Notes: generated by a model from the sequence alone, not told the origin. DNA of 44,807 nt from Candidatus Deferrimicrobiaceae bacterium (GCA_035256765.1 DATEXR010000102.1:1-44807), one strand, 5' to 3'; shown: positions 1 through 44,807, numbered from the stretch's first letter. Program-made: numbers and translations.

Positions 1-548
1 TCCGCCGCTTCCCTTATGCTGGGGAGGAACACGTCGGGCCGGACACCGCGGCGCTCCCCCTCCCGGCGCTCCGATTCCCCGTATCCTGTGGCCACCAGAA
101 TGGTTTTCGCCCGCAGACTGCGGCCCATCGTCACATCGGTCATTTTATCACCGACGATCCACATCGTATACGAGGCCGGTTTCCCGATGCGCGCCAGCAC
201 CTTTTGCGCCATCCCGGGGGAAGGTTTCCGGCAGTCGCATACGGCGCGATACTTTTCCACCGACCCTTCCGGATGGTGGGGGCAATACTCCACAGCGGCG
301 AACTCGACCCCCTTCGCGCGGAAAAGTTCGACGAACGCCCGGTGAACCGCTTCCATCTGATCCTCTTGGAACTTCCCCTTCGCGAGTCCCGCCTGGTTGG
401 AGAGGACCGCGAGGGCGAATCCCTCCCCCGAAAGGCGCAGGAGGGACTTAGCCGCCCCGGGAATCTCGCGCACCTCCCGGGGGTCGGAGAGGTACCCCAC
501 CTCCTCGATCAGCGTGCCGTCCCGGTCGAGGAACACGATCCCCCTCAT
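1..548 (-). CDS. gmhB: D-glycero-beta-D-manno-heptose 1,7-bisphosphate 7-phosphatase (GmhB), C-terminus beyond window
   Basis: HAD-superfamily phosphatase that removes the 7-phosphate from heptose 1,7-bisphosphate on the way to ADP-heptose for the LPS inner core; cytoplasmic. The reading frame begins ATG at 548 and stays open to base 1, about 182 codons, so only the last residues are missing. Visible motifs are the HAD nucleophile FLDRDGTL near the N-terminus, the SNQ motif (LSNQAG), and the GmhB-type zinc loop CPHHP followed by CDCRKPSPGM. The VGDKMTD motif supplies the late acidic residues. Its start overlaps the stop of the acyltransferase gene by four bases (ATGA), so it is probably translationally coupled as the distal gene of the lipid A cluster. 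A histidinol-phosphatase-type paralogue is possible, but the zinc loop and the LPS context favour GmhB. Confidence 0.9.
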   Translation of the reverse strand, partial: MRGIVFLDRDGTLIEEVGYLSDPREVREIPGAAKSLLRLSGEGFALAVLSNQAGLAKGKFQEDQMEAVHRAFVELFRAKGVEFAAVEYCPHHPEGSVEKYRAVCDCRKPSPGMAQKVLARIGKPASYTMWIVGDKMTDVTMGRSLRAKTILVATGYGESERREGERRGVRPDVFLPSIREAA

Positions 549-1450
549 CGGACCTCCCGGTACAGATCCGGTTCCCCAGGCGGCCTCGTCTTCCACCTGC
601 GGTGTAACCAGAGCCAATGCGCGGGGTCTTCCCGGATCACCTTCTCCAGTTCCTCGTTGCACCGGCGCGTGAGACGCACCACCTCCTCCTCCCGCGGCGC
701 GGACGGGTCCATCGGGATCGCCGGCCCGAACCGCAGGGTGTGGTGGTATTTTCTCCGCGAATCCCGGAAGATGAACGCGGAGTGGATATTCGTGCGGAGC
801 GCGAGGGCCATCCGTGCGATTCCGTAGCTCGTGTACGCCTTCTTCGAAAAGAAGTCGACCAGCACCCCCTGGGGACGGTCCACGTTCTGGTCGATCAGGA
901 TCCCGACCATGGTCCCCCGGCGCACCTCCCGCATCACCTCCTTCGCGGAGTCGAACTTCCGGATCACCCGGTTCCCGACCCATTCCCTCCGCTCCGAAAC
1001 GATCCGGTCCCACGCCGGATCCGAAAGCGGGCGGACGATGAACGCCATGGGAGCGACGAGCGTGCCGTACGCGTGCGAGGCGAGTTCCCAGTTCCCGAAA
1101 TGCCCCGTGAGCCCGAGCACACCCAAGCCCCGTTCCTGTTCGCTCCGCCGGAGATGCTCGAGACCCTCGATCCGGATGTGCTCCTCGACATACGTTCGGT
1201 CCATCTTCGGGATGTGGATGAATTCGGCCGCCGCCGTGCCCATCCTCGCGTAGCAGAGACGGACGATCCGGGCGGCTTCCTTGTCCCCCATTCCCGGGAA
1301 GGCGATCCGGAGGTTGATCCGGGCGATCTTCCGGTGCTTTCCGTCCACGGCCCAGACAAGCAGCATCGCCAGTTCGAACAAAGCGGACCGGACCGGCAGC
1401 GGGAGCGCTTCCGCCAGGCGCAGGATCGCCCGGTACGCCTTTTCCCTCAT
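545..1450 (-). CDS. lpxL: Lipid A biosynthesis acyltransferase, LpxL/HtrB family
   Basis: Predicted 301-residue inner-membrane acyltransferase that adds a secondary acyl chain from acyl-ACP to Kdo-lipid A. The HxxxxE catalytic motif is seen in GHFGNWELAS, about 110-120 residues in. Later blocks typical of the family are RPLSDPAWDRIV, GILIDQN and WLWLHRRWKTRP near the C-terminus. The open frame extends far upstream, but the start chosen is ATG at 1450, which overlaps the lpxK stop by four bases (ATGA) and gives the usual family length of about 300. The gene sits between lpxK and gmhB. It is the only late acyltransferase in the window, so a second one (LpxM-like), if present, lies elsewhere. 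Whether it transfers laurate, myristate or another chain cannot be read from the sequence. Confidence 0.92.
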   Translation of the reverse strand: MREKAYRAILRLAEALPLPVRSALFELAMLLVWAVDGKHRKIARINLRIAFPGMGDKEAARIVRLCYARMGTAAAEFIHIPKMDRTYVEEHIRIEGLEHLRRSEQERGLGVLGLTGHFGNWELASHAYGTLVAPMAFIVRPLSDPAWDRIVSERREWVGNRVIRKFDSAKEVMREVRRGTMVGILIDQNVDRPQGVLVDFFSKKAYTSYGIARMALALRTNIHSAFIFRDSRRKYHHTLRFGPAIPMDPSAPREEEVVRLTRRCNEELEKVIREDPAHWLWLHRRWKTRPPGEPDLYREVR

Positions 1451-2457
1451 CGCCCTTTTCCTCTCCCGATCCTCTCCAGGAGGAGACGGGACAGGACTTC
1501 CCACCCGGAAAGAAATTCCACCCCGACGCGCAGCGCCGCGACCGGAAACGGCACCTCGGCCGGAAGCCGGACCATGTCCTTTTCGGTGGTGACGACGGGA
1601 AGGCCGGCGGCCGCGGCACGGATCCTCTCGAGGTCGGCCGCGCGGTACGGGTGGTGGTCCCGGAATCCGAGGAACCGTTGCACGAGAAAGCCGGACGCGC
1701 GGAGAGTTTCCTCGAATCGGTCGTTTTGCGCGACCCCCGAAAAAGCCACGATCGGTTGCTCCCCCGTGGGAAGCGGACTTTCCGCACCGTCGCGGTCGAC
1801 GAGCGCGCGCGGGACAAGACGGGTAAAAGCCGCGGTCTTGCCCGGCGGAAACGGTATGCCTCCGATCGCCCGCCTGCCGTGTTCGAGGCTTTCGCATCGG
1901 GTAACGACCAGGGCGTCCGCGAACCGGGCCTGGTCCGGAAGCTCCCGGAGCGGTCCGAACGGTAGGGTCCGCCGGTTCCCCAGCCCCCGGACGGCGTCGA
2001 CCAGGAGGAGATCGGCGTCCCGGCGGAGGGATAGGTGCTGGAACCCGTCGTCGAGCAGGAACGCATCCACCTCGAGAACCCGGAGACATTCGGTCCCCGC
2101 GGCAAACCGGGATTCGCCCACGAGCACGGGAACCCCGGGGAGGGTCGACGCGAGAAGGGCCGGCTCATCTCCCACCCGCTCCGCCGCGCCGGCTCCGAAC
2201 CCGCTCGCAGGTCCTCCCCCCGCCCCCCGCGAAGCCCAGACGACGCCGCTCGTCTTCCTTCCGTACCCGCGGCTCAGGATCGCGACCTTCACCCCCAGGC
2301 CGGAAAGCCATCCGGCAAGGAACTGCACGTGCGGCGTCTTTCCCGATCCCCCCACGGTCAGGTTGCCCACGCTCACCACGGGCCGGGGCAGGGATAAGGA
2401 CCGGAGGATTCCCGCACCGTAGAGGGTCCTTTTCCACCGGGCGACGGTCCCGATCAA
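1447..2457 (-). CDS. lpxK: Tetraacyldisaccharide 4'-kinase (LpxK)
   Basis: ATP-dependent kinase that phosphorylates the 4' position of the lipid A disaccharide at the inner membrane. The protein is 336 residues, usual for LpxK. The N-terminus carries WKRTLYG and then VGNLTVGGSGKTP, the P-loop, at about residues 26-38. The C-terminal half has FSGVAQNDRFEETLR, FRDHHPY and VVTTEKDMVRLP, all typical LpxK blocks. The start is taken as TTG at 2457, overlapping the waaA stop as TTGA. A good Shine-Dalgarno sequence (GGGAGGAA, then four bases) precedes it, and no closer ATG gives a complete N-terminus. The gene is followed by lpxL with another four-base overlap, so waaA, lpxK, lpxL and gmhB are likely one coupled translation unit. 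Confidence 0.93.
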   Translation of the reverse strand: MIGTVARWKRTLYGAGILRSLSLPRPVVSVGNLTVGGSGKTPHVQFLAGWLSGLGVKVAILSRGYGRKTSGVVWASRGAGGGPASGFGAGAAERVGDEPALLASTLPGVPVLVGESRFAAGTECLRVLEVDAFLLDDGFQHLSLRRDADLLLVDAVRGLGNRRTLPFGPLRELPDQARFADALVVTRCESLEHGRRAIGGIPFPPGKTAAFTRLVPRALVDRDGAESPLPTGEQPIVAFSGVAQNDRFEETLRASGFLVQRFLGFRDHHPYRAADLERIRAAAAGLPVVTTEKDMVRLPAEVPFPVAALRVGVEFLSGWEVLSRLLLERIGRGKGR

Positions 2458-3824
2458 GGCGTTCCTCCCTCTCGCCGGGAGAGTTCGCGGACCACGAGGG
2501 CGACGTTTTCCCCGGTGGCGCCCCGCAGTCCTTCCAGCAATCGCCGGGCGCGCTTCCCCCTTTCCAGGAACGGGGTGCGGTCGGCCGCCCACTGCGAAAG
2601 AACCCGGGAAAGATCGGCCGCGTCCCGCACCAGGGTCACCGCCTCCCCCCGGGTGAAGATCTCGGTGATCTCCCGAAAATTGCCCATGTGGGTCCCGGCG
2701 ACGATGGGCACTCCGAACAGGGCGGGCTCGAGGATGTTGTGTCCCCCCTTCGGGACGATGCTTCCCCCGACGAAGGCGATATCCGCCATGGCATACGCGG
2801 AGAGCAGTTCCCCGACGGTGTCCAGGAGAACGACGGGGGCGGACCGCTCTTCCCCTTCCTGCGCGATCTTGGTTTTTCGCTCCACCTCCCACCCCCGCCG
2901 GCCGCACAGCTCCGCGACGGCGTCGAAACGTTCAGGGTGGCGCGGCGCGAGAAGAAGCCGAACGGACCGGTTGATCGACCGCGCACCGCCGAATGCGGAC
3001 AGCACCGCCTCTTCCTCTCCCTCGTGGGTCGATCCGGCGACGAACCATGAGGACCCCCGGTCCTTTTCGCCGCGCAGCCAGGAGAAAAAGGGGGTATCGG
3101 TTTCGGGGGGAGGAGCGACGTCGAACTTCATGTTTCCGGTGACCGATACCTTCTCCGGGGGTGCACCCAGGGAGATGATCCGGCGGGCGTCCTCCTCCGT
3201 CTGCATGGCGACGGCGGTCACGCACGAGAGGACCCTCCCGAAGAGGGATTTCACCCGGCCGTAGCCGCGCAGCGAGCGTTCCGAGATTCTCCCGTTCAGG
3301 ATGACGACGGGAATCCCCCGTCTCGCGCACTCCCCCAGGAAATTCGGCCAGATCTCCGTTTCGAGAATCGCCACGACGTCCGGACCGACCCTGTCGAGAA
3401 ATTTCCCCGCGATGCCGGGAAAGTCGAAAGGAAAGAAAAGCGTCGCCTCGATCTGGCCGGCAAGCGCCCTTCCGGCCACCTCCTGCCCGGTGAGCGTAAC
3501 CGTGGAGAAGAACAGTTCCACGGAAGGGAGCAGACTCCGGAGCATGCGGACGAGGGGGACCGCCGAGAGGGTTTCCCCCACCGAGACCGCGTGAATCAGG
3601 ATCCTGCGCTTTCCTCCCTTCGGCGGAATGCGCCCGAGATGAACCCCGAGCCGGTCCGGGAAATTCCTTCTCCGTTTCCGGGAGAGCGCCATCCAGGGGA
3701 TCCAGCCCGGCGCCGCAAGGATCAGGGCGCCCTTGAGGGCCAGGTTGTAAAGGAAATGCGCCTGGCTGCCCGGGTGGAACCCTTTGCCCCCCCCGTCAGG
3801 CGCTGCCGGGTCGGCTTTCCGCAC
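2454..3824 (-). CDS. waaA: 3-deoxy-D-manno-octulosonic acid transferase (WaaA/KdtA)
   Basis: Membrane-anchored GT-B glycosyltransferase that adds Kdo from CMP-Kdo to lipid IVA. It has an N-terminal hydrophobic stretch (YNLALKGALILAAPGW), then the acceptor domain with HAVSVGET holding the catalytic-type glutamate. Donor-side motifs follow: GNMKFD, AGSTHEGEE, APRHPER and GGHNILEPALFG. The start is taken as GTG at 3824, giving 456 residues, because GAGGAGAGG stands about seven bases upstream. No ATG, GTG or TTG codon lies closer to the hydrophobic segment in this frame. This start overlaps the end of msbA by 29 bases. The length is slightly above the usual 420-440 because of the N-terminal extension. 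Whether it adds one, two or more Kdo units cannot be told. Confidence 0.92.
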   Translation of the reverse strand: MRKADPAAPDGGGKGFHPGSQAHFLYNLALKGALILAAPGWIPWMALSRKRRRNFPDRLGVHLGRIPPKGGKRRILIHAVSVGETLSAVPLVRMLRSLLPSVELFFSTVTLTGQEVAGRALAGQIEATLFFPFDFPGIAGKFLDRVGPDVVAILETEIWPNFLGECARRGIPVVILNGRISERSLRGYGRVKSLFGRVLSCVTAVAMQTEEDARRIISLGAPPEKVSVTGNMKFDVAPPPETDTPFFSWLRGEKDRGSSWFVAGSTHEGEEEAVLSAFGGARSINRSVRLLLAPRHPERFDAVAELCGRRGWEVERKTKIAQEGEERSAPVVLLDTVGELLSAYAMADIAFVGGSIVPKGGHNILEPALFGVPIVAGTHMGNFREITEIFTRGEAVTLVRDAADLSRVLSQWAADRTPFLERGKRARRLLEGLRGATGENVALVVRELSRREGGTP

Positions 3825-5562
3825 CGGGCTTCCTCTCCTCGAACTGCTTGAGGTAGAACAAGCGATATCGGGACTCCCGGGAGAGCAGCTCCTCGTGCCG
3901 CCCGCTCTCGACGATCCGCCCGTCCTCCACCACAAGAATCATGTCGGCGTTGCGGACCGTGGAGAGCCTGTGGGCGATCACGAAGGTGGTCCGGCCCCGC
4001 ATGAGGTGCTCGAGCGCCTCCTGGACCACGCTTTCCGACTCGGAGTCGAGGGCCGATGTGGCCTCGTCCAGGACCAGGACCGGGGCGTCCTTGAGAAGAG
4101 CCCGGGCGATGGCCACGCGCTGCCTTTCGCCCCCCGACAGCTTCAGCCCCTGTTCGCCGACGACGGTGTCGTACCCCTCGGGGAGCCTGGTGATGAATCC
4201 GTGCGCGTTCGCCTTGCGCGCGGCCTCCTCGACTTTCTCCCTCGGGGCGTCCGCGGCCCCGTAGGAGATGTTGTTTCTCACCGTGTCGTTGAACAGGATC
4301 GTGTGCTGGCTGACAATCCCGATCTGCGAACGGAGCGAGGCAAGCGAGACGTCCCGGATATCCGTGCCGTCGATCCGGATCGCCCCGTTCTGCGGATCGT
4401 AGAACCGCGGAAGCAGGTCCACAAGGGTCGTCTTGCCCGCCCCGCTCGAGCCGACGACCGCCACCAGCGTGCCGAGAGGCACCCGGAAGGCGATGTCCTT
4501 CAGGATGTACTCCCCCCCCGCGGAATACCGGAAATCGACGTGGTCGAACTCGATCTCGCGTTCGATGCCCGCAAGGTCGGGCGCCCCCTTTTTTTCCTCG
4601 ACATCGGGCAGCGTGTCGAGGACCTCGAACACGCGGGTGGCCGCGGCGATCCCCTGCTGGATCACGTTGTTGATCCGGGAAAGGCTCTTGATCGGCTCGT
4701 ACAGCATGAAGAGAGCCGTCATGAAGGAGAAGAAGTTCCCGGGGGTGCTCTGTCCTTTCACGACGCTGTAGCCGCCGTAGAAGATGACCGCCGCCGCGCC
4801 CACCCCCGCGAACATCTCCGAGAGGGGGGAGGTCAGCGCCTGCACCTTCACCACCTTCATGCTCAGGCGGAACAGTTGGGCGTTGCGGGAGGCGAACCGG
4901 TCCACCTCGTACTCCTCGGCACCGAAGGATTTCACGAGCTTCGCGCCGCTGATCGTTTCCTGCAAGTGGGAGGTCAGCCCGCCGGTGACCTCCTGGGTCC
5001 GGATACTTGTCCTGCGGAGCTTTCGGCCGAACCGCGCGATGGGCCAGAAGGCGAGAGGGAATGCCACGAGGGCGACCAGCGCCAGCTTCCAGTCGCGGTA
5101 AAAGATGACCCCCACCAGGAAGAGCGCGGAAAAAACGTCCTTGATGAGGCCCGTGACCGCCTCCGTCACCGCTCCCTGCATGAGCCCGACATCGTTGGTC
5201 ACGCGGGACATCAGCACGCCGGTGGGGTGCCTCATGTAGAAGGAAAGGGAGAGGGACTGCATATGGCGATACAGGTGGTCCCGGATATCCCGGATCACCC
5301 GCTGGCCTACGCCGCTCATCAGGTAGCTCTGCGCGAACTCGAAGACTCCCTTGAGCAAGTAGACCGCCAGGACAAGCACGGGGATGATGGCGAGACGGGT
5401 GGTGTCCTTGTTGATGAAGATGTCGTCCAGCGCGGGCTTGACGAGAAAGGCGATCGCGCCCCGGAAGGAGGAGACGACGATCATGAACAGCATCGCGCAC
5501 AGAAGACGACCCTGGTAGGGGCGAACGTAGGCGAGCATGCGCCGGTAGATGGTCAACCCCAT
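3796..5562 (-). CDS. msbA: Lipid A flippase MsbA-type ABC exporter
   Basis: A half-size ABC transporter of 588 residues, with an N-terminal type-I exporter membrane domain (about residues 1-320) fused to an ATPase domain. It is expected to form a homodimer that flips Kdo-lipid A across the inner membrane. Motifs seen are Walker A VVGSSGAGKTTL, signature LSGGERQRVAIARALL, Walker B VLVLDEATSALDSESE and the switch histidine in IAHRLSTVRNADMI. The gene overlaps the end of lpxB by ten bases and lies between lpxB and waaA, which makes lipid A the most likely substrate. A generic multidrug exporter is the alternative, less likely in this context. The start is ATG at 5562. Confidence 0.93.
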   Translation of the reverse strand: MGLTIYRRMLAYVRPYQGRLLCAMLFMIVVSSFRGAIAFLVKPALDDIFINKDTTRLAIIPVLVLAVYLLKGVFEFAQSYLMSGVGQRVIRDIRDHLYRHMQSLSLSFYMRHPTGVLMSRVTNDVGLMQGAVTEAVTGLIKDVFSALFLVGVIFYRDWKLALVALVAFPLAFWPIARFGRKLRRTSIRTQEVTGGLTSHLQETISGAKLVKSFGAEEYEVDRFASRNAQLFRLSMKVVKVQALTSPLSEMFAGVGAAAVIFYGGYSVVKGQSTPGNFFSFMTALFMLYEPIKSLSRINNVIQQGIAAATRVFEVLDTLPDVEEKKGAPDLAGIEREIEFDHVDFRYSAGGEYILKDIAFRVPLGTLVAVVGSSGAGKTTLVDLLPRFYDPQNGAIRIDGTDIRDVSLASLRSQIGIVSQHTILFNDTVRNNISYGAADAPREKVEEAARKANAHGFITRLPEGYDTVVGEQGLKLSGGERQRVAIARALLKDAPVLVLDEATSALDSESESVVQEALEHLMRGRTTFVIAHRLSTVRNADMILVVEDGRIVESGRHEELLSRESRYRLFYLKQFEERKPGAESRPGSA

Positions 5563-6707
5563 GCCTCACCCGCCTCCTGCGCAAGCATCTCCACCACCGC
5601 CTCCGACGGACCCGTCCCCGCCAGGACTTCCCGAAGGGCACGGCACTGCTCCCCCAGTTCCTCCCGACGCTTGTCGTCGGCCAGCAGTCCTTCGATCTCC
5701 CCGGCCATCGTCTCGGAACGGCATGCGTCCTGAATCAGCTCCGGAAGGAACTTCCGTCCCGCCACGATGTTGGGCAGCCCGATGCACGTCACCGAGGCCA
5801 GCTTCCTGCTGATCCGGTAGGTCATCGAGGACGTGCGGTAGACGATCACGGCCGGCACGCCGAGGAGCGCCAGTTCGAGCGTTGCCGTGCCGGATGCGCA
5901 AATCGCAGCCGTCATCCCCCGGAACAGCAGAAACCGTTCGTTTTCCACTATTGTCAGAGGGAGCTCGACCCCCGTCAATATGTCCTGTATCGCGTCCCGG
6001 AACCCCGGCGCGGCAAGCGGTACGGCGAAGTGCACGTCGGGGAAGCGCCCCGCGATCCTTCGCGCCGCCGCCACCATCGGGGGGAAGTGCCTACGGATCT
6101 CCCCCGGACGGCTCCCCGGAAGAAGCCCCACGACCCTCTTCCCCTCCGGGATTCCGAACCGGCCCGGGTCCGCGACGGCGTCCCAATAGGGTCCCAGTTC
6201 GTCGAGAAGGGGATGACCGGCAAACCGCACGTTCACCCCTTTCGCCCTGAGGATCGGCTCCTCGAAGGGAAAGGGGACCACCACGCCCCTCGTGAATCGG
6301 GCCAGTTCCCCGGCCCGTCCCGCCCTCCACGCCCACAGCTGCGGGGGAATGTAGTAGATCACGGGGATCCCATGCTCGTTCCCCTTTTTCCCGACCCGGA
6401 AGTTGAATTCGGGAAAATCGACGAGAAGCAGAGCGCCCACGTCGGGGCGCGTGGCCCTTTGCACCGCGGCGCGCAGCGCCCGGACGATCGCAGGCAAGTG
6501 GCGGGCCACCTCGGTCAACCCGACCACGGAGATCTCCCCGTAATCCAGCAGGAGGCGCACCCCCTCGCTCGCCAGCCGGACGCTCCCGATCCCCTCCATC
6601 GGGACCTCGGGAAACCTCTTCCGGAACGCCCGGGCAACCCGAACCGCGTACGTCTCCCCGGAGGGCTCCCCGCAGACGATGAACAGGGTCTTTCTCCCGG
6701 GGGTCAA
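5553..6707 (-). CDS. lpxB: Lipid-A-disaccharide synthase (LpxB)
   Basis: Peripheral membrane glycosyltransferase (GT19) that joins UDP-2,3-diacylglucosamine and lipid X into the beta-1,6 disaccharide. The protein is 384 residues, close to the E. coli enzyme. Blocks seen are FIVCGEPSGETYA at the N-terminus, LLLVDFPEFNFRV, YYIPPQLWAWR, AGHPLLDEL, LPGSRPGEIRRH and ASGTATLELALLG. The start is TTG at 6707, forming a TTGA overlap with the stop of the upstream oxidoreductase, and GAGGAG stands four bases before it. One of its two substrates needs a UDP-diacylglucosamine pyrophosphatase (LpxH, LpxI or LpxG), and none of these is encoded in the window. Confidence 0.94.
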   Translation of the reverse strand: MTPGRKTLFIVCGEPSGETYAVRVARAFRKRFPEVPMEGIGSVRLASEGVRLLLDYGEISVVGLTEVARHLPAIVRALRAAVQRATRPDVGALLLVDFPEFNFRVGKKGNEHGIPVIYYIPPQLWAWRAGRAGELARFTRGVVVPFPFEEPILRAKGVNVRFAGHPLLDELGPYWDAVADPGRFGIPEGKRVVGLLPGSRPGEIRRHFPPMVAAARRIAGRFPDVHFAVPLAAPGFRDAIQDILTGVELPLTIVENERFLLFRGMTAAICASGTATLELALLGVPAVIVYRTSSMTYRISRKLASVTCIGLPNIVAGRKFLPELIQDACRSETMAGEIEGLLADDKRREELGEQCRALREVLAGTGPSEAVVEMLAQEAGEAWG

Positions 6708-7636
6708 CGTCTCCTCATCTTCCGAAGGATGCGGAAGGCCACCTCCAGCGCCGCGAGTCCGTCCGCTCCGGAAACGCGGGGACGTGCGCCGGTCCTCACG
6801 CAATCCACGAAGGAGCGGATCTCGTCGCGGAGGGCGTCCCCCTTTTCCGTTTCCAGCAGTTCCCCGGTGATCTCCGGCATCCCCCGCGGCCCCTGCGGGA
6901 AAGTCCTTCGGAAAATCTGGATGGAGTTCTCGACGAAGTCCATCGACACGTAGGCTTCTTCCTGGAAGATCCGTATCTTGCGCTGCTTGCGCGCGGAGAC
7001 CCTGCTCGCCGTCATGTTGGCCACGCATCCGTTGGCGAAGGAGAGCCGGGCGTTCGCGATATCGATGTTCGGGGAGATTACCGGGATCCCGACGGCGCTG
7101 ATCCGGACGACGGGTGACCGGACGAACGAGAGGAGGAGATCGATGTCGTGGATCATCAGGTCGAGCACCACATCCACGTCCGTGCCTCGGGCCCCGAAGG
7201 GCCCGAGCCGATGGCATTCGACGAACCTCGGCTCCTTCAGAACGGACGCGGCGGAGAGGACCGCGGAGTTGAACCTCTCCAGGTGCCCGATCTGGAAGAC
7301 GAGACGGCGCACCTCGGCCTCCCGGACCAGGGCGCGACCCTCCCGGACGGTCGCCGCGATCGGCTTTTCGAGAAGGACGTGGACCCCCGCGCGCATCGCC
7401 TCCTTCGCCACCCGGTAATGGGCGGTCGTGGGCACCGCGATGGATACCGCATCGATCTCCCGGAGCAGCTCCCGGCTGCCCGCACGGAAGGAGGTCCCGA
7501 ACTCCTCCGCGACCCTCTCCCCCCGTTCCCGGTCGGCGTCGCATACCCCGACGAGAGCGACGTCGTCGAAGGACGCCAATTTCTGGGTGTGCAGCCTTCC
7601 GAGGTATCCGACGCCGATGACGCCCACGCGCAGCAT
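6704..7636 (-). CDS. Gfo/Idh/MocA-family NAD(P)-dependent oxidoreductase in lpx cluster
   Basis: Predicted cytoplasmic sugar dehydrogenase of 310 residues. The Rossmann fold starts at once with VGVIGVGYLGRLHTQKL, the EKP motif (LLEKPIA) lies at about residues 94-100, and GHLERFNSAV follows. The C-terminal half carries DLMIHDIDLLL, which holds the family's active-site histidine and aspartate. It sits three bases after lpxA and overlaps lpxB by four (TTGA). Oxidoreductases of this family occur at the same place in several deltaproteobacterial lpx clusters. GnnA of Acidithiobacillus and Leptospira, which oxidises UDP-GlcNAc at C3 for 3-amino lipid A, belongs to this family, but its partner aminotransferase GnnB is not in the window. 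The substrate is therefore unassigned; a UDP-HexNAc is my best inference. Confidence 0.85.
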   Translation of the reverse strand: MLRVGVIGVGYLGRLHTQKLASFDDVALVGVCDADRERGERVAEEFGTSFRAGSRELLREIDAVSIAVPTTAHYRVAKEAMRAGVHVLLEKPIAATVREGRALVREAEVRRLVFQIGHLERFNSAVLSAASVLKEPRFVECHRLGPFGARGTDVDVVLDLMIHDIDLLLSFVRSPVVRISAVGIPVISPNIDIANARLSFANGCVANMTASRVSARKQRKIRIFQEEAYVSMDFVENSIQIFRRTFPQGPRGMPEITGELLETEKGDALRDEIRSFVDCVRTGARPRVSGADGLAALEVAFRILRKMRRR

Positions 7637-7639
7637 GCC

Positions 7640-8422
7640 CTACCTCTGCACTCCCCGTTTGCTGGACTGGACGAAATCGAGAAGATGCCGGATTTCGGGG
7701 AGCGGGGCCGTTTCCGCCGCCGCCCGGGCGAGCGCCTCCCGCATGGGAAGACCCGAACGGAAGAGGATCCGGTACGCCTTCTTCAACTCCGCGATCGTCT
7801 CCTCCGAAAAACCGTTCCTTCGGAGCCCGATGAGGTTCAGCCCGTACAGGCCCCTCCCCTTTTGCCCCCGGGCCACGACCGCCGTCACGTACGGGGGGAT
7901 GTCGAGGGGAAGGCCCGACAGCGCCCCGACCATGGCGAAGGAGCCGATGCGGACGAATTGATGGACCCCCACGAGACCGCCGATGATCGCCTTCGCCCCG
8001 ACCTCCACGTGCCCGGCCAGCGTGGCCGCGTTGGCAACGATCACACGGTCGCCGACATGACAGTCGTGGGCGACGTGGCAGTACGCCATCAGGAGCACGC
8101 CGTTTCCTACACGCGTTACGCCCCCCCCGGCGGCGGTCCCCCGGTTCACCGTGACGTATTCCCGGATGGTGCACCCCTCGCCGATCTCCACCCAGGTTTC
8201 CTCCCCCCGGTACTTCAGGTCCTGGGGCGGAGAGCCGATCGACGCGAAGGAATACACCCGGGTATCTTTCCCGACCCGGGCATGGGACTCGATGATCGCG
8301 TGCGCACCGACCCTGCACCCTTCCCTCAGTGTCACCCGGGGTCCGATCATGGCGTACGCCCCGACCTCCACCCCTTCCCCCAGCACCGCTCCGGGATCGA
8401 TGATCGCCGTCGGATGAATCAT
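7640..8422 (-). CDS. lpxA: UDP-N-acetylglucosamine acyltransferase (LpxA)
   Basis: Trimeric left-handed beta-helix acyltransferase that moves a 3-hydroxyacyl chain from ACP to the 3-position of UDP-GlcNAc, the first lipid A step; cytoplasmic. The 260 residues are hexapeptide repeats followed by an alpha-helical C-terminus. FASIGSPPQDLKYRGE and HVAHDC match E. coli LpxA closely, and the latter contains the catalytic histidine (H125 there). In the chain-length ruler segment (E. coli MVGGCSG) this protein reads MVGALSG, so alanine replaces G173. The start is ATG at 8422, overlapping the fabZ stop by four bases (ATGA). The oxidoreductase follows after three bases. Confidence 0.95.
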   Translation of the reverse strand: MIHPTAIIDPGAVLGEGVEVGAYAMIGPRVTLREGCRVGAHAIIESHARVGKDTRVYSFASIGSPPQDLKYRGEETWVEIGEGCTIREYVTVNRGTAAGGGVTRVGNGVLLMAYCHVAHDCHVGDRVIVANAATLAGHVEVGAKAIIGGLVGVHQFVRIGSFAMVGALSGLPLDIPPYVTAVVARGQKGRGLYGLNLIGLRRNGFSEETIAELKKAYRILFRSGLPMREALARAAAETAPLPEIRHLLDFVQSSKRGVQR

Positions 8423-8880
8423 CGGCCCGCTCCTTCCAGGTCCCGCTCGTTCCGCGGGTGGGCGAGGGACGCCGTCAGGTCGGCCACCGCGGCGAGGACA
8501 CCGTCCACGGTGGCCTCTCCGTGCATTTTCCAGACCGATCCCTTGCGGCCGATGACGGTACACTCGAGGCGGAGCTGGTCTCCCGGGACGACGGGCCGGC
8601 GGAATTTGCATTTGTCGATTCCGGCAAAAAAGGCGATTTTTCCCTCGTTGCCCATCGCCTTGAGGGCGAGGAACCCTCCCGCCTGGGCCAACGCCTCGAT
8701 GATGAGCACCCCGGGCATGATGGGGTAGTCGGGGAAGTGCCCCGCGAAGAAGGGCTCATCGATGGTAACGTTCTTCAACCCGACCACGCGCCGGCCCGGC
8801 TCCAGCTCGACGATCCGGTCCAGCAGAAGAAAAGGAAACCGGTGGGGCAGCAACTTCATGATCTCCCGGGCAGTGAACAT
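8419..8880 (-). CDS. fabZ: 3-hydroxyacyl-[acyl-carrier-protein] dehydratase (FabZ)
   Basis: Hot-dog-fold dehydratase of 153 residues that converts 3-hydroxyacyl-ACP to trans-2-enoyl-ACP. It begins with IMKLLPHRFPFLLLDRI. The catalytic histidine is in FFAGHFPDYPIMPGV and the catalytic glutamate in LIIEALAQAGG. Its place between lpxD and lpxA is the common one: it competes with those acyltransferases for 3-hydroxyacyl-ACP and so sets the balance of phospholipid against lipid A. The start is ATG at 8880 behind GGAGGGGATA, four bases after the lpxD stop. Confidence 0.95.
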   Translation of the reverse strand: MFTAREIMKLLPHRFPFLLLDRIVELEPGRRVVGLKNVTIDEPFFAGHFPDYPIMPGVLIIEALAQAGGFLALKAMGNEGKIAFFAGIDKCKFRRPVVPGDQLRLECTVIGRKGSVWKMHGEATVDGVLAAVADLTASLAHPRNERDLEGAGR

Positions 8881-8884
8881 GTCT

Positions 8885-9916
8885 CTATCCCCTCCTTGGG
8901 TTATTCCCTTCTTCCAGCCGCTTCACGCGGCGGAAGAGTTCCGGGAGCTTCGGAAGCAGGGTCGCCATCCGGAGCCAGACCGGATGCGGCATCGCCGGAA
9001 TCCCCGACCAGGCCCGTGCTTCCGAGACGCGCAGGGAAACGGGAACGCCGCTTTTCGCCCCCAGCAGGATGCCGTCCTCCACCTCGAGATGGCCCGCGAG
9101 ACCCGCTTGCCCCCCGATCATGACGCGATTGCCGATCCGCACGCTCCCGGAGATTCCGGCCTGCGCCGCGATCACCGTGTCGCTTCCGATGACCACGTTG
9201 TGTCCGACCTGGACGAGATTGTCCAGCTTCGTCCCCCGGGATATCCGGGTGACGCCGAGCGCCGCCCTGTCGATGGTGGTGTTCGCCCCGATCTCCACAT
9301 CGTCCCCGATCTCGACCGTCCCCACCTGGGGGATCTTCCGGAACCCTTCGGCGGTCGGAGCGAAACCGAACCCGTCGCTCCCGATGACGCATCCCGCGTG
9401 CAGAATCACCCGGGAGCCCACCTTGACGTCGTGGTACAACACGACATGGGGATACGCCAGGCAGTCCGGACCGATGCTCACCCCCTTCCCGACATAAACC
9501 CCGGGGAACAGCGCGGTGCGGTCCCCCACCTCGGCGCCTTCCTGGATGACCACGAACGGCGCGACGGCGACATCCCGTCCGAGACGGGCGGACGGGTCGA
9601 CCACCGCTTTGTCCGATATCCCCGGGGCGGGGCGCGCGGGCGGGTGAAACGCTTCCATGGCGCACGCGAATGCGAAGTACGGATTATCGGAAAGGAGAAA
9701 CGCCGTCTGCGCCCCAGGCACGACTTCCTTCGCGATGATCGCCGTGGCCTTCGAATCCTTCGCGAAGCGGGCGTACTTCGGGTTCGCGAGAAACGTCACC
9801 TGACCCGGACCCGCCTCCTCGATCGGGGCGATACCGGCGACGACCCTCTCCCCGTCTCCGACCAGCCGCGCCCCGATCCGGTCCGCGAGGTCGGAGAGGC
9901 GGAACTCATTTCCCAC
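8885..9916 (-). CDS. lpxD: UDP-3-O-acylglucosamine N-acyltransferase (LpxD)
   Basis: Left-handed beta-helix acyltransferase of 343 residues that adds the second 3-hydroxyacyl chain, at the 2-amino position, in lipid A synthesis. The N-terminal uridine-binding domain (about 1-100) includes AGIAPIEEAGPGQVTFL. It is followed by hexapeptide repeats with GSDGFGFAP, DNLVQVGHNVVIG (catalytic histidine region) and AGISGSVRIGNRVMIGGQAG. The C-terminal helix ends in a charged tail. The start is ATG at 9916, overlapping the end of skp by eleven bases. Confidence 0.95.
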   Translation of the reverse strand: MGNEFRLSDLADRIGARLVGDGERVVAGIAPIEEAGPGQVTFLANPKYARFAKDSKATAIIAKEVVPGAQTAFLLSDNPYFAFACAMEAFHPPARPAPGISDKAVVDPSARLGRDVAVAPFVVIQEGAEVGDRTALFPGVYVGKGVSIGPDCLAYPHVVLYHDVKVGSRVILHAGCVIGSDGFGFAPTAEGFRKIPQVGTVEIGDDVEIGANTTIDRAALGVTRISRGTKLDNLVQVGHNVVIGSDTVIAAQAGISGSVRIGNRVMIGGQAGLAGHLEVEDGILLGAKSGVPVSLRVSEARAWSGIPAMPHPVWLRMATLLPKLPELFRRVKRLEEGNNPRRG

Positions 9917-10439
9917 CGGGCTTCTCCTTGTTCACCAGATCGAGCACCTTGGAGGTGATGTCCAGCGAGGGGTTGGAATAGACCACCCCGCTGCTCCTCT
10001 CCAGCAGCAGGTCGATCTTTTCCTGCTCCACAACCTTTTCCCACTGCCCCTCCACGATCTTCAAGACCCCGCGCGTAAGTTCGCCCTGACGGTTCTGCAT
10101 CTCCTTTTCCGCCTCCTGGGTGAGTTGGCGAAGTTCGGCGACCTTCGCGTTGAGCGCGTCCTCCCTTTCCTTCAATTTCTCCTTTCCCAGGAGAATCTTC
10201 TGCTTGTCCAGCTCCTCCTTCATCTTCCGGGCTTCCTCGCCCCTCGCGTCGATCTTCTTCTTCAGCTCCTCGTACCTGTCCTCCATCTTCTTTCTCGCGG
10301 CCTTCCCGGCCTCGGATTCGTTCATGACCTTGTTGACGTCGATCACCGCCACTTTGAGTCCTTCCGCGAACGACGAACTTGCGGCCAGTACGGCTGCCGC
10401 GAGCAACACCGCCAAGATCCAGAGAACCCTCCCGTTCAT
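9906..10439 (-). CDS. skp: Periplasmic chaperone Skp/OmpH
   Basis: Periplasmic chaperone that holds unfolded outer-membrane proteins on their way to BamA. The 177 residues begin with a signal peptide (MNGRVLWILAVLLAAAVLA, likely cut near SSSFAEG). The start of the core, LKVAVIDVNKVMNESEAGK, is typical of OmpH. A long, highly charged coiled coil rich in Lys and Glu follows (about residues 45-140), and then the C-terminal strand. The start is ATG at 10439 with a strong AGGAGG seven bases upstream. It lies 15 bases after bamA and overlaps lpxD. Confidence 0.93.
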   Translation of the reverse strand: MNGRVLWILAVLLAAAVLAASSSFAEGLKVAVIDVNKVMNESEAGKAARKKMEDRYEELKKKIDARGEEARKMKEELDKQKILLGKEKLKEREDALNAKVAELRQLTQEAEKEMQNRQGELTRGVLKIVEGQWEKVVEQEKIDLLLERSSGVVYSNPSLDITSKVLDLVNKEKPGGK

Positions 10440-10454
10440 CGCAAAACCTCCTGG

Positions 10455-12728
10455 TTAGAATGCCGTGCCGATCGTGAACTCCATCACCCGTTTCGCCTCG
10501 CCGGGGGCAGGGTTGAGATTCCATCCCCACTCGAACCGCAACGGTCCCATGGGGGAGTACCAGCGGATGCCCAATCCTGCCGCATACTTTAGCGCCTCGC
10601 CGTCCCAAGGCCAATCCCCCTGCCTCCAGGTGTTGCCCGCGTCGAAAAACAGGACCCCCTTGAACCCGAACTCGCCGAACAGGGGAAAGAGGTACTCCAC
10701 GTTCGCCACCAGTTCCTTGTTCCCGCCGATCCGCTCGCCGGTGTTCGGGTCGGTCGGAGAAATGGTCAGCGATTTAAATCCCCGGATGCTGTAGGGCCCT
10801 CCGAGGAAGAACCGTTCGAAGATCGGCACTCTCCCCCCCACCGTGCTGATCACGTGCCCCCACAAAATGTTCCCGGAGAGGACGGTCGACGTCGTCACGG
10901 GATAAAAGACCTTCCCGCTCAGGAAGTATTTCACGAAGTCGGAGTCCCCGCCCAGCGGACCGCCGGCGTACTCCACCGTCGCGGACTCCACGGTTCCGCG
11001 AGACGGGTCGATGTGCTTGTCCGTGGTGTTCCGGTTGACGTTGAACGCGATGCTCCGGGTCTGCTGGGCCCCCTTGCTGAACTCCTCCTTCAGGATCTGG
11101 GAGACCGCCTCCCCCGGGTCGGAGATCCGGATGGAGTCGACCCGGAAGGCCATGCTGGCGGACGTGTCCCTCGTGAACGAGTACCCGATGCCCACCTTTC
11201 CCCCCACCGACTTCCGGTTGAAGTCGGTGTACTTCGTATCCGTCTTGTACGCATTCAGGAGGAGGCTGAGGTCGGTATCGAGGAAATAGGGGTCCCGGAA
11301 ATCCAAGCTGAACAACGTCCTCCGGGCGCCGAACTGCGAAATGAGAGAAGCTTTCCAGCCCCTCCCCAGGAGGTTGTTCTCGGTCACCTGGACCACCCCG
11401 AACAGCTTGTCCACGGAGCTGAAACCCATCCCGCCCGACAGGGTGCCCGTCGGGCCCTCCTGGATCTCCACCTTGACGTCCATTTCCTGGGACACCACCG
11501 AGGGCGCCGTGCTGATCTTGATGTCCTTGAAGTAGGAAAGGCGGGTGAGGTTCTCCTTGCTCTTCTTGAGCCCGGTGGCGGTGTACGTCCTGCCGTCGCT
11601 CACGTCCAGGTTGCGGCGGATCACGCGGTCGAGCGTCTTGGTGTTGCCGACCACCTCCACCTTCCCGAAACGGAATTTCTCCCCCCGCGCCATCTTGTAC
11701 GTCACGTCGGCGAGGGGGTATTCCTTCCGCTTCTCTACGAGGGGGGAGACGAGTGCAAGGGCGTACCCCTGGTCGTTCAGGACATTGGTCAGGGAGAGGA
11801 CGTCCGCAAGCAGGGTGTCCCGGCTGAACACGTCTCCGCTTTTCAGCTTACCCTTCTCTCGTATCTCCTTCTCGGTCAGCCCGGATTCCCCGGAAAAGCG
11901 GATCTCCCCTACGCGGTACTGCCGCCCCTCGAACACGTGGATCGTCAACAGCAGTCCCTTCGGCAACCTCCCGATCTCGGGATCGGAAACCTTGGAGTCC
12001 AGAAACCCGTTGTTCTGGTACAGGGCCTCGATCCGCCGGATGTCGTTCTCGATTACGTCTTTCTTCAATGCCCCCGAGTCGGTAAGAAACGAGAAGAGCC
12101 CCTTCTCTTTCGTCTCCATCGTCTTCCGGATTTCCTTCACTCCCAGATACCGGTTCCCGGTGATCCGGATCTTGCCGATCTTGAGCTTTTCCCCTTCCGA
12201 TACGCGAAAGAAGACGCGGATGGAGCCGTCCGCCTCCTCCTCGAAGGAGGAATCGACGGTCGCGTCGTAAAACCCCTTGTTCTGGCAGACCTCGACCATC
12301 TTGCGCCCGGACTCCTTGACCTTCTCCTCCTGGAAAAGGGTCCGCTCCTTGACGGTGAGGGCCGCCTTGAGGTCGGCGGTGTCCACCTCCTTGTTCCCCG
12401 CGATGGAGATCGAGGAGACGATCGGCTTCTCGGTGACGAGCACGGTCAGATGCAGCCCGCCGGGAGCATCCTCCGCGTCGATCTTCACGTCGGAGAAATA
12501 CCCCATGCGGTAAATCGCCTTCACATCCTCCCGGATCCGGGCGGGGGCGAACTCTTCTCCGACACGGGTCCCCATGACCCCGAGGATCGCGTCGGCTCCC
12601 ACCCGGTTCGCCCCTTCCACCCGGATCTTCAAAACGGGAAAACCGGCGGAACCGGCGGGGAAAGGACGGATTGCCGCGATCGCCAGGAGGGCTGCAACGG
12701 CGGAAGCGGCAACCCGCAAGGGGGTCAA
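10455..12728 (-). CDS. bamA: Outer-membrane protein assembly factor BamA
   Basis: Omp85-family insertase of 757 residues. It has a signal peptide at about 1-28, five POTRA domains (roughly 30-420) and a C-terminal beta-barrel. POTRA signatures include LKIRVEGANRVGADAI and KIRITGNRYLGVKEI. The barrel has the conserved loop GGPYSIRGF (a variant of VRGF/Y) and DAGNTW, and ends in a C-terminal phenylalanine (FTIGTAF) as outer-membrane barrels do. The start is TTG at 12728, overlapping the lolD stop as TTGA. The Shine-Dalgarno is weak, so expression probably depends on translation of lolD. skp follows 15 bases downstream. Confidence 0.95.
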   Translation of the reverse strand: MTPLRVAASAVAALLAIAAIRPFPAGSAGFPVLKIRVEGANRVGADAILGVMGTRVGEEFAPARIREDVKAIYRMGYFSDVKIDAEDAPGGLHLTVLVTEKPIVSSISIAGNKEVDTADLKAALTVKERTLFQEEKVKESGRKMVEVCQNKGFYDATVDSSFEEEADGSIRVFFRVSEGEKLKIGKIRITGNRYLGVKEIRKTMETKEKGLFSFLTDSGALKKDVIENDIRRIEALYQNNGFLDSKVSDPEIGRLPKGLLLTIHVFEGRQYRVGEIRFSGESGLTEKEIREKGKLKSGDVFSRDTLLADVLSLTNVLNDQGYALALVSPLVEKRKEYPLADVTYKMARGEKFRFGKVEVVGNTKTLDRVIRRNLDVSDGRTYTATGLKKSKENLTRLSYFKDIKISTAPSVVSQEMDVKVEIQEGPTGTLSGGMGFSSVDKLFGVVQVTENNLLGRGWKASLISQFGARRTLFSLDFRDPYFLDTDLSLLLNAYKTDTKYTDFNRKSVGGKVGIGYSFTRDTSASMAFRVDSIRISDPGEAVSQILKEEFSKGAQQTRSIAFNVNRNTTDKHIDPSRGTVESATVEYAGGPLGGDSDFVKYFLSGKVFYPVTTSTVLSGNILWGHVISTVGGRVPIFERFFLGGPYSIRGFKSLTISPTDPNTGERIGGNKELVANVEYLFPLFGEFGFKGVLFFDAGNTWRQGDWPWDGEALKYAAGLGIRWYSPMGPLRFEWGWNLNPAPGEAKRVMEFTIGTAF

Positions 12729-13405
12729 CGTACGATCCGCCCGTCGTCGATTTTCAGTACCCGGTGCATTCTCCCGGCCAGTCCCTCGTTGTGCGTGACG
12801 ACCACAAGGGAAAGCCCCCTTTTCCTGTTCAGATCGACGAGAAGGTCCGCGACCCCCATCGCGGTCTCCTTGTCCAGGTTCCCGGTCGGTTCATCGGCAA
12901 GGAGGATTTCGGGGCCCATCGCCAACGCCCGGCAGATGGCCACCCTCTGCTGTTCCCCCCCGGAGAGTTCCCCGACCCGGTGCGTGGCCCTCCCGGAAAG
13001 TCCGACTTCCGAGAGAAGCTCCTCCGCCCTCTTCCGGGCCTCCTCCCGCCCCGTCCCGGCGATCAGGCAGGGGAGCATGACGTTTTCCCGGGCGTCGAAT
13101 TCCGGCAGCAGGTGATGGAACTGGAAAACGAAGCCCACTTTCCGGTTCCGGAACCCGGCAAGCTTCTCCTCGGGCAAGGATGTCACGTCCTCCCCGTCAT
13201 AGAGCACGTTCCCGGAAGTCGCCCGGTCGAGGGTTCCCACAATCTGGAGAAGGGTCGTCTTGCCGGCTCCCGACACCCCCACGACGCTGAGCATCTCCCC
13301 CCGGCCCAGCGTGAACGAGATCCCCTTGAGCACCTCGAGCATTCCCCCCTTCTTCCGGAATTCCTTCCGGAGGTTTTCGACGCGGAGGAAATCGACGCTA
13401 TTCAT
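12725..13405 (-). CDS. lolD: Lipoprotein-releasing ABC transporter ATP-binding protein (LolD)
   Basis: ATPase of the Lol complex, which extracts outer-membrane lipoproteins from the inner membrane. The 226 residues show Walker A VGVSGAGKTTLL, signature LSGGEQQRVAICRAL and Walker B ILLADEPTGNLD, followed by the switch histidine in VVTHNEGLA. The protein size and the TGNLD variant are typical of the LolD/MacB class. Its start overlaps the permease gene by eight bases. It precedes bamA with a TTGA overlap, which ties lipoprotein sorting to outer-membrane protein insertion in one unit. Confidence 0.92.
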   Translation of the reverse strand: MNSVDFLRVENLRKEFRKKGGMLEVLKGISFTLGRGEMLSVVGVSGAGKTTLLQIVGTLDRATSGNVLYDGEDVTSLPEEKLAGFRNRKVGFVFQFHHLLPEFDARENVMLPCLIAGTGREEARKRAEELLSEVGLSGRATHRVGELSGGEQQRVAICRALAMGPEILLADEPTGNLDKETAMGVADLLVDLNRKRGLSLVVVTHNEGLAGRMHRVLKIDDGRIVR

Positions 13406-14633
13406 ACCGGATCGCCTCCGCCGGGTCGACGAGGGATGCCTGCCGCGCGGGGTACAGGGTCGCCAGGAAACAGATCACGATGGAGCTCACTCCGACCAGG
13501 ATCAGGATCCCGGGGGAAAGGGCCACCGGAAGGGTGGAGATGTAATAGACGTCGCTCGGCAGATGGATGAACTCGTACCGGCGGAGGAGGAAGCAGAGGA
13601 GACCTCCGAACAATGTCCCCGCGGTGGTTCCCGCCACTCCGATCAGGAGCCCCTCGAGGGCGAAGATCTTCCGGATCATCCTCCGGCTGGCGCCGAGGGT
13701 CATCAGCACGGCGATGTCCTTGTTCTTGTCCATGACGACCATGATGAGCGTGCTGATGATGTTGAACGCGGCGACCATCACGATCAGGACGAGGATGACG
13801 AACATCACCACCTTCTCCAGCTTCAGCGCCGAGAACAGGTTCCGGTTGCTCTGCATCCAGTCCTTCGCCCAGTAAGGGTAGCCGAGCTCCTCCCGGATTC
13901 GGTTCGCGATCCGCCCCGCCTGGTAGATGTCGCCGACCTTCACCTCTACCCCCGTGGCCCGCCCCTCCATCCCCAGGAGCCTGCCCGCCTCTTCCAGGGA
14001 CACGTAGGCGAACGAGGAGTCGTACTCGTACATCCCCGATTCGGCGAGCCCCACCACGCGGAACCTCGCCACACCCGGGAACGCCCCCATCGGAGTCACG
14101 TTCCCCCCGGGGGCCAGGACCTCCACGAGGTCTCCCACGGACACCCCCAAATTGCCGGCAAGCTCCTTCCCGAGGATCACCCCCGGAATCCCTTTCTCCG
14201 TCCTCTTCTCGAGATCCTCGATCCTCCCCTTGCGGACGTCCCGGGATATCCGCGTCACCTTCCCGATGGTGGCGACGTCCACGCCGCGCAGGACCCCCCC
14301 CGTCGATCCGGTACCGGAGGAGATCATCACCGGGGAGAAGAGGTACGGGCTCGTCGCTTCCACGCCCTCCACCGACCCGACCCGCCGGGCAAGGGCGAAC
14401 GGGTCCGCGATGCTCCCCTCGAGACTGGTGACGTGAACGTGGGCCGTGGCTCCGAGAATGCGGTCTTTCAGCTCCTTCTCGAACCCGCTCATCACGGCCA
14501 GGACGATGATGAGGGCCATCACCCCGACCGTCACCCCCAGAATCGAGATCACGGTGATGATGGAGATGAACGTCTGCTTCCGCTTGGCCCGGAGGTATTT
14601 CAGGCCGATGAAATATTCCACCGGGAGCTCCAC
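13398..14633 (-). CDS. lolC: Lipoprotein-releasing ABC transporter permease (LolC/LolE family)
   Basis: Inner-membrane permease of 411 residues. TM1 is near the N-terminus (SIITVISILGVTVGVMALIIVLAV), a large periplasmic domain follows (about 45-270), and three C-terminal helices make up the FtsX-like domain. EYFIGLKYLRAKRKQTF at the N-terminus is a LolC/E hallmark. Only one permease gene is present, so it may act as a homodimer or pair with a distant partner. The start is GTG at 14633, six bases after lysS. A second GTG four codons on, with GGAG before it, is an equally good start. Confidence 0.9.
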   Translation of the reverse strand: MELPVEYFIGLKYLRAKRKQTFISIITVISILGVTVGVMALIIVLAVMSGFEKELKDRILGATAHVHVTSLEGSIADPFALARRVGSVEGVEATSPYLFSPVMISSGTGSTGGVLRGVDVATIGKVTRISRDVRKGRIEDLEKRTEKGIPGVILGKELAGNLGVSVGDLVEVLAPGGNVTPMGAFPGVARFRVVGLAESGMYEYDSSFAYVSLEEAGRLLGMEGRATGVEVKVGDIYQAGRIANRIREELGYPYWAKDWMQSNRNLFSALKLEKVVMFVILVLIVMVAAFNIISTLIMVVMDKNKDIAVLMTLGASRRMIRKIFALEGLLIGVAGTTAGTLFGGLLCFLLRRYEFIHLPSDVYYISTLPVALSPGILILVGVSSIVICFLATLYPARQASLVDPAEAIRYE

Positions 14634-14639
14634 CCTGCG

Positions 14640-16127
14640 CTACCCCTCCTTCCGGAGCTGCGGGAAGAGGATGACGTCCCGGATGGAGGGGGAGTCGGTG
14701 AACAGCATCACCAGACGATCGACCCCGATCCCTTCGCCCGCCGCCGGCGGCATCCCGTATTCGAGCGCACGGAGGTAATCCTCGTCCATCGCATGCGCCG
14801 ACTCGTCCCCCTTTTCCCGCGCGCGCTGCTGCTGCTCGAACCTTCGTCTCTGCTCCAGGGGGTCGTTCAGCTCGGAGAACGCGTTGGCGATCTCCCTTCC
14901 CCGGACGATCAGCTCGAATCGGTCCACGACGTGGGGACGGGAATCGTTCGCGCGGGAAAGGGGCGACACCTCGATGGGATACTCCGTGACGAACGTGGGC
15001 CCCTGGATCTTCGACTCGGCGACTTCTTCGAAGATCGCGGCCAGGAGAGCGCCCGCGGTCGCGTCCTCCTTCACGGGAAGTTCCAGACCGCGAGCCATTT
15101 CCCGCAGGAACCCCGGGTCGGAAAGCCGCTCCGCGGGGACGTTCGCGTACCGGGAGACCGCTTCGGCGACCGTCATGCGCTCCCAGGGAGGGGCGAAATC
15201 GATCGTCTCCCCCTGAACGGACACGACGGTTTTCCCGAAGAGGGAGAGCGCGAGGGAGGACAGCATCTCCTCCGTGAGCCGCATGAAATCCTCGTAGGTC
15301 GCGTGCGCCTGGTAGAATTCGAGCATCGTGAACTCGGGGTTGTGCTGGGTGGAGATCCCCTCGTTGCGGAAGTTCCGGTTGATCTCGAATACGCGCTCGA
15401 TCCCCCCCACAAGAAGCCGCTTGAGATACAGTTCGGGCGCGATCCGCAGATACAGGTCCATGTCCAGGGTGTTGTGGTGGGTGATGAACGGCCGGGCGGC
15501 CGCCCCGCCCGCCACCGGCTGCATCATCGGGGTCTCCACCTCGAGGAAGTCCCGCGACGTCAGAAAGTTCCGCAGAAACGATATGATCTGGCTGCGCCGC
15601 CGGAATACCTCCCGGGACCCGTCATTGACGATGAGGTCCACGTACCTCTGACGGTAGCGGGTCTCCACGTCGGAGAGCCCGTGCCATTTCTCGGGAAGAG
15701 GCCTGAGCGACTTGGCGAGGAGGCGGATCCGCTCTCCCTGGATCGTCAGCTCCCCCGTGCGGGTGAGGAAGAGGAAACCTTCCACCCAGACGATGTCCCC
15801 GATGTCCGTCGTGTCCCGGAATCGCGAATACGCTTCTTCTCCGATCCGGTCCTGTCTGAGATACGCCTGAAGCCTCCCCGTGCGGTCGGCGATCACCAGG
15901 AACACGGCCTTCCCGAAGTGCCGCGCGGCAACGATCCGGCCGGCGATGTCGACCTGGATCTGCGCCTTCGCCAGATCCTCCCCCTCCCGGCCTTCGGCGG
16001 CTTGTTTCGCTGCGGCCGCCGTCCAGCCCACCCGCTGGTCGTTCGGGTACGGGTTCTCCCCGCCGCGCCGGACCTCGTCCGCTTTGCGGATCCGCTCCCT
16101 GACGAGGTCGTTCCACTCTTCCTTCAC
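14640..16127 (-). CDS. lysS: Lysyl-tRNA synthetase, class II (LysS)
   Basis: Charges tRNA-Lys in the cytoplasm. The 495 residues have the usual two parts: an N-terminal OB-fold anticodon-binding domain (about 55-160) and a class II catalytic core. Motif 2 is FRNEGISTQHNPEFTMLEFYQ and motif 3 is GIGVDRLVMLFTDSPSIRDVILFP near the C-terminus. The start is GTG at 16127 with GGAGGGACC six bases upstream. It lies between prfB and the Lol genes, a translation pair set inside an envelope operon. A 75-base gap separates it from prfB, in which I see no clear site. Confidence 0.95.
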   Translation of the reverse strand: MKEEWNDLVRERIRKADEVRRGGENPYPNDQRVGWTAAAAKQAAEGREGEDLAKAQIQVDIAGRIVAARHFGKAVFLVIADRTGRLQAYLRQDRIGEEAYSRFRDTTDIGDIVWVEGFLFLTRTGELTIQGERIRLLAKSLRPLPEKWHGLSDVETRYRQRYVDLIVNDGSREVFRRRSQIISFLRNFLTSRDFLEVETPMMQPVAGGAAARPFITHHNTLDMDLYLRIAPELYLKRLLVGGIERVFEINRNFRNEGISTQHNPEFTMLEFYQAHATYEDFMRLTEEMLSSLALSLFGKTVVSVQGETIDFAPPWERMTVAEAVSRYANVPAERLSDPGFLREMARGLELPVKEDATAGALLAAIFEEVAESKIQGPTFVTEYPIEVSPLSRANDSRPHVVDRFELIVRGREIANAFSELNDPLEQRRRFEQQQRAREKGDESAHAMDEDYLRALEYGMPPAAGEGIGVDRLVMLFTDSPSIRDVILFPQLRKEG

Positions 16128-16202
16128 GCGGTCCCTCCGTTGGTTTTCCGCGCAGCTTCCGGGAGACTGCCGTCCCGCCCGGCACGCTTGCGCATTGCCC
16201 GG

Positions 16203-17325
16203 TTATGCGGACCGTTGCTCCCCTTCCGCACTCGCGGAAAGAAGGTATTTCCGGATGAGTTCCATGATGTCGCCGTCGAGGACGGCGTCCACGTTTCCCG
16301 TTTCGTGCCCCGTCCGGTGGTCCTTCACCATGCGGTACGGGGCAAGGACGTACGACCGGATCTGGGACCCCCAGGCGATGTCTTTCTTGGTCTTGTGCGC
16401 TTCCGCGGCCTTTTCCGCCCTCTGGCGCATTTCGAGCTCGTACAGTTTCGACCGGAGGATCTTCATCGCCATGGCCCGGTTCTTGTGCTGGGACCGCTCC
16501 TGCTGGCACAACACCGTGACCCCGCTCGGCTCGTGGGTGATCCGGACCGCGGACTCGACCTTGTTCACGTGCTGCCCCCCCGCCCCTCCCGACCGGAGGG
16601 TGTCGACTTTCAGGTCCGAATCGTTGATCTGGATCTGGACGTCGTCGTCGATCTCGGGAGAGACGAAGACCGAGGCGAACGACGTGTGGCGCCGCTTGTT
16701 CGCGTCGAACGGGGAGATGCGCACGAGCCGGTGCACGCCGCTTTCCGCCTTCAGGTATCCGTACGGGTGGTCACCGGACACGAGGAATGTCACGCTCTTG
16801 ATCCCGGCCTCCTCCCCCTCCTGCCGCTCGACCATTTCGACCTCGAACCCGCTCCGGTCGGCGAATCGGGTGTACATCCGGAGAAGCATCTCCGCCCAGT
16901 CCTGGGACTCCGTTCCCCCGGCGCCGGCATGGATCGTCATGATGGCGTTCCGGTCGTCGCTCTCCCCGCCGAGCATCCGTTCCATCTCCAGATCGTCGAG
17001 GCGGTCCGCCAAGGAACGGGCATGTTCCTCGATCTCGGCGGCGAGGGAGTCATCCTCCGACTCGTCGGCCAGCTCGAGGTATGCGCGGAGGTCCTCCAGG
17101 GTGTTTGCAATCTCGGTCCATTTCGCGAGGAATGTCTCGAGAACTTTCCGCTCCTTCAGGAAAGACTCCGCCTTTTCGGGGGAATCCCAGAATCCTTCCC
17201 TGGCCGCGGCTTCCTCGAGTTCGTTCAGGCGGGCCCTCTTGCGGTCTACCTCAAAGGTAGCCCCTGAGATCGTTGACGCGAGACTCAAGCACGGCGGTCT
17301 TTTCTGCCAGGACTCCTACGGCCAT
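16203..17325 (-). CDS. prfB: Peptide chain release factor 2 (RF2), with programmed +1 frameshift
   Basis: Recognises UGA and UAA stop codons and triggers peptide release. The gene is split between two frames: ATG at 17325 opens 24 codons ending in CTT, then TGA at 17251-17253, and a +1 shift enters the main frame at GAG (17250-17252), giving about 373 residues. The main frame holds the SPF tripeptide (LVRISPFDANKRR) and the catalytic GGQ (SGGAGGQHVNKVES). SPF with an in-frame UGA identifies RF2 rather than RF1. The start has GGGAGAG upstream and overlaps the end of lnt by 41 bases. Annotating it from the internal TTG at 17288 would miss the true N-terminus. Confidence 0.95.
17251..17265 (-). 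promoter_or_regulatory. RF2 autoregulatory +1 frameshift site
   Basis: On the minus strand the codons read AGG GGC TAC CTT TGA, followed by G. This has the three parts of the known prfB recoding signal: an internal Shine-Dalgarno-like AGGGG, a slippery CTT codon three bases later, and an in-frame TGA. Low RF2 slows termination at TGA and lets the ribosome slip forward, making more RF2. The base after TGA is G rather than the C common in other bacteria, and GGC TAC stands where E. coli has GGG UAU. The downstream frame is clearly RF2 from the next codon on. Confidence 0.93.
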
Positions 17326-18895
17326 CGGTTTCTCTCCCGGGAATGATCAGGATTAAAAAAGCTATTATAGTACATGAAATTGCGAATAGATCCCCCGTTT
17401 TCGCGTATGTCGTCTCTTCCCTTCGCGGGTGGATTTGCGCCACCAGCGTCCCTTTGCGGAAAAGCCCCAGCCGGGCCACCACCTCCCCCCTCTCGTCGAT
17501 CACCGCGCTTACGCCCGAGTTCGCGGCGCGCACCATCGGCCTTCGGAACTCGACCGTCCTCATCCTCGCCATGGCGAGGTGCTGATGGGGGGCGACCGTG
17601 TCCCCGAACCAGGCGTCGTTGGTGACGTTCACCAGCCACCGGGCGCCCTCCCGGACGCTATCCCGGATGATTTCCGGGAAGACCGCCTCGTAGCAGACGG
17701 AGGCCCCGACGGGTTCCCCCCGCACGGTGAACAAGGCCGGCCCGACCCCGGCGGAAAAATCCTCCTCCCCCGCCGTCAGTTTCCGGAGGAAGAAGAGAAG
17801 GCGCTTGAGAGGAATGTATTCCCCGAACGGAACGAGATGCCTCTTGTCGTACCGACCGTTGGCGATCCCTCTTTCATCAAGGTGGAACACGCTGTTGTAA
17901 TACTTTCCCCCCGCGGAGGGGTCGAACCAGGGAGCGCCGAAGATGATCGGTATCCGGTTCTCCATCGCCGCGGCATCCACCACTGCGCTCATCTCCGGTT
18001 CCCATCCGTAGAAAAACGGCGCGGCCGTCTCCGGCCAAACGACCACCTCGGCGCCCTTTTCCCTCGCCTCCTTTGTCAGGTCCCCGTATATTGCAAGCGT
18101 CTTCTTCTGGTGCGAGGGGGACCACTTGACCGACTGATCGATCCCCCCCTGTGCAATCCCGACCCGGACGGTCTCCCCGTTCGATTCCGCATCCTCCGGC
18201 CCCTTTCCCGAGGCGCCGTACGCGAAGAGAAACGCGGCGACCGCGGCCGCGCCGGCGAGATGCACGAGAACTCCCCTGCGTTTCCCGCGGGCAGCCTCCG
18301 CCCCTGCCCGGTACAGACATACGTTCGCCGTCGCCAGGAGGAATCCCAGTCCGTAGACGCCCGCCAGGTCGGCTGCCTGGCGGAGGAAGGAATGGCCGGA
18401 GAGACTGTACCCCAAAAGAAGCCAGGGGAACCCGGTGAACAGGACGGCCCTCAGGTACTCGACGCACACCCATGCCGCGGGAAACACCCATAGACCTGCG
18501 ATGCCGAAGCGTCTGCGAAGCCGGTGGGCAATCGCCGCGGCGACGGATACGTAGACCCCGAGATAGGCCGAGACCAGCAGGGCGGAAAGCGACCCCAGAG
18601 CCCATCCCAGATTCCCTTGCACGGCCACCGTGTAGGCGATCCAATACATGAGGAGCAGATTGCCGAGGGTGCCCGCGACAAACCCCCTGCGCGCGGCCTG
18701 GCGGGCGTTACCGGAGGAGGTGGACAGGATCAGGAGCGGCACGAGGCACGCAAACGGAAGCCCCGGAACGTCGTATCCGGGCATCCCCAGCGCGTACAGG
18801 GCGGCGAAGGCTGCGCAGAGTGCCGCCGTTCCGGAAAACGCGGCCACCGGAAAAGGGAAGTCGAACGCGTCGCCCCCGGAAAATTCGCCCTTCAA
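17285..18895 (-). CDS. lnt: Apolipoprotein N-acyltransferase (Lnt)
   Basis: Inner-membrane enzyme that adds the third acyl chain to lipoproteins, required for Lol export. The 536 residues comprise about six N-terminal membrane segments, then a periplasmic nitrilase domain. The triad is visible: glutamate in VVWPETAAP, lysine in YDKRHLVPFGEY and cysteine in GASVCYEAVFPE. A last membrane helix (AISCTIIAFLILIIPG) closes the protein. The start is TTG at 18895, overlapping the ybeY stop as TTGA, with GAGGGGAG about ten bases upstream. Its end runs 41 bases into prfB. Confidence 0.93.
   Translation of the reverse strand: MKGEFSGGDAFDFPFPVAAFSGTAALCAAFAALYALGMPGYDVPGLPFACLVPLLILSTSSGNARQAARRGFVAGTLGNLLLMYWIAYTVAVQGNLGWALGSLSALLVSAYLGVYVSVAAAIAHRLRRRFGIAGLWVFPAAWVCVEYLRAVLFTGFPWLLLGYSLSGHSFLRQAADLAGVYGLGFLLATANVCLYRAGAEAARGKRRGVLVHLAGAAAVAAFLFAYGASGKGPEDAESNGETVRVGIAQGGIDQSVKWSPSHQKKTLAIYGDLTKEAREKGAEVVVWPETAAPFFYGWEPEMSAVVDAAAMENRIPIIFGAPWFDPSAGGKYYNSVFHLDERGIANGRYDKRHLVPFGEYIPLKRLLFFLRKLTAGEEDFSAGVGPALFTVRGEPVGASVCYEAVFPEIIRDSVREGARWLVNVTNDAWFGDTVAPHQHLAMARMRTVEFRRPMVRAANSGVSAVIDERGEVVARLGLFRKGTLVAQIHPRREETTYAKTGDLFAISCTIIAFLILIIPGRETDGRRSPGRKDRRA
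17364..17369 (-). promoter_or_regulatory. Possible -10 element ahead of prfB
   Basis: The minus strand reads TATAAT, a perfect -10 hexamer, inside a short AT-rich patch within the last codons of lnt. It would start transcription near 17357, about 30 bases before the prfB ATG. No convincing -35 stands 16-18 bases upstream (GATCTA at 17 bases), and the AT-rich patch also encodes the last membrane helix of Lnt. It may therefore be a by-product of coding, or an internal promoter for prfB and the genes after it. Confidence 0.35.
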
Positions 18896-19365
18896 ATGGG
18901 GCTTCTCCCCTCTTTCAGGCAGGAGCGGTACACGCGGATTTCCTCCCTGCGCATCCTGGCCGCCTCGACCCTTCCCTTTTCGTGATCGTGCCCCAAAAGG
19001 TGCGCCACTCCGTGGACGATGAAGAAGAAGACCCTCTCCTCCTTCGAGCATGGCCAGTCGCTGGTCTGCGAGAGGCAGGCGGGCGCGGAAAGGAGGATGT
19101 CCCCCGCGACCCGGGAAGAAGGCCCTTGCCCGGCGTCTTCCTCGGGAAACGAGATTACGTTCGTCGTCCCCGGCCGTCCGAGGAATTCCCGGTTCCAACG
19201 CTCCATCTCCTCGTCCCCCACCACGAGGATCCTCAAGTTCGCCCCGGACAGATGCAGGAAACGGAGGGACCGCCGGACAAGGGCGCGGAGAACCTCGCCG
19301 CGAAAGGGGGCCGGCCGGATGTGCTGCCGGATGCTGATCCGGTACCTTTGCGCCCCCCGGCTCAC
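18892..19365 (-). CDS. ybeY: Endoribonuclease YbeY
   Basis: Metal-dependent RNase involved in 16S rRNA 3' maturation and ribosome quality control. The 157 residues include the family block RPGTTNVISFPEED and the zinc site HGVAHLLGHDHEKG, which gives the HxxxHxxxxxH pattern. The start is GTG at 19365, overlapping the stop of the HD-domain gene as GTGA with GGGAG four bases upstream. The run phoH - HD protein - ybeY is widely conserved and links RNA turnover with the downstream lnt gene, which starts inside the ybeY stop. Confidence 0.94.
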   Translation of the reverse strand: MSRGAQRYRISIRQHIRPAPFRGEVLRALVRRSLRFLHLSGANLRILVVGDEEMERWNREFLGRPGTTNVISFPEEDAGQGPSSRVAGDILLSAPACLSQTSDWPCSKEERVFFFIVHGVAHLLGHDHEKGRVEAARMRREEIRVYRSCLKEGRSPI

Positions 19366-20870
19366 GGTCTCCCGCTCGCGGGGGTTTTCGGATATTCGAC
19401 GCGGGTGTGGGAAACGGCGGAAAGGACCCTGCTGAAGGATGTTCCGACCGCATGGAGGTCGCGCAGCGTCATGTCGCACTCGTTGAGCTGTCCGTCGAGG
19501 TAGGCCCGGTTCACGATGCGGGTCACCGTCTCCTCGATCTCCTCGGGGGAAGGGTTCCGGAGGCTCCGGCTGGCGGCTTCGGCGGCATCCGCGAGCATGA
19601 TGATGGCGGCCTCGCGCGTTCTGGGCCGGGGACCCGGGTAGCGGAAACTCTCCTCGGACGCCTTCCGCTCCCGGATCATGGGCTGCGCCTTGTCCAGGAA
19701 AAAGTAGAGGAGACTGGTGCCGTGGTGCTGGGAGATGATCTCGGCGATTCGCTCCCCGAGCCGGTGCTCGTTGGCGAGGCGGACCCCCTCCTTTACGTGG
19801 TTGAGGATGACGAGCCGGCTCATTCCCGGGGTGAGAGTATCGTGAATATTCCCCGCGCCGACCTGGTTTTCGGAGAAATATTCGGGCTTCGCGATCTTCC
19901 CCACGTCGTGAAACAACGCCGCCACCCGGCACAGGAGGGGGTTGGCGCCGATCGCCTCGGCGCCCGCCTCGGCGAGGGTCCCCACCACGACGCTGTGGTG
20001 GAACGTCCCGGGAGCCTCGATCATGAGGCGCCGCAGGAGGGGATGCCCGGTGCTCCCCAGTTCCATGAGACGGATGTCGCTCGTGTATCCGAAGGCGTAT
20101 TCGGCCACCGGGAGGATGGCGAGGGCGATCGGGCCGGCGACCAGCCCGCTCACAACCCCGAAGATCCCCGCCCATACGATTCCGGATTCCCCGTAAAAGG
20201 CGAACTCGAGCGAGACGGCGGCAAGGGCGCACACGGCGGAAGTGAGGACCCCCGCCCAGAGCATCCGGTATCGGTCCGGAATCCGCCCCGACCGGGAGGC
20301 CCCCGCCGTCCCGGCGAGGAGCAGAAAGAGGAGGGTCGACCACCTCCCCTGGGCGGCGGCGGCGGAAAGCACGGAAGCGGCGACCGTGAACAGGATCGCC
20401 ACCTCCGAATTCAGGAGGACCCGGACCACCATGGCGAAGGCGGGCAACGGGATGAGGTAGACGTAGAGGTGCGACGGGAAGGCTCCTCCCCAGGCGGAAA
20501 AACCGGCGGGAAGAACATCCATCACCGTTTTCGCGAGGAAGAAAAGGGCCAGCGCCAGCGAGCAAAGGAAAAGGAAATCCCTCGCGGCCAGCCGAACCTT
20601 CCGGACCTCCCGCCCCGCGAACCCGAACCATTCCGTCAGAAAGAGGGCGACCGCCAGGGTCAGGGCCACCGCACCGACGAAGGGGAACATCTTCCCGTAC
20701 CGCCCGGCCGCGCGGGGAAGCAGCTCCTCCCCCCACAGGTAGAAGAGGACAACGAACACCGCCGCGGAGAACAGCCCCAACGCCCCCTCTTTCAGCGAGC
20801 GGTCCCTCCGCGTCCCCGGAGCGGGATCGGGGGGACGGTTACTCCGGGACCCTTTTTTCGTATCGTTCAT
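19362..20870 (-). CDS. PgpH-type membrane HD-domain phosphodiesterase lacking the extracytoplasmic sensor
   Basis: The 502-residue protein has several membrane helices between about residues 30 and 255 and a cytoplasmic HD domain (about 285-440). Metal ligands appear in TFHHSVVVG, ALFHDVGKIAKPEYF, ILNHVKEG and ISQHHGTSLLYFF. The arrangement matches the 7TMR-HD family, whose Listeria member PgpH hydrolyses c-di-AMP. Usual members are 700 residues or more, with a 7TMR-HDED domain between TM1 and TM2. Here only about 14 residues separate TM1 (30-46) and TM2 (61-83). The start is ATG at 20870, overlapping the end of phoH by 32 bases, with a weak AAGG upstream. Activity on c-di-AMP is inferred from the family only. 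Confidence 0.87.
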   Translation of the reverse strand: MNDTKKGSRSNRPPDPAPGTRRDRSLKEGALGLFSAAVFVVLFYLWGEELLPRAAGRYGKMFPFVGAVALTLAVALFLTEWFGFAGREVRKVRLAARDFLFLCSLALALFFLAKTVMDVLPAGFSAWGGAFPSHLYVYLIPLPAFAMVVRVLLNSEVAILFTVAASVLSAAAAQGRWSTLLFLLLAGTAGASRSGRIPDRYRMLWAGVLTSAVCALAAVSLEFAFYGESGIVWAGIFGVVSGLVAGPIALAILPVAEYAFGYTSDIRLMELGSTGHPLLRRLMIEAPGTFHHSVVVGTLAEAGAEAIGANPLLCRVAALFHDVGKIAKPEYFSENQVGAGNIHDTLTPGMSRLVILNHVKEGVRLANEHRLGERIAEIISQHHGTSLLYFFLDKAQPMIRERKASEESFRYPGPRPRTREAAIIMLADAAEAASRSLRNPSPEEIEETVTRIVNRAYLDGQLNECDMTLRDLHAVGTSFSRVLSAVSHTRVEYPKTPASGRP

Positions 20871-21816
20871 AGGCCTTGATGATCTCCTGCACGATCGGGT
20901 GCCTGACCACATCGATCTCGGTGAACCAGCAGAACCGGATCCCCTCCATTTCCTTGAGGATCGAGAGCGCCTCGTTCAACCCGGAGATGCGCCCCGACGG
21001 GAGGTCCGTCTGGGTGATGTCCCCCGTGATCACCGCCTTGGAGCCGAACCCGATCCGGGTCAGGAACATCTTCATCTGCTCGGACGTGGTGTTCTGCGCC
21101 TCGTCGAGGATCACGAAGGAGTCGTTGAGCGTCCTCCCCCGCATGAACGCCAGGGGGGCGACCTCGATGACGCCCCGCTCCATCATCTTGGCCGCCTGCT
21201 CGTATTCGAGCATCGTGTACAGGGCGTCGTGAAGCGGCCGGAGATAGGGATTGACCTTCTCCGCCATGTCCCCCGGGAGGAAGCCGAGTTTCTCCCCCGC
21301 CTCGACCGCCGGGCGGGCGAGGACGATCCGTTTGACCTCTTTTCGCAGGAGAAAACCGACCGCCATCGCCATGGCGAGAAAGGTCTTGCCCGTTCCGGCG
21401 GGCCCGATTCCGAAGACGATGTCGCAATCGCGCATGGCGTCGAGGTACTTCTTCTGCGCGACGCTCTTGGGCGTGATGATCTTGTTGCGGGAGGACTTGA
21501 ACACCACGTCCTCGAAAACGCTCGCCACCTCGGCGTGCCGGTCCGAACGGACGATCTTCACCGCGGCCACGACATCGTTGGACGTGATGGGAATCCCCTT
21601 GCGGAGGACGCGGTACAGGCCCGTGAGGACCTTCACGGAAATCTCCACCGAGAGCGGGTCGCCGGCCAGGGTCAGCACGTTCCCCTTCGGGAGGATCGTG
21701 ACACCGAGGAACTTTTCCACGATTTTCAGATGGTCGTCCTGGCTCCCGAACAGGTCCGCGAGGACCGCGGGGTCGTCGAAACGGACCGTCTCTTCCCTCC
21801 GCTTACCCGTCTCCAT
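20839..21816 (-). CDS. phoH: PhoH family ATPase
   Basis: Cytoplasmic P-loop ATPase, probably an RNA helicase-like partner of YbeY. The 325 residues contain an N-terminal segment of about 110 residues and then the ATPase core. Walker A is GIGPAGTGKTFLAMA at about 136-150, AGEKLGFLPGDMAEK lies in the middle, Walker B is FVILDEAQNTT, and VITGDITQTDLP follows. The start ATG at 21816 lies 19 bases after the DUF4388 gene, with a modest GGGAAG upstream. The open frame extends further upstream into DUF4388 coding but shows no homology there. It overlaps the next gene by 32 bases. Confidence 0.94.
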   Translation of the reverse strand: METGKRREETVRFDDPAVLADLFGSQDDHLKIVEKFLGVTILPKGNVLTLAGDPLSVEISVKVLTGLYRVLRKGIPITSNDVVAAVKIVRSDRHAEVASVFEDVVFKSSRNKIITPKSVAQKKYLDAMRDCDIVFGIGPAGTGKTFLAMAMAVGFLLRKEVKRIVLARPAVEAGEKLGFLPGDMAEKVNPYLRPLHDALYTMLEYEQAAKMMERGVIEVAPLAFMRGRTLNDSFVILDEAQNTTSEQMKMFLTRIGFGSKAVITGDITQTDLPSGRISGLNEALSILKEMEGIRFCWFTEIDVVRHPIVQEIIKAYERYEKRVPE

Positions 21817-21835
21817 CCGTCTTCCCGCCTTTCCG

Positions 21836-22726
21836 TTAACGGTAGAACTCCGCCCAGCCTGCGAGGAGGTGCCTCGCCGGGGGGGACAAAAGGATCCTGT
21901 ACACCCAGAATCCCGCCACGATCGCCGCAAGCGACCATATCGCCGCCCGGACGCAGCCGATCGAGAATCTGCGCGCCATGTCCTCCCGGACGGCACGCCC
22001 CGTGTCCTGGGTCTCCGAGTCCACCGGGGAGATCTCCACCAGCCCCCGGTCCCAGAGCCCCCACAACGCCTTCAGCCCCTCGTGCCAGGTGAGGCAGGCT
22101 TTCCGGAACACCTGGTACGGGTCGGAGGAGAAATAGACCGCCCCCCAGACCTCCCTTTCCTGGGGGGGGAGAGCCATCGGATCGATCTTCACGCCCCACT
22201 TTCGGACGACCTTGAACCTTTCGGGTGGAAATTTCTCGCGAATCCAGGCATATTCATCCAGAAACTGCATCCCTTCCATGAGCAATCTATCCCCGTGGAT
22301 GGGAGTGGCCATCCAGGCGGGGGGTCGCACCGAAAAGACCTCGAACCGGTAATCTCCTTCCTTGATCCGCAGCGAGAAGTAGAGACTGTCCTTGACCTGC
22401 AGGTAGAGGTACTGGGCGAGCTTCTCCCGGGAGATCTTTCCCTTCTCCACCAGGATCTCCCCGATCTTTTTTTTCCCCTTCTCCTGGATGGAAAGAATCC
22501 GGCGGAGCTCCTCCGCGGTCAGGTACCCGGCGTCCACCAGCATGTTCCCGATCAGGGTGGATGGGGCCTTCTGCCGGTCGGGCTGGACGTCTACGATCAT
22601 TCCGTTCGAAAAAAGAAAGATCGTCTCCCTATCGTCCCCCCGGATCGTGAGGGCCCCGCTCTTTTGCTGGCTGGTCACCAGCTGGAAAATTTCCGGGATG
22701 CCGAAGTCGGCGATCTTTCCCTGCAC
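21836..22726 (-). CDS. DUF4388-domain protein with C-terminal membrane anchor
   Basis: The function is unknown. The 296-residue protein opens with a DUF4388 (PATAN-like) domain: MQGKIADFGIPEIFQLV, then QKSGALTIRGDDRETIFLFSNGMIVDVQ. This fold is frequent in Deltaproteobacteria, often beside signalling proteins. About residues 55-100 read as a helical segment (TLIGNMLVDAGYLT, KIGEILVEKGKIS) like that found in type IV pilus or secretion ATPase N-termini. A single hydrophobic helix lies at about 257-280, so it is probably anchored in the inner membrane with most of the protein in the cytoplasm. The start is GTG at 22726 behind GAGGGTAAGG, three bases after the upstream gene. It heads the operon together with that gene, ahead of phoH. 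Confidence 0.8.
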   Translation of the reverse strand: MQGKIADFGIPEIFQLVTSQQKSGALTIRGDDRETIFLFSNGMIVDVQPDRQKAPSTLIGNMLVDAGYLTAEELRRILSIQEKGKKKIGEILVEKGKISREKLAQYLYLQVKDSLYFSLRIKEGDYRFEVFSVRPPAWMATPIHGDRLLMEGMQFLDEYAWIREKFPPERFKVVRKWGVKIDPMALPPQEREVWGAVYFSSDPYQVFRKACLTWHEGLKALWGLWDRGLVEISPVDSETQDTGRAVREDMARRFSIGCVRAAIWSLAAIVAGFWVYRILLSPPARHLLAGWAEFYR

Positions 22727-22729
22727 GCC

Positions 22730-24646
22730 TTACCCTCTTTTTCCGCTGATCTTCAGTGTTTGCTGCATCCTTCCGAACGACCGGATCCCCCATGCCGCCC
22801 CGACGATCCACAGGACCCCCGTGACGAGGAAGGCCCACCGGGCGACGATCGACTCGAGATCGGAGAGGATGTCCCCTGTCCCCCGGGCGCCGATGGACAC
22901 CGATACCGCTGCCAGGGACAGGCATAGAAGCACGACGTACAGCATCGTCCACCCCTCCTTCCCGGACCACAATCCCCCGGAGCCGGGCACCACGACCGAA
23001 CCCGCCCTGACGGTGTTCCGATGCATCCGGATCCCCTGGATTCTCCGTTCCTTCTCCTCCCCCTCCCGGATCCCCCACCCGACCTGCATCCGGCACATGT
23101 TGCAGAAATCGGAGGCTTCCCGGATCCCCACGATGAGGGTTCGGGTGCCGCAACCCCGGCAGGCGGTATGGACCCACACCCGGAGGGAAAAAAACTTCCA
23201 GATCACCGAGGTAAGCCAGACGGCGAAGAGAAAGAGGAGAGCGACGCCGGGCGAAAGCGGGCGGAAGAACATCCGGTAAACCTCCCCCTCGCCCGCCTCC
23301 CGATAGAGATCATGCCCCCGTTGCAAGGTCGCCCAGACAAGCTCGTCCACGGGAAGGGGGGAGCCCACCCATTCCCCGGCCTCCATGTCGGAGGGTCGGA
23401 AACGGAAGGGAGAGAGCTTCTGCACCCGGTCCCATGCCAGCGGCTGGATCATCCGCGCGCGCTCAAAATTGAACAGCTGGAGGTACCCCTGATAGACGTT
23501 CCACAGGGCCGCTCCCTCTCCGGGCCGCTTCACGAACGCGGCCTCGAAGTCGGAAAGGGCCGCCCTCATCCTTCCCTGTTTCGCCCTGGTGATCCCCCTG
23601 TTGTTTCTCGCCTCGGGAAGATCCTGTCCCGCCTCGATGAGTTCCGTCCAGAGCCGCTCCGCGCCCGCGTGATCTCCCGCCTGCATCTTCGCGCGCGCCC
23701 GGGAAAACAGGACCAGCCAGGAGGGCGCCGCCCCGTTCCCCTGCGCTACCCCTTCCCCGGATTCCGAAGGCCACGTGCGGGAGATCGATCCGTCGACCCC
23801 TAAATACCCTTCCCCCGGCGCATCGCCCGCCACCCTGCTTGCGAGATGCAGCATGCTTCCCCCGAAGAAAATCCCCACGATGAGGAGGATCGCGATCGCC
23901 ATCAGCATCAGTTCCCCCCGGCGAAGATACGCAACCGAAAGCACCATCCAGTAGCACGCCACGACCGCGAGCCCGAACCCTGCGAACAGGGGCAGAAGAA
24001 AAAGAACGGCGACCGCCAGGGGGGACAGGTAGTCCCGATAGGGAAGCCGCAAGACCCTCGGGATGTCCAATTCCAGGGAGGGACGCGCCCGGAGGAAGAG
24101 GGCGATCGAGGTCCACACCACGAACCAGCATGCGGCCGCCAATGCAAAGGAGACGAGCCAGACGGCATACCCCAGCCGGGCCGGGCCGAACCGCCGAACC
24201 GCCCCCGACAAATCCGCGAGGTCGGGGAAGAGGTCCGAAAACCGCAGGCCGCGAATATCCTCCATGACCATCCAGGCCCACATCGTGGCCGAAAGAGGGG
24301 AAATCTCCGCGATGAGCCGGAATGCGGGTCCCAGCCCGTTCTTCCATCCTTCCCGGTCCGCCCGGCGGAAGACGAGTTCCGGGATGGCGTTGACGGACAG
24401 GATGCCATGGGAGTACATTTTCTTCCGGAGCCCCCGGACCTCGATTGCCAGCTCCTCCTCCTTGCCCGGGCCCGCTGCCTCCACCACGCGAAGGGCCTGC
24501 GCCCGCACCTCGGGGGCGTACCCGGGAAAAAGATCGTCCGCCCCGCTACGCACCGGAAACCCCAGGAGGAAGACGAGGAAAAAGAAAAGGATCATCGCAG
24601 GAGAGGACCGGACACGGCCGCTGGGAACCTCGATCATCATAAACAT
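22730..24646 (-). CDS. Predicted membrane protein with TPR-like segment and zinc ribbon
   Basis: I do not recognise a named family. The 638 residues have a signal-anchor at about 17-35, helices near 158-186, 207-235 and 243-262, and then a soluble stretch. That stretch includes a TPR-like pair (AGDHAGAERLWTELIEAG, ARNNRGITRAKQGRMRAALSDFEAAF; about 318-372). Another helix lies at 466-485. A CxxC-x15-CxxC zinc ribbon (C496, C499, C515, C518) follows, and two C-terminal helices lie at 567-585 and 603-621. It is the first gene of the long minus-strand cluster. Its ATG at 24646 lies only 33 bases from the mazG start on the other strand. ATG codons three and four residues in are alternative starts. 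Three bases separate it from the DUF4388 gene, so the two proteins are probably made together. Confidence 0.75.
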   Translation of the reverse strand: MFMMIEVPSGRVRSSPAMILFFFLVFLLGFPVRSGADDLFPGYAPEVRAQALRVVEAAGPGKEEELAIEVRGLRKKMYSHGILSVNAIPELVFRRADREGWKNGLGPAFRLIAEISPLSATMWAWMVMEDIRGLRFSDLFPDLADLSGAVRRFGPARLGYAVWLVSFALAAACWFVVWTSIALFLRARPSLELDIPRVLRLPYRDYLSPLAVAVLFLLPLFAGFGLAVVACYWMVLSVAYLRRGELMLMAIAILLIVGIFFGGSMLHLASRVAGDAPGEGYLGVDGSISRTWPSESGEGVAQGNGAAPSWLVLFSRARAKMQAGDHAGAERLWTELIEAGQDLPEARNNRGITRAKQGRMRAALSDFEAAFVKRPGEGAALWNVYQGYLQLFNFERARMIQPLAWDRVQKLSPFRFRPSDMEAGEWVGSPLPVDELVWATLQRGHDLYREAGEGEVYRMFFRPLSPGVALLFLFAVWLTSVIWKFFSLRVWVHTACRGCGTRTLIVGIREASDFCNMCRMQVGWGIREGEEKERRIQGIRMHRNTVRAGSVVVPGSGGLWSGKEGWTMLYVVLLCLSLAAVSVSIGARGTGDILSDLESIVARWAFLVTGVLWIVGAAWGIRSFGRMQQTLKISGKRG

Positions 24647-24650
24647 TGCA

Positions 24651-24659
24651 TGTTATCAT
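24651..24659 (+). promoter_or_regulatory. Possible extended -10 promoter for mazG
   Basis: The plus strand reads TGTTATCAT, which fits the extended -10 pattern TGnTATAAT with one mismatch. It would start transcription near 24666, just before the mazG Shine-Dalgarno (AAAGGA). The -35 position (CGATCA) is poor, as is usual for extended -10 promoters. It lies in the 33-base gap between the divergent start codons. Confidence 0.4.
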
Positions 24660-24679
24660 TCCTCAAAGGAAAATTCGAT

Positions 24680-25453
24680 ATGGGCAATTTCTCGTCCCTT
24701 GTGCAGATCATGGCGCGGCTTCGGGGGGAAGGCGGCTGCGAATGGGATCGGGCCCAGACGCAAGCCACCCTTCGCCCGTACCTCCTCGAGGAGGCTCACG
24801 AGGTCGTGGACGCCATCTCCCGGAAGGACCCGGCGCTTCTGTGCGAGGAACTGGGGGACCTCCTCCTTCAGATCCTCTTCCACGCCCAGATCGCCAGCGA
24901 GAAGGGGGAGTTCACCATCGCCGACGTGATCGAATCGATCTCGCAGAAGATGGTGCGGAGGCACCCGCACGTCTTCTCCGATGCCAGTGCGGCAACACCG
25001 GAAGCGGTTTCCCTTCAGTGGGAACATATCAAGAAAACAAAGGAAAACCGGAATCATGCCTCCCGCATCGGGGGCGTCCCCGAGAGTTTCCCCTCCCTTC
25101 TCCGGGCAGCCAAGATCACGAAAAAGGCGGCTCGAGCTGGATTCGACTGGGAAAACACCGGCCAGGTCGAAAAAAAGGTCGGGGAGGAGATCGAGGAGCT
25201 CAAAGAAGCGATTGCCGCGGGAGACCCCGAGGAGATGGAGCACGAGTTGGGGGACACGTTCTTCGCGCTGGTCAACCTTGCCCGGTTCCTCAATGTCAAC
25301 CCGGAGGTCGCCATGGCCGCGGCCAACAAGCGGTTCGAGCGCCGGTTCGAAGCGATGGAAAAAATCGCCGAGGAATCAGGCCGTTCCATCGAGCAGACGG
25401 ATCCGTCCACGCTCGACCTGTTTTGGGAAAAAGCGAAAAAGATGACGAAGTGA
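24680..25453 (+). CDS. mazG: Nucleoside triphosphate pyrophosphohydrolase MazG
   Basis: All-alpha NTP pyrophosphatase that clears NTPs or abnormal nucleotides, releasing pyrophosphate; cytoplasmic. The 257 residues hold two MazG repeats. The first has CEWDRAQTQATLRPYLLEEAHEVVDAI and EELGDLLLQILFHAQI, the second EEIEELKEAI and HELGDTFFALVNLARFL; the EExxE and ExxD metal ligands are all present. Of two in-frame ATGs (24650, 24680), the second is chosen because AAAGGA lies nine bases before it. The gene is divergent from the long minus-strand cluster and precedes rpsT, which has its own promoter. Confidence 0.94.
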   Translation: MGNFSSLVQIMARLRGEGGCEWDRAQTQATLRPYLLEEAHEVVDAISRKDPALLCEELGDLLLQILFHAQIASEKGEFTIADVIESISQKMVRRHPHVFSDASAATPEAVSLQWEHIKKTKENRNHASRIGGVPESFPSLLRAAKITKKAARAGFDWENTGQVEKKVGEEIEELKEAIAAGDPEEMEHELGDTFFALVNLARFLNVNPEVAMAAANKRFERRFEAMEKIAEESGRSIEQTDPSTLDLFWEKAKKMTK

Positions 25454-25527
25454 CCGATTCCCCCCTCTCACCACGAACGATTCGCGCCCGTTCGCTCGTC
25501 GCGGCCTTCCCTGTCCCTTCTTTTCCT

Positions 25528-25557
25528 TTGACATTTCTTCCCTCTACGCATTAGATT
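25528..25557 (+). promoter_or_regulatory. Sigma70-type promoter of rpsT
   Basis: A perfect -35 TTGACA (25528-25533) is followed after 17-18 bases by TTAGAT/TAGATT (25551-25557), a moderate -10. Transcription would start near 25563, giving a leader of about 37 bases before the rpsT TTG. The sequence just upstream is pyrimidine-rich rather than an AT-rich UP element. Confidence 0.7.
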
Positions 25558-25599
25558 GCTGGTTTACCGCATTTTTCCAGTTCTCTCAGGAGGAACCTT

Positions 25600-25875
25600 T
25601 TGGCCAAGACCAAGTCCGCGATCAAGCGGCACAAGCAGAGTTTGAAACGACGGACGAGGAACCGGCACATCCGCTCCTCGGTGAAGACCGCCATCAAGGA
25701 AGTACGATCCACCCTCGAAAGCAAGGGCGTCGAGGAGGCGGCGAAGGTCCTCTCGAAGGCATCTTCCGCCATTTCCCGGGCCGGCTCGAAGGGCGTCCTG
25801 CACAGGAAGAACGTCGCCCGGAAAGTGGCCAGGCTTTCCAGGGCGATCCACAAGGCGGCCGCGGGCGGCAAGTAA
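25600..25875 (+). CDS. rpsT: 30S ribosomal protein S20
   Basis: Primary 16S rRNA-binding protein of the small subunit. The 91 residues are rich in Lys and Arg and begin AKTKSAIKRHKQSLKRRTRNR, with the typical helical continuation SSVKTAIKEV and the C-terminal ARKVARLSRAIHKAA. The start codon is TTG at 25600, behind a near-perfect AGGAGG seven bases upstream. A TTG start is also used by E. coli rpsT, where the weak codon is part of autoregulation. Its end converges with holA across a 151-base gap that holds a repeat. Confidence 0.96.
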   Translation: MAKTKSAIKRHKQSLKRRTRNRHIRSSVKTAIKEVRSTLESKGVEEAAKVLSKASSAISRAGSKGVLHRKNVARKVARLSRAIHKAAAGGK

Positions 25876-25899
25876 TCCCTTCCGATGTGCGGGGACACT

Positions 25900-25989
25900 C
25901 CTCAACGCTGGGGGGTAATTGCGTCGAGCGGAATCGGCAGCGAGCGGGCGGAGGTCGCGAGCGTAGCTGAGAGGAAGCCCCCGCAAGCC
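25900..25989. repeat. GC-rich intergenic repeat module, copy 1
   Basis: This stretch of the rpsT-holA gap matches 27642-27745 over most of its length. Both copies start CCTCAACGC, share TTGCGTCGAGCG and GGCAGCGAGCGGGCG, then GGTCGCGAGCGTAGC and GAGAGGAAGCCCCC, and end CGCAAGCC. This copy lacks the inverted termini that flank the second. It lies between convergent genes and contains no credible open frame of its own. I see no rho-independent terminator with a T-run in the gap. Confidence 0.85.
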
Positions 25990-26026
25990 AGGGTCCCCGG
26001 GAAGAGAAACGCCGAAGGATCCCTCC

Positions 26027-26977
26027 TCAGGCAAGTAGCTTCAGAAGCTGGATCTCGAAAACCTGCTCGGGGGTGAGGCCGCTCCCCCCTTTGAGGCCCC
26101 GGTCGATCCGCGACAACGCCTGAAGGATCTCCGCTCCTCGCTCGGCCGTGAACGGCCCGCCCCTTCCCTCCGGCCGCATCCCCTTTCCCCGCGATGCGGC
26201 TGCGGCCAACCTTCTCCGGACCGACCAGGCGATCGCCCCGACCAGCGCGTGGTAATCGGCGGATTCGGCGGACGCGGAAAACCGGCGGAACTTTTCGATG
26301 CACCCCTTCCGGTTCCGGGACATCAGGTCGTCCGCCAGCCGGAACGGGTCCACCGATCCTCCCGGGACGCACACCGCACGGATCTCCTCCTCGCCGATCT
26401 CGCCGCGCGACGCGGCAAAGGAAAGAAGCTTCCCCAGTTCCGCCCGGAACCGGGGGAAATCGGCACCGATCCACCGCGCCAGGAAAACGGCGGCTTCCCC
26501 GGAAAGGGTTTTTCCTCCCTCGGCCGCCCGTGCCACGGCGAACTCCGCCAGAGCGGCAACCACATCCTCCTCGCCGGGGGAGGCAGACCGTATGCCGCCC
26601 ACGGAGGAGAACCCGGTCATCGCCTTGCGCTCGGAACAGGGGACCACGAGCAAAACGTCAGGGTCGGGGGACGCAAGGTAGGACAATATCTCCTTGCGGG
26701 GCGCCTGCTTCCAGTCCCCCGCGTCGGGGAGGAGAAAGACGCGCCACCGGACGAAGAAGGAGGGGGATCGCCAGACGGCTGCGGGAGACTCTTTTTCCAG
26801 GTCCGTGGCGCTCCAGTGGATGAGTTCCGCCGTTTCCCCTTCCTTGCGGAACCGGGACACGAGTCCTTCCGCCAGCATCTCCGCGAGCCTCGCCCCCTCC
26901 CCCCCCAGGACGTATGCGGGGACCGGCTTGCCCGAAGCCCAGGAACGGAACAGGGAGGAAAGGGAACCCGCGCTCAC
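26027..26977 (-). CDS. holA: DNA polymerase III delta subunit (HolA)
   Basis: Clamp-loader subunit that opens the beta sliding clamp. The 316 residues show weak but typical family features: a mononucleotide-binding-like N-terminal part (PVPAYVLGGEGARLAEMLAEG), WRVFLLPDAGDWK, an ARWIGADFPRFRAELGKLLSF block, and a helical collar domain ending QLLKLLA. The start is GTG at 26977, overlapping the lptE stop as GTGA with AAGGTGAT five bases upstream. The order leuS-lptE-holA is the same as in E. coli, which supports the assignment of this poorly conserved protein. Confidence 0.85.
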   Translation of the reverse strand: MSAGSLSSLFRSWASGKPVPAYVLGGEGARLAEMLAEGLVSRFRKEGETAELIHWSATDLEKESPAAVWRSPSFFVRWRVFLLPDAGDWKQAPRKEILSYLASPDPDVLLVVPCSERKAMTGFSSVGGIRSASPGEEDVVAALAEFAVARAAEGGKTLSGEAAVFLARWIGADFPRFRAELGKLLSFAASRGEIGEEEIRAVCVPGGSVDPFRLADDLMSRNRKGCIEKFRRFSASAESADYHALVGAIAWSVRRRLAAAASRGKGMRPEGRGGPFTAERGAEILQALSRIDRGLKGGSGLTPEQVFEIQLLKLLA

Positions 26978-27540
26978 AGGATCACCTTCAGGGTCTGGCC
27001 GATTTTCCGACCGATGCGACGGCAGACTTCCTCAAACGCCATCCGGCGGTTGGACTCCGTGTACTGGAAGTCGGGACCGGCGAAGTAGGATGCCGCATCG
27101 GAAAGCCCATCCTCCTTCCAGAGAAGCCGTCCCCCTTTGACCTCGACCACGCGGATGTCCACGATGATCGTCATGCGGTACTCGAGGGCAAACTGGTCCG
27201 TCCCGTGCGAGGACACATCCTCGCGGATTTCCCGCACCGTCCCCTCGATGAGATAGTCCGCCATGCTCCGCTCGTACGTTCCCCGGAATCCGTTCCGCTG
27301 CATCTCCTCCCGCAGTTTCGACGCGAGGAACGCACCGGCGTCCGGGACGAACGACTCGTTCAGGAAGGGACGCAGGTCCACCCGGATCCCGGGATCGGTA
27401 AATCGGGAGCCCGGGCTTCCCTGGAGGGTGTAGCCGCACGCGGGGAGAAAAACGGCTAGGAAAAGGAGGAGGCCGCGGAACGCCGAGCGGCCGGGCGGAA
27501 GGAGCGGCCCCCTCCGCAAGGACGCCCGGACGGATCGCAT
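26974..27540 (-). CDS. lptE: LPS-assembly lipoprotein LptE
   Basis: Outer-membrane lipoprotein that plugs the LptD barrel and helps insert LPS. The 188 residues open with a charged N-terminus, then a hydrophobic stretch ending in the lipobox LPAC (GLLLFLAVFLPACGYTLQG). The mature part reads IRVDLRPFLNESF, VREIREDV and LEYRMTIIVDIRVVE, as in LptE/RlpB. The ATG at 27540 has no Shine-Dalgarno, because the bases where one would stand belong to the terminus of the repeat element starting at 27545. The native start may have been altered by that insertion. holA follows with a GTGA overlap. Confidence 0.87.
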   Translation of the reverse strand: MRSVRASLRRGPLLPPGRSAFRGLLLFLAVFLPACGYTLQGSPGSRFTDPGIRVDLRPFLNESFVPDAGAFLASKLREEMQRNGFRGTYERSMADYLIEGTVREIREDVSSHGTDQFALEYRMTIIVDIRVVEVKGGRLLWKEDGLSDAASYFAGPDFQYTESNRRMAFEEVCRRIGRKIGQTLKVIL

Positions 27541-27544
27541 GCGC

Positions 27545-27791
27545 CTAATGCAGCGTCTAGTAAATGGCTTGACGCATCGATCCGCCGCCGGGATCGCCCG
27601 GGACAGGCGGCCATTCCGCGCACAGGGCGCAGCGGGGGGTTCCTCAACGCGGCCTGTGGAGCGAGGGAGGAATTGCGTCGAGCGAAACCGGCAGCGAGCG
27701 GGCGCAAGGTCGCGAGCGTAGCGGAGAGGAAGCCCCCCGCAAGCCCGTGCGTCGGACTCTGTGGTCGATGTATTTACGAGACGCAACACTA
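27545..27791. mobile_element. Small inverted-terminus element A, between leuS and lptE
   Basis: This element fills the leuS-lptE gap and is about 247 bases long with no coding capacity. The left terminus (27545-27565) begins CTAATGC and holds GCGTCTAGTAAAT. The right terminus, read on the other strand from 27791, begins CTAGTG and holds GCGTCTCGTAAATA. The termini match those of two further elements at 30790-30956 and 34407-34680. The interior contains the GC-rich module also present at 25900-25989. The leuS TAG stop is formed by the right terminus, and the lptE start lies five bases from the left. It resembles a MITE or a REP-type repeat; target-site duplications are not evident. Confidence 0.7.
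27642..27745. repeat. GC-rich repeat module, copy 2 (inside element A)
   Basis: This is the second copy of the module at 25900-25989, in the same orientation, about 1.75 kb away. The shared core runs from AATTGCGTCGAGCG (27671) to CGCAAGCC (27745), about 75 bases with few differences. The first 30 bases are more divergent. Here it is flanked by the inverted termini of element A, which suggests that the module is carried by the element family. Confidence 0.85.
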
Positions 27792-30362
27792 GAGGACGAT
27801 GCTCACGAGTTTCTTGGGAACGTATACCATCTTCCGGATCGTATGCCCCGCCGTGTATTCCCGCACGCGGGGATCGGCCATGACCATCGAACGGATCTCC
27901 TCCTCGGTCGCCTCGGCGTCCACGGTGATCCGCGACCTGAGCTTCCCGTTGATCTGCACGACCACCAGGATCTCCTCCGCCCGCGCCACTTCCCGGTCGA
28001 CCTGCGGCCATGGCATTGCGCACGCCAGCCCGCCCTTCCCGATCCCCTCCCAGAGTTCCTCGCTCAGATGGGGCGCGAAGGGGGAGAGCATGAGGAGAAG
28101 CGTCTCTACCGCCTCCGCAAGCGCAGGGGCCGTCCCCGGGGACTTCCAGGCGGAGTCTTCGACCAGGTACAGGAAGTTGACCATCTCCATGATCGCGGAA
28201 ATCGCCGTGTTGAAGTGATACCGCTCCTCCACATCCCCGGTCACCTTCTTGAGGGTCATGTGGGTCATCCTGCGGATCCGCCGGGTCTCGGGCGAATCTT
28301 CCCACGTCCCCCCGGCCCGGGAGAGTTCCTCGTACCGCGGGACGATCAGGCGGAACACCCGCCCGAGGAACCGGAACGCCCCCTCGACCCCCTGCTCGCT
28401 CCAGTCGAGGTCTTTTTCGGGGGGCGACGCGAACAGGGAGAACAGCCTCGCCGTGTCCGCGCCGTACCGTTCGATGAGGAGGGAGGGCTCCACGACGTTG
28501 CGCTTCGACTTCGACATCTTCATCGAGCGCCCGACCGCCACCACATCACCGCACTGCCGGCATTTCCCCTCCCCGTCGACTTCCTCCGGATACCGCCACC
28601 CGTGCTTGGGGCACTCCATCGTCTGCATGCACACCATCCCCTGGGACAGGAGCCGGCGGAACGGCTCGTTCCCGGGGGCGAGCCCGCGGTCCCGGAGGTA
28701 TTTGTGGAAGAACCGGGCGTAGATGAGGTGCATGCAGGCATGCTCCACCCCGCCGATGTACTGGTCCACGGGCATCCAGTCGCGCATCTTCTTCGGGTCG
28801 AGCGGCTCCTTGTCGTTCTTCGGGTCGATGTACCGGAGGAAATACCAGCTCGACTCGAAGAAGGTGTCGAAGGTGTCCGTCTCCCGCCTGGCCGGGCTGC
28901 CGCACGACGGGCAGTCGACCCGGATCCATTCCTCGGCGCCGCTCAGCGGGTTCCCTTTCTCCCGGGTGTAAGGCAGGTCTTCGGGAAGAACCACCGGAAG
29001 ATCCCGGGCGGGAACGGGCACGACGCCGCATGCTTCACAGTGGATGACCGGGATGGGGCATCCCCAGTAGCGCTGCCGGCTCACCCCCCAGTCGCGAAGG
29101 CGATATTGGACTTTTCCTTTGCCGATCCCCTGCTCCTCGAAATACGCCGTGATCCTTGTCTTCCCCTCCTCGCTCGGCATGCCGCTGAACGTGCCGGAGT
29201 GGACCATGCGCCCGGGCCCCTCGTAGGCAGAGGTCATCGTGCCGGGAGACAGCTCCTCCCCGTCGGGCTGGATGACGGCCACGACGGGAAGCCCGTACTT
29301 CCTCGCGAACTCGAAATCCCGCTGGTCGTGGGCCGGGACCGCCATCACCGCTCCGGTTCCGTATTCGGCCAGGACGAAATTGGCGGCGTAGATGGGGATT
29401 TTGACTCCGGTCAGGGGATTCCGGCAGGTTCCGCCGGTGAAGATCCCCTCCTTTTCCGCCTCCTCGCTGGACCGGACGAGCTTGTCCTGCGTCGCCACCC
29501 GATCGACGAACGCGGCCACCTCGACCTCCCTCCCCGCGTTTCGGGCGAACTCGAGGACGAGCGGATGCTCGGGCGCCATGCTCATGAACGTCGCCCCGTA
29601 GATCGTGTCGGGGCGCGTGGTGAACACCGTGATCTTACGGTCCCCGTTTTCCAGGGGAAAGTCGATCTCCGCGCCTTCGCTTCGCCCGATCCAGTTCCGC
29701 TGCATCTCGAGGACGTTGTCCGGCCACCCCCCCCGGAGCTCCTCGTGTCCGGAGAGAAGCTCCTCCGCGTACTTCGTGGTGGCGAGAAACCACTGGTCGA
29801 GCTCCCGTTGGGTAACGCGCTCCTGGTCGTGAATGAAGCAGGTTCCGTCCCGGTTCACCTGCTCGTTGGCAAGGACGGTCTGGCACTCGTCGCACCAGTT
29901 GAGCTGCGCCCGCTTCCGGTAGGCGAGCCCGTCGTCGAGCATCCAGAGGAAGAACAGCTGCTCCCATCGGTAGTACTCGGGGGAGCAGGTGGCGAACTCG
30001 CGTTCCCAGTCGTAGGAGATCCCGAGCTCGCGAAGCTGTTGCCTCATGAAGCCGATGTTCTCCCACGTCCATTGCGCGGGGTGGGTGCCGTGTCGGTGTG
30101 CGGCGTTTTCCGCGGGCAGCCCGAAGGCGTCCCATCCGATCGGGTGCAGGACCTGGAACCCCCGCATCCGTTGGAAGCGCGCGATCAGGTCCCCGATGGT
30201 GTACACGCGGACGTGGCCCATGTGGATGCGCCCGGACGGGTAGGGGAACATCTCGAGGCAGTAGAATTTCGGGGCGGTGATCTCGTCCGGGCAGCGGAAG
30301 ACCCCCTCCTCCTCCCACCGCTTCTGCCACTTCCCCTCGATCGCCTTCGGCTGGTATCTCAC
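27789..30362 (-). CDS. leuS: Leucyl-tRNA synthetase (LeuS)
   Basis: Class I synthetase that charges tRNA-Leu, with an editing domain. The protein is 857 residues, the usual length. Visible are the HIGH-type motif PYPSGRIHMGHVRVYT, the CP1 editing domain with FTTRPDTIYGATFM, two CxxC pairs of a zinc domain (CEAC, CPSC), a second CPKH...CRQC ribbon before the KMSKS loop (MKMSKSKRNVVEP), and the C-terminal anticodon region. The start is GTG at 30362, overlapping the nusB stop as GTGA with AAAGGTGG upstream. The TAG stop at 27789-27791 is part of the terminus of element A, so the original end of the protein may have differed slightly. Confidence 0.96.
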   Translation of the reverse strand: MRYQPKAIEGKWQKRWEEEGVFRCPDEITAPKFYCLEMFPYPSGRIHMGHVRVYTIGDLIARFQRMRGFQVLHPIGWDAFGLPAENAAHRHGTHPAQWTWENIGFMRQQLRELGISYDWEREFATCSPEYYRWEQLFFLWMLDDGLAYRKRAQLNWCDECQTVLANEQVNRDGTCFIHDQERVTQRELDQWFLATTKYAEELLSGHEELRGGWPDNVLEMQRNWIGRSEGAEIDFPLENGDRKITVFTTRPDTIYGATFMSMAPEHPLVLEFARNAGREVEVAAFVDRVATQDKLVRSSEEAEKEGIFTGGTCRNPLTGVKIPIYAANFVLAEYGTGAVMAVPAHDQRDFEFARKYGLPVVAVIQPDGEELSPGTMTSAYEGPGRMVHSGTFSGMPSEEGKTRITAYFEEQGIGKGKVQYRLRDWGVSRQRYWGCPIPVIHCEACGVVPVPARDLPVVLPEDLPYTREKGNPLSGAEEWIRVDCPSCGSPARRETDTFDTFFESSWYFLRYIDPKNDKEPLDPKKMRDWMPVDQYIGGVEHACMHLIYARFFHKYLRDRGLAPGNEPFRRLLSQGMVCMQTMECPKHGWRYPEEVDGEGKCRQCGDVVAVGRSMKMSKSKRNVVEPSLLIERYGADTARLFSLFASPPEKDLDWSEQGVEGAFRFLGRVFRLIVPRYEELSRAGGTWEDSPETRRIRRMTHMTLKKVTGDVEERYHFNTAISAIMEMVNFLYLVEDSAWKSPGTAPALAEAVETLLLMLSPFAPHLSEELWEGIGKGGLACAMPWPQVDREVARAEEILVVVQINGKLRSRITVDAEATEEEIRSMVMADPRVREYTAGHTIRKMVYVPKKLVSIVL

Positions 30363-30820
30363 GGCACCACCTTTTTCCTCGTGATCTCCGAAACCTTGTC
30401 CAGGATCCCGTTGATGAACGCCCCGGACTCCTCGGAGCCGAAGCGCTTGCCGAGATCGACCGCCTCGTTGATCGCCACCACGAACGGGATGTCGCGGGAC
30501 AGGCAGATCTCGAACACCCCCAGGCGGAGGATGTTCCGGTCGACGAGCGTCATCCTCTCCAGCCGCCAGTGCTCGGCCGCACGGCGGATCAGGCCGTCGA
30601 TCTCCTCCCGGTTCTCCCACACGCCCCGGACCGTCCCTTGGAAATATTCCTCGTCCGGGGCGGGGGAGGAGACCAGAGCAAAAAGGGGGATGGCCTCGTC
30701 CGGGCCAACCCCCAGAAAATCCATCATGAACAGCGTTTGAAAGACCTTCTCCCGAGATTCCCGGCGCAATTCCTCCAAAGCCCCTTGCGTTAGTGCACCG
30801 TCTCGCAAATACCTTGGCAT
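30359..30820 (-). CDS. nusB: Transcription antitermination factor NusB
   Basis: RNA-binding factor that works with NusE (S10) in rRNA antitermination. The recognisable protein begins RRESREKVFQTLFMMDF and continues ILRLGVFEICLSRDIPFVVAINEAVDLGKRFGSEESGAFINGILDKV, a clear NusB core. The first ATG in frame, at 30820, and the next 10 or so codons lie in the terminus of element B (MPRYLRDGALTQG). The native start is uncertain: in-frame TTG codons just inside (TTGGAG, TTGCGC), preceded by AAGGGG or GGAGGA, would give about 139-142 residues, nearer the family size. leuS follows with a GTGA overlap. Confidence 0.9.
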   Translation of the reverse strand: MPRYLRDGALTQGALEELRRESREKVFQTLFMMDFLGVGPDEAIPLFALVSSPAPDEEYFQGTVRGVWENREEIDGLIRRAAEHWRLERMTLVDRNILRLGVFEICLSRDIPFVVAINEAVDLGKRFGSEESGAFINGILDKVSEITRKKVVP

Positions 30821-30956
30821 TCGAGCGCCGCTGCATCCGCTCCCGCTTCGTTGCGCTTCTTCGCCATACTCAACGGTATGCCTCAGTCGCGCGCCTTGCT
30901 GGCGCGGCGCATCGACGCTCTCGGTGCGTCAAGCTATTTACGAGACGGTACACAAG
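30790..30956. mobile_element. Small inverted-terminus element B, between ribH and nusB
   Basis: This element is about 167 bases long. The left terminus (from 30790) reads TTAGTGCACCGTCTCGCAAA and the right terminus, read from 30956 on the other strand, starts CTTGTGTACCGTCTCGTAAA, an imperfect inverted repeat. Just inside, the right terminus carries GCTTGACGCACCGA, which matches GCTTGACGCATCGA inside the left terminus of element A. The interior differs from element A and holds two small hairpins: CATAC/GTATG (30865-30880) and CGCGCC/GGCGCG (30890-30906). The left terminus overlaps the apparent 5' end of nusB; the right lies six bases from the ribH stop. Confidence 0.7.
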
Positions 30957-30962
30957 CGTCCG

Positions 30963-31424
30963 CTACATCTGTCGCAACAGCTTCGCCATCTCGATCGCGG
31001 AGAGGGCCGCCTCGAACCCCTTGTTCCCCGCCTTGGTCCCCGCCCTCTCGATCGCCTGTTCCAAGGTATCGGTCGTAAGCACCCCGAAGGAGACCGGGAC
31101 GCCCGAGTCGAGCGTCACCTGCGCGATCCCTTTTGTGACCTCGGCGCTCAAATAATCGAAGTGGGGGGTCCCTCCGCGGATGAGCGCGCCAAGGGCGATC
31201 ACCGCGTCGACCTTCCCCGCGGAGGCTCGCCGGACCGCCAGCGGCAGCTCGAAGGAGCCGGGGACTTTCACGAGGGTGATGTCCTTCTCCTGCACCCCGT
31301 GCCGGCGCAGGGCATCCAACGCTCCCTCCACCAGGCGGTCGGTGATGAAACCGTTGAACCGCGTGGCCACGATCGCGACTTTCAAGCCCTGACCCTGGAG
31401 GTCGCCCTCGATTGTCCGCACCAT
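30963..31424 (-). CDS. ribH: 6,7-dimethyl-8-ribityllumazine synthase (RibH)
   Basis: Penultimate riboflavin step: it joins the ribityl-aminopyrimidine with the four-carbon unit made by RibBA. The 153 residues contain [20 protein letters not shown], the substrate loop [31 protein letters not shown] with the catalytic histidine region, and [16 protein letters not shown]. The ATG at 31424 lies ten bases after ribBA with GGGAGG upstream. It is followed by element B, which separates it from nusB. Confidence 0.95.
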
Positions 31425-31434
31425 CTCCCCTCCC

Positions 31435-32640
31435 TTATTCCACGCTCAGGATGTGCCCCATCTTCTTCTTCTTGGTCTTCAGGTACTTGATGTTCGCGTC
31501 GTTCGGCGGGACCTCGACGGCAACCCGCTCGACCACGCGCAGGCCGTACCCCTCGAGTCCGATGATTTTCTTCGGGTTGTTCGTCAGCAGCCGGATTTCC
31601 CGGACCCCGAGGTCCACGAGGATCTGGGCGCCCACCCCGTAATCTCGCAGGTCCGGCTTGAATCCGAGGCGCTGGTTCGCCTGGACCGTGTCGAACCCCC
31701 GGTCCTGCAGCCGGTAGGCGCGGATCTTGTTTTCCAGCCCGATTCCCCGTCCCTCCTGCCTCATGTAGAGCAGAATCCCCGTTCCTTCGGCCTCGATCCT
31801 CTGCAGCGCGTTGCGGAGCTGCTCCCCGCAGTCGCACCGGACCGACCCGAACACGTCGCCCGTCAGGCACTCGGAATGCACGCGGACAAGCACCGGGACG
31901 TCCGACCGGATCTCCCCCTTGACCATGGCGATGTGGGTGTCGCCGTTCATCGTGTTCCGGTAGGCGATCGCCGTGAACTCCCCGCCCGACCGGAGGGGCA
32001 TGCGGGTCTCGCCCACCCGCTTGACCAGCCGCTCGCGGTGCATGCGGTATTCGACAAGGTCCCGGACGGAGGCGATCCGGAGCCCGTGCTCCTCCGCGAA
32101 CTTCCGAAGGTCGGGCATGCGGGCCATCGAGCCGTCCTCGTTCATGACCTCGCAGATGACGCCCGCCGGGGTGCAGCCGGCGAGACGGGCCAGGTCGACG
32201 GACCCCTCGGTCTGCCCCGTCCGCACGAGAACGCCGCCCTTCTTCGCCACGACCGGGAAGACGTGACCCGGGCGGACAACGTCCTCGGGCCGGGCGTTCG
32301 GGGCGATCGCCACCCGGATGGTGGTCGCCCGATCGTGCGCCGAAATCCCCGTGGTGACGCCCTTGCGGGCCTCGATGGAAACCGTGAAGGCGGTCCCGAA
32401 CGGCGAGGAGTTATCCTGCACCATGGGAGGCAGATGGAGCTGCCTCGCCCGCTCCTCCGTGATGCTCAGACAGATGAGCCCCCGGCCGTGGCGGGCCATG
32501 AAGTTGATCGTCTCGGGCGTGACGTGCTCGGCCGCAATGGTAAGATCGCCCTCGTTCTCCCGGTCTTCATCGTCGACCAGGACGATCATCTTTCCCGCCC
32601 GAATGTCCTCGAGTACCTCCTCGATCTTCGCGAGGGTCAT
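31435..32640 (-). CDS. ribBA: Bifunctional 3,4-dihydroxy-2-butanone-4-phosphate synthase / GTP cyclohydrolase II (RibBA)
   Basis: Makes both riboflavin precursors, from ribulose 5-phosphate and from GTP. The N-terminal half (about 1-200) has the DHBP synthase acidic loop [12 protein letters not shown] and [12 protein letters not shown]. The C-terminal half has the GTP cyclohydrolase II zinc site [18 protein letters not shown] and [10 protein letters not shown]. Both active sites look intact. The start is taken as ATG at 32640, giving 401 residues. A TTG at 32664 that overlaps the ribE stop is an alternative adding eight residues. Gene order ribD-ribE-ribBA-ribH is classical. Confidence 0.95.
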
Positions 32641-32656
32641 CCCGCCCGCCGCCTTT

Positions 32657-33292
32657 CTACGCAAACCCTTGTTTTTTGAGGAACTCCAGGGAAATTCCGC
32701 TTCCCCGTCCTTCCAGCTGTTTCAGGATATATTTCCCGACGATGTCCGTCTCCACGTTGACCGCGTCCCCGGGGCGCAGCCCCCCCCACGTCGTTTTTCC
32801 CAGCGTGAGAGGGATCAGCGCGACTTCGAATCCCTCGGGATGGACGGAACTTACGGTCAGGCTGATTCCGTCCAGGGCCACGGCCCCTTTGAAAACAATG
32901 TATTTCATTATAGAGGGATCGGTCCGTATATGGAATACCCGGGATTCGCCCGCGTGCCGTACTTCGCGGACCGTCCCGGTCCCGTCGACGTGCCCGTACA
33001 CCAGGTGGCCGTCCAGGCGCCCGGAGAGGGAAAGGGCGCGCTCCAGGTTCACCCGCGCCCCGGCCGTGATCGCCCGGAACGTCGTCCGGGAGAGCGTTTC
33101 CGCGGAGACATCCGCGAAAAACCGCCCTTTCTCCTTCGCGGTGACCGAAAGACACACCCCGGAGACCGAGAGAGAGTCGCCGACACGGATCTCCTCCAGG
33201 GGGAGCCCGGTGGATACGCAAAGGACGACGCCCTTTCCGCGGGGAACCACCGAAACGACCGAGCCGATGTCTTCCACGATGCCGGAGAACAT
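32657..33292 (-). CDS. ribE: Riboflavin synthase alpha subunit
   Basis: Dismutates two lumazines to riboflavin. The 211 residues show two similar beta-barrel domains. The first has [12 protein letters not shown] and [14 protein letters not shown], with [14 protein letters not shown] following. The second has the matching [17 protein letters not shown] and [15 protein letters not shown]. The N-terminal MFSGIVE is invariant in the family. It starts six bases after ribD and ends 16 bases before ribBA. Confidence 0.95.
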
Positions 33293-33298
33293 CTCCCC

Positions 33299-34393
33299 TC
33301 ACTCGCCAGGGAGGGCGTCCGCGACCAGGACGATGTCGCCGTCGGCCCTCGCCACCTTCGTGATCACCAGACGTCTCCCCTCGTTCACGCGCCGGGCGGC
33401 GAACCCGGCGACCGATCGGATCCCTTCGCCGAGAAGGAGCGGAGCGAGGAAAAACACGTACCGGTCCACAGCGCCCGCCTCGACGAGCCACCCTGCCGTT
33501 TTGCCTCCCCCCTCCACGAGGAGGGAGGTGATCCCGACGCTTCCCAAAGCGGCAAGAAACGCGTCCGCCCCGATCCGTCCCTTTCTCGCAGGAAGGAGCA
33601 GGACCCGGGCGCCGCGTGCCCGGAGGCGGTCCGCATCCTTCCGGGGAACGCCGCGGGGAGCCGCGACGATGACCTCCCCTCCCTCCTCGAAAAACCGCCT
33701 GCTTCGGGCGACCCGGTCGAGCCGGGACGTAAGGATGACTCTCTTCGGGTTTCTCCCGCGGGGAACCCTCGCCGTGAGCATCGGGGCGTCCTGGCGAAAC
33801 GTCCTCCCGCCGACCAGAACGGCATCCGCCTCCGCCCGCATTCTGTGGACCATCTTACGCGCCGCTTCGCCGCTTATCCACCGGGATTCTCCCGAGGAGG
33901 CGGCGATCTGGCCGTCCATCGAGACGGCCAGCTTCAACGTGACGAACGGCTTTCCGGATTCCATCCACCGGCAATAGGGCCTATTGAGGGATCTCGCCTC
34001 CTCCTCCATCAACCCGCTGACGACGGTCACGCCGGCCTTTCGAAGGGCCCGGAACCCCCTCCCGGCGACGAGCGGGTTCGGATCCCGCATCGCCGCCGCC
34101 ACCCGTTTCACCCCGGCGGCGATGATCGCGCCGGTGCAGGGGCCGGTTCGTCCCGTGTGGGCGCACGGCTCCAGCGTCACGTACAGGTCCGCATCCCGGG
34201 CGGCACTCCCTGCCGCGCGGAGGGCGATCACCTCCGCATGCGGCAACCCGGCCGCCCGATGATACCCCTGCCCCACCACCTTGCCCCCCCGCACCAGGAC
34301 GGCCCCGACGGCCGGGTTCGGCGAGGTCCTTCCGGCACCCTTGCGCGCGAGGCGGAGGGCCAGCCGCATGAACTCGGGACGAGGGAAGGACAT
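33299..34393 (-). CDS. ribD: Bifunctional riboflavin deaminase/reductase (RibD)
   Basis: Deaminates and then reduces the product of GTP cyclohydrolase II. The N-terminal cytidine-deaminase-like domain has the zinc ligands in [10 protein letters not shown] and [18 protein letters not shown]. The C-terminal reductase domain (about 145-364) has [17 protein letters not shown] and [13 protein letters not shown]. The start is ATG at 34393, giving 364 residues, because AAAGGTG stands six bases before it; a GTG at 34402 is the alternative. The upstream 282-base gap is occupied by element C, and no FMN riboswitch consensus is recognisable there. Confidence 0.94.
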
Positions 34394-34406
34394 CCGGCGC
34401 ACCTTT

Positions 34407-34680
34407 CTACGTGCCGCGTCTCATAAATACGGTATCGTATCGGGCCGATGCCCTAATGCGTTCCCCCTCCCGGTGCCCGGGGCTCGCGGGCGGCTTCCTC
34501 TTCGCTGCGATCGCGACCGCCACCTGCACCGGCCGCCGGATGCCCCGGGGTTCGGGGCCCTGACCGGCTGCTCCGCTCGCGGATGCCCCGCTTCGGGGGC
34601 GGTCATCGCACCCGTTGCGTCTCTTGGCACCGGAAGCGACGCACACGTACGTTGCCGTATTCATGAAGCATCGCACTAAG
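34407..34680. mobile_element. Small inverted-terminus element C, between nrdR and ribD
   Basis: This element is about 274 bases and occupies nearly the whole nrdR-ribD gap. The left terminus from 34407 reads CTACGTGCCGCGTCTCATAA followed by ATACGG. The right terminus, read from 34680 on the other strand, starts CTTAGTGCGATGCTTCATGA and also continues with ATACGG. These are related to the termini of elements A and B. The interior holds an inverted copy of part of the GC-rich module (34481-34520) and two neighbouring hairpins in similar sequence: GCCCCG/CGGGGC at 34542-34558 and GCCCCG/CGGGGC at 34585-34599. The nrdR TAG stop is part of the right terminus. Confidence 0.65.
34481..34520 (-). repeat. 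Partial, inverted copy of the GC-rich module inside element C
   Basis: The plus strand reads GGCTTCCTCTTCGCTGCGAT followed by CGCGACC. This matches the reverse complement of the module copies at 25900-25989 and 27642-27745 (GGCTTCCTCTCNGCTACGCT, then CGCGACC). Similarity fades beyond about 40 bases. It supports a common origin of elements A and C. Confidence 0.6.
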
Positions 34681-35152
34681 GCTTCGGCGGACGTTCGGGA
34701 GTCTCCGCGATCAGCGTTTTGATCTCCTCCACGAACTGGCTGATGTCCTTGAACTGGCGGTACACGGAGGCGAACCGCACGTAGGCCACGTCGTCCATCC
34801 GGAGCAGCTCGGCCATCACCCGCTCCCCGATCTGCACCGACGACACCTCTTTCTCCCCGGACGCCTGGAACTCCGCCTCCAGCGCGTCCACGACCTGCTC
34901 GGTGGCGGCATAGCTCACCGGACGCTTCTCGCACGCCTTCAGGATGCCCGTCATGATCTTCTGGCGGTCGAATGGCTCGCGGCGCCCGTCCCGCTTGACC
35001 ACGAGAGGAAGCTCCTCCTCGACGCGCTCGTAGGTGGTGAACCGGCGGCGGCAGGAGAGGCACTCCCTCCTTCTCCGGATCACGTCCCCGTCCCTCCCCG
35101 CCCGGGAATCGACCACCCGGTTGTCCCCGTGGCCGCACCGGGGGCATTTCAA
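34676..35152 (-). CDS. nrdR: Transcriptional repressor NrdR
   Basis: Zinc-ribbon and ATP-cone repressor of ribonucleotide reductase genes. The 158 residues begin [16 protein letters not shown] and [16 protein letters not shown], which gives four zinc cysteines. The ATP-cone follows ([21 protein letters not shown]; about 48-138). The start is TTG at 35152, overlapping the deaminase stop as TTGA with GGGAGGCG five bases upstream. The TAG stop lies in the right terminus of element C. No NrdR box is evident in the window, so its targets lie elsewhere. Confidence 0.95.
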
Positions 35153-35619
35153 GGGTCGCCTCCCTCCATCCGCACCAGCTCCACCCCCACCTCGGAAAGC
35201 ATCTGTTCCGTGAGGGGGTCGCAGTACCCGTCGAGGTAGACCACGCGCCGGACCCCCGAGTTGATCAGCATCTTCGCGCAGATGATGCAGGGAAGATTCG
35301 TGCAGTAGAGGACGGCGTCCCGGGTGGAAACACCGTGGAGGGCCGCCTGGATGATCGCGTTCTGCTCGGCGTGCAGGCCCCGGCAGAGCTCGTGCCGCTC
35401 CCCGGACGGAACGGCGAACTTTTCCCGCAGGCAGCCGGTGACCTCGCAATGGGTGACGCCGGAGGGGACGCCGTTGTAACCGGTGGCCAGCAGGCGCCGG
35501 TCCTTCACCAGCACCGCGCCGACCGCCCGGCGGAGGCAGGAGGAGCGGCGCGCGGCGAGCTTCGCCATGTCCATGAAGTAGACGTCCCAGTCCGGCCGGA
35601 CCCGCGAAGCGGTCTTCAT
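35149..35619 (-). CDS. dCMP deaminase family protein (ComEB-like)
   Basis: Zinc-dependent deaminase of 156 residues, expected to convert dCMP to dUMP for thymidylate synthesis. The active site shows [13 protein letters not shown] (zinc histidine and catalytic glutamate) and [15 protein letters not shown] (the two zinc cysteines). [21 protein letters not shown] at the N-terminus and [17 protein letters not shown] are typical of the dCMP class. The start is ATG at 35619 with AAGGTAAC upstream, four bases after glyA. Upstream in-frame codons lie inside glyA and look like noise. Its neighbours nrdR and glyA fit a deoxynucleotide and one-carbon role. Confidence 0.92.
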
Positions 35620-35623
35620 TCCG

Positions 35624-36886
35624 TTACCTTCCTGCGTAGGCGGCGATCCGCTCCGGGTAGAGGGGGAAGGACTCGCAGAGGTCGCGCACCTCCGCGGCGA
35701 CCCGTTTCTCCATCTGCGCGTCCCCCGGTGCGGAGAGAACATCCGCGATGATGTCCCCGATTCTCGCCATCTCCTTTTCTCCCATCCCCCTCGTGGTGAC
35801 CCCCGGCGTCCCGAGGCGGATCCCGCTGGTGATGAAGGGGCTCCGCGTCTCGAAGGGGATGGTGTTCTTGTTGACGGTGATCATCACCCGGTCGAGGGCC
35901 TCCTGGGCGTCCTTGCCCGTCAGGGGGGTGTCCGTAAGGTTCACGAGCATCAGGTGGTTGTCCGTCCCTCCGGAGACGAGCCGGAGCCCCCGGTTCGCGA
36001 GCGTCGCCGCCAGCGCCTTCGCGTTCCGGACGATCCGGGCCTGGTACTCCCGCCACTCGGGGGTCATGGCCTCTTGGAACGCGACGGCCTTTGCCGCGAT
36101 GACGTGCATGAGCGGGCCGCCCTGGATCCCGGGGAAGATCGAGGAGTTGAGCTTCTTCGCCATCTCCGCCCGGCACAGGATCATCCCCGCCCGCGGGCCC
36201 CGGAGCGTCTTGTGGGTCGTCGTGGTCACAAATTCGCAGTACGGGACGGGGTTGGGGTGCAGCCCGGCCGCGACGAGGCCCGCGACGTGGGCGATGTCCG
36301 CCATCACCATGCATCCCGCCTCGTCCGCGATCTTCCGGAAGGGTTCGAAGTCGATGATCCGGGGGTAGGCGGACGCCCCCACGACGATCAGCTTCGGTCG
36401 GTGCGCGAGCGCCAGGTCGCGTACCTGGTCGAAATCGATCGTCTCCGTGTCGGGACGGACGCCGTACGCGACCACCTGGAACAGCTTCCCGGAGAAATTG
36501 ACCGGGCTTCCGTGGGTCAGGTGCCCCCCATGGGAGAGGTTCATCCCGAGGATCGTGTCCCCCGGGTTCATCACCGCCAGGTACACGGCCATGTTCGCCT
36601 GGGACCCCGAATGGGGCTGGACGTTCGCGTGCTCGGCGCCGAAAAGCTTCTTCGCCCGTTCGATCGCCAGTTCCTCCGCCTGGTCTACGAACTCGCAGCC
36701 CCCGTAATACCGTTTCCCGGGATACCCTTCGGCGTACTTGTTCGTGAGCACGGAGCCCGTCGCCTCGAGCACGGCCTCGCTCACGAAGTTCTCCGAGGGG
36801 ATCAACTCGAGCCCGAAGGCCTGGCGTTCGGTCTCCTTGCGGATCACCTCGTAGATCTCCGGGTCGACGGTTCGTAAGGAAGACAT
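35624..36886 (-). CDS. glyA: Serine hydroxymethyltransferase (GlyA)
   Basis: PLP enzyme that interconverts serine and glycine, loading tetrahydrofolate with one-carbon units. The 420 residues contain [34 protein letters not shown] and the PLP-lysine motif [15 protein letters not shown]. The start ATG at 36886 has GAGGAGCGG upstream, 12 bases after rpiB. It feeds the folate needed for thymidylate made from the product of the next gene. Confidence 0.96.
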
Positions 36887-36898
36887 GCTTCCGCTCCT

Positions 36899-37372
36899 CT
36901 ACGGGGCCTGTTGCCCCGGTCGGTTCTCGATCCGGCGGATCTTCTCCAGCCGGACGGCATGACGGCCTCCCTCGAACGGTTCGGCCAGGAAGACCTTGAG
37001 CCGGGACGCGGCCTCGTCGGCCCTCATCGTTCGGGCCCCGAAGACCGCGACGTTGGCGTCGTTGTGCAGCCGGGCGTGCCGCGCCGCGAACTCGTCATAC
37101 AGGAGAGCGGCCCGGACGCCGGGGAACCGGTTCGCCGCGATCGACATCCCGATGCCGGTCCCGCAGACGAGGACCCCGAACCGGGCCTCCCCCCGGGAAA
37201 CGCGTCCCGCCACCGCCTCCGCATACTCGGGGTAATCCACGGGATCGGCCGTCTCCGGGCCCAGGTCCTCGACCCGGTATCCCCATGCGAGAAGCTCGTC
37301 CCGGATCCTCCTTCGCATTTCCACCCCGGCGTGGTCCGACGCCAGGACGATGAGAGGGCGTTCCCCCGTCAC
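36899..37372 (-). CDS. rpiB: Ribose 5-phosphate isomerase B (RpiB)
   Basis: Interconverts ribose 5-phosphate and ribulose 5-phosphate, the latter being a substrate of RibBA. The 157 residues include LASDHAGVEMRRRI, the catalytic cysteine in GVLVCGTGIGMSIAANRFPG and the histidine in ARLHNDANVAVFGART. The start is GTG at 37372, four bases after fabF. The Shine-Dalgarno is weak, so reading may depend on fabF translation. The C-terminal tail after FEGGRH is a little longer than in many RpiB proteins. Confidence 0.93.
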   Translation of the reverse strand: MTGERPLIVLASDHAGVEMRRRIRDELLAWGYRVEDLGPETADPVDYPEYAEAVAGRVSRGEARFGVLVCGTGIGMSIAANRFPGVRAALLYDEFAARHARLHNDANVAVFGARTMRADEAASRLKVFLAEPFEGGRHAVRLEKIRRIENRPGQQAP

Positions 37373-37376
37373 CGGA

Positions 37377-38615
37377 TCATCCCGTGAAAGCCCCGAACAG
37401 CAGGCACGAGTTCGTTCCCCCGAAGCCGAACGAGTTGGAGAGGGCGTACCGGACCTCCGCCCGGCGCGCCTCGTTGGGCACGTAGTCCAGGTCGCATTCG
37501 GGGTCGGGCATCTCGTAGTTGATCGTCGGGGGAACGACCCCGTCGTGGATCGACAGGACGGAGAAGACCCCCTCGATGGCTCCGGCCGCGCCGAGGAGAT
37601 GTCCGGTCATCGACTTCGTGGAGCTCACCATCATTTGATACGCGTGGTCCCCGAACACGGTCTTGATCGCCATGGTTTCGAACATGTCGTTGTAGGGCGT
37701 GGACGTCCCGTGGGCGTTGATGATATCGACCTCCGCGGGATTCACCCGCGCATCGGAGACCGCCGCCTGCATGCAGCGCGCGGCACCTTCCCCGCCCGGC
37801 GCGGGCGCCGTGATATGGTGCGCGTCGCCCGATGCGCCGTAGCCGCACAGCTCCGCGTAGATTTTCGCTCCCCGCTTTCTGGCGAACTCGAGCTCCTCGA
37901 GGATGAGGATCGCCGCCCCCTCCCCCATGACGAACCCGTCCCGGTCCTTGTCGAAAGGCCTCGATGCGCCCGTGGGGTCGTCGTTGCGCGTGGAGAGGGC
38001 CTTCATCGCGCAGAATCCCCCCAATGCCATGGGAGTGATGGTCGCCTCGGTTCCCCCTGCGATTACCGCGTCACAGACGCCTCGGCGGATCGCCAGCAAC
38101 GCTTCCCCGATCGCGTGGCTGGACGCGGCGCACGCGGTGGTCGTCGTGATGTTCGGCCCCTTCGCGCCGTACCGGATCGCGATGTGCCCGGGGGCGAGAT
38201 TGGAGATGAGCATGGGGATGAAGAACGGGCTGATCTTGCGAACCCCCTCCTCGAGATAGGCCTGGTGGTATCGCTCCAGCGTCGAGAGGCCCCCCAGGCC
38301 GCTGCCCATGTACACACCGACGCGCGGCGCCAGCTTCTCGTCGATCGTCAACCCGGAGTCGCTCATCGCGAATTGGGCGGAAGCCATGGCCAGATGGATG
38401 AAAGGGTCCATCCGTTTGACCTCTTTCTTATCGACATAGTCCTCGGGCGCGAACTCCTTGACCTCGGCTGCGATCGTGGTGGGAAAACCCGACGGGTCGA
38501 ACTTCGTGATCCGCCCCACCCCCGATTTGCCCGCGAGGATCGCCTCCCAGGTGGGTCCCACGCCGACTCCCAGCGGCGTGACGGCCCCCAGCCCCGTGAC
38601 TACCACCCTCCGCAT
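37377..38615 (-). CDS. fabF: 3-oxoacyl-[acyl-carrier-protein] synthase II (FabF)
   Basis: Elongating condensing enzyme of type II fatty-acid synthesis. The 412 residues begin RRVVVTGLGAVTPLG. The catalytic triad is visible as cysteine in TTTACAASSHAIGEA, histidine in INAHGTSTPYND and histidine in SMTGHLLGAAGAIEG. The C-terminal NSFGFGGTNSCL is typical. The ATG at 38615 lies 72 bases after acpP. No terminator is seen in that spacer. Confidence 0.96.
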   Translation of the reverse strand: MRRVVVTGLGAVTPLGVGVGPTWEAILAGKSGVGRITKFDPSGFPTTIAAEVKEFAPEDYVDKKEVKRMDPFIHLAMASAQFAMSDSGLTIDEKLAPRVGVYMGSGLGGLSTLERYHQAYLEEGVRKISPFFIPMLISNLAPGHIAIRYGAKGPNITTTTACAASSHAIGEALLAIRRGVCDAVIAGGTEATITPMALGGFCAMKALSTRNDDPTGASRPFDKDRDGFVMGEGAAILILEELEFARKRGAKIYAELCGYGASGDAHHITAPAPGGEGAARCMQAAVSDARVNPAEVDIINAHGTSTPYNDMFETMAIKTVFGDHAYQMMVSSTKSMTGHLLGAAGAIEGVFSVLSIHDGVVPPTINYEMPDPECDLDYVPNEARRAEVRYALSNSFGFGGTNSCLLFGAFTG

Positions 38616-38687
38616 CCGTACCTCCCGGTAACCGGTCGCGGCGCCTCGCGCGGGAGACGCCGTCCAAGGGAACCCCCTCCCCCCCGG

Positions 38688-38921
38688 CTACTTCGCGTTC
38701 GCCTTGATGTATTCGATGACATCCTTGACGGTCTTGATCTTTTCCGCCTCTTCGTCCGGGATCTCGATCCCGAACTCGTCCTCCATCGCCATCACCAGCT
38801 CCACGATGTCGAGGGAATCCGCGCCCAGGTCGTCGATGAACGACGCCTCGTTGGTCACTTCGTTCACGTCCCTTCCGAGCTGCTCGGCCACGATCTCCTT
38901 CACTTTTTTCTCTACCGACAT
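38688..38921 (-). CDS. acpP: Acyl carrier protein
   Basis: Small acidic carrier of 77 residues that holds growing acyl chains on phosphopantetheine. The attachment site is the serine in [16 protein letters not shown]. The ATG at 38921 has GGAGGG upstream. It stands between fabG and fabF in the usual order. It is also the acyl donor for LpxA, LpxD and the LpxL-type enzyme encoded in the other cluster. Confidence 0.97.
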
Positions 38922-38951
38922 CGCGCGCCCTCCCTCCAGGTAGTATATCCT

Positions 38952-39695
38952 TCACATGTATAACCCGCCGTTAATCCCGATCACCTGCCCGGTGACGTAC
39001 GAGGCGCCATCGGAGGCAAGGTAGACCGTGAGTTCTGCTACGTCTTCTGGGGTGCCGAATTTTCCCATCGGGATCTGATTGAGAAACCCATTCCGGACGT
39101 TCTCCGGCAACGCCGCCGTCATGGCCGTCATGATGAACCCCGGCGCGATCGCGTTTACGGTAACGCCTCGCGAGGCCAGCTCGCGCGCCATCGACTTCGT
39201 GAACCCGATGATGCCGGCCTTCGCCGCGGAATAATTCGACTGCCCGGCATTGCCCATCTGCCCCACGACGGAACTCAGGTTGACGATCCGGCCGCTGCGC
39301 TGCTTCATCATATGTCTCGATACGGCCTTCGTCAGTAGAAACGTCCCCTTGAGATTCGTCCGCAGGACGGCGTCGAAATCCTCCTCCGACAGGCGCATCA
39401 GCAAATTGTCCCGAGTGATCCCGGCGTTGTTCACGAGGATGTCGATACGGCCCTGCTCCGCGAGAATGCGCTGGACTGCGGCGTCGACCTGGGCGGCGTC
39501 GCCCACGTCGAACATTTCCACCATTCCCTTCCCCCCCGCGCCCACAATGGCGGCAAGCGTCTCCGCCGCTGCCGCCTCGTTGGTGACATCGCTTAACACC
39601 ACGACGGCGCCCTCCGCGGCGAATCGTTCCACGATGGTCTTCCCGATGCCCCGCGCAGAGCCCGTGACCAATGCCACTTTGCCGGAAAGCCGCAT
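38952..39695 (-). CDS. fabG: 3-oxoacyl-[acyl-carrier-protein] reductase (FabG)
   Basis: NADPH-dependent SDR reductase of fatty-acid elongation. The 247 residues have the cofactor loop VTGSARGIGKTIVERF, the NNAG motif (LVNNAGITRDNLL), the catalytic serine in VNLSSVVGQMGN and the YxxxK pair in NYSAAKAGI. An ATG nine codons upstream (39722) exists, but GGAGGGGG stands just before the ATG at 39695, which also gives the usual length. It ends 30 bases before acpP. Confidence 0.95.
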   Translation of the reverse strand: MRLSGKVALVTGSARGIGKTIVERFAAEGAVVVLSDVTNEAAAAETLAAIVGAGGKGMVEMFDVGDAAQVDAAVQRILAEQGRIDILVNNAGITRDNLLMRLSEEDFDAVLRTNLKGTFLLTKAVSRHMMKQRSGRIVNLSSVVGQMGNAGQSNYSAAKAGIIGFTKSMARELASRGVTVNAIAPGFIMTAMTAALPENVRNGFLNQIPMGKFGTPEDVAELTVYLASDGASYVTGQVIGINGGLYM

Positions 39696-39732
39696 CTTGC
39701 CCCCTCCCTCCCCGAAGTTCATACCCTCAAAC

Positions 39733-40689
39733 TCAGCGACCGTACAAGGAAAAACTTCTTCCGGCCAGGCCCCGGACGGCGGACAGGTCCGCGGGCGCGC
39801 AGAAAGCAGCCACCGGGAGATCCCTCTCGATCCTGCGCACCAGTCCGGAGAGGACCTTCCCCGGCCCCACTTCCAGAAACGACGTCACCCCCATGGCGCG
39901 CATCCTGCGCACGCCCTCCTCCCAGCGAACGGGCGACACGATCTGACGCAGAAGGGTTTCCGCCACCCCCTCCCCCTGCGGATAGGCTTCCGCCGTCACG
40001 TTGGCGACCACCGGGAAGGCGAACATCCCGGCCTTCGCCGCCCGCAGTTCGGGGGCGAGCCGCAACGCGGCGGGCTCCATCAGCGAGCAGTGAAACGGAG
40101 CGCTCACCGGGAGCGGCATCACCATCTTCGCGCCGGCCGATTTCGCCGCCTCGCACGCGGCGGCCACCGCAGCCGCGCTCCCGGAAATCACGATCTGGCC
40201 TCCGCCGTTGTAGTTCGCCGGCTCGACCACCCCTTCGCGTCCGGCCTCGCGGCAAACCGCCGCTACGGTTTCCGGCGAAAGGCCGATCACAGCCGCCATC
40301 GCCCCCTCCCCCAGCGGGACGGCTTCCTGCATGTACTTTCCCCGCGACCGGAGGAGCAAGACGGCGTCTTTGAGGGACAGGGCGCCTGCGGCCACAAGGG
40401 CCGAATATTCCCCGAGCGAGTGCCCCGCCGCGCAAAGGGGACGGATCCCGGCCTCCTCCGCGAGGACGCGGTACGCGGCGACGCTCACGGTGAAGATGGA
40501 AGGCTGGGTGTTCTCGGTCCGCCGGAGATCCTCCTCCGACCCGCGGAAGCACAGGTCGGCCAAAGAGAAGCCGAGCGCTTCCGAGGCCTCTCGGAACACC
40601 TCCCGGGCAACCGGGTAGGCGTCGTGGAGCTCTTTCCCCATCCCGGGGAACTGGGACGCCTGGCCGGGAAAAAGCAGTCCGATCCCCAT
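39733..40689 (-). CDS. fabD: Malonyl-CoA:ACP transacylase (FabD)
   Basis: Loads malonate from CoA onto ACP. The 318 residues begin GIGLLFPGQASQFPGMGKEL. The nucleophile serine is in AAGHSLGEYSALVAAG and the catalytic histidine region is PVSAPFHCSLM. The start is ATG at 40689 with an AAGGGGGGAGGG run directly upstream, preferred over an ATG at 40728 that lies inside fabH. It follows fabH by eleven bases. Confidence 0.95.
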   Translation of the reverse strand: MGIGLLFPGQASQFPGMGKELHDAYPVAREVFREASEALGFSLADLCFRGSEEDLRRTENTQPSIFTVSVAAYRVLAEEAGIRPLCAAGHSLGEYSALVAAGALSLKDAVLLLRSRGKYMQEAVPLGEGAMAAVIGLSPETVAAVCREAGREGVVEPANYNGGGQIVISGSAAAVAAACEAAKSAGAKMVMPLPVSAPFHCSLMEPAALRLAPELRAAKAGMFAFPVVANVTAEAYPQGEGVAETLLRQIVSPVRWEEGVRRMRAMGVTSFLEVGPGKVLSGLVRRIERDLPVAAFCAPADLSAVRGLAGRSFSLYGR

Positions 40690-40700
40690 CCCTCCCCCCT

Positions 40701-41678
40701 TTACATCCGCACGAGGGCGGATCCCCACGTCAGTCCCGCGCCGAAGGACGCGAGGAGCAGAAGGTCCCCTTTCTTGAATCTGCCCTCCTCGCGGGCTTCC
40801 GCGAGAGCGATCGGGACCGATGCGGCGGAGGTGTTCCCGTACCGCTCGAGGTTGATGAACACCTTTTCCCCGGGGATGCCGAGGCGTTTGCCGACCGCAT
40901 TGATGATGCGCATGTTCGCCTGGTGCGGCACGAAGAGGGCGACGTCCGATATCTCCACGTTGTTGTGCTTGAGGGCTTCGAGGGAAACCTCGACCATTTT
41001 GGTCACCGCCTGCTTGAACGTCTCATTGCCCGCCATGCGGATCGCATGCATCCGGTTTTCCGCGACCTCCGGCCCGAACGGGTGGACCGTCCCCCCTCCC
41101 GGGGCGTAGATCAGCTCCCAGAGGTTCCCGTCGGAGTGGAGATGGCAGCTCAGCACCCCCTCCCCCTCCGGGCACTCCGAGAGGACCACCGCTCCCGCCC
41201 CGTCCCCGAAGAGGATGCAGGTGTTCCGGTCCGTGTAGTCGGTGACGGTCGAGAGGATCTCGCCTCCCACGACGAGCGCCTTCTTGCCGCGGCCGGCGCG
41301 GATCATCGCGTCCGCCGTGGAAAGGGAATAGAGGAAACCGGAGCATGCGGCGTTCAGATCCAGCGCGAAGGCCCGCGAGGCGCCCAGCTTCATCTGCAGA
41401 AAGCATGCGGTGGACGGCAGCGGCATGTCGGGAGTGCAGGTCCCGACGACGATGATGTCGATCTCGGAGGGGCTTACGCCCGCGTCGGCCAGTGCGCGCC
41501 GGGACGCCTCCAGGCAGAGGTCGGACGTCGCGCTTCCCGGTTCGGCGAGACGCCGCAGCTTGATCCCCGTCCGATCCAGGATCCACGAGTCGGACGTATC
41601 GACCATCGTCTCCAGTGTTTTATTGGTCAGCGTTTTCGGCGGGGCATGCATCCCCAGCCCGATCATCCTGGATCCCAC
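40701..41678 (-). CDS. fabH: 3-oxoacyl-[acyl-carrier-protein] synthase III (FabH)
   Basis: Starts fatty-acid chains by condensing acetyl-CoA (or a branched acyl-CoA) with malonyl-ACP. The 325 residues carry the catalytic cysteine in LNAACSGFLYSLST, histidine in FVPHQANMRIINAV and asparagine in YGNTSAASVPIAL. The start is taken as GTG at 41678 (VGSRMIGLGM), which gives the usual N-terminus and has a G-rich Shine-Dalgarno upstream; ATG at 41666 is the alternative. Primer preference cannot be read from the motifs. Confidence 0.94.
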   Translation of the reverse strand: MGSRMIGLGMHAPPKTLTNKTLETMVDTSDSWILDRTGIKLRRLAEPGSATSDLCLEASRRALADAGVSPSEIDIIVVGTCTPDMPLPSTACFLQMKLGASRAFALDLNAACSGFLYSLSTADAMIRAGRGKKALVVGGEILSTVTDYTDRNTCILFGDGAGAVVLSECPEGEGVLSCHLHSDGNLWELIYAPGGGTVHPFGPEVAENRMHAIRMAGNETFKQAVTKMVEVSLEALKHNNVEISDVALFVPHQANMRIINAVGKRLGIPGEKVFINLERYGNTSAASVPIALAEAREEGRFKKGDLLLLASFGAGLTWGSALVRM

Positions 41679-41761
41679 GATCTTCCCCCCCCCTTTTTTC
41701 CGACGTCCCGCCTGCGATCCGTCTTTCGAACTCCCCCATGCGGACGGGACATCCCTTCCTT

Positions 41762-42745
41762 TCAGGAAATCGCCCGGGCGATTTCCTCTTCCACGCCGCA
41801 CTGGTGAAGCGATCCCGCGGCGCGAATCGCGTTTTTCATCGCTCGCGCGTCCGACAACCCGTGGCAGATCACGACCCCCCCCTTCACCCCGAGCAGTGGC
41901 GCACCCCCGTATTCCGCGTAGTCCAGCCTCGTCTTGACCCGCCGGATCGCCCCCCCTGCCAGCAGGGCCCCCACCTTCGCCATCTGGGACTTGAGGATCT
42001 CCTCCTTCAGGAAATCGACCAGGGCCGTCGCCATCCCCTCCATGGTCTTCAGGACGACGTTTCCCACAAACCCGTCGCAGACGAACACGTCGGCCTTGCC
42101 GACAAAGAAATCCCTCCCCTCCACGTTTCCCACGAAGGCCAGGCCGGTCTTCCGGAAGAGGGCGGCCGTCTCCCGGGTGAGGTCCGTTCCCTTGGTCTCT
42201 TCTTCCCCGATGCTCAATACCCCTACGCGGGGGCGAGGAATTCCGAGGATCTTCCGCGCATACGCTTCGCCCATGCACCCGAACTGCAACAGATGCACCG
42301 GCTTGCACCCCACGTTCGCCCCCGCGTCGATGAGGACGATGGGGCCCGTGGGGGTCGGGATCGTCGCGGCGATCGCCGGCCGGTCGACCCCCCGGATCTT
42401 CCGGAGGATCATGAGCGCCCCGCCCATCACCGCGCCGGAATTCCCCGCGCTCACGAAGGAGGAAGCCTTCCCGTCCGCCACGAGGTTGAGCCCCACGCGG
42501 ATGGAGGAGTCCTTCTTCTTCCGGAGGGCCACGCCCGGGGCGTCCTGCATCTCCACGGCCTCGGTAGCGTTTTCCACTTCCAGTTCGTCCGCCCCCGCTC
42601 CCGCCCGGCGCAACTCCTCCCGGATCCGTTCCTCCCGGCCGACGAGAACGATGGGAAGATGGAACTCCCGGGACGCATGGACCGCTCCCCGGACCACCTC
42701 TGCCGGAGCGTGATCCCCTCCCATCGCGTCGACCGCTATTTTCAT
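41762..42745 (-). CDS. plsX: Phosphate acyltransferase (PlsX)
   Basis: Makes acyl-phosphate from acyl-ACP for phospholipid synthesis. The 327 residues begin MKIAVDAMGGDHAPAEVVRGA, the PlsX signature. SFVSAGNSGAVMGGALMIL, DAGANVGCKPVHLLQF and VCDGFVGNVVLKT also match. The ATG at 42745 lies 22 bases after rpmF with a poor Shine-Dalgarno, so coupling to rpmF is possible. The order yceD-rpmF-plsX-fabH-fabD-fabG-acpP-fabF is one of the most conserved in bacteria. Confidence 0.95.
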   Translation of the reverse strand: MKIAVDAMGGDHAPAEVVRGAVHASREFHLPIVLVGREERIREELRRAGAGADELEVENATEAVEMQDAPGVALRKKKDSSIRVGLNLVADGKASSFVSAGNSGAVMGGALMILRKIRGVDRPAIAATIPTPTGPIVLIDAGANVGCKPVHLLQFGCMGEAYARKILGIPRPRVGVLSIGEEETKGTDLTRETAALFRKTGLAFVGNVEGRDFFVGKADVFVCDGFVGNVVLKTMEGMATALVDFLKEEILKSQMAKVGALLAGGAIRRVKTRLDYAEYGGAPLLGVKGGVVICHGLSDARAMKNAIRAAGSLHQCGVEEEIARAIS

Positions 42746-42767
42746 CGGAGGCAGGAAGAAACGGGCG

Positions 42768-42944
42768 TCAGGCCTTGGAAATGACTTCCCGGCCGTTGTA
42801 CGTTCCGCAGTTCGGGCAGACGGCATGGGGCCGTTTCACCTGCTTGCACTGCGAGCAAGTGCTGCGGGCGGGATCGACCAGTTTCTTGTGAGTCCTGCGT
42901 TTGTCCCGGCGGCATTTCGAGCCGCGTCGCTTCGGATTCGGCAT
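42768..42944 (-). CDS. rpmF: 50S ribosomal protein L32
   Basis: Small large-subunit protein of 58 residues. It reads MPNPKRRGSKCRRDKRRTH at the N-terminus and has a zinc ribbon CSQC...CPNC, ending YNGREVISKA. It starts with ATG at 42944, three bases after yceD, and ends with TGA at 42768. It is the zinc-containing form (C+), so a zinc-free paralogue may exist elsewhere. It is easily missed because of its size. Confidence 0.96.
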   Translation of the reverse strand: MPNPKRRGSKCRRDKRRTHKKLVDPARSTCSQCKQVKRPHAVCPNCGTYNGREVISKA

Positions 42945-42947
42945 CGC

Positions 42948-43499
42948 CTACTCCTTTTCTTTCCTCAAAGTCTTCAATACGCCGAACGGCCCTTGCCTCG
43001 TTTCCCCGGAACAATCGCACTCCGTTCGATTCCTGTCCGCGCCGCATTGCGGGCAGATCCCGCGGCAATCCTCCCGGCACAGCACCTTGGCCGGAAGGGA
43101 GAGCGCCACCTGCTCCCAGAAGATGTCCGCCACCTCGATCCCCGCCCCGTCGTAAAAGGCGATATCGAGGTCTCCCGCCCGCAGTTCGAGGTCCCCGGCC
43201 TCGGCGGGGCCCCGGTCCGCCGGGACGTAAATCGTCTGAAACTCCCTCTCCAGCCGGAGTGCGACGGGCTCCGTGCAACGGTCGCACGCGCCTTCTCCCT
43301 CGGCGGCGAAGGACCCGCTGGTCTCCAGATCCCTCCCCTCCAGAAAGAGGAGGAGGGTGACCGAAAGCATCCGGCACGACCGGAGGGGGTAGGAATTCAT
43401 CCCCTCCAAAAGCCGCGGGATCCAGGCCTTTCCCCGGCTCGCGACGACATCCAGCCCCTCGCGGGGGATTTCGGACGTTCGTATGTACAAAAGACGCAC
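42948..43499 (-). CDS. yceD: YceD/DUF177 family protein
   Basis: Conserved protein almost always encoded just before rpmF; linked with 23S rRNA or ribosome maturation in other organisms, but its exact role is not settled. The 183 residues contain the family core ACDRCTEPVALRLEREF and the cysteine-rich tail VLCREDCRGICPQCGADRN followed by ECDC, a likely metal site. The start is GTG at 43499; TTG at 43490, with GGGGAAG ten bases upstream, is an alternative. It is the first gene of the fatty-acid cluster, about 16 bases after the predicted transcription start. Confidence 0.88.
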   Translation of the reverse strand: MRLLYIRTSEIPREGLDVVASRGKAWIPRLLEGMNSYPLRSCRMLSVTLLLFLEGRDLETSGSFAAEGEGACDRCTEPVALRLEREFQTIYVPADRGPAEAGDLELRAGDLDIAFYDGAGIEVADIFWEQVALSLPAKVLCREDCRGICPQCGADRNRTECDCSGETRQGPFGVLKTLRKEKE

Positions 43500-43521
43500 T
43501 TCCCCGAAAAGTAAAAGAAAC

Positions 43522-43550
43522 ACTATAGGAAACCCGACACCTTGTGTCAA
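43522..43550 (-). promoter_or_regulatory. Strong sigma70-type promoter of the yceD-rpmF-plsX-fab cluster
   Basis: On the minus strand a perfect -35 TTGACA (43545-43550) is followed by a 17-base spacer and TATAGT (43522-43527), one base from the -10 consensus. Transcription would begin near 43515, leaving a very short leader before the GTG at 43499. This is the best promoter in the window and probably drives the 17-kb gene run down to holA, perhaps with help from internal sites. Confidence 0.85.
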
Positions 43551-43579
43551 TCGGGAATCTGCCTCCTGCGGGGTTCCTG

Positions 43580-43588
43580 TGGTATACA
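43580..43588 (+). promoter_or_regulatory. Extended -10 promoter for a probably leaderless mRNA
   Basis: The plus strand reads TGGTATACA, an extended -10 (TGn plus TATAAT-like hexamer at 43583-43588). The ATG of the next gene lies at 43596, where transcription would be expected to start. No Shine-Dalgarno stands before this ATG. Both facts point to a leaderless transcript. The -35 region is poor. The site lies back to back with the yceD promoter. Confidence 0.5.
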
Positions 43589-43595
43589 ATACCGT

Positions 43596-44399
43596 ATGAA
43601 CCGGAATCCTGCCGTGGCGGGTCAATTCTACCCGGGGACGGCGCGGGAACTGGACCGCATGGTCCGCCGATACACCCGCGACGACGCGGAAAAGACCCGG
43701 GCCAAAGGGATCGTCGTGCCCCACGCGGGGTACGTCTACTCGGGCGGCGTGGCGGGCGAAGTCTACTCCTCGGTGGAGATCCCCGAACGGCACATCATCT
43801 TTTGCCCCAACCATACGGGGGTGGGCGCCAAAGCCGCCGTCATGGTGCGGGGGTCCTGGCGGATGCCCTGGGGGGAGGTGCCGATCGACGAGGAGCTGGC
43901 GGATCGCCTTCTTGCCGAGTCCCCCCTGCTGTCGGAAGACGCCTCCGCGCATCGCGGTGAGCATTCCCTGGAGGTGCAGCTCCCGTTCCTCCGGCGTTTC
44001 CGGGAGACGTTCCGGTTCGTCCCCGTCGCCCTCGGGAACCTCTCCCTTTCCGATTGCCGGACGCTGGGAGAGGCCGTGGCGCGGGTTGCGGGAGAGGATG
44101 CCCTCCCCCCTCTCCTCATCGCGAGCTCCGACATGTCCCACTACGAACCGGACGGCGTCGCGCGGAAGAAGGACGGCCAGGCGATCGACCGCATCCTGGC
44201 GCTCGACCCGGAAGGCCTGTTCCGGGTCGTCCGCTCCGAGCGGATCTCGATGTGCGGCGTGATCCCCGCGACGGTCGTCCTGTTCGCATCCCTTGCCCTT
44301 GGCGCCGGGTCCGCCCGCCTGATACAGTATTCGACTTCCGGCGACGTGAGCGGAGACCGGGGGCAGGTCGTCGGCTACGCGGGTCTCGCGTTGCTGTAG
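43596..44399 (+). CDS. amrB: AmmeMemoRadiSam system protein B (MEMO1-like)
   Basis: Member of the Memo family, which has a fold related to class III extradiol dioxygenases. The 267 residues begin NRNPAVAGQFYPGTARELDRM. Putative metal or active-site histidines appear in VVPHAGYVYSGGVAG, HRGEHSLEVQLPFL and ASSDMSHYEP, and a cysteine in MCGVIPATVV. Its usual partners are a radical SAM protein and an AMMECR1-domain protein; neither is in the window, so it is either solitary or paired elsewhere. Its biochemical role is not established. The start is ATG at 43596, with no Shine-Dalgarno. gltX follows after 39 bases. Confidence 0.9.
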   Translation: MNRNPAVAGQFYPGTARELDRMVRRYTRDDAEKTRAKGIVVPHAGYVYSGGVAGEVYSSVEIPERHIIFCPNHTGVGAKAAVMVRGSWRMPWGEVPIDEELADRLLAESPLLSEDASAHRGEHSLEVQLPFLRRFRETFRFVPVALGNLSLSDCRTLGEAVARVAGEDALPPLLIASSDMSHYEPDGVARKKDGQAIDRILALDPEGLFRVVRSERISMCGVIPATVVLFASLALGAGSARLIQYSTSGDVSGDRGQVVGYAGLALL

Positions 44400-44438
44400 G
44401 GTTCCGCCGCCCCCGCGACGACTCCCAACGAGGTGGAA

Positions 44439-44807
44439 ATGCCCGGTATCGTGACGCGCTTTGCCCCCAGCCCGACGGGGTACCTCCACATCGGCGGGGC
44501 CCGCACTGCCCTTTTCAACTGGCTCTTCGCCCGCCGCCACGGCGGGACGTTCGTCCTTCGGATCGAGGACACCGACCAGGAGCGATCGACCCCGGAGTCC
44601 GTGACGGCGATCCTCGAGGGGATGAAATGGCTGGGGATGACGTGGGACGAGGGCCCCTTTTACCAGACGGAACGAAGGGAACTGTACCGGAAAGAGGCCG
44701 AACGCCTGCTCCAGGAGGGGAAGGCATACCGGTGCGTTTGCACTCCCGAAGAACTCGATGTGCGCCGCGAGGCCGCCCGGGCGAGGGGGGAAAAGCCGCG
44801 CTACGAC
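44439..44807 (+). CDS. gltX: Glutamyl-tRNA synthetase, N-terminal part (GltX)
   Basis: Class I synthetase that charges tRNA-Glu. Only the first 123 codons lie in the window and the frame is open at the edge. It begins [20 protein letters not shown], with the HIGH-type motif HIGG, followed by [20 protein letters not shown] and [10 protein letters not shown], all typical of Glu[12 protein letters not shown] may belong to the small zinc-binding insert. The ATG at 44439 has AGGTGG four bases upstream. Whether it is discriminating or also charges tRNA-Gln cannot be judged from this part. Confidence 0.95.

Follow-up and report, generated by a model that had tools for sequence, protein, structure and literature searches.

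A membrane-anchored DUF4388 protein with a predicted MshEN c-di-GMP module and its near-obligate seven-helix partner: a probable switch to the cell envelope

Receptors that bind c-di-GMP through an MshEN module are known mostly from motor ATPases and glycosyltransferases. In LapD-type receptors, signaling runs inside-out, the cytoplasmic c-di-GMP state being turned into a periplasmic output through the membrane. The DUF4388 domain, which we take, from InterPro, to be the PATAN domain, is found in PatA, PixE, PixG, and LsiR. Among the MshEN receptors (MshE, PilB, PilF GSPII-B, and NfrB), the module is a four-helix unit of 53 residues with conserved Gly, Leu, and Gln; its published consensus comprises two 24-residue motifs and a 5-residue spacer, and fusions of many sorts are known, M. 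xanthus alone having 22 MshEN genes (PMC5013675). The consensus was later widened to (R/K/L)LG... with PilF GSPII-B, which has Lys and Leu for Arg and a Kd of 6 nM, and whose K167L variant was reported to bind no worse, perhaps better (PMC11731258). Some MshEN domains, such as those of XpsE and PilF GSPII-A, are reported as non-binding. PATAN proteins have been described, insofar as citing papers relay the original account (Makarova 2006), with an alpha-helical insertion, and they have been noted near some mglA genes (PMC4316618). In the MglA-SgmX polarity module, which places surface machinery under GTPase control, the TPR scaffold SgmX is a cytoplasmic protein of 1,060 aa (PMC7519303).

Here, we analyzed a gene pair within a 44,807-nt stretch of DNA from a Candidatus Deferrimicrobiaceae bacterium (GCA_035256765.1, DATEXR010000102.1:1-44807; hereafter the window). 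The pair and its nearest neighbors are as follows.

22730..24646, minus strand: large partner, 638 aa (signal peptide, periplasmic helical domain, seven TM helices, periplasmic TPR, cytoplasmic zinc ribbon, and PGxG before TM6, all predicted)
21836..22726, minus strand: DUF4388 protein, 296 aa (DUF4388 split by an MshEN module, winged-helix-like domain, C-terminal TM helix)
20839..21816, minus strand: phoH, the next gene (Pfam PhoH, 319 bits), the commonest neighbor of the pair elsewhere
19362..20912, minus strand: 7TMR-HD (PgpH-type) gene (Pfam 7TM-7TMR_HD and HD), a frequent downstream neighbor
18892..19371, minus strand: ybeY (Pfam YbeY, 77.9 bits)
24680..25453, plus strand: mazG, divergent (Pfam MazG, 133 bits), also kept at many phoH-type loci

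Both ORFs lie exactly where the original prediction had put them, on the minus strand and 3 bases apart, the 638-aa ORF (24646..22730) being followed by the 296-aa ORF (22726..21836), which has a GTG start. A frame or gene-call artifact was ruled out, as both ORFs are conserved end to end in the family at 40 to 74% identity. The start of phoH lies 19 bases past the stop of the DUF4388 gene, and the divergent mazG starts 33 bases from the large gene. When the pair was scanned for promoters and terminators, no candidate stood out clearly from chance. Downstream of the pair, Pfam matches identified phoH, 7TMR-HD, ybeY, lnt, prfB, lysS, an FtsX-type permease, and a Lol-like ABC ATPase, continuing with bamA, ompH, lpxD, fabZ, lpxA, a MocA-type oxidoreductase, lpxB, an ABC exporter, a kdo transferase, and a lipid A acyltransferase. 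The original prediction had called this run an envelope operon; the run itself was confirmed, but since prfB and lysS also lie within it, it is not purely an envelope operon.

The smaller protein matched Pfam DUF4388 (PF14332) over residues 2-158 with 89 bits (cut-off 25), and a single C-terminal helix was predicted in it, both in keeping with the earlier description. All 50 relatives compared also matched DUF4388. Its match extends beyond the 122 positions of the Pfam model because of an MshEN insert, and its parts are listed here.

22556..22723, minus strand: DUF4388, first part (residues 2-57; Pfam)
22397..22555, minus strand: predicted MshEN c-di-GMP module (residues 58-110) inside DUF4388 (NF053729, PDB profile matches, Foldseek, and comparison with the other DUF4388 proteins of the same genome)
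22484..22555, minus strand: putative c-di-GMP motif 1, LIGNMLVDAGYLTAEELRRILSIQ (residues 58-81; 9 of 11 key positions)
22397..22468, minus strand: putative c-di-GMP motif 2, KIGEILVEKGKISREKLAQYLYLQ (residues 87-110; 9 of 11 key positions)
22253..22396, minus strand: DUF4388, second part (residues 111-158; Pfam)
22025..22216, minus strand: winged-helix-like domain (residues 171-234; AlphaFold2 and Foldseek)
21899..21967, minus strand: C-terminal TM helix (residues ~254-276; hydropathy and AlphaFold2)

The two other DUF4388 proteins of the same genome do not have the insert, and their sequence is continuous at this point (SHCETGNLNGEEAFYRLL and SARAQNTLGEKALYRLI). The AlphaFold2 model of the window protein had a pLDDT of 85.4, and the best Foldseek match of its winged-helix-like domain was the winged helix 2yu3, with a probability of 0.96 but an E-value of 0.29.

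Several lines of evidence point to the insert as an MshEN module. The NCBIfam model NF053729 (MshE-related c-di-GMP motif) matched residues 59-108 with 51.3 bits (cut-off 38) and was also matched by 48 of the 50 relatives (E ≤ 0.001). When a profile of the 50 relatives was compared with the PDB, residues 53-110 aligned with MshE (2.1e-11), PilF (5.5e-25), and also the c-di-GMP domains of PilB. AlphaFold2 placed helices at residues 58-65, 71-83, 88-94, and 100-119, giving the four-helix fold of MshE, and Foldseek overlaid the module on MshE with bound c-di-GMP (5htl) at an rmsd of 1.5 Å over 55 columns (E 1.2, probability 0.91). The module is small, which explains the weak Foldseek E-values, and more weight therefore rests on the sequence match. 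The layout of two 24-residue motifs and a 5-residue spacer was retained, with a spacer of 5 in 69 of 71 sequences. Unlike in known MshEN receptors, the module is nested in DUF4388, comes without an ATPase or glycosyltransferase, and is combined with a C-terminal membrane anchor and a separate seven-TM partner. Compared with PatA, PixE, PixG, and LsiR, the window protein shares the DUF4388 domain but lacks a receiver domain, is membrane anchored, and carries an insertion that is recognizable as a c-di-GMP module. This motif is the key feature overlooked in the original prediction, which had no basis for a link to c-di-GMP; its suggestion of a membrane sensor is supported in that the DUF4388 protein looks like one.

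A rival explanation is that the module keeps its fold but does not bind c-di-GMP, and that the two proteins serve as a structural scaffold in the inner membrane. Key positions were scored against the extended consensus (R/K/L)LGxx(LVI)(LVI)xxG(LVI)(LVI)xxxxLxxxLxxQ, for which shuffled motif-1 sequences reached a mean of 2.6 of 11. The window copy departs from it at position 2, with Ile in place of Leu, and at position 11, with Tyr or Lys instead of Leu, Val, or Ile; its first residue is Leu in motif 1 and Lys in motif 2. A non-binding scaffold would fit the precedents of XpsE and PilF GSPII-A, the loss of the first Arg of motif 1 in most members (Leu in 44 and Met in 9 of 71), and the Tyr at position 1 of motif 2 in 16 of 71. 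However, apart from that first Arg, the losses of the XpsE type (G11, L29, G40, L54, L58, and Q61) are absent from the window copy, PilF GSPII-B binds in the nanomolar range with Leu or Lys at position 1, and the key positions vary far less than the other positions do (mean entropy 1.38 versus 2.39 bits). The ligand-contacting Gln pair, Q81 and Q110, is kept in 59 and 64 of 71 sequences, respectively. We consider the non-binding scaffold unlikely and the assignment of the DUF4388 protein as a putative MshEN c-di-GMP receptor well supported by its sequence. The genome itself contains 10 GGDEF matches, several with an intact GG(D/E)EF active-site motif, and c-di-GMP is therefore probably made in the host.

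The large partner belongs to an unnamed family, in keeping with the original prediction, which did not recognize one. No Pfam or NCBIfam model fitted except TPR. Its AlphaFold2 model (pLDDT 87.2, pTM 0.87) gave only partial, TPR-like matches in a Foldseek search against the PDB (best E 1.1e-3), and no homologous membrane protein of known structure was found there. The second-family loci L067 and L069, in which the large gene is broken or N-masked, were left out of this structure work. The following features were assigned.

24536..24646, minus strand: signal peptide or N-terminal anchor (residues 1-37; hydropathy)
24188..24535, minus strand: predicted periplasmic helical domain (residues 38-153), TPR-like in distant relatives (AlphaFold2 helices 45-152)
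23837..24175, minus strand: TM helices 1-4 (residues 158-270; hydropathy and AlphaFold2)
23420..23722, minus strand: predicted periplasmic TPR region (residues 309-409; Pfam TPR_16, and TPR_2 in relatives; AlphaFold2 helices)
23180..23251, minus strand: TM helix 5 (residues 466-489; hydropathy and AlphaFold2)
23093..23161, minus strand: zinc ribbon CxxC-x15-CxxC (residues 496-518), predicted cytoplasmic (four invariant cysteines)
22775..22990, minus strand: PGxG motif and TM helices 6-7 (residues 553-624; G555 invariant; AlphaFold2)

The seven-helix architecture foreseen for this protein was thus predicted again, together with a signal peptide. Its TPR-like segment stayed below the cut-off in the window copy (TPR_16, 21.5 bits versus 32.7), but TPR_2 was matched by 48 of 52 relatives, and relatives scored far above the cut-off; AlphaFold2 formed helical pairs at residues 309-409. 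The motif of the zinc ribbon also held up: among 52 sequences with identities as low as 13%, the residues that never varied were C496, C499, G500, C515, C518, and G555. By the positive-inside rule, the TPR region would be periplasmic and the predicted zinc ribbon cytoplasmic.

The two genes form a conserved, nearly obligate unit. Starting from the DUF4388 side, the large gene lay directly upstream at 68 of 70 loci in named genomes, the two exceptions being L131, at a contig edge, and L180, a cyanobacterial locus. Starting from the large protein in 20 genomes of many families, the DUF4388 gene lay directly downstream in 19, and the 20th ends at a contig edge. The co-occurrence on which the original prediction depended is thus clear from both sides. 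The DUF4388 alignment was used for the locus search because conservation in a mixed alignment of the large family was too low throughout for scanning, and a first scan of genome contigs with the large protein alone gave no matches; the DUF4388 pattern selects this subfamily of DUF4388 proteins and not the neighboring gene. Of 395 genomes sampled in the phylum, about 110, by manual count, had the large protein at 130 bits or more, and named hosts of the pair include Deltaproteobacteria of several kinds, Syntrophaceae, Myxococcales/Myxococcota, one Nitrospirae genome, and one Holophagales genome. Pairwise distances of the two proteins were correlated at 0.93, a value also expected from shared vertical descent alone. 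The pair is ancient and almost inseparable.

Its surroundings are far less constant. In a context set of 104 loci, some of them near duplicates, phoH was the commonest neighbor, lying downstream in about 43, often with 7TMR-HD and ybeY; it was undetected beside the pair in 61, partly through contig ends. In other settings, the pair lay between or beside guaB and guaA (23 loci), behind mglA (12 loci, at nearly all of which a TPR gene partly similar to SgmX was also present), or behind DUF1844 (11 loci). On a tree of 87 pairs, the context changed 12 times, whereas shuffles gave 45 changes. Loci of the gua type and of the DUF1844 type group as clades, those with mglA occupy a few neighboring branches, and the phoH setting is scattered across several deep branches. 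As the tree was midpoint-rooted, we suggest only tentatively that the phoH setting may be ancestral. One of the loci behind DUF1844, L157, has a GAF-GGDEF diguanylate cyclase 51 nt downstream, the sole cyclase neighbor among the 104.

These contexts bear on the idea that the pair acts for the genes downstream of it, so that a membrane signal would be coupled to RNA turnover (phoH, ybeY) or to the assembly of lipoproteins and the outer membrane (lnt, lol, bam); linkage to lnt, lol, bam, and lpx was seen in the window. The frequency of phoH (43 of 104) and its presence in several deep branches would agree with this, and the co-conservation with phoH and ybeY that the original prediction proposed to check was partly borne out; however, the guaB-guaA clade, the DUF1844 clade, and the mglA-linked lineages keep the pair without phoH, and we regard such a role as improbable. 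A strict link to phoH, ybeY, and lnt was rejected, and the comparison did not support the proposal that the pair is tied specifically to RNA turnover or to the assembly of the envelope: the association is a lineage habit, not a rule. Neighborhoods vary between clades, so that the pair is found in part in unrelated contexts, and it therefore travels as its own module. For the same reason, the context does not fix the process that the pair controls.

A narrower proposal is that the pair is an accessory of a type IV pilus or type II secretion system acting with MglA, which overlaps with a c-di-GMP receptor and additionally specifies its output. The MshEN module resembles that of PilB and GspE, the partner has a TPR scaffold, and mglA and the SgmX-like TPR gene precede the pair at the 12 loci described above, a setting that recalls the MglA-SgmX module. 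Moreover, cyanobacterial PATAN proteins bind PilB1 (PMC7690835, PMC9090330), and PATAN proteins lie near some mglA genes, as cited above. Many distant relatives of the DUF4388 protein have a periplasmic tail after the TM helix, and in 10 of 50 this tail matched T2SSG, the domain of the GspG pseudopilin, one of them above the cut-off (27.9 bits); in these relatives, the domain follows a cytoplasmic receptor and not a prepilin leader. Against this stand the absence of the pilin-like tail from the window copy, the lack of mglA at most loci, adjoining genes that, where identified, are not pilus genes, and an MglA query that found no match in the organism's own genome. A T2SSG search of the window DUF4388 protein likewise gave no match; this protein and its family lost the tail or never had it, and we rejected it as a pseudopilin. 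The neighboring TPR gene could not be named SgmX either, its 65.2 bits being set against an NCBIfam equivalog cut-off of 1800. We consider the accessory role doubtful. Nevertheless, control of type IV pilus, polarity, or export machinery is the leading candidate for an output, given the loci with mglA, the tails that resemble pilins, and the PATAN-PilB1 contact in cyanobacteria; at loci where mglA accompanies the pair, such machinery would be its most plausible target. Since no MglA match was found in the genome studied here, the output may differ in this organism.

The reading we favor, to which we assign a probability of roughly 0.6, is that the two proteins make up one membrane complex that reads c-di-GMP, with a membrane-bound receptor and a polytopic effector. 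The domains, motif residues, predicted folds, near-obligate pairing, and diguanylate cyclase genes of the genome come from the computations; from them we infer ligand binding, the physical interaction of the two proteins, their topology, and the machinery controlled. The pair would then probably be a switch that carries a c-di-GMP signal to the cell envelope. GGDEF enzymes would supply the c-di-GMP, which would bind the four-helix MshEN module that interrupts the PATAN-like DUF4388 fold, in a receptor held in the cytoplasm on its single C-terminal membrane anchor. DUF4388 and the winged-helix-like domain could relay the ligand-induced change to the obligate partner, whose cytoplasmic zinc ribbon is the likely docking side. 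The periplasmic TPR domains of the partner would be the likely output side, where envelope or surface machinery might be held, recruited, or released. This proposed flow from cytoplasm to periplasm is like that of LapD, but the pair has no EAL, HAMP, or PAS-like domains, consists of two proteins instead of one, and is not homologous to it.

Taken as a whole, the observations that speak for the favored reading are the NF053729 match, the PDB profile, the overlay on MshE, the conservation of the motifs, the retained Gln pair, the PilF GSPII-B precedent, the organism's own GGDEF genes, the pairing with its distance correlation, the cyclase at L157, and the invariant cysteines. Speaking against it are the existence of non-binding MshEN domains, Tyr or Lys at position 11, a cyclase neighbor at 1 of 104 loci, and the lack of an MglA match.

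MshEN receptors themselves are known; what appears new here, judged from sequence, is a predicted c-di-GMP receptor that is nested and membrane anchored, together with its obligate, uncharacterized seven-TM partner. We found no description of DUF4388 with MshEN, and no name for the large family, in the main texts of the open-access literature; a DUF4388 fusion may be listed in the supplementary tables of MshEN fusions (Wang 2016). With some reserve, we put forward that the pair could be a previously undescribed two-protein transmembrane c-di-GMP relay. In it, a c-di-GMP pocket nested in a PATAN-like domain would control the partner, with its seven TM helices, TPR, and zinc ribbon, and the partner would present the signal on the periplasmic side. 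The relay would extend at least over Deltaproteobacteria-type phyla, Myxococcota, Nitrospirae, and Acidobacteria. More widely, PATAN domains may in general have an MshEN module, sometimes degenerate, as their alpha-helical insertion, of which the cyanobacterial locus L180 gives a hint.

If the favored reading is true, the pair would provide a c-di-GMP output for many environmental lineages, Myxococcota included, and would suggest a role for the unexplained helical insertion of PATAN-type domains. It would also give a concrete proposed role to two widespread proteins that family libraries label only as DUF4388 and TPR.

The large seven-helix protein gene and the DUF4388 protein gene (the pair) also occur in a four-gene cluster, in which the gene for a soluble TPR protein with partial similarity to SgmX is followed by a gene for an MglA-type GTPase of 290 to 360 aa and then by the pair. 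Loci in other genomes (L-numbers) with this cluster were as follows:

L071:5205-7426, four-gene cluster
L079:6170-8066, the same
L194, L197-L201, L203, L208 and L210-L212, the same

At L212 no TPR gene was detected, and the L194 locus stops after the large gene.

Elsewhere, in a Syntrophaceae-type clade, the pair sits exactly between guaB and guaA (L160:2451-8719 and about 20 further loci), and a link with the supply of guanine nucleotides is no more than a guess. One set of loci had a DUF1844 gene immediately upstream of the large protein gene:

L152:3760-4086, DUF1844 gene
L157:3568-3894, DUF1844 gene
L073:6483-6857, DUF1844 gene

Among the 104 loci compared, only L157 had a cyclase gene adjoining the pair, a GAF-GGDEF diguanylate cyclase gene (L157:7245-8294) on the same strand and 51 nt downstream. 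In genome G024, the large gene (L067:5888-7712) is broken up by a stretch of N and by frame breaks, probably reflecting an assembly gap.

A cyanobacterial DUF4388 protein (L180:6001-6939) carries a helical insert with two degenerate motifs at the position matching the MshEN insert, which hints at an MshEN origin for the helical insertion of PATAN. In distant relatives of the DUF4388 protein (L127, L138, L076 and others), the C-terminal 90 aa, which follow the TM helix, make up a pseudopilin-like (T2SSG) tail in the periplasm; this tail is absent from the DUF4388 proteins of the window family.

The operon containing the pair in the window includes a further gene:

19362-20912, 7TMR-HD (PgpH-type) protein gene

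Proteins of the 7TMR-HD family are known to hydrolyse c-di-AMP, so this operon may bring two cyclic dinucleotides together.
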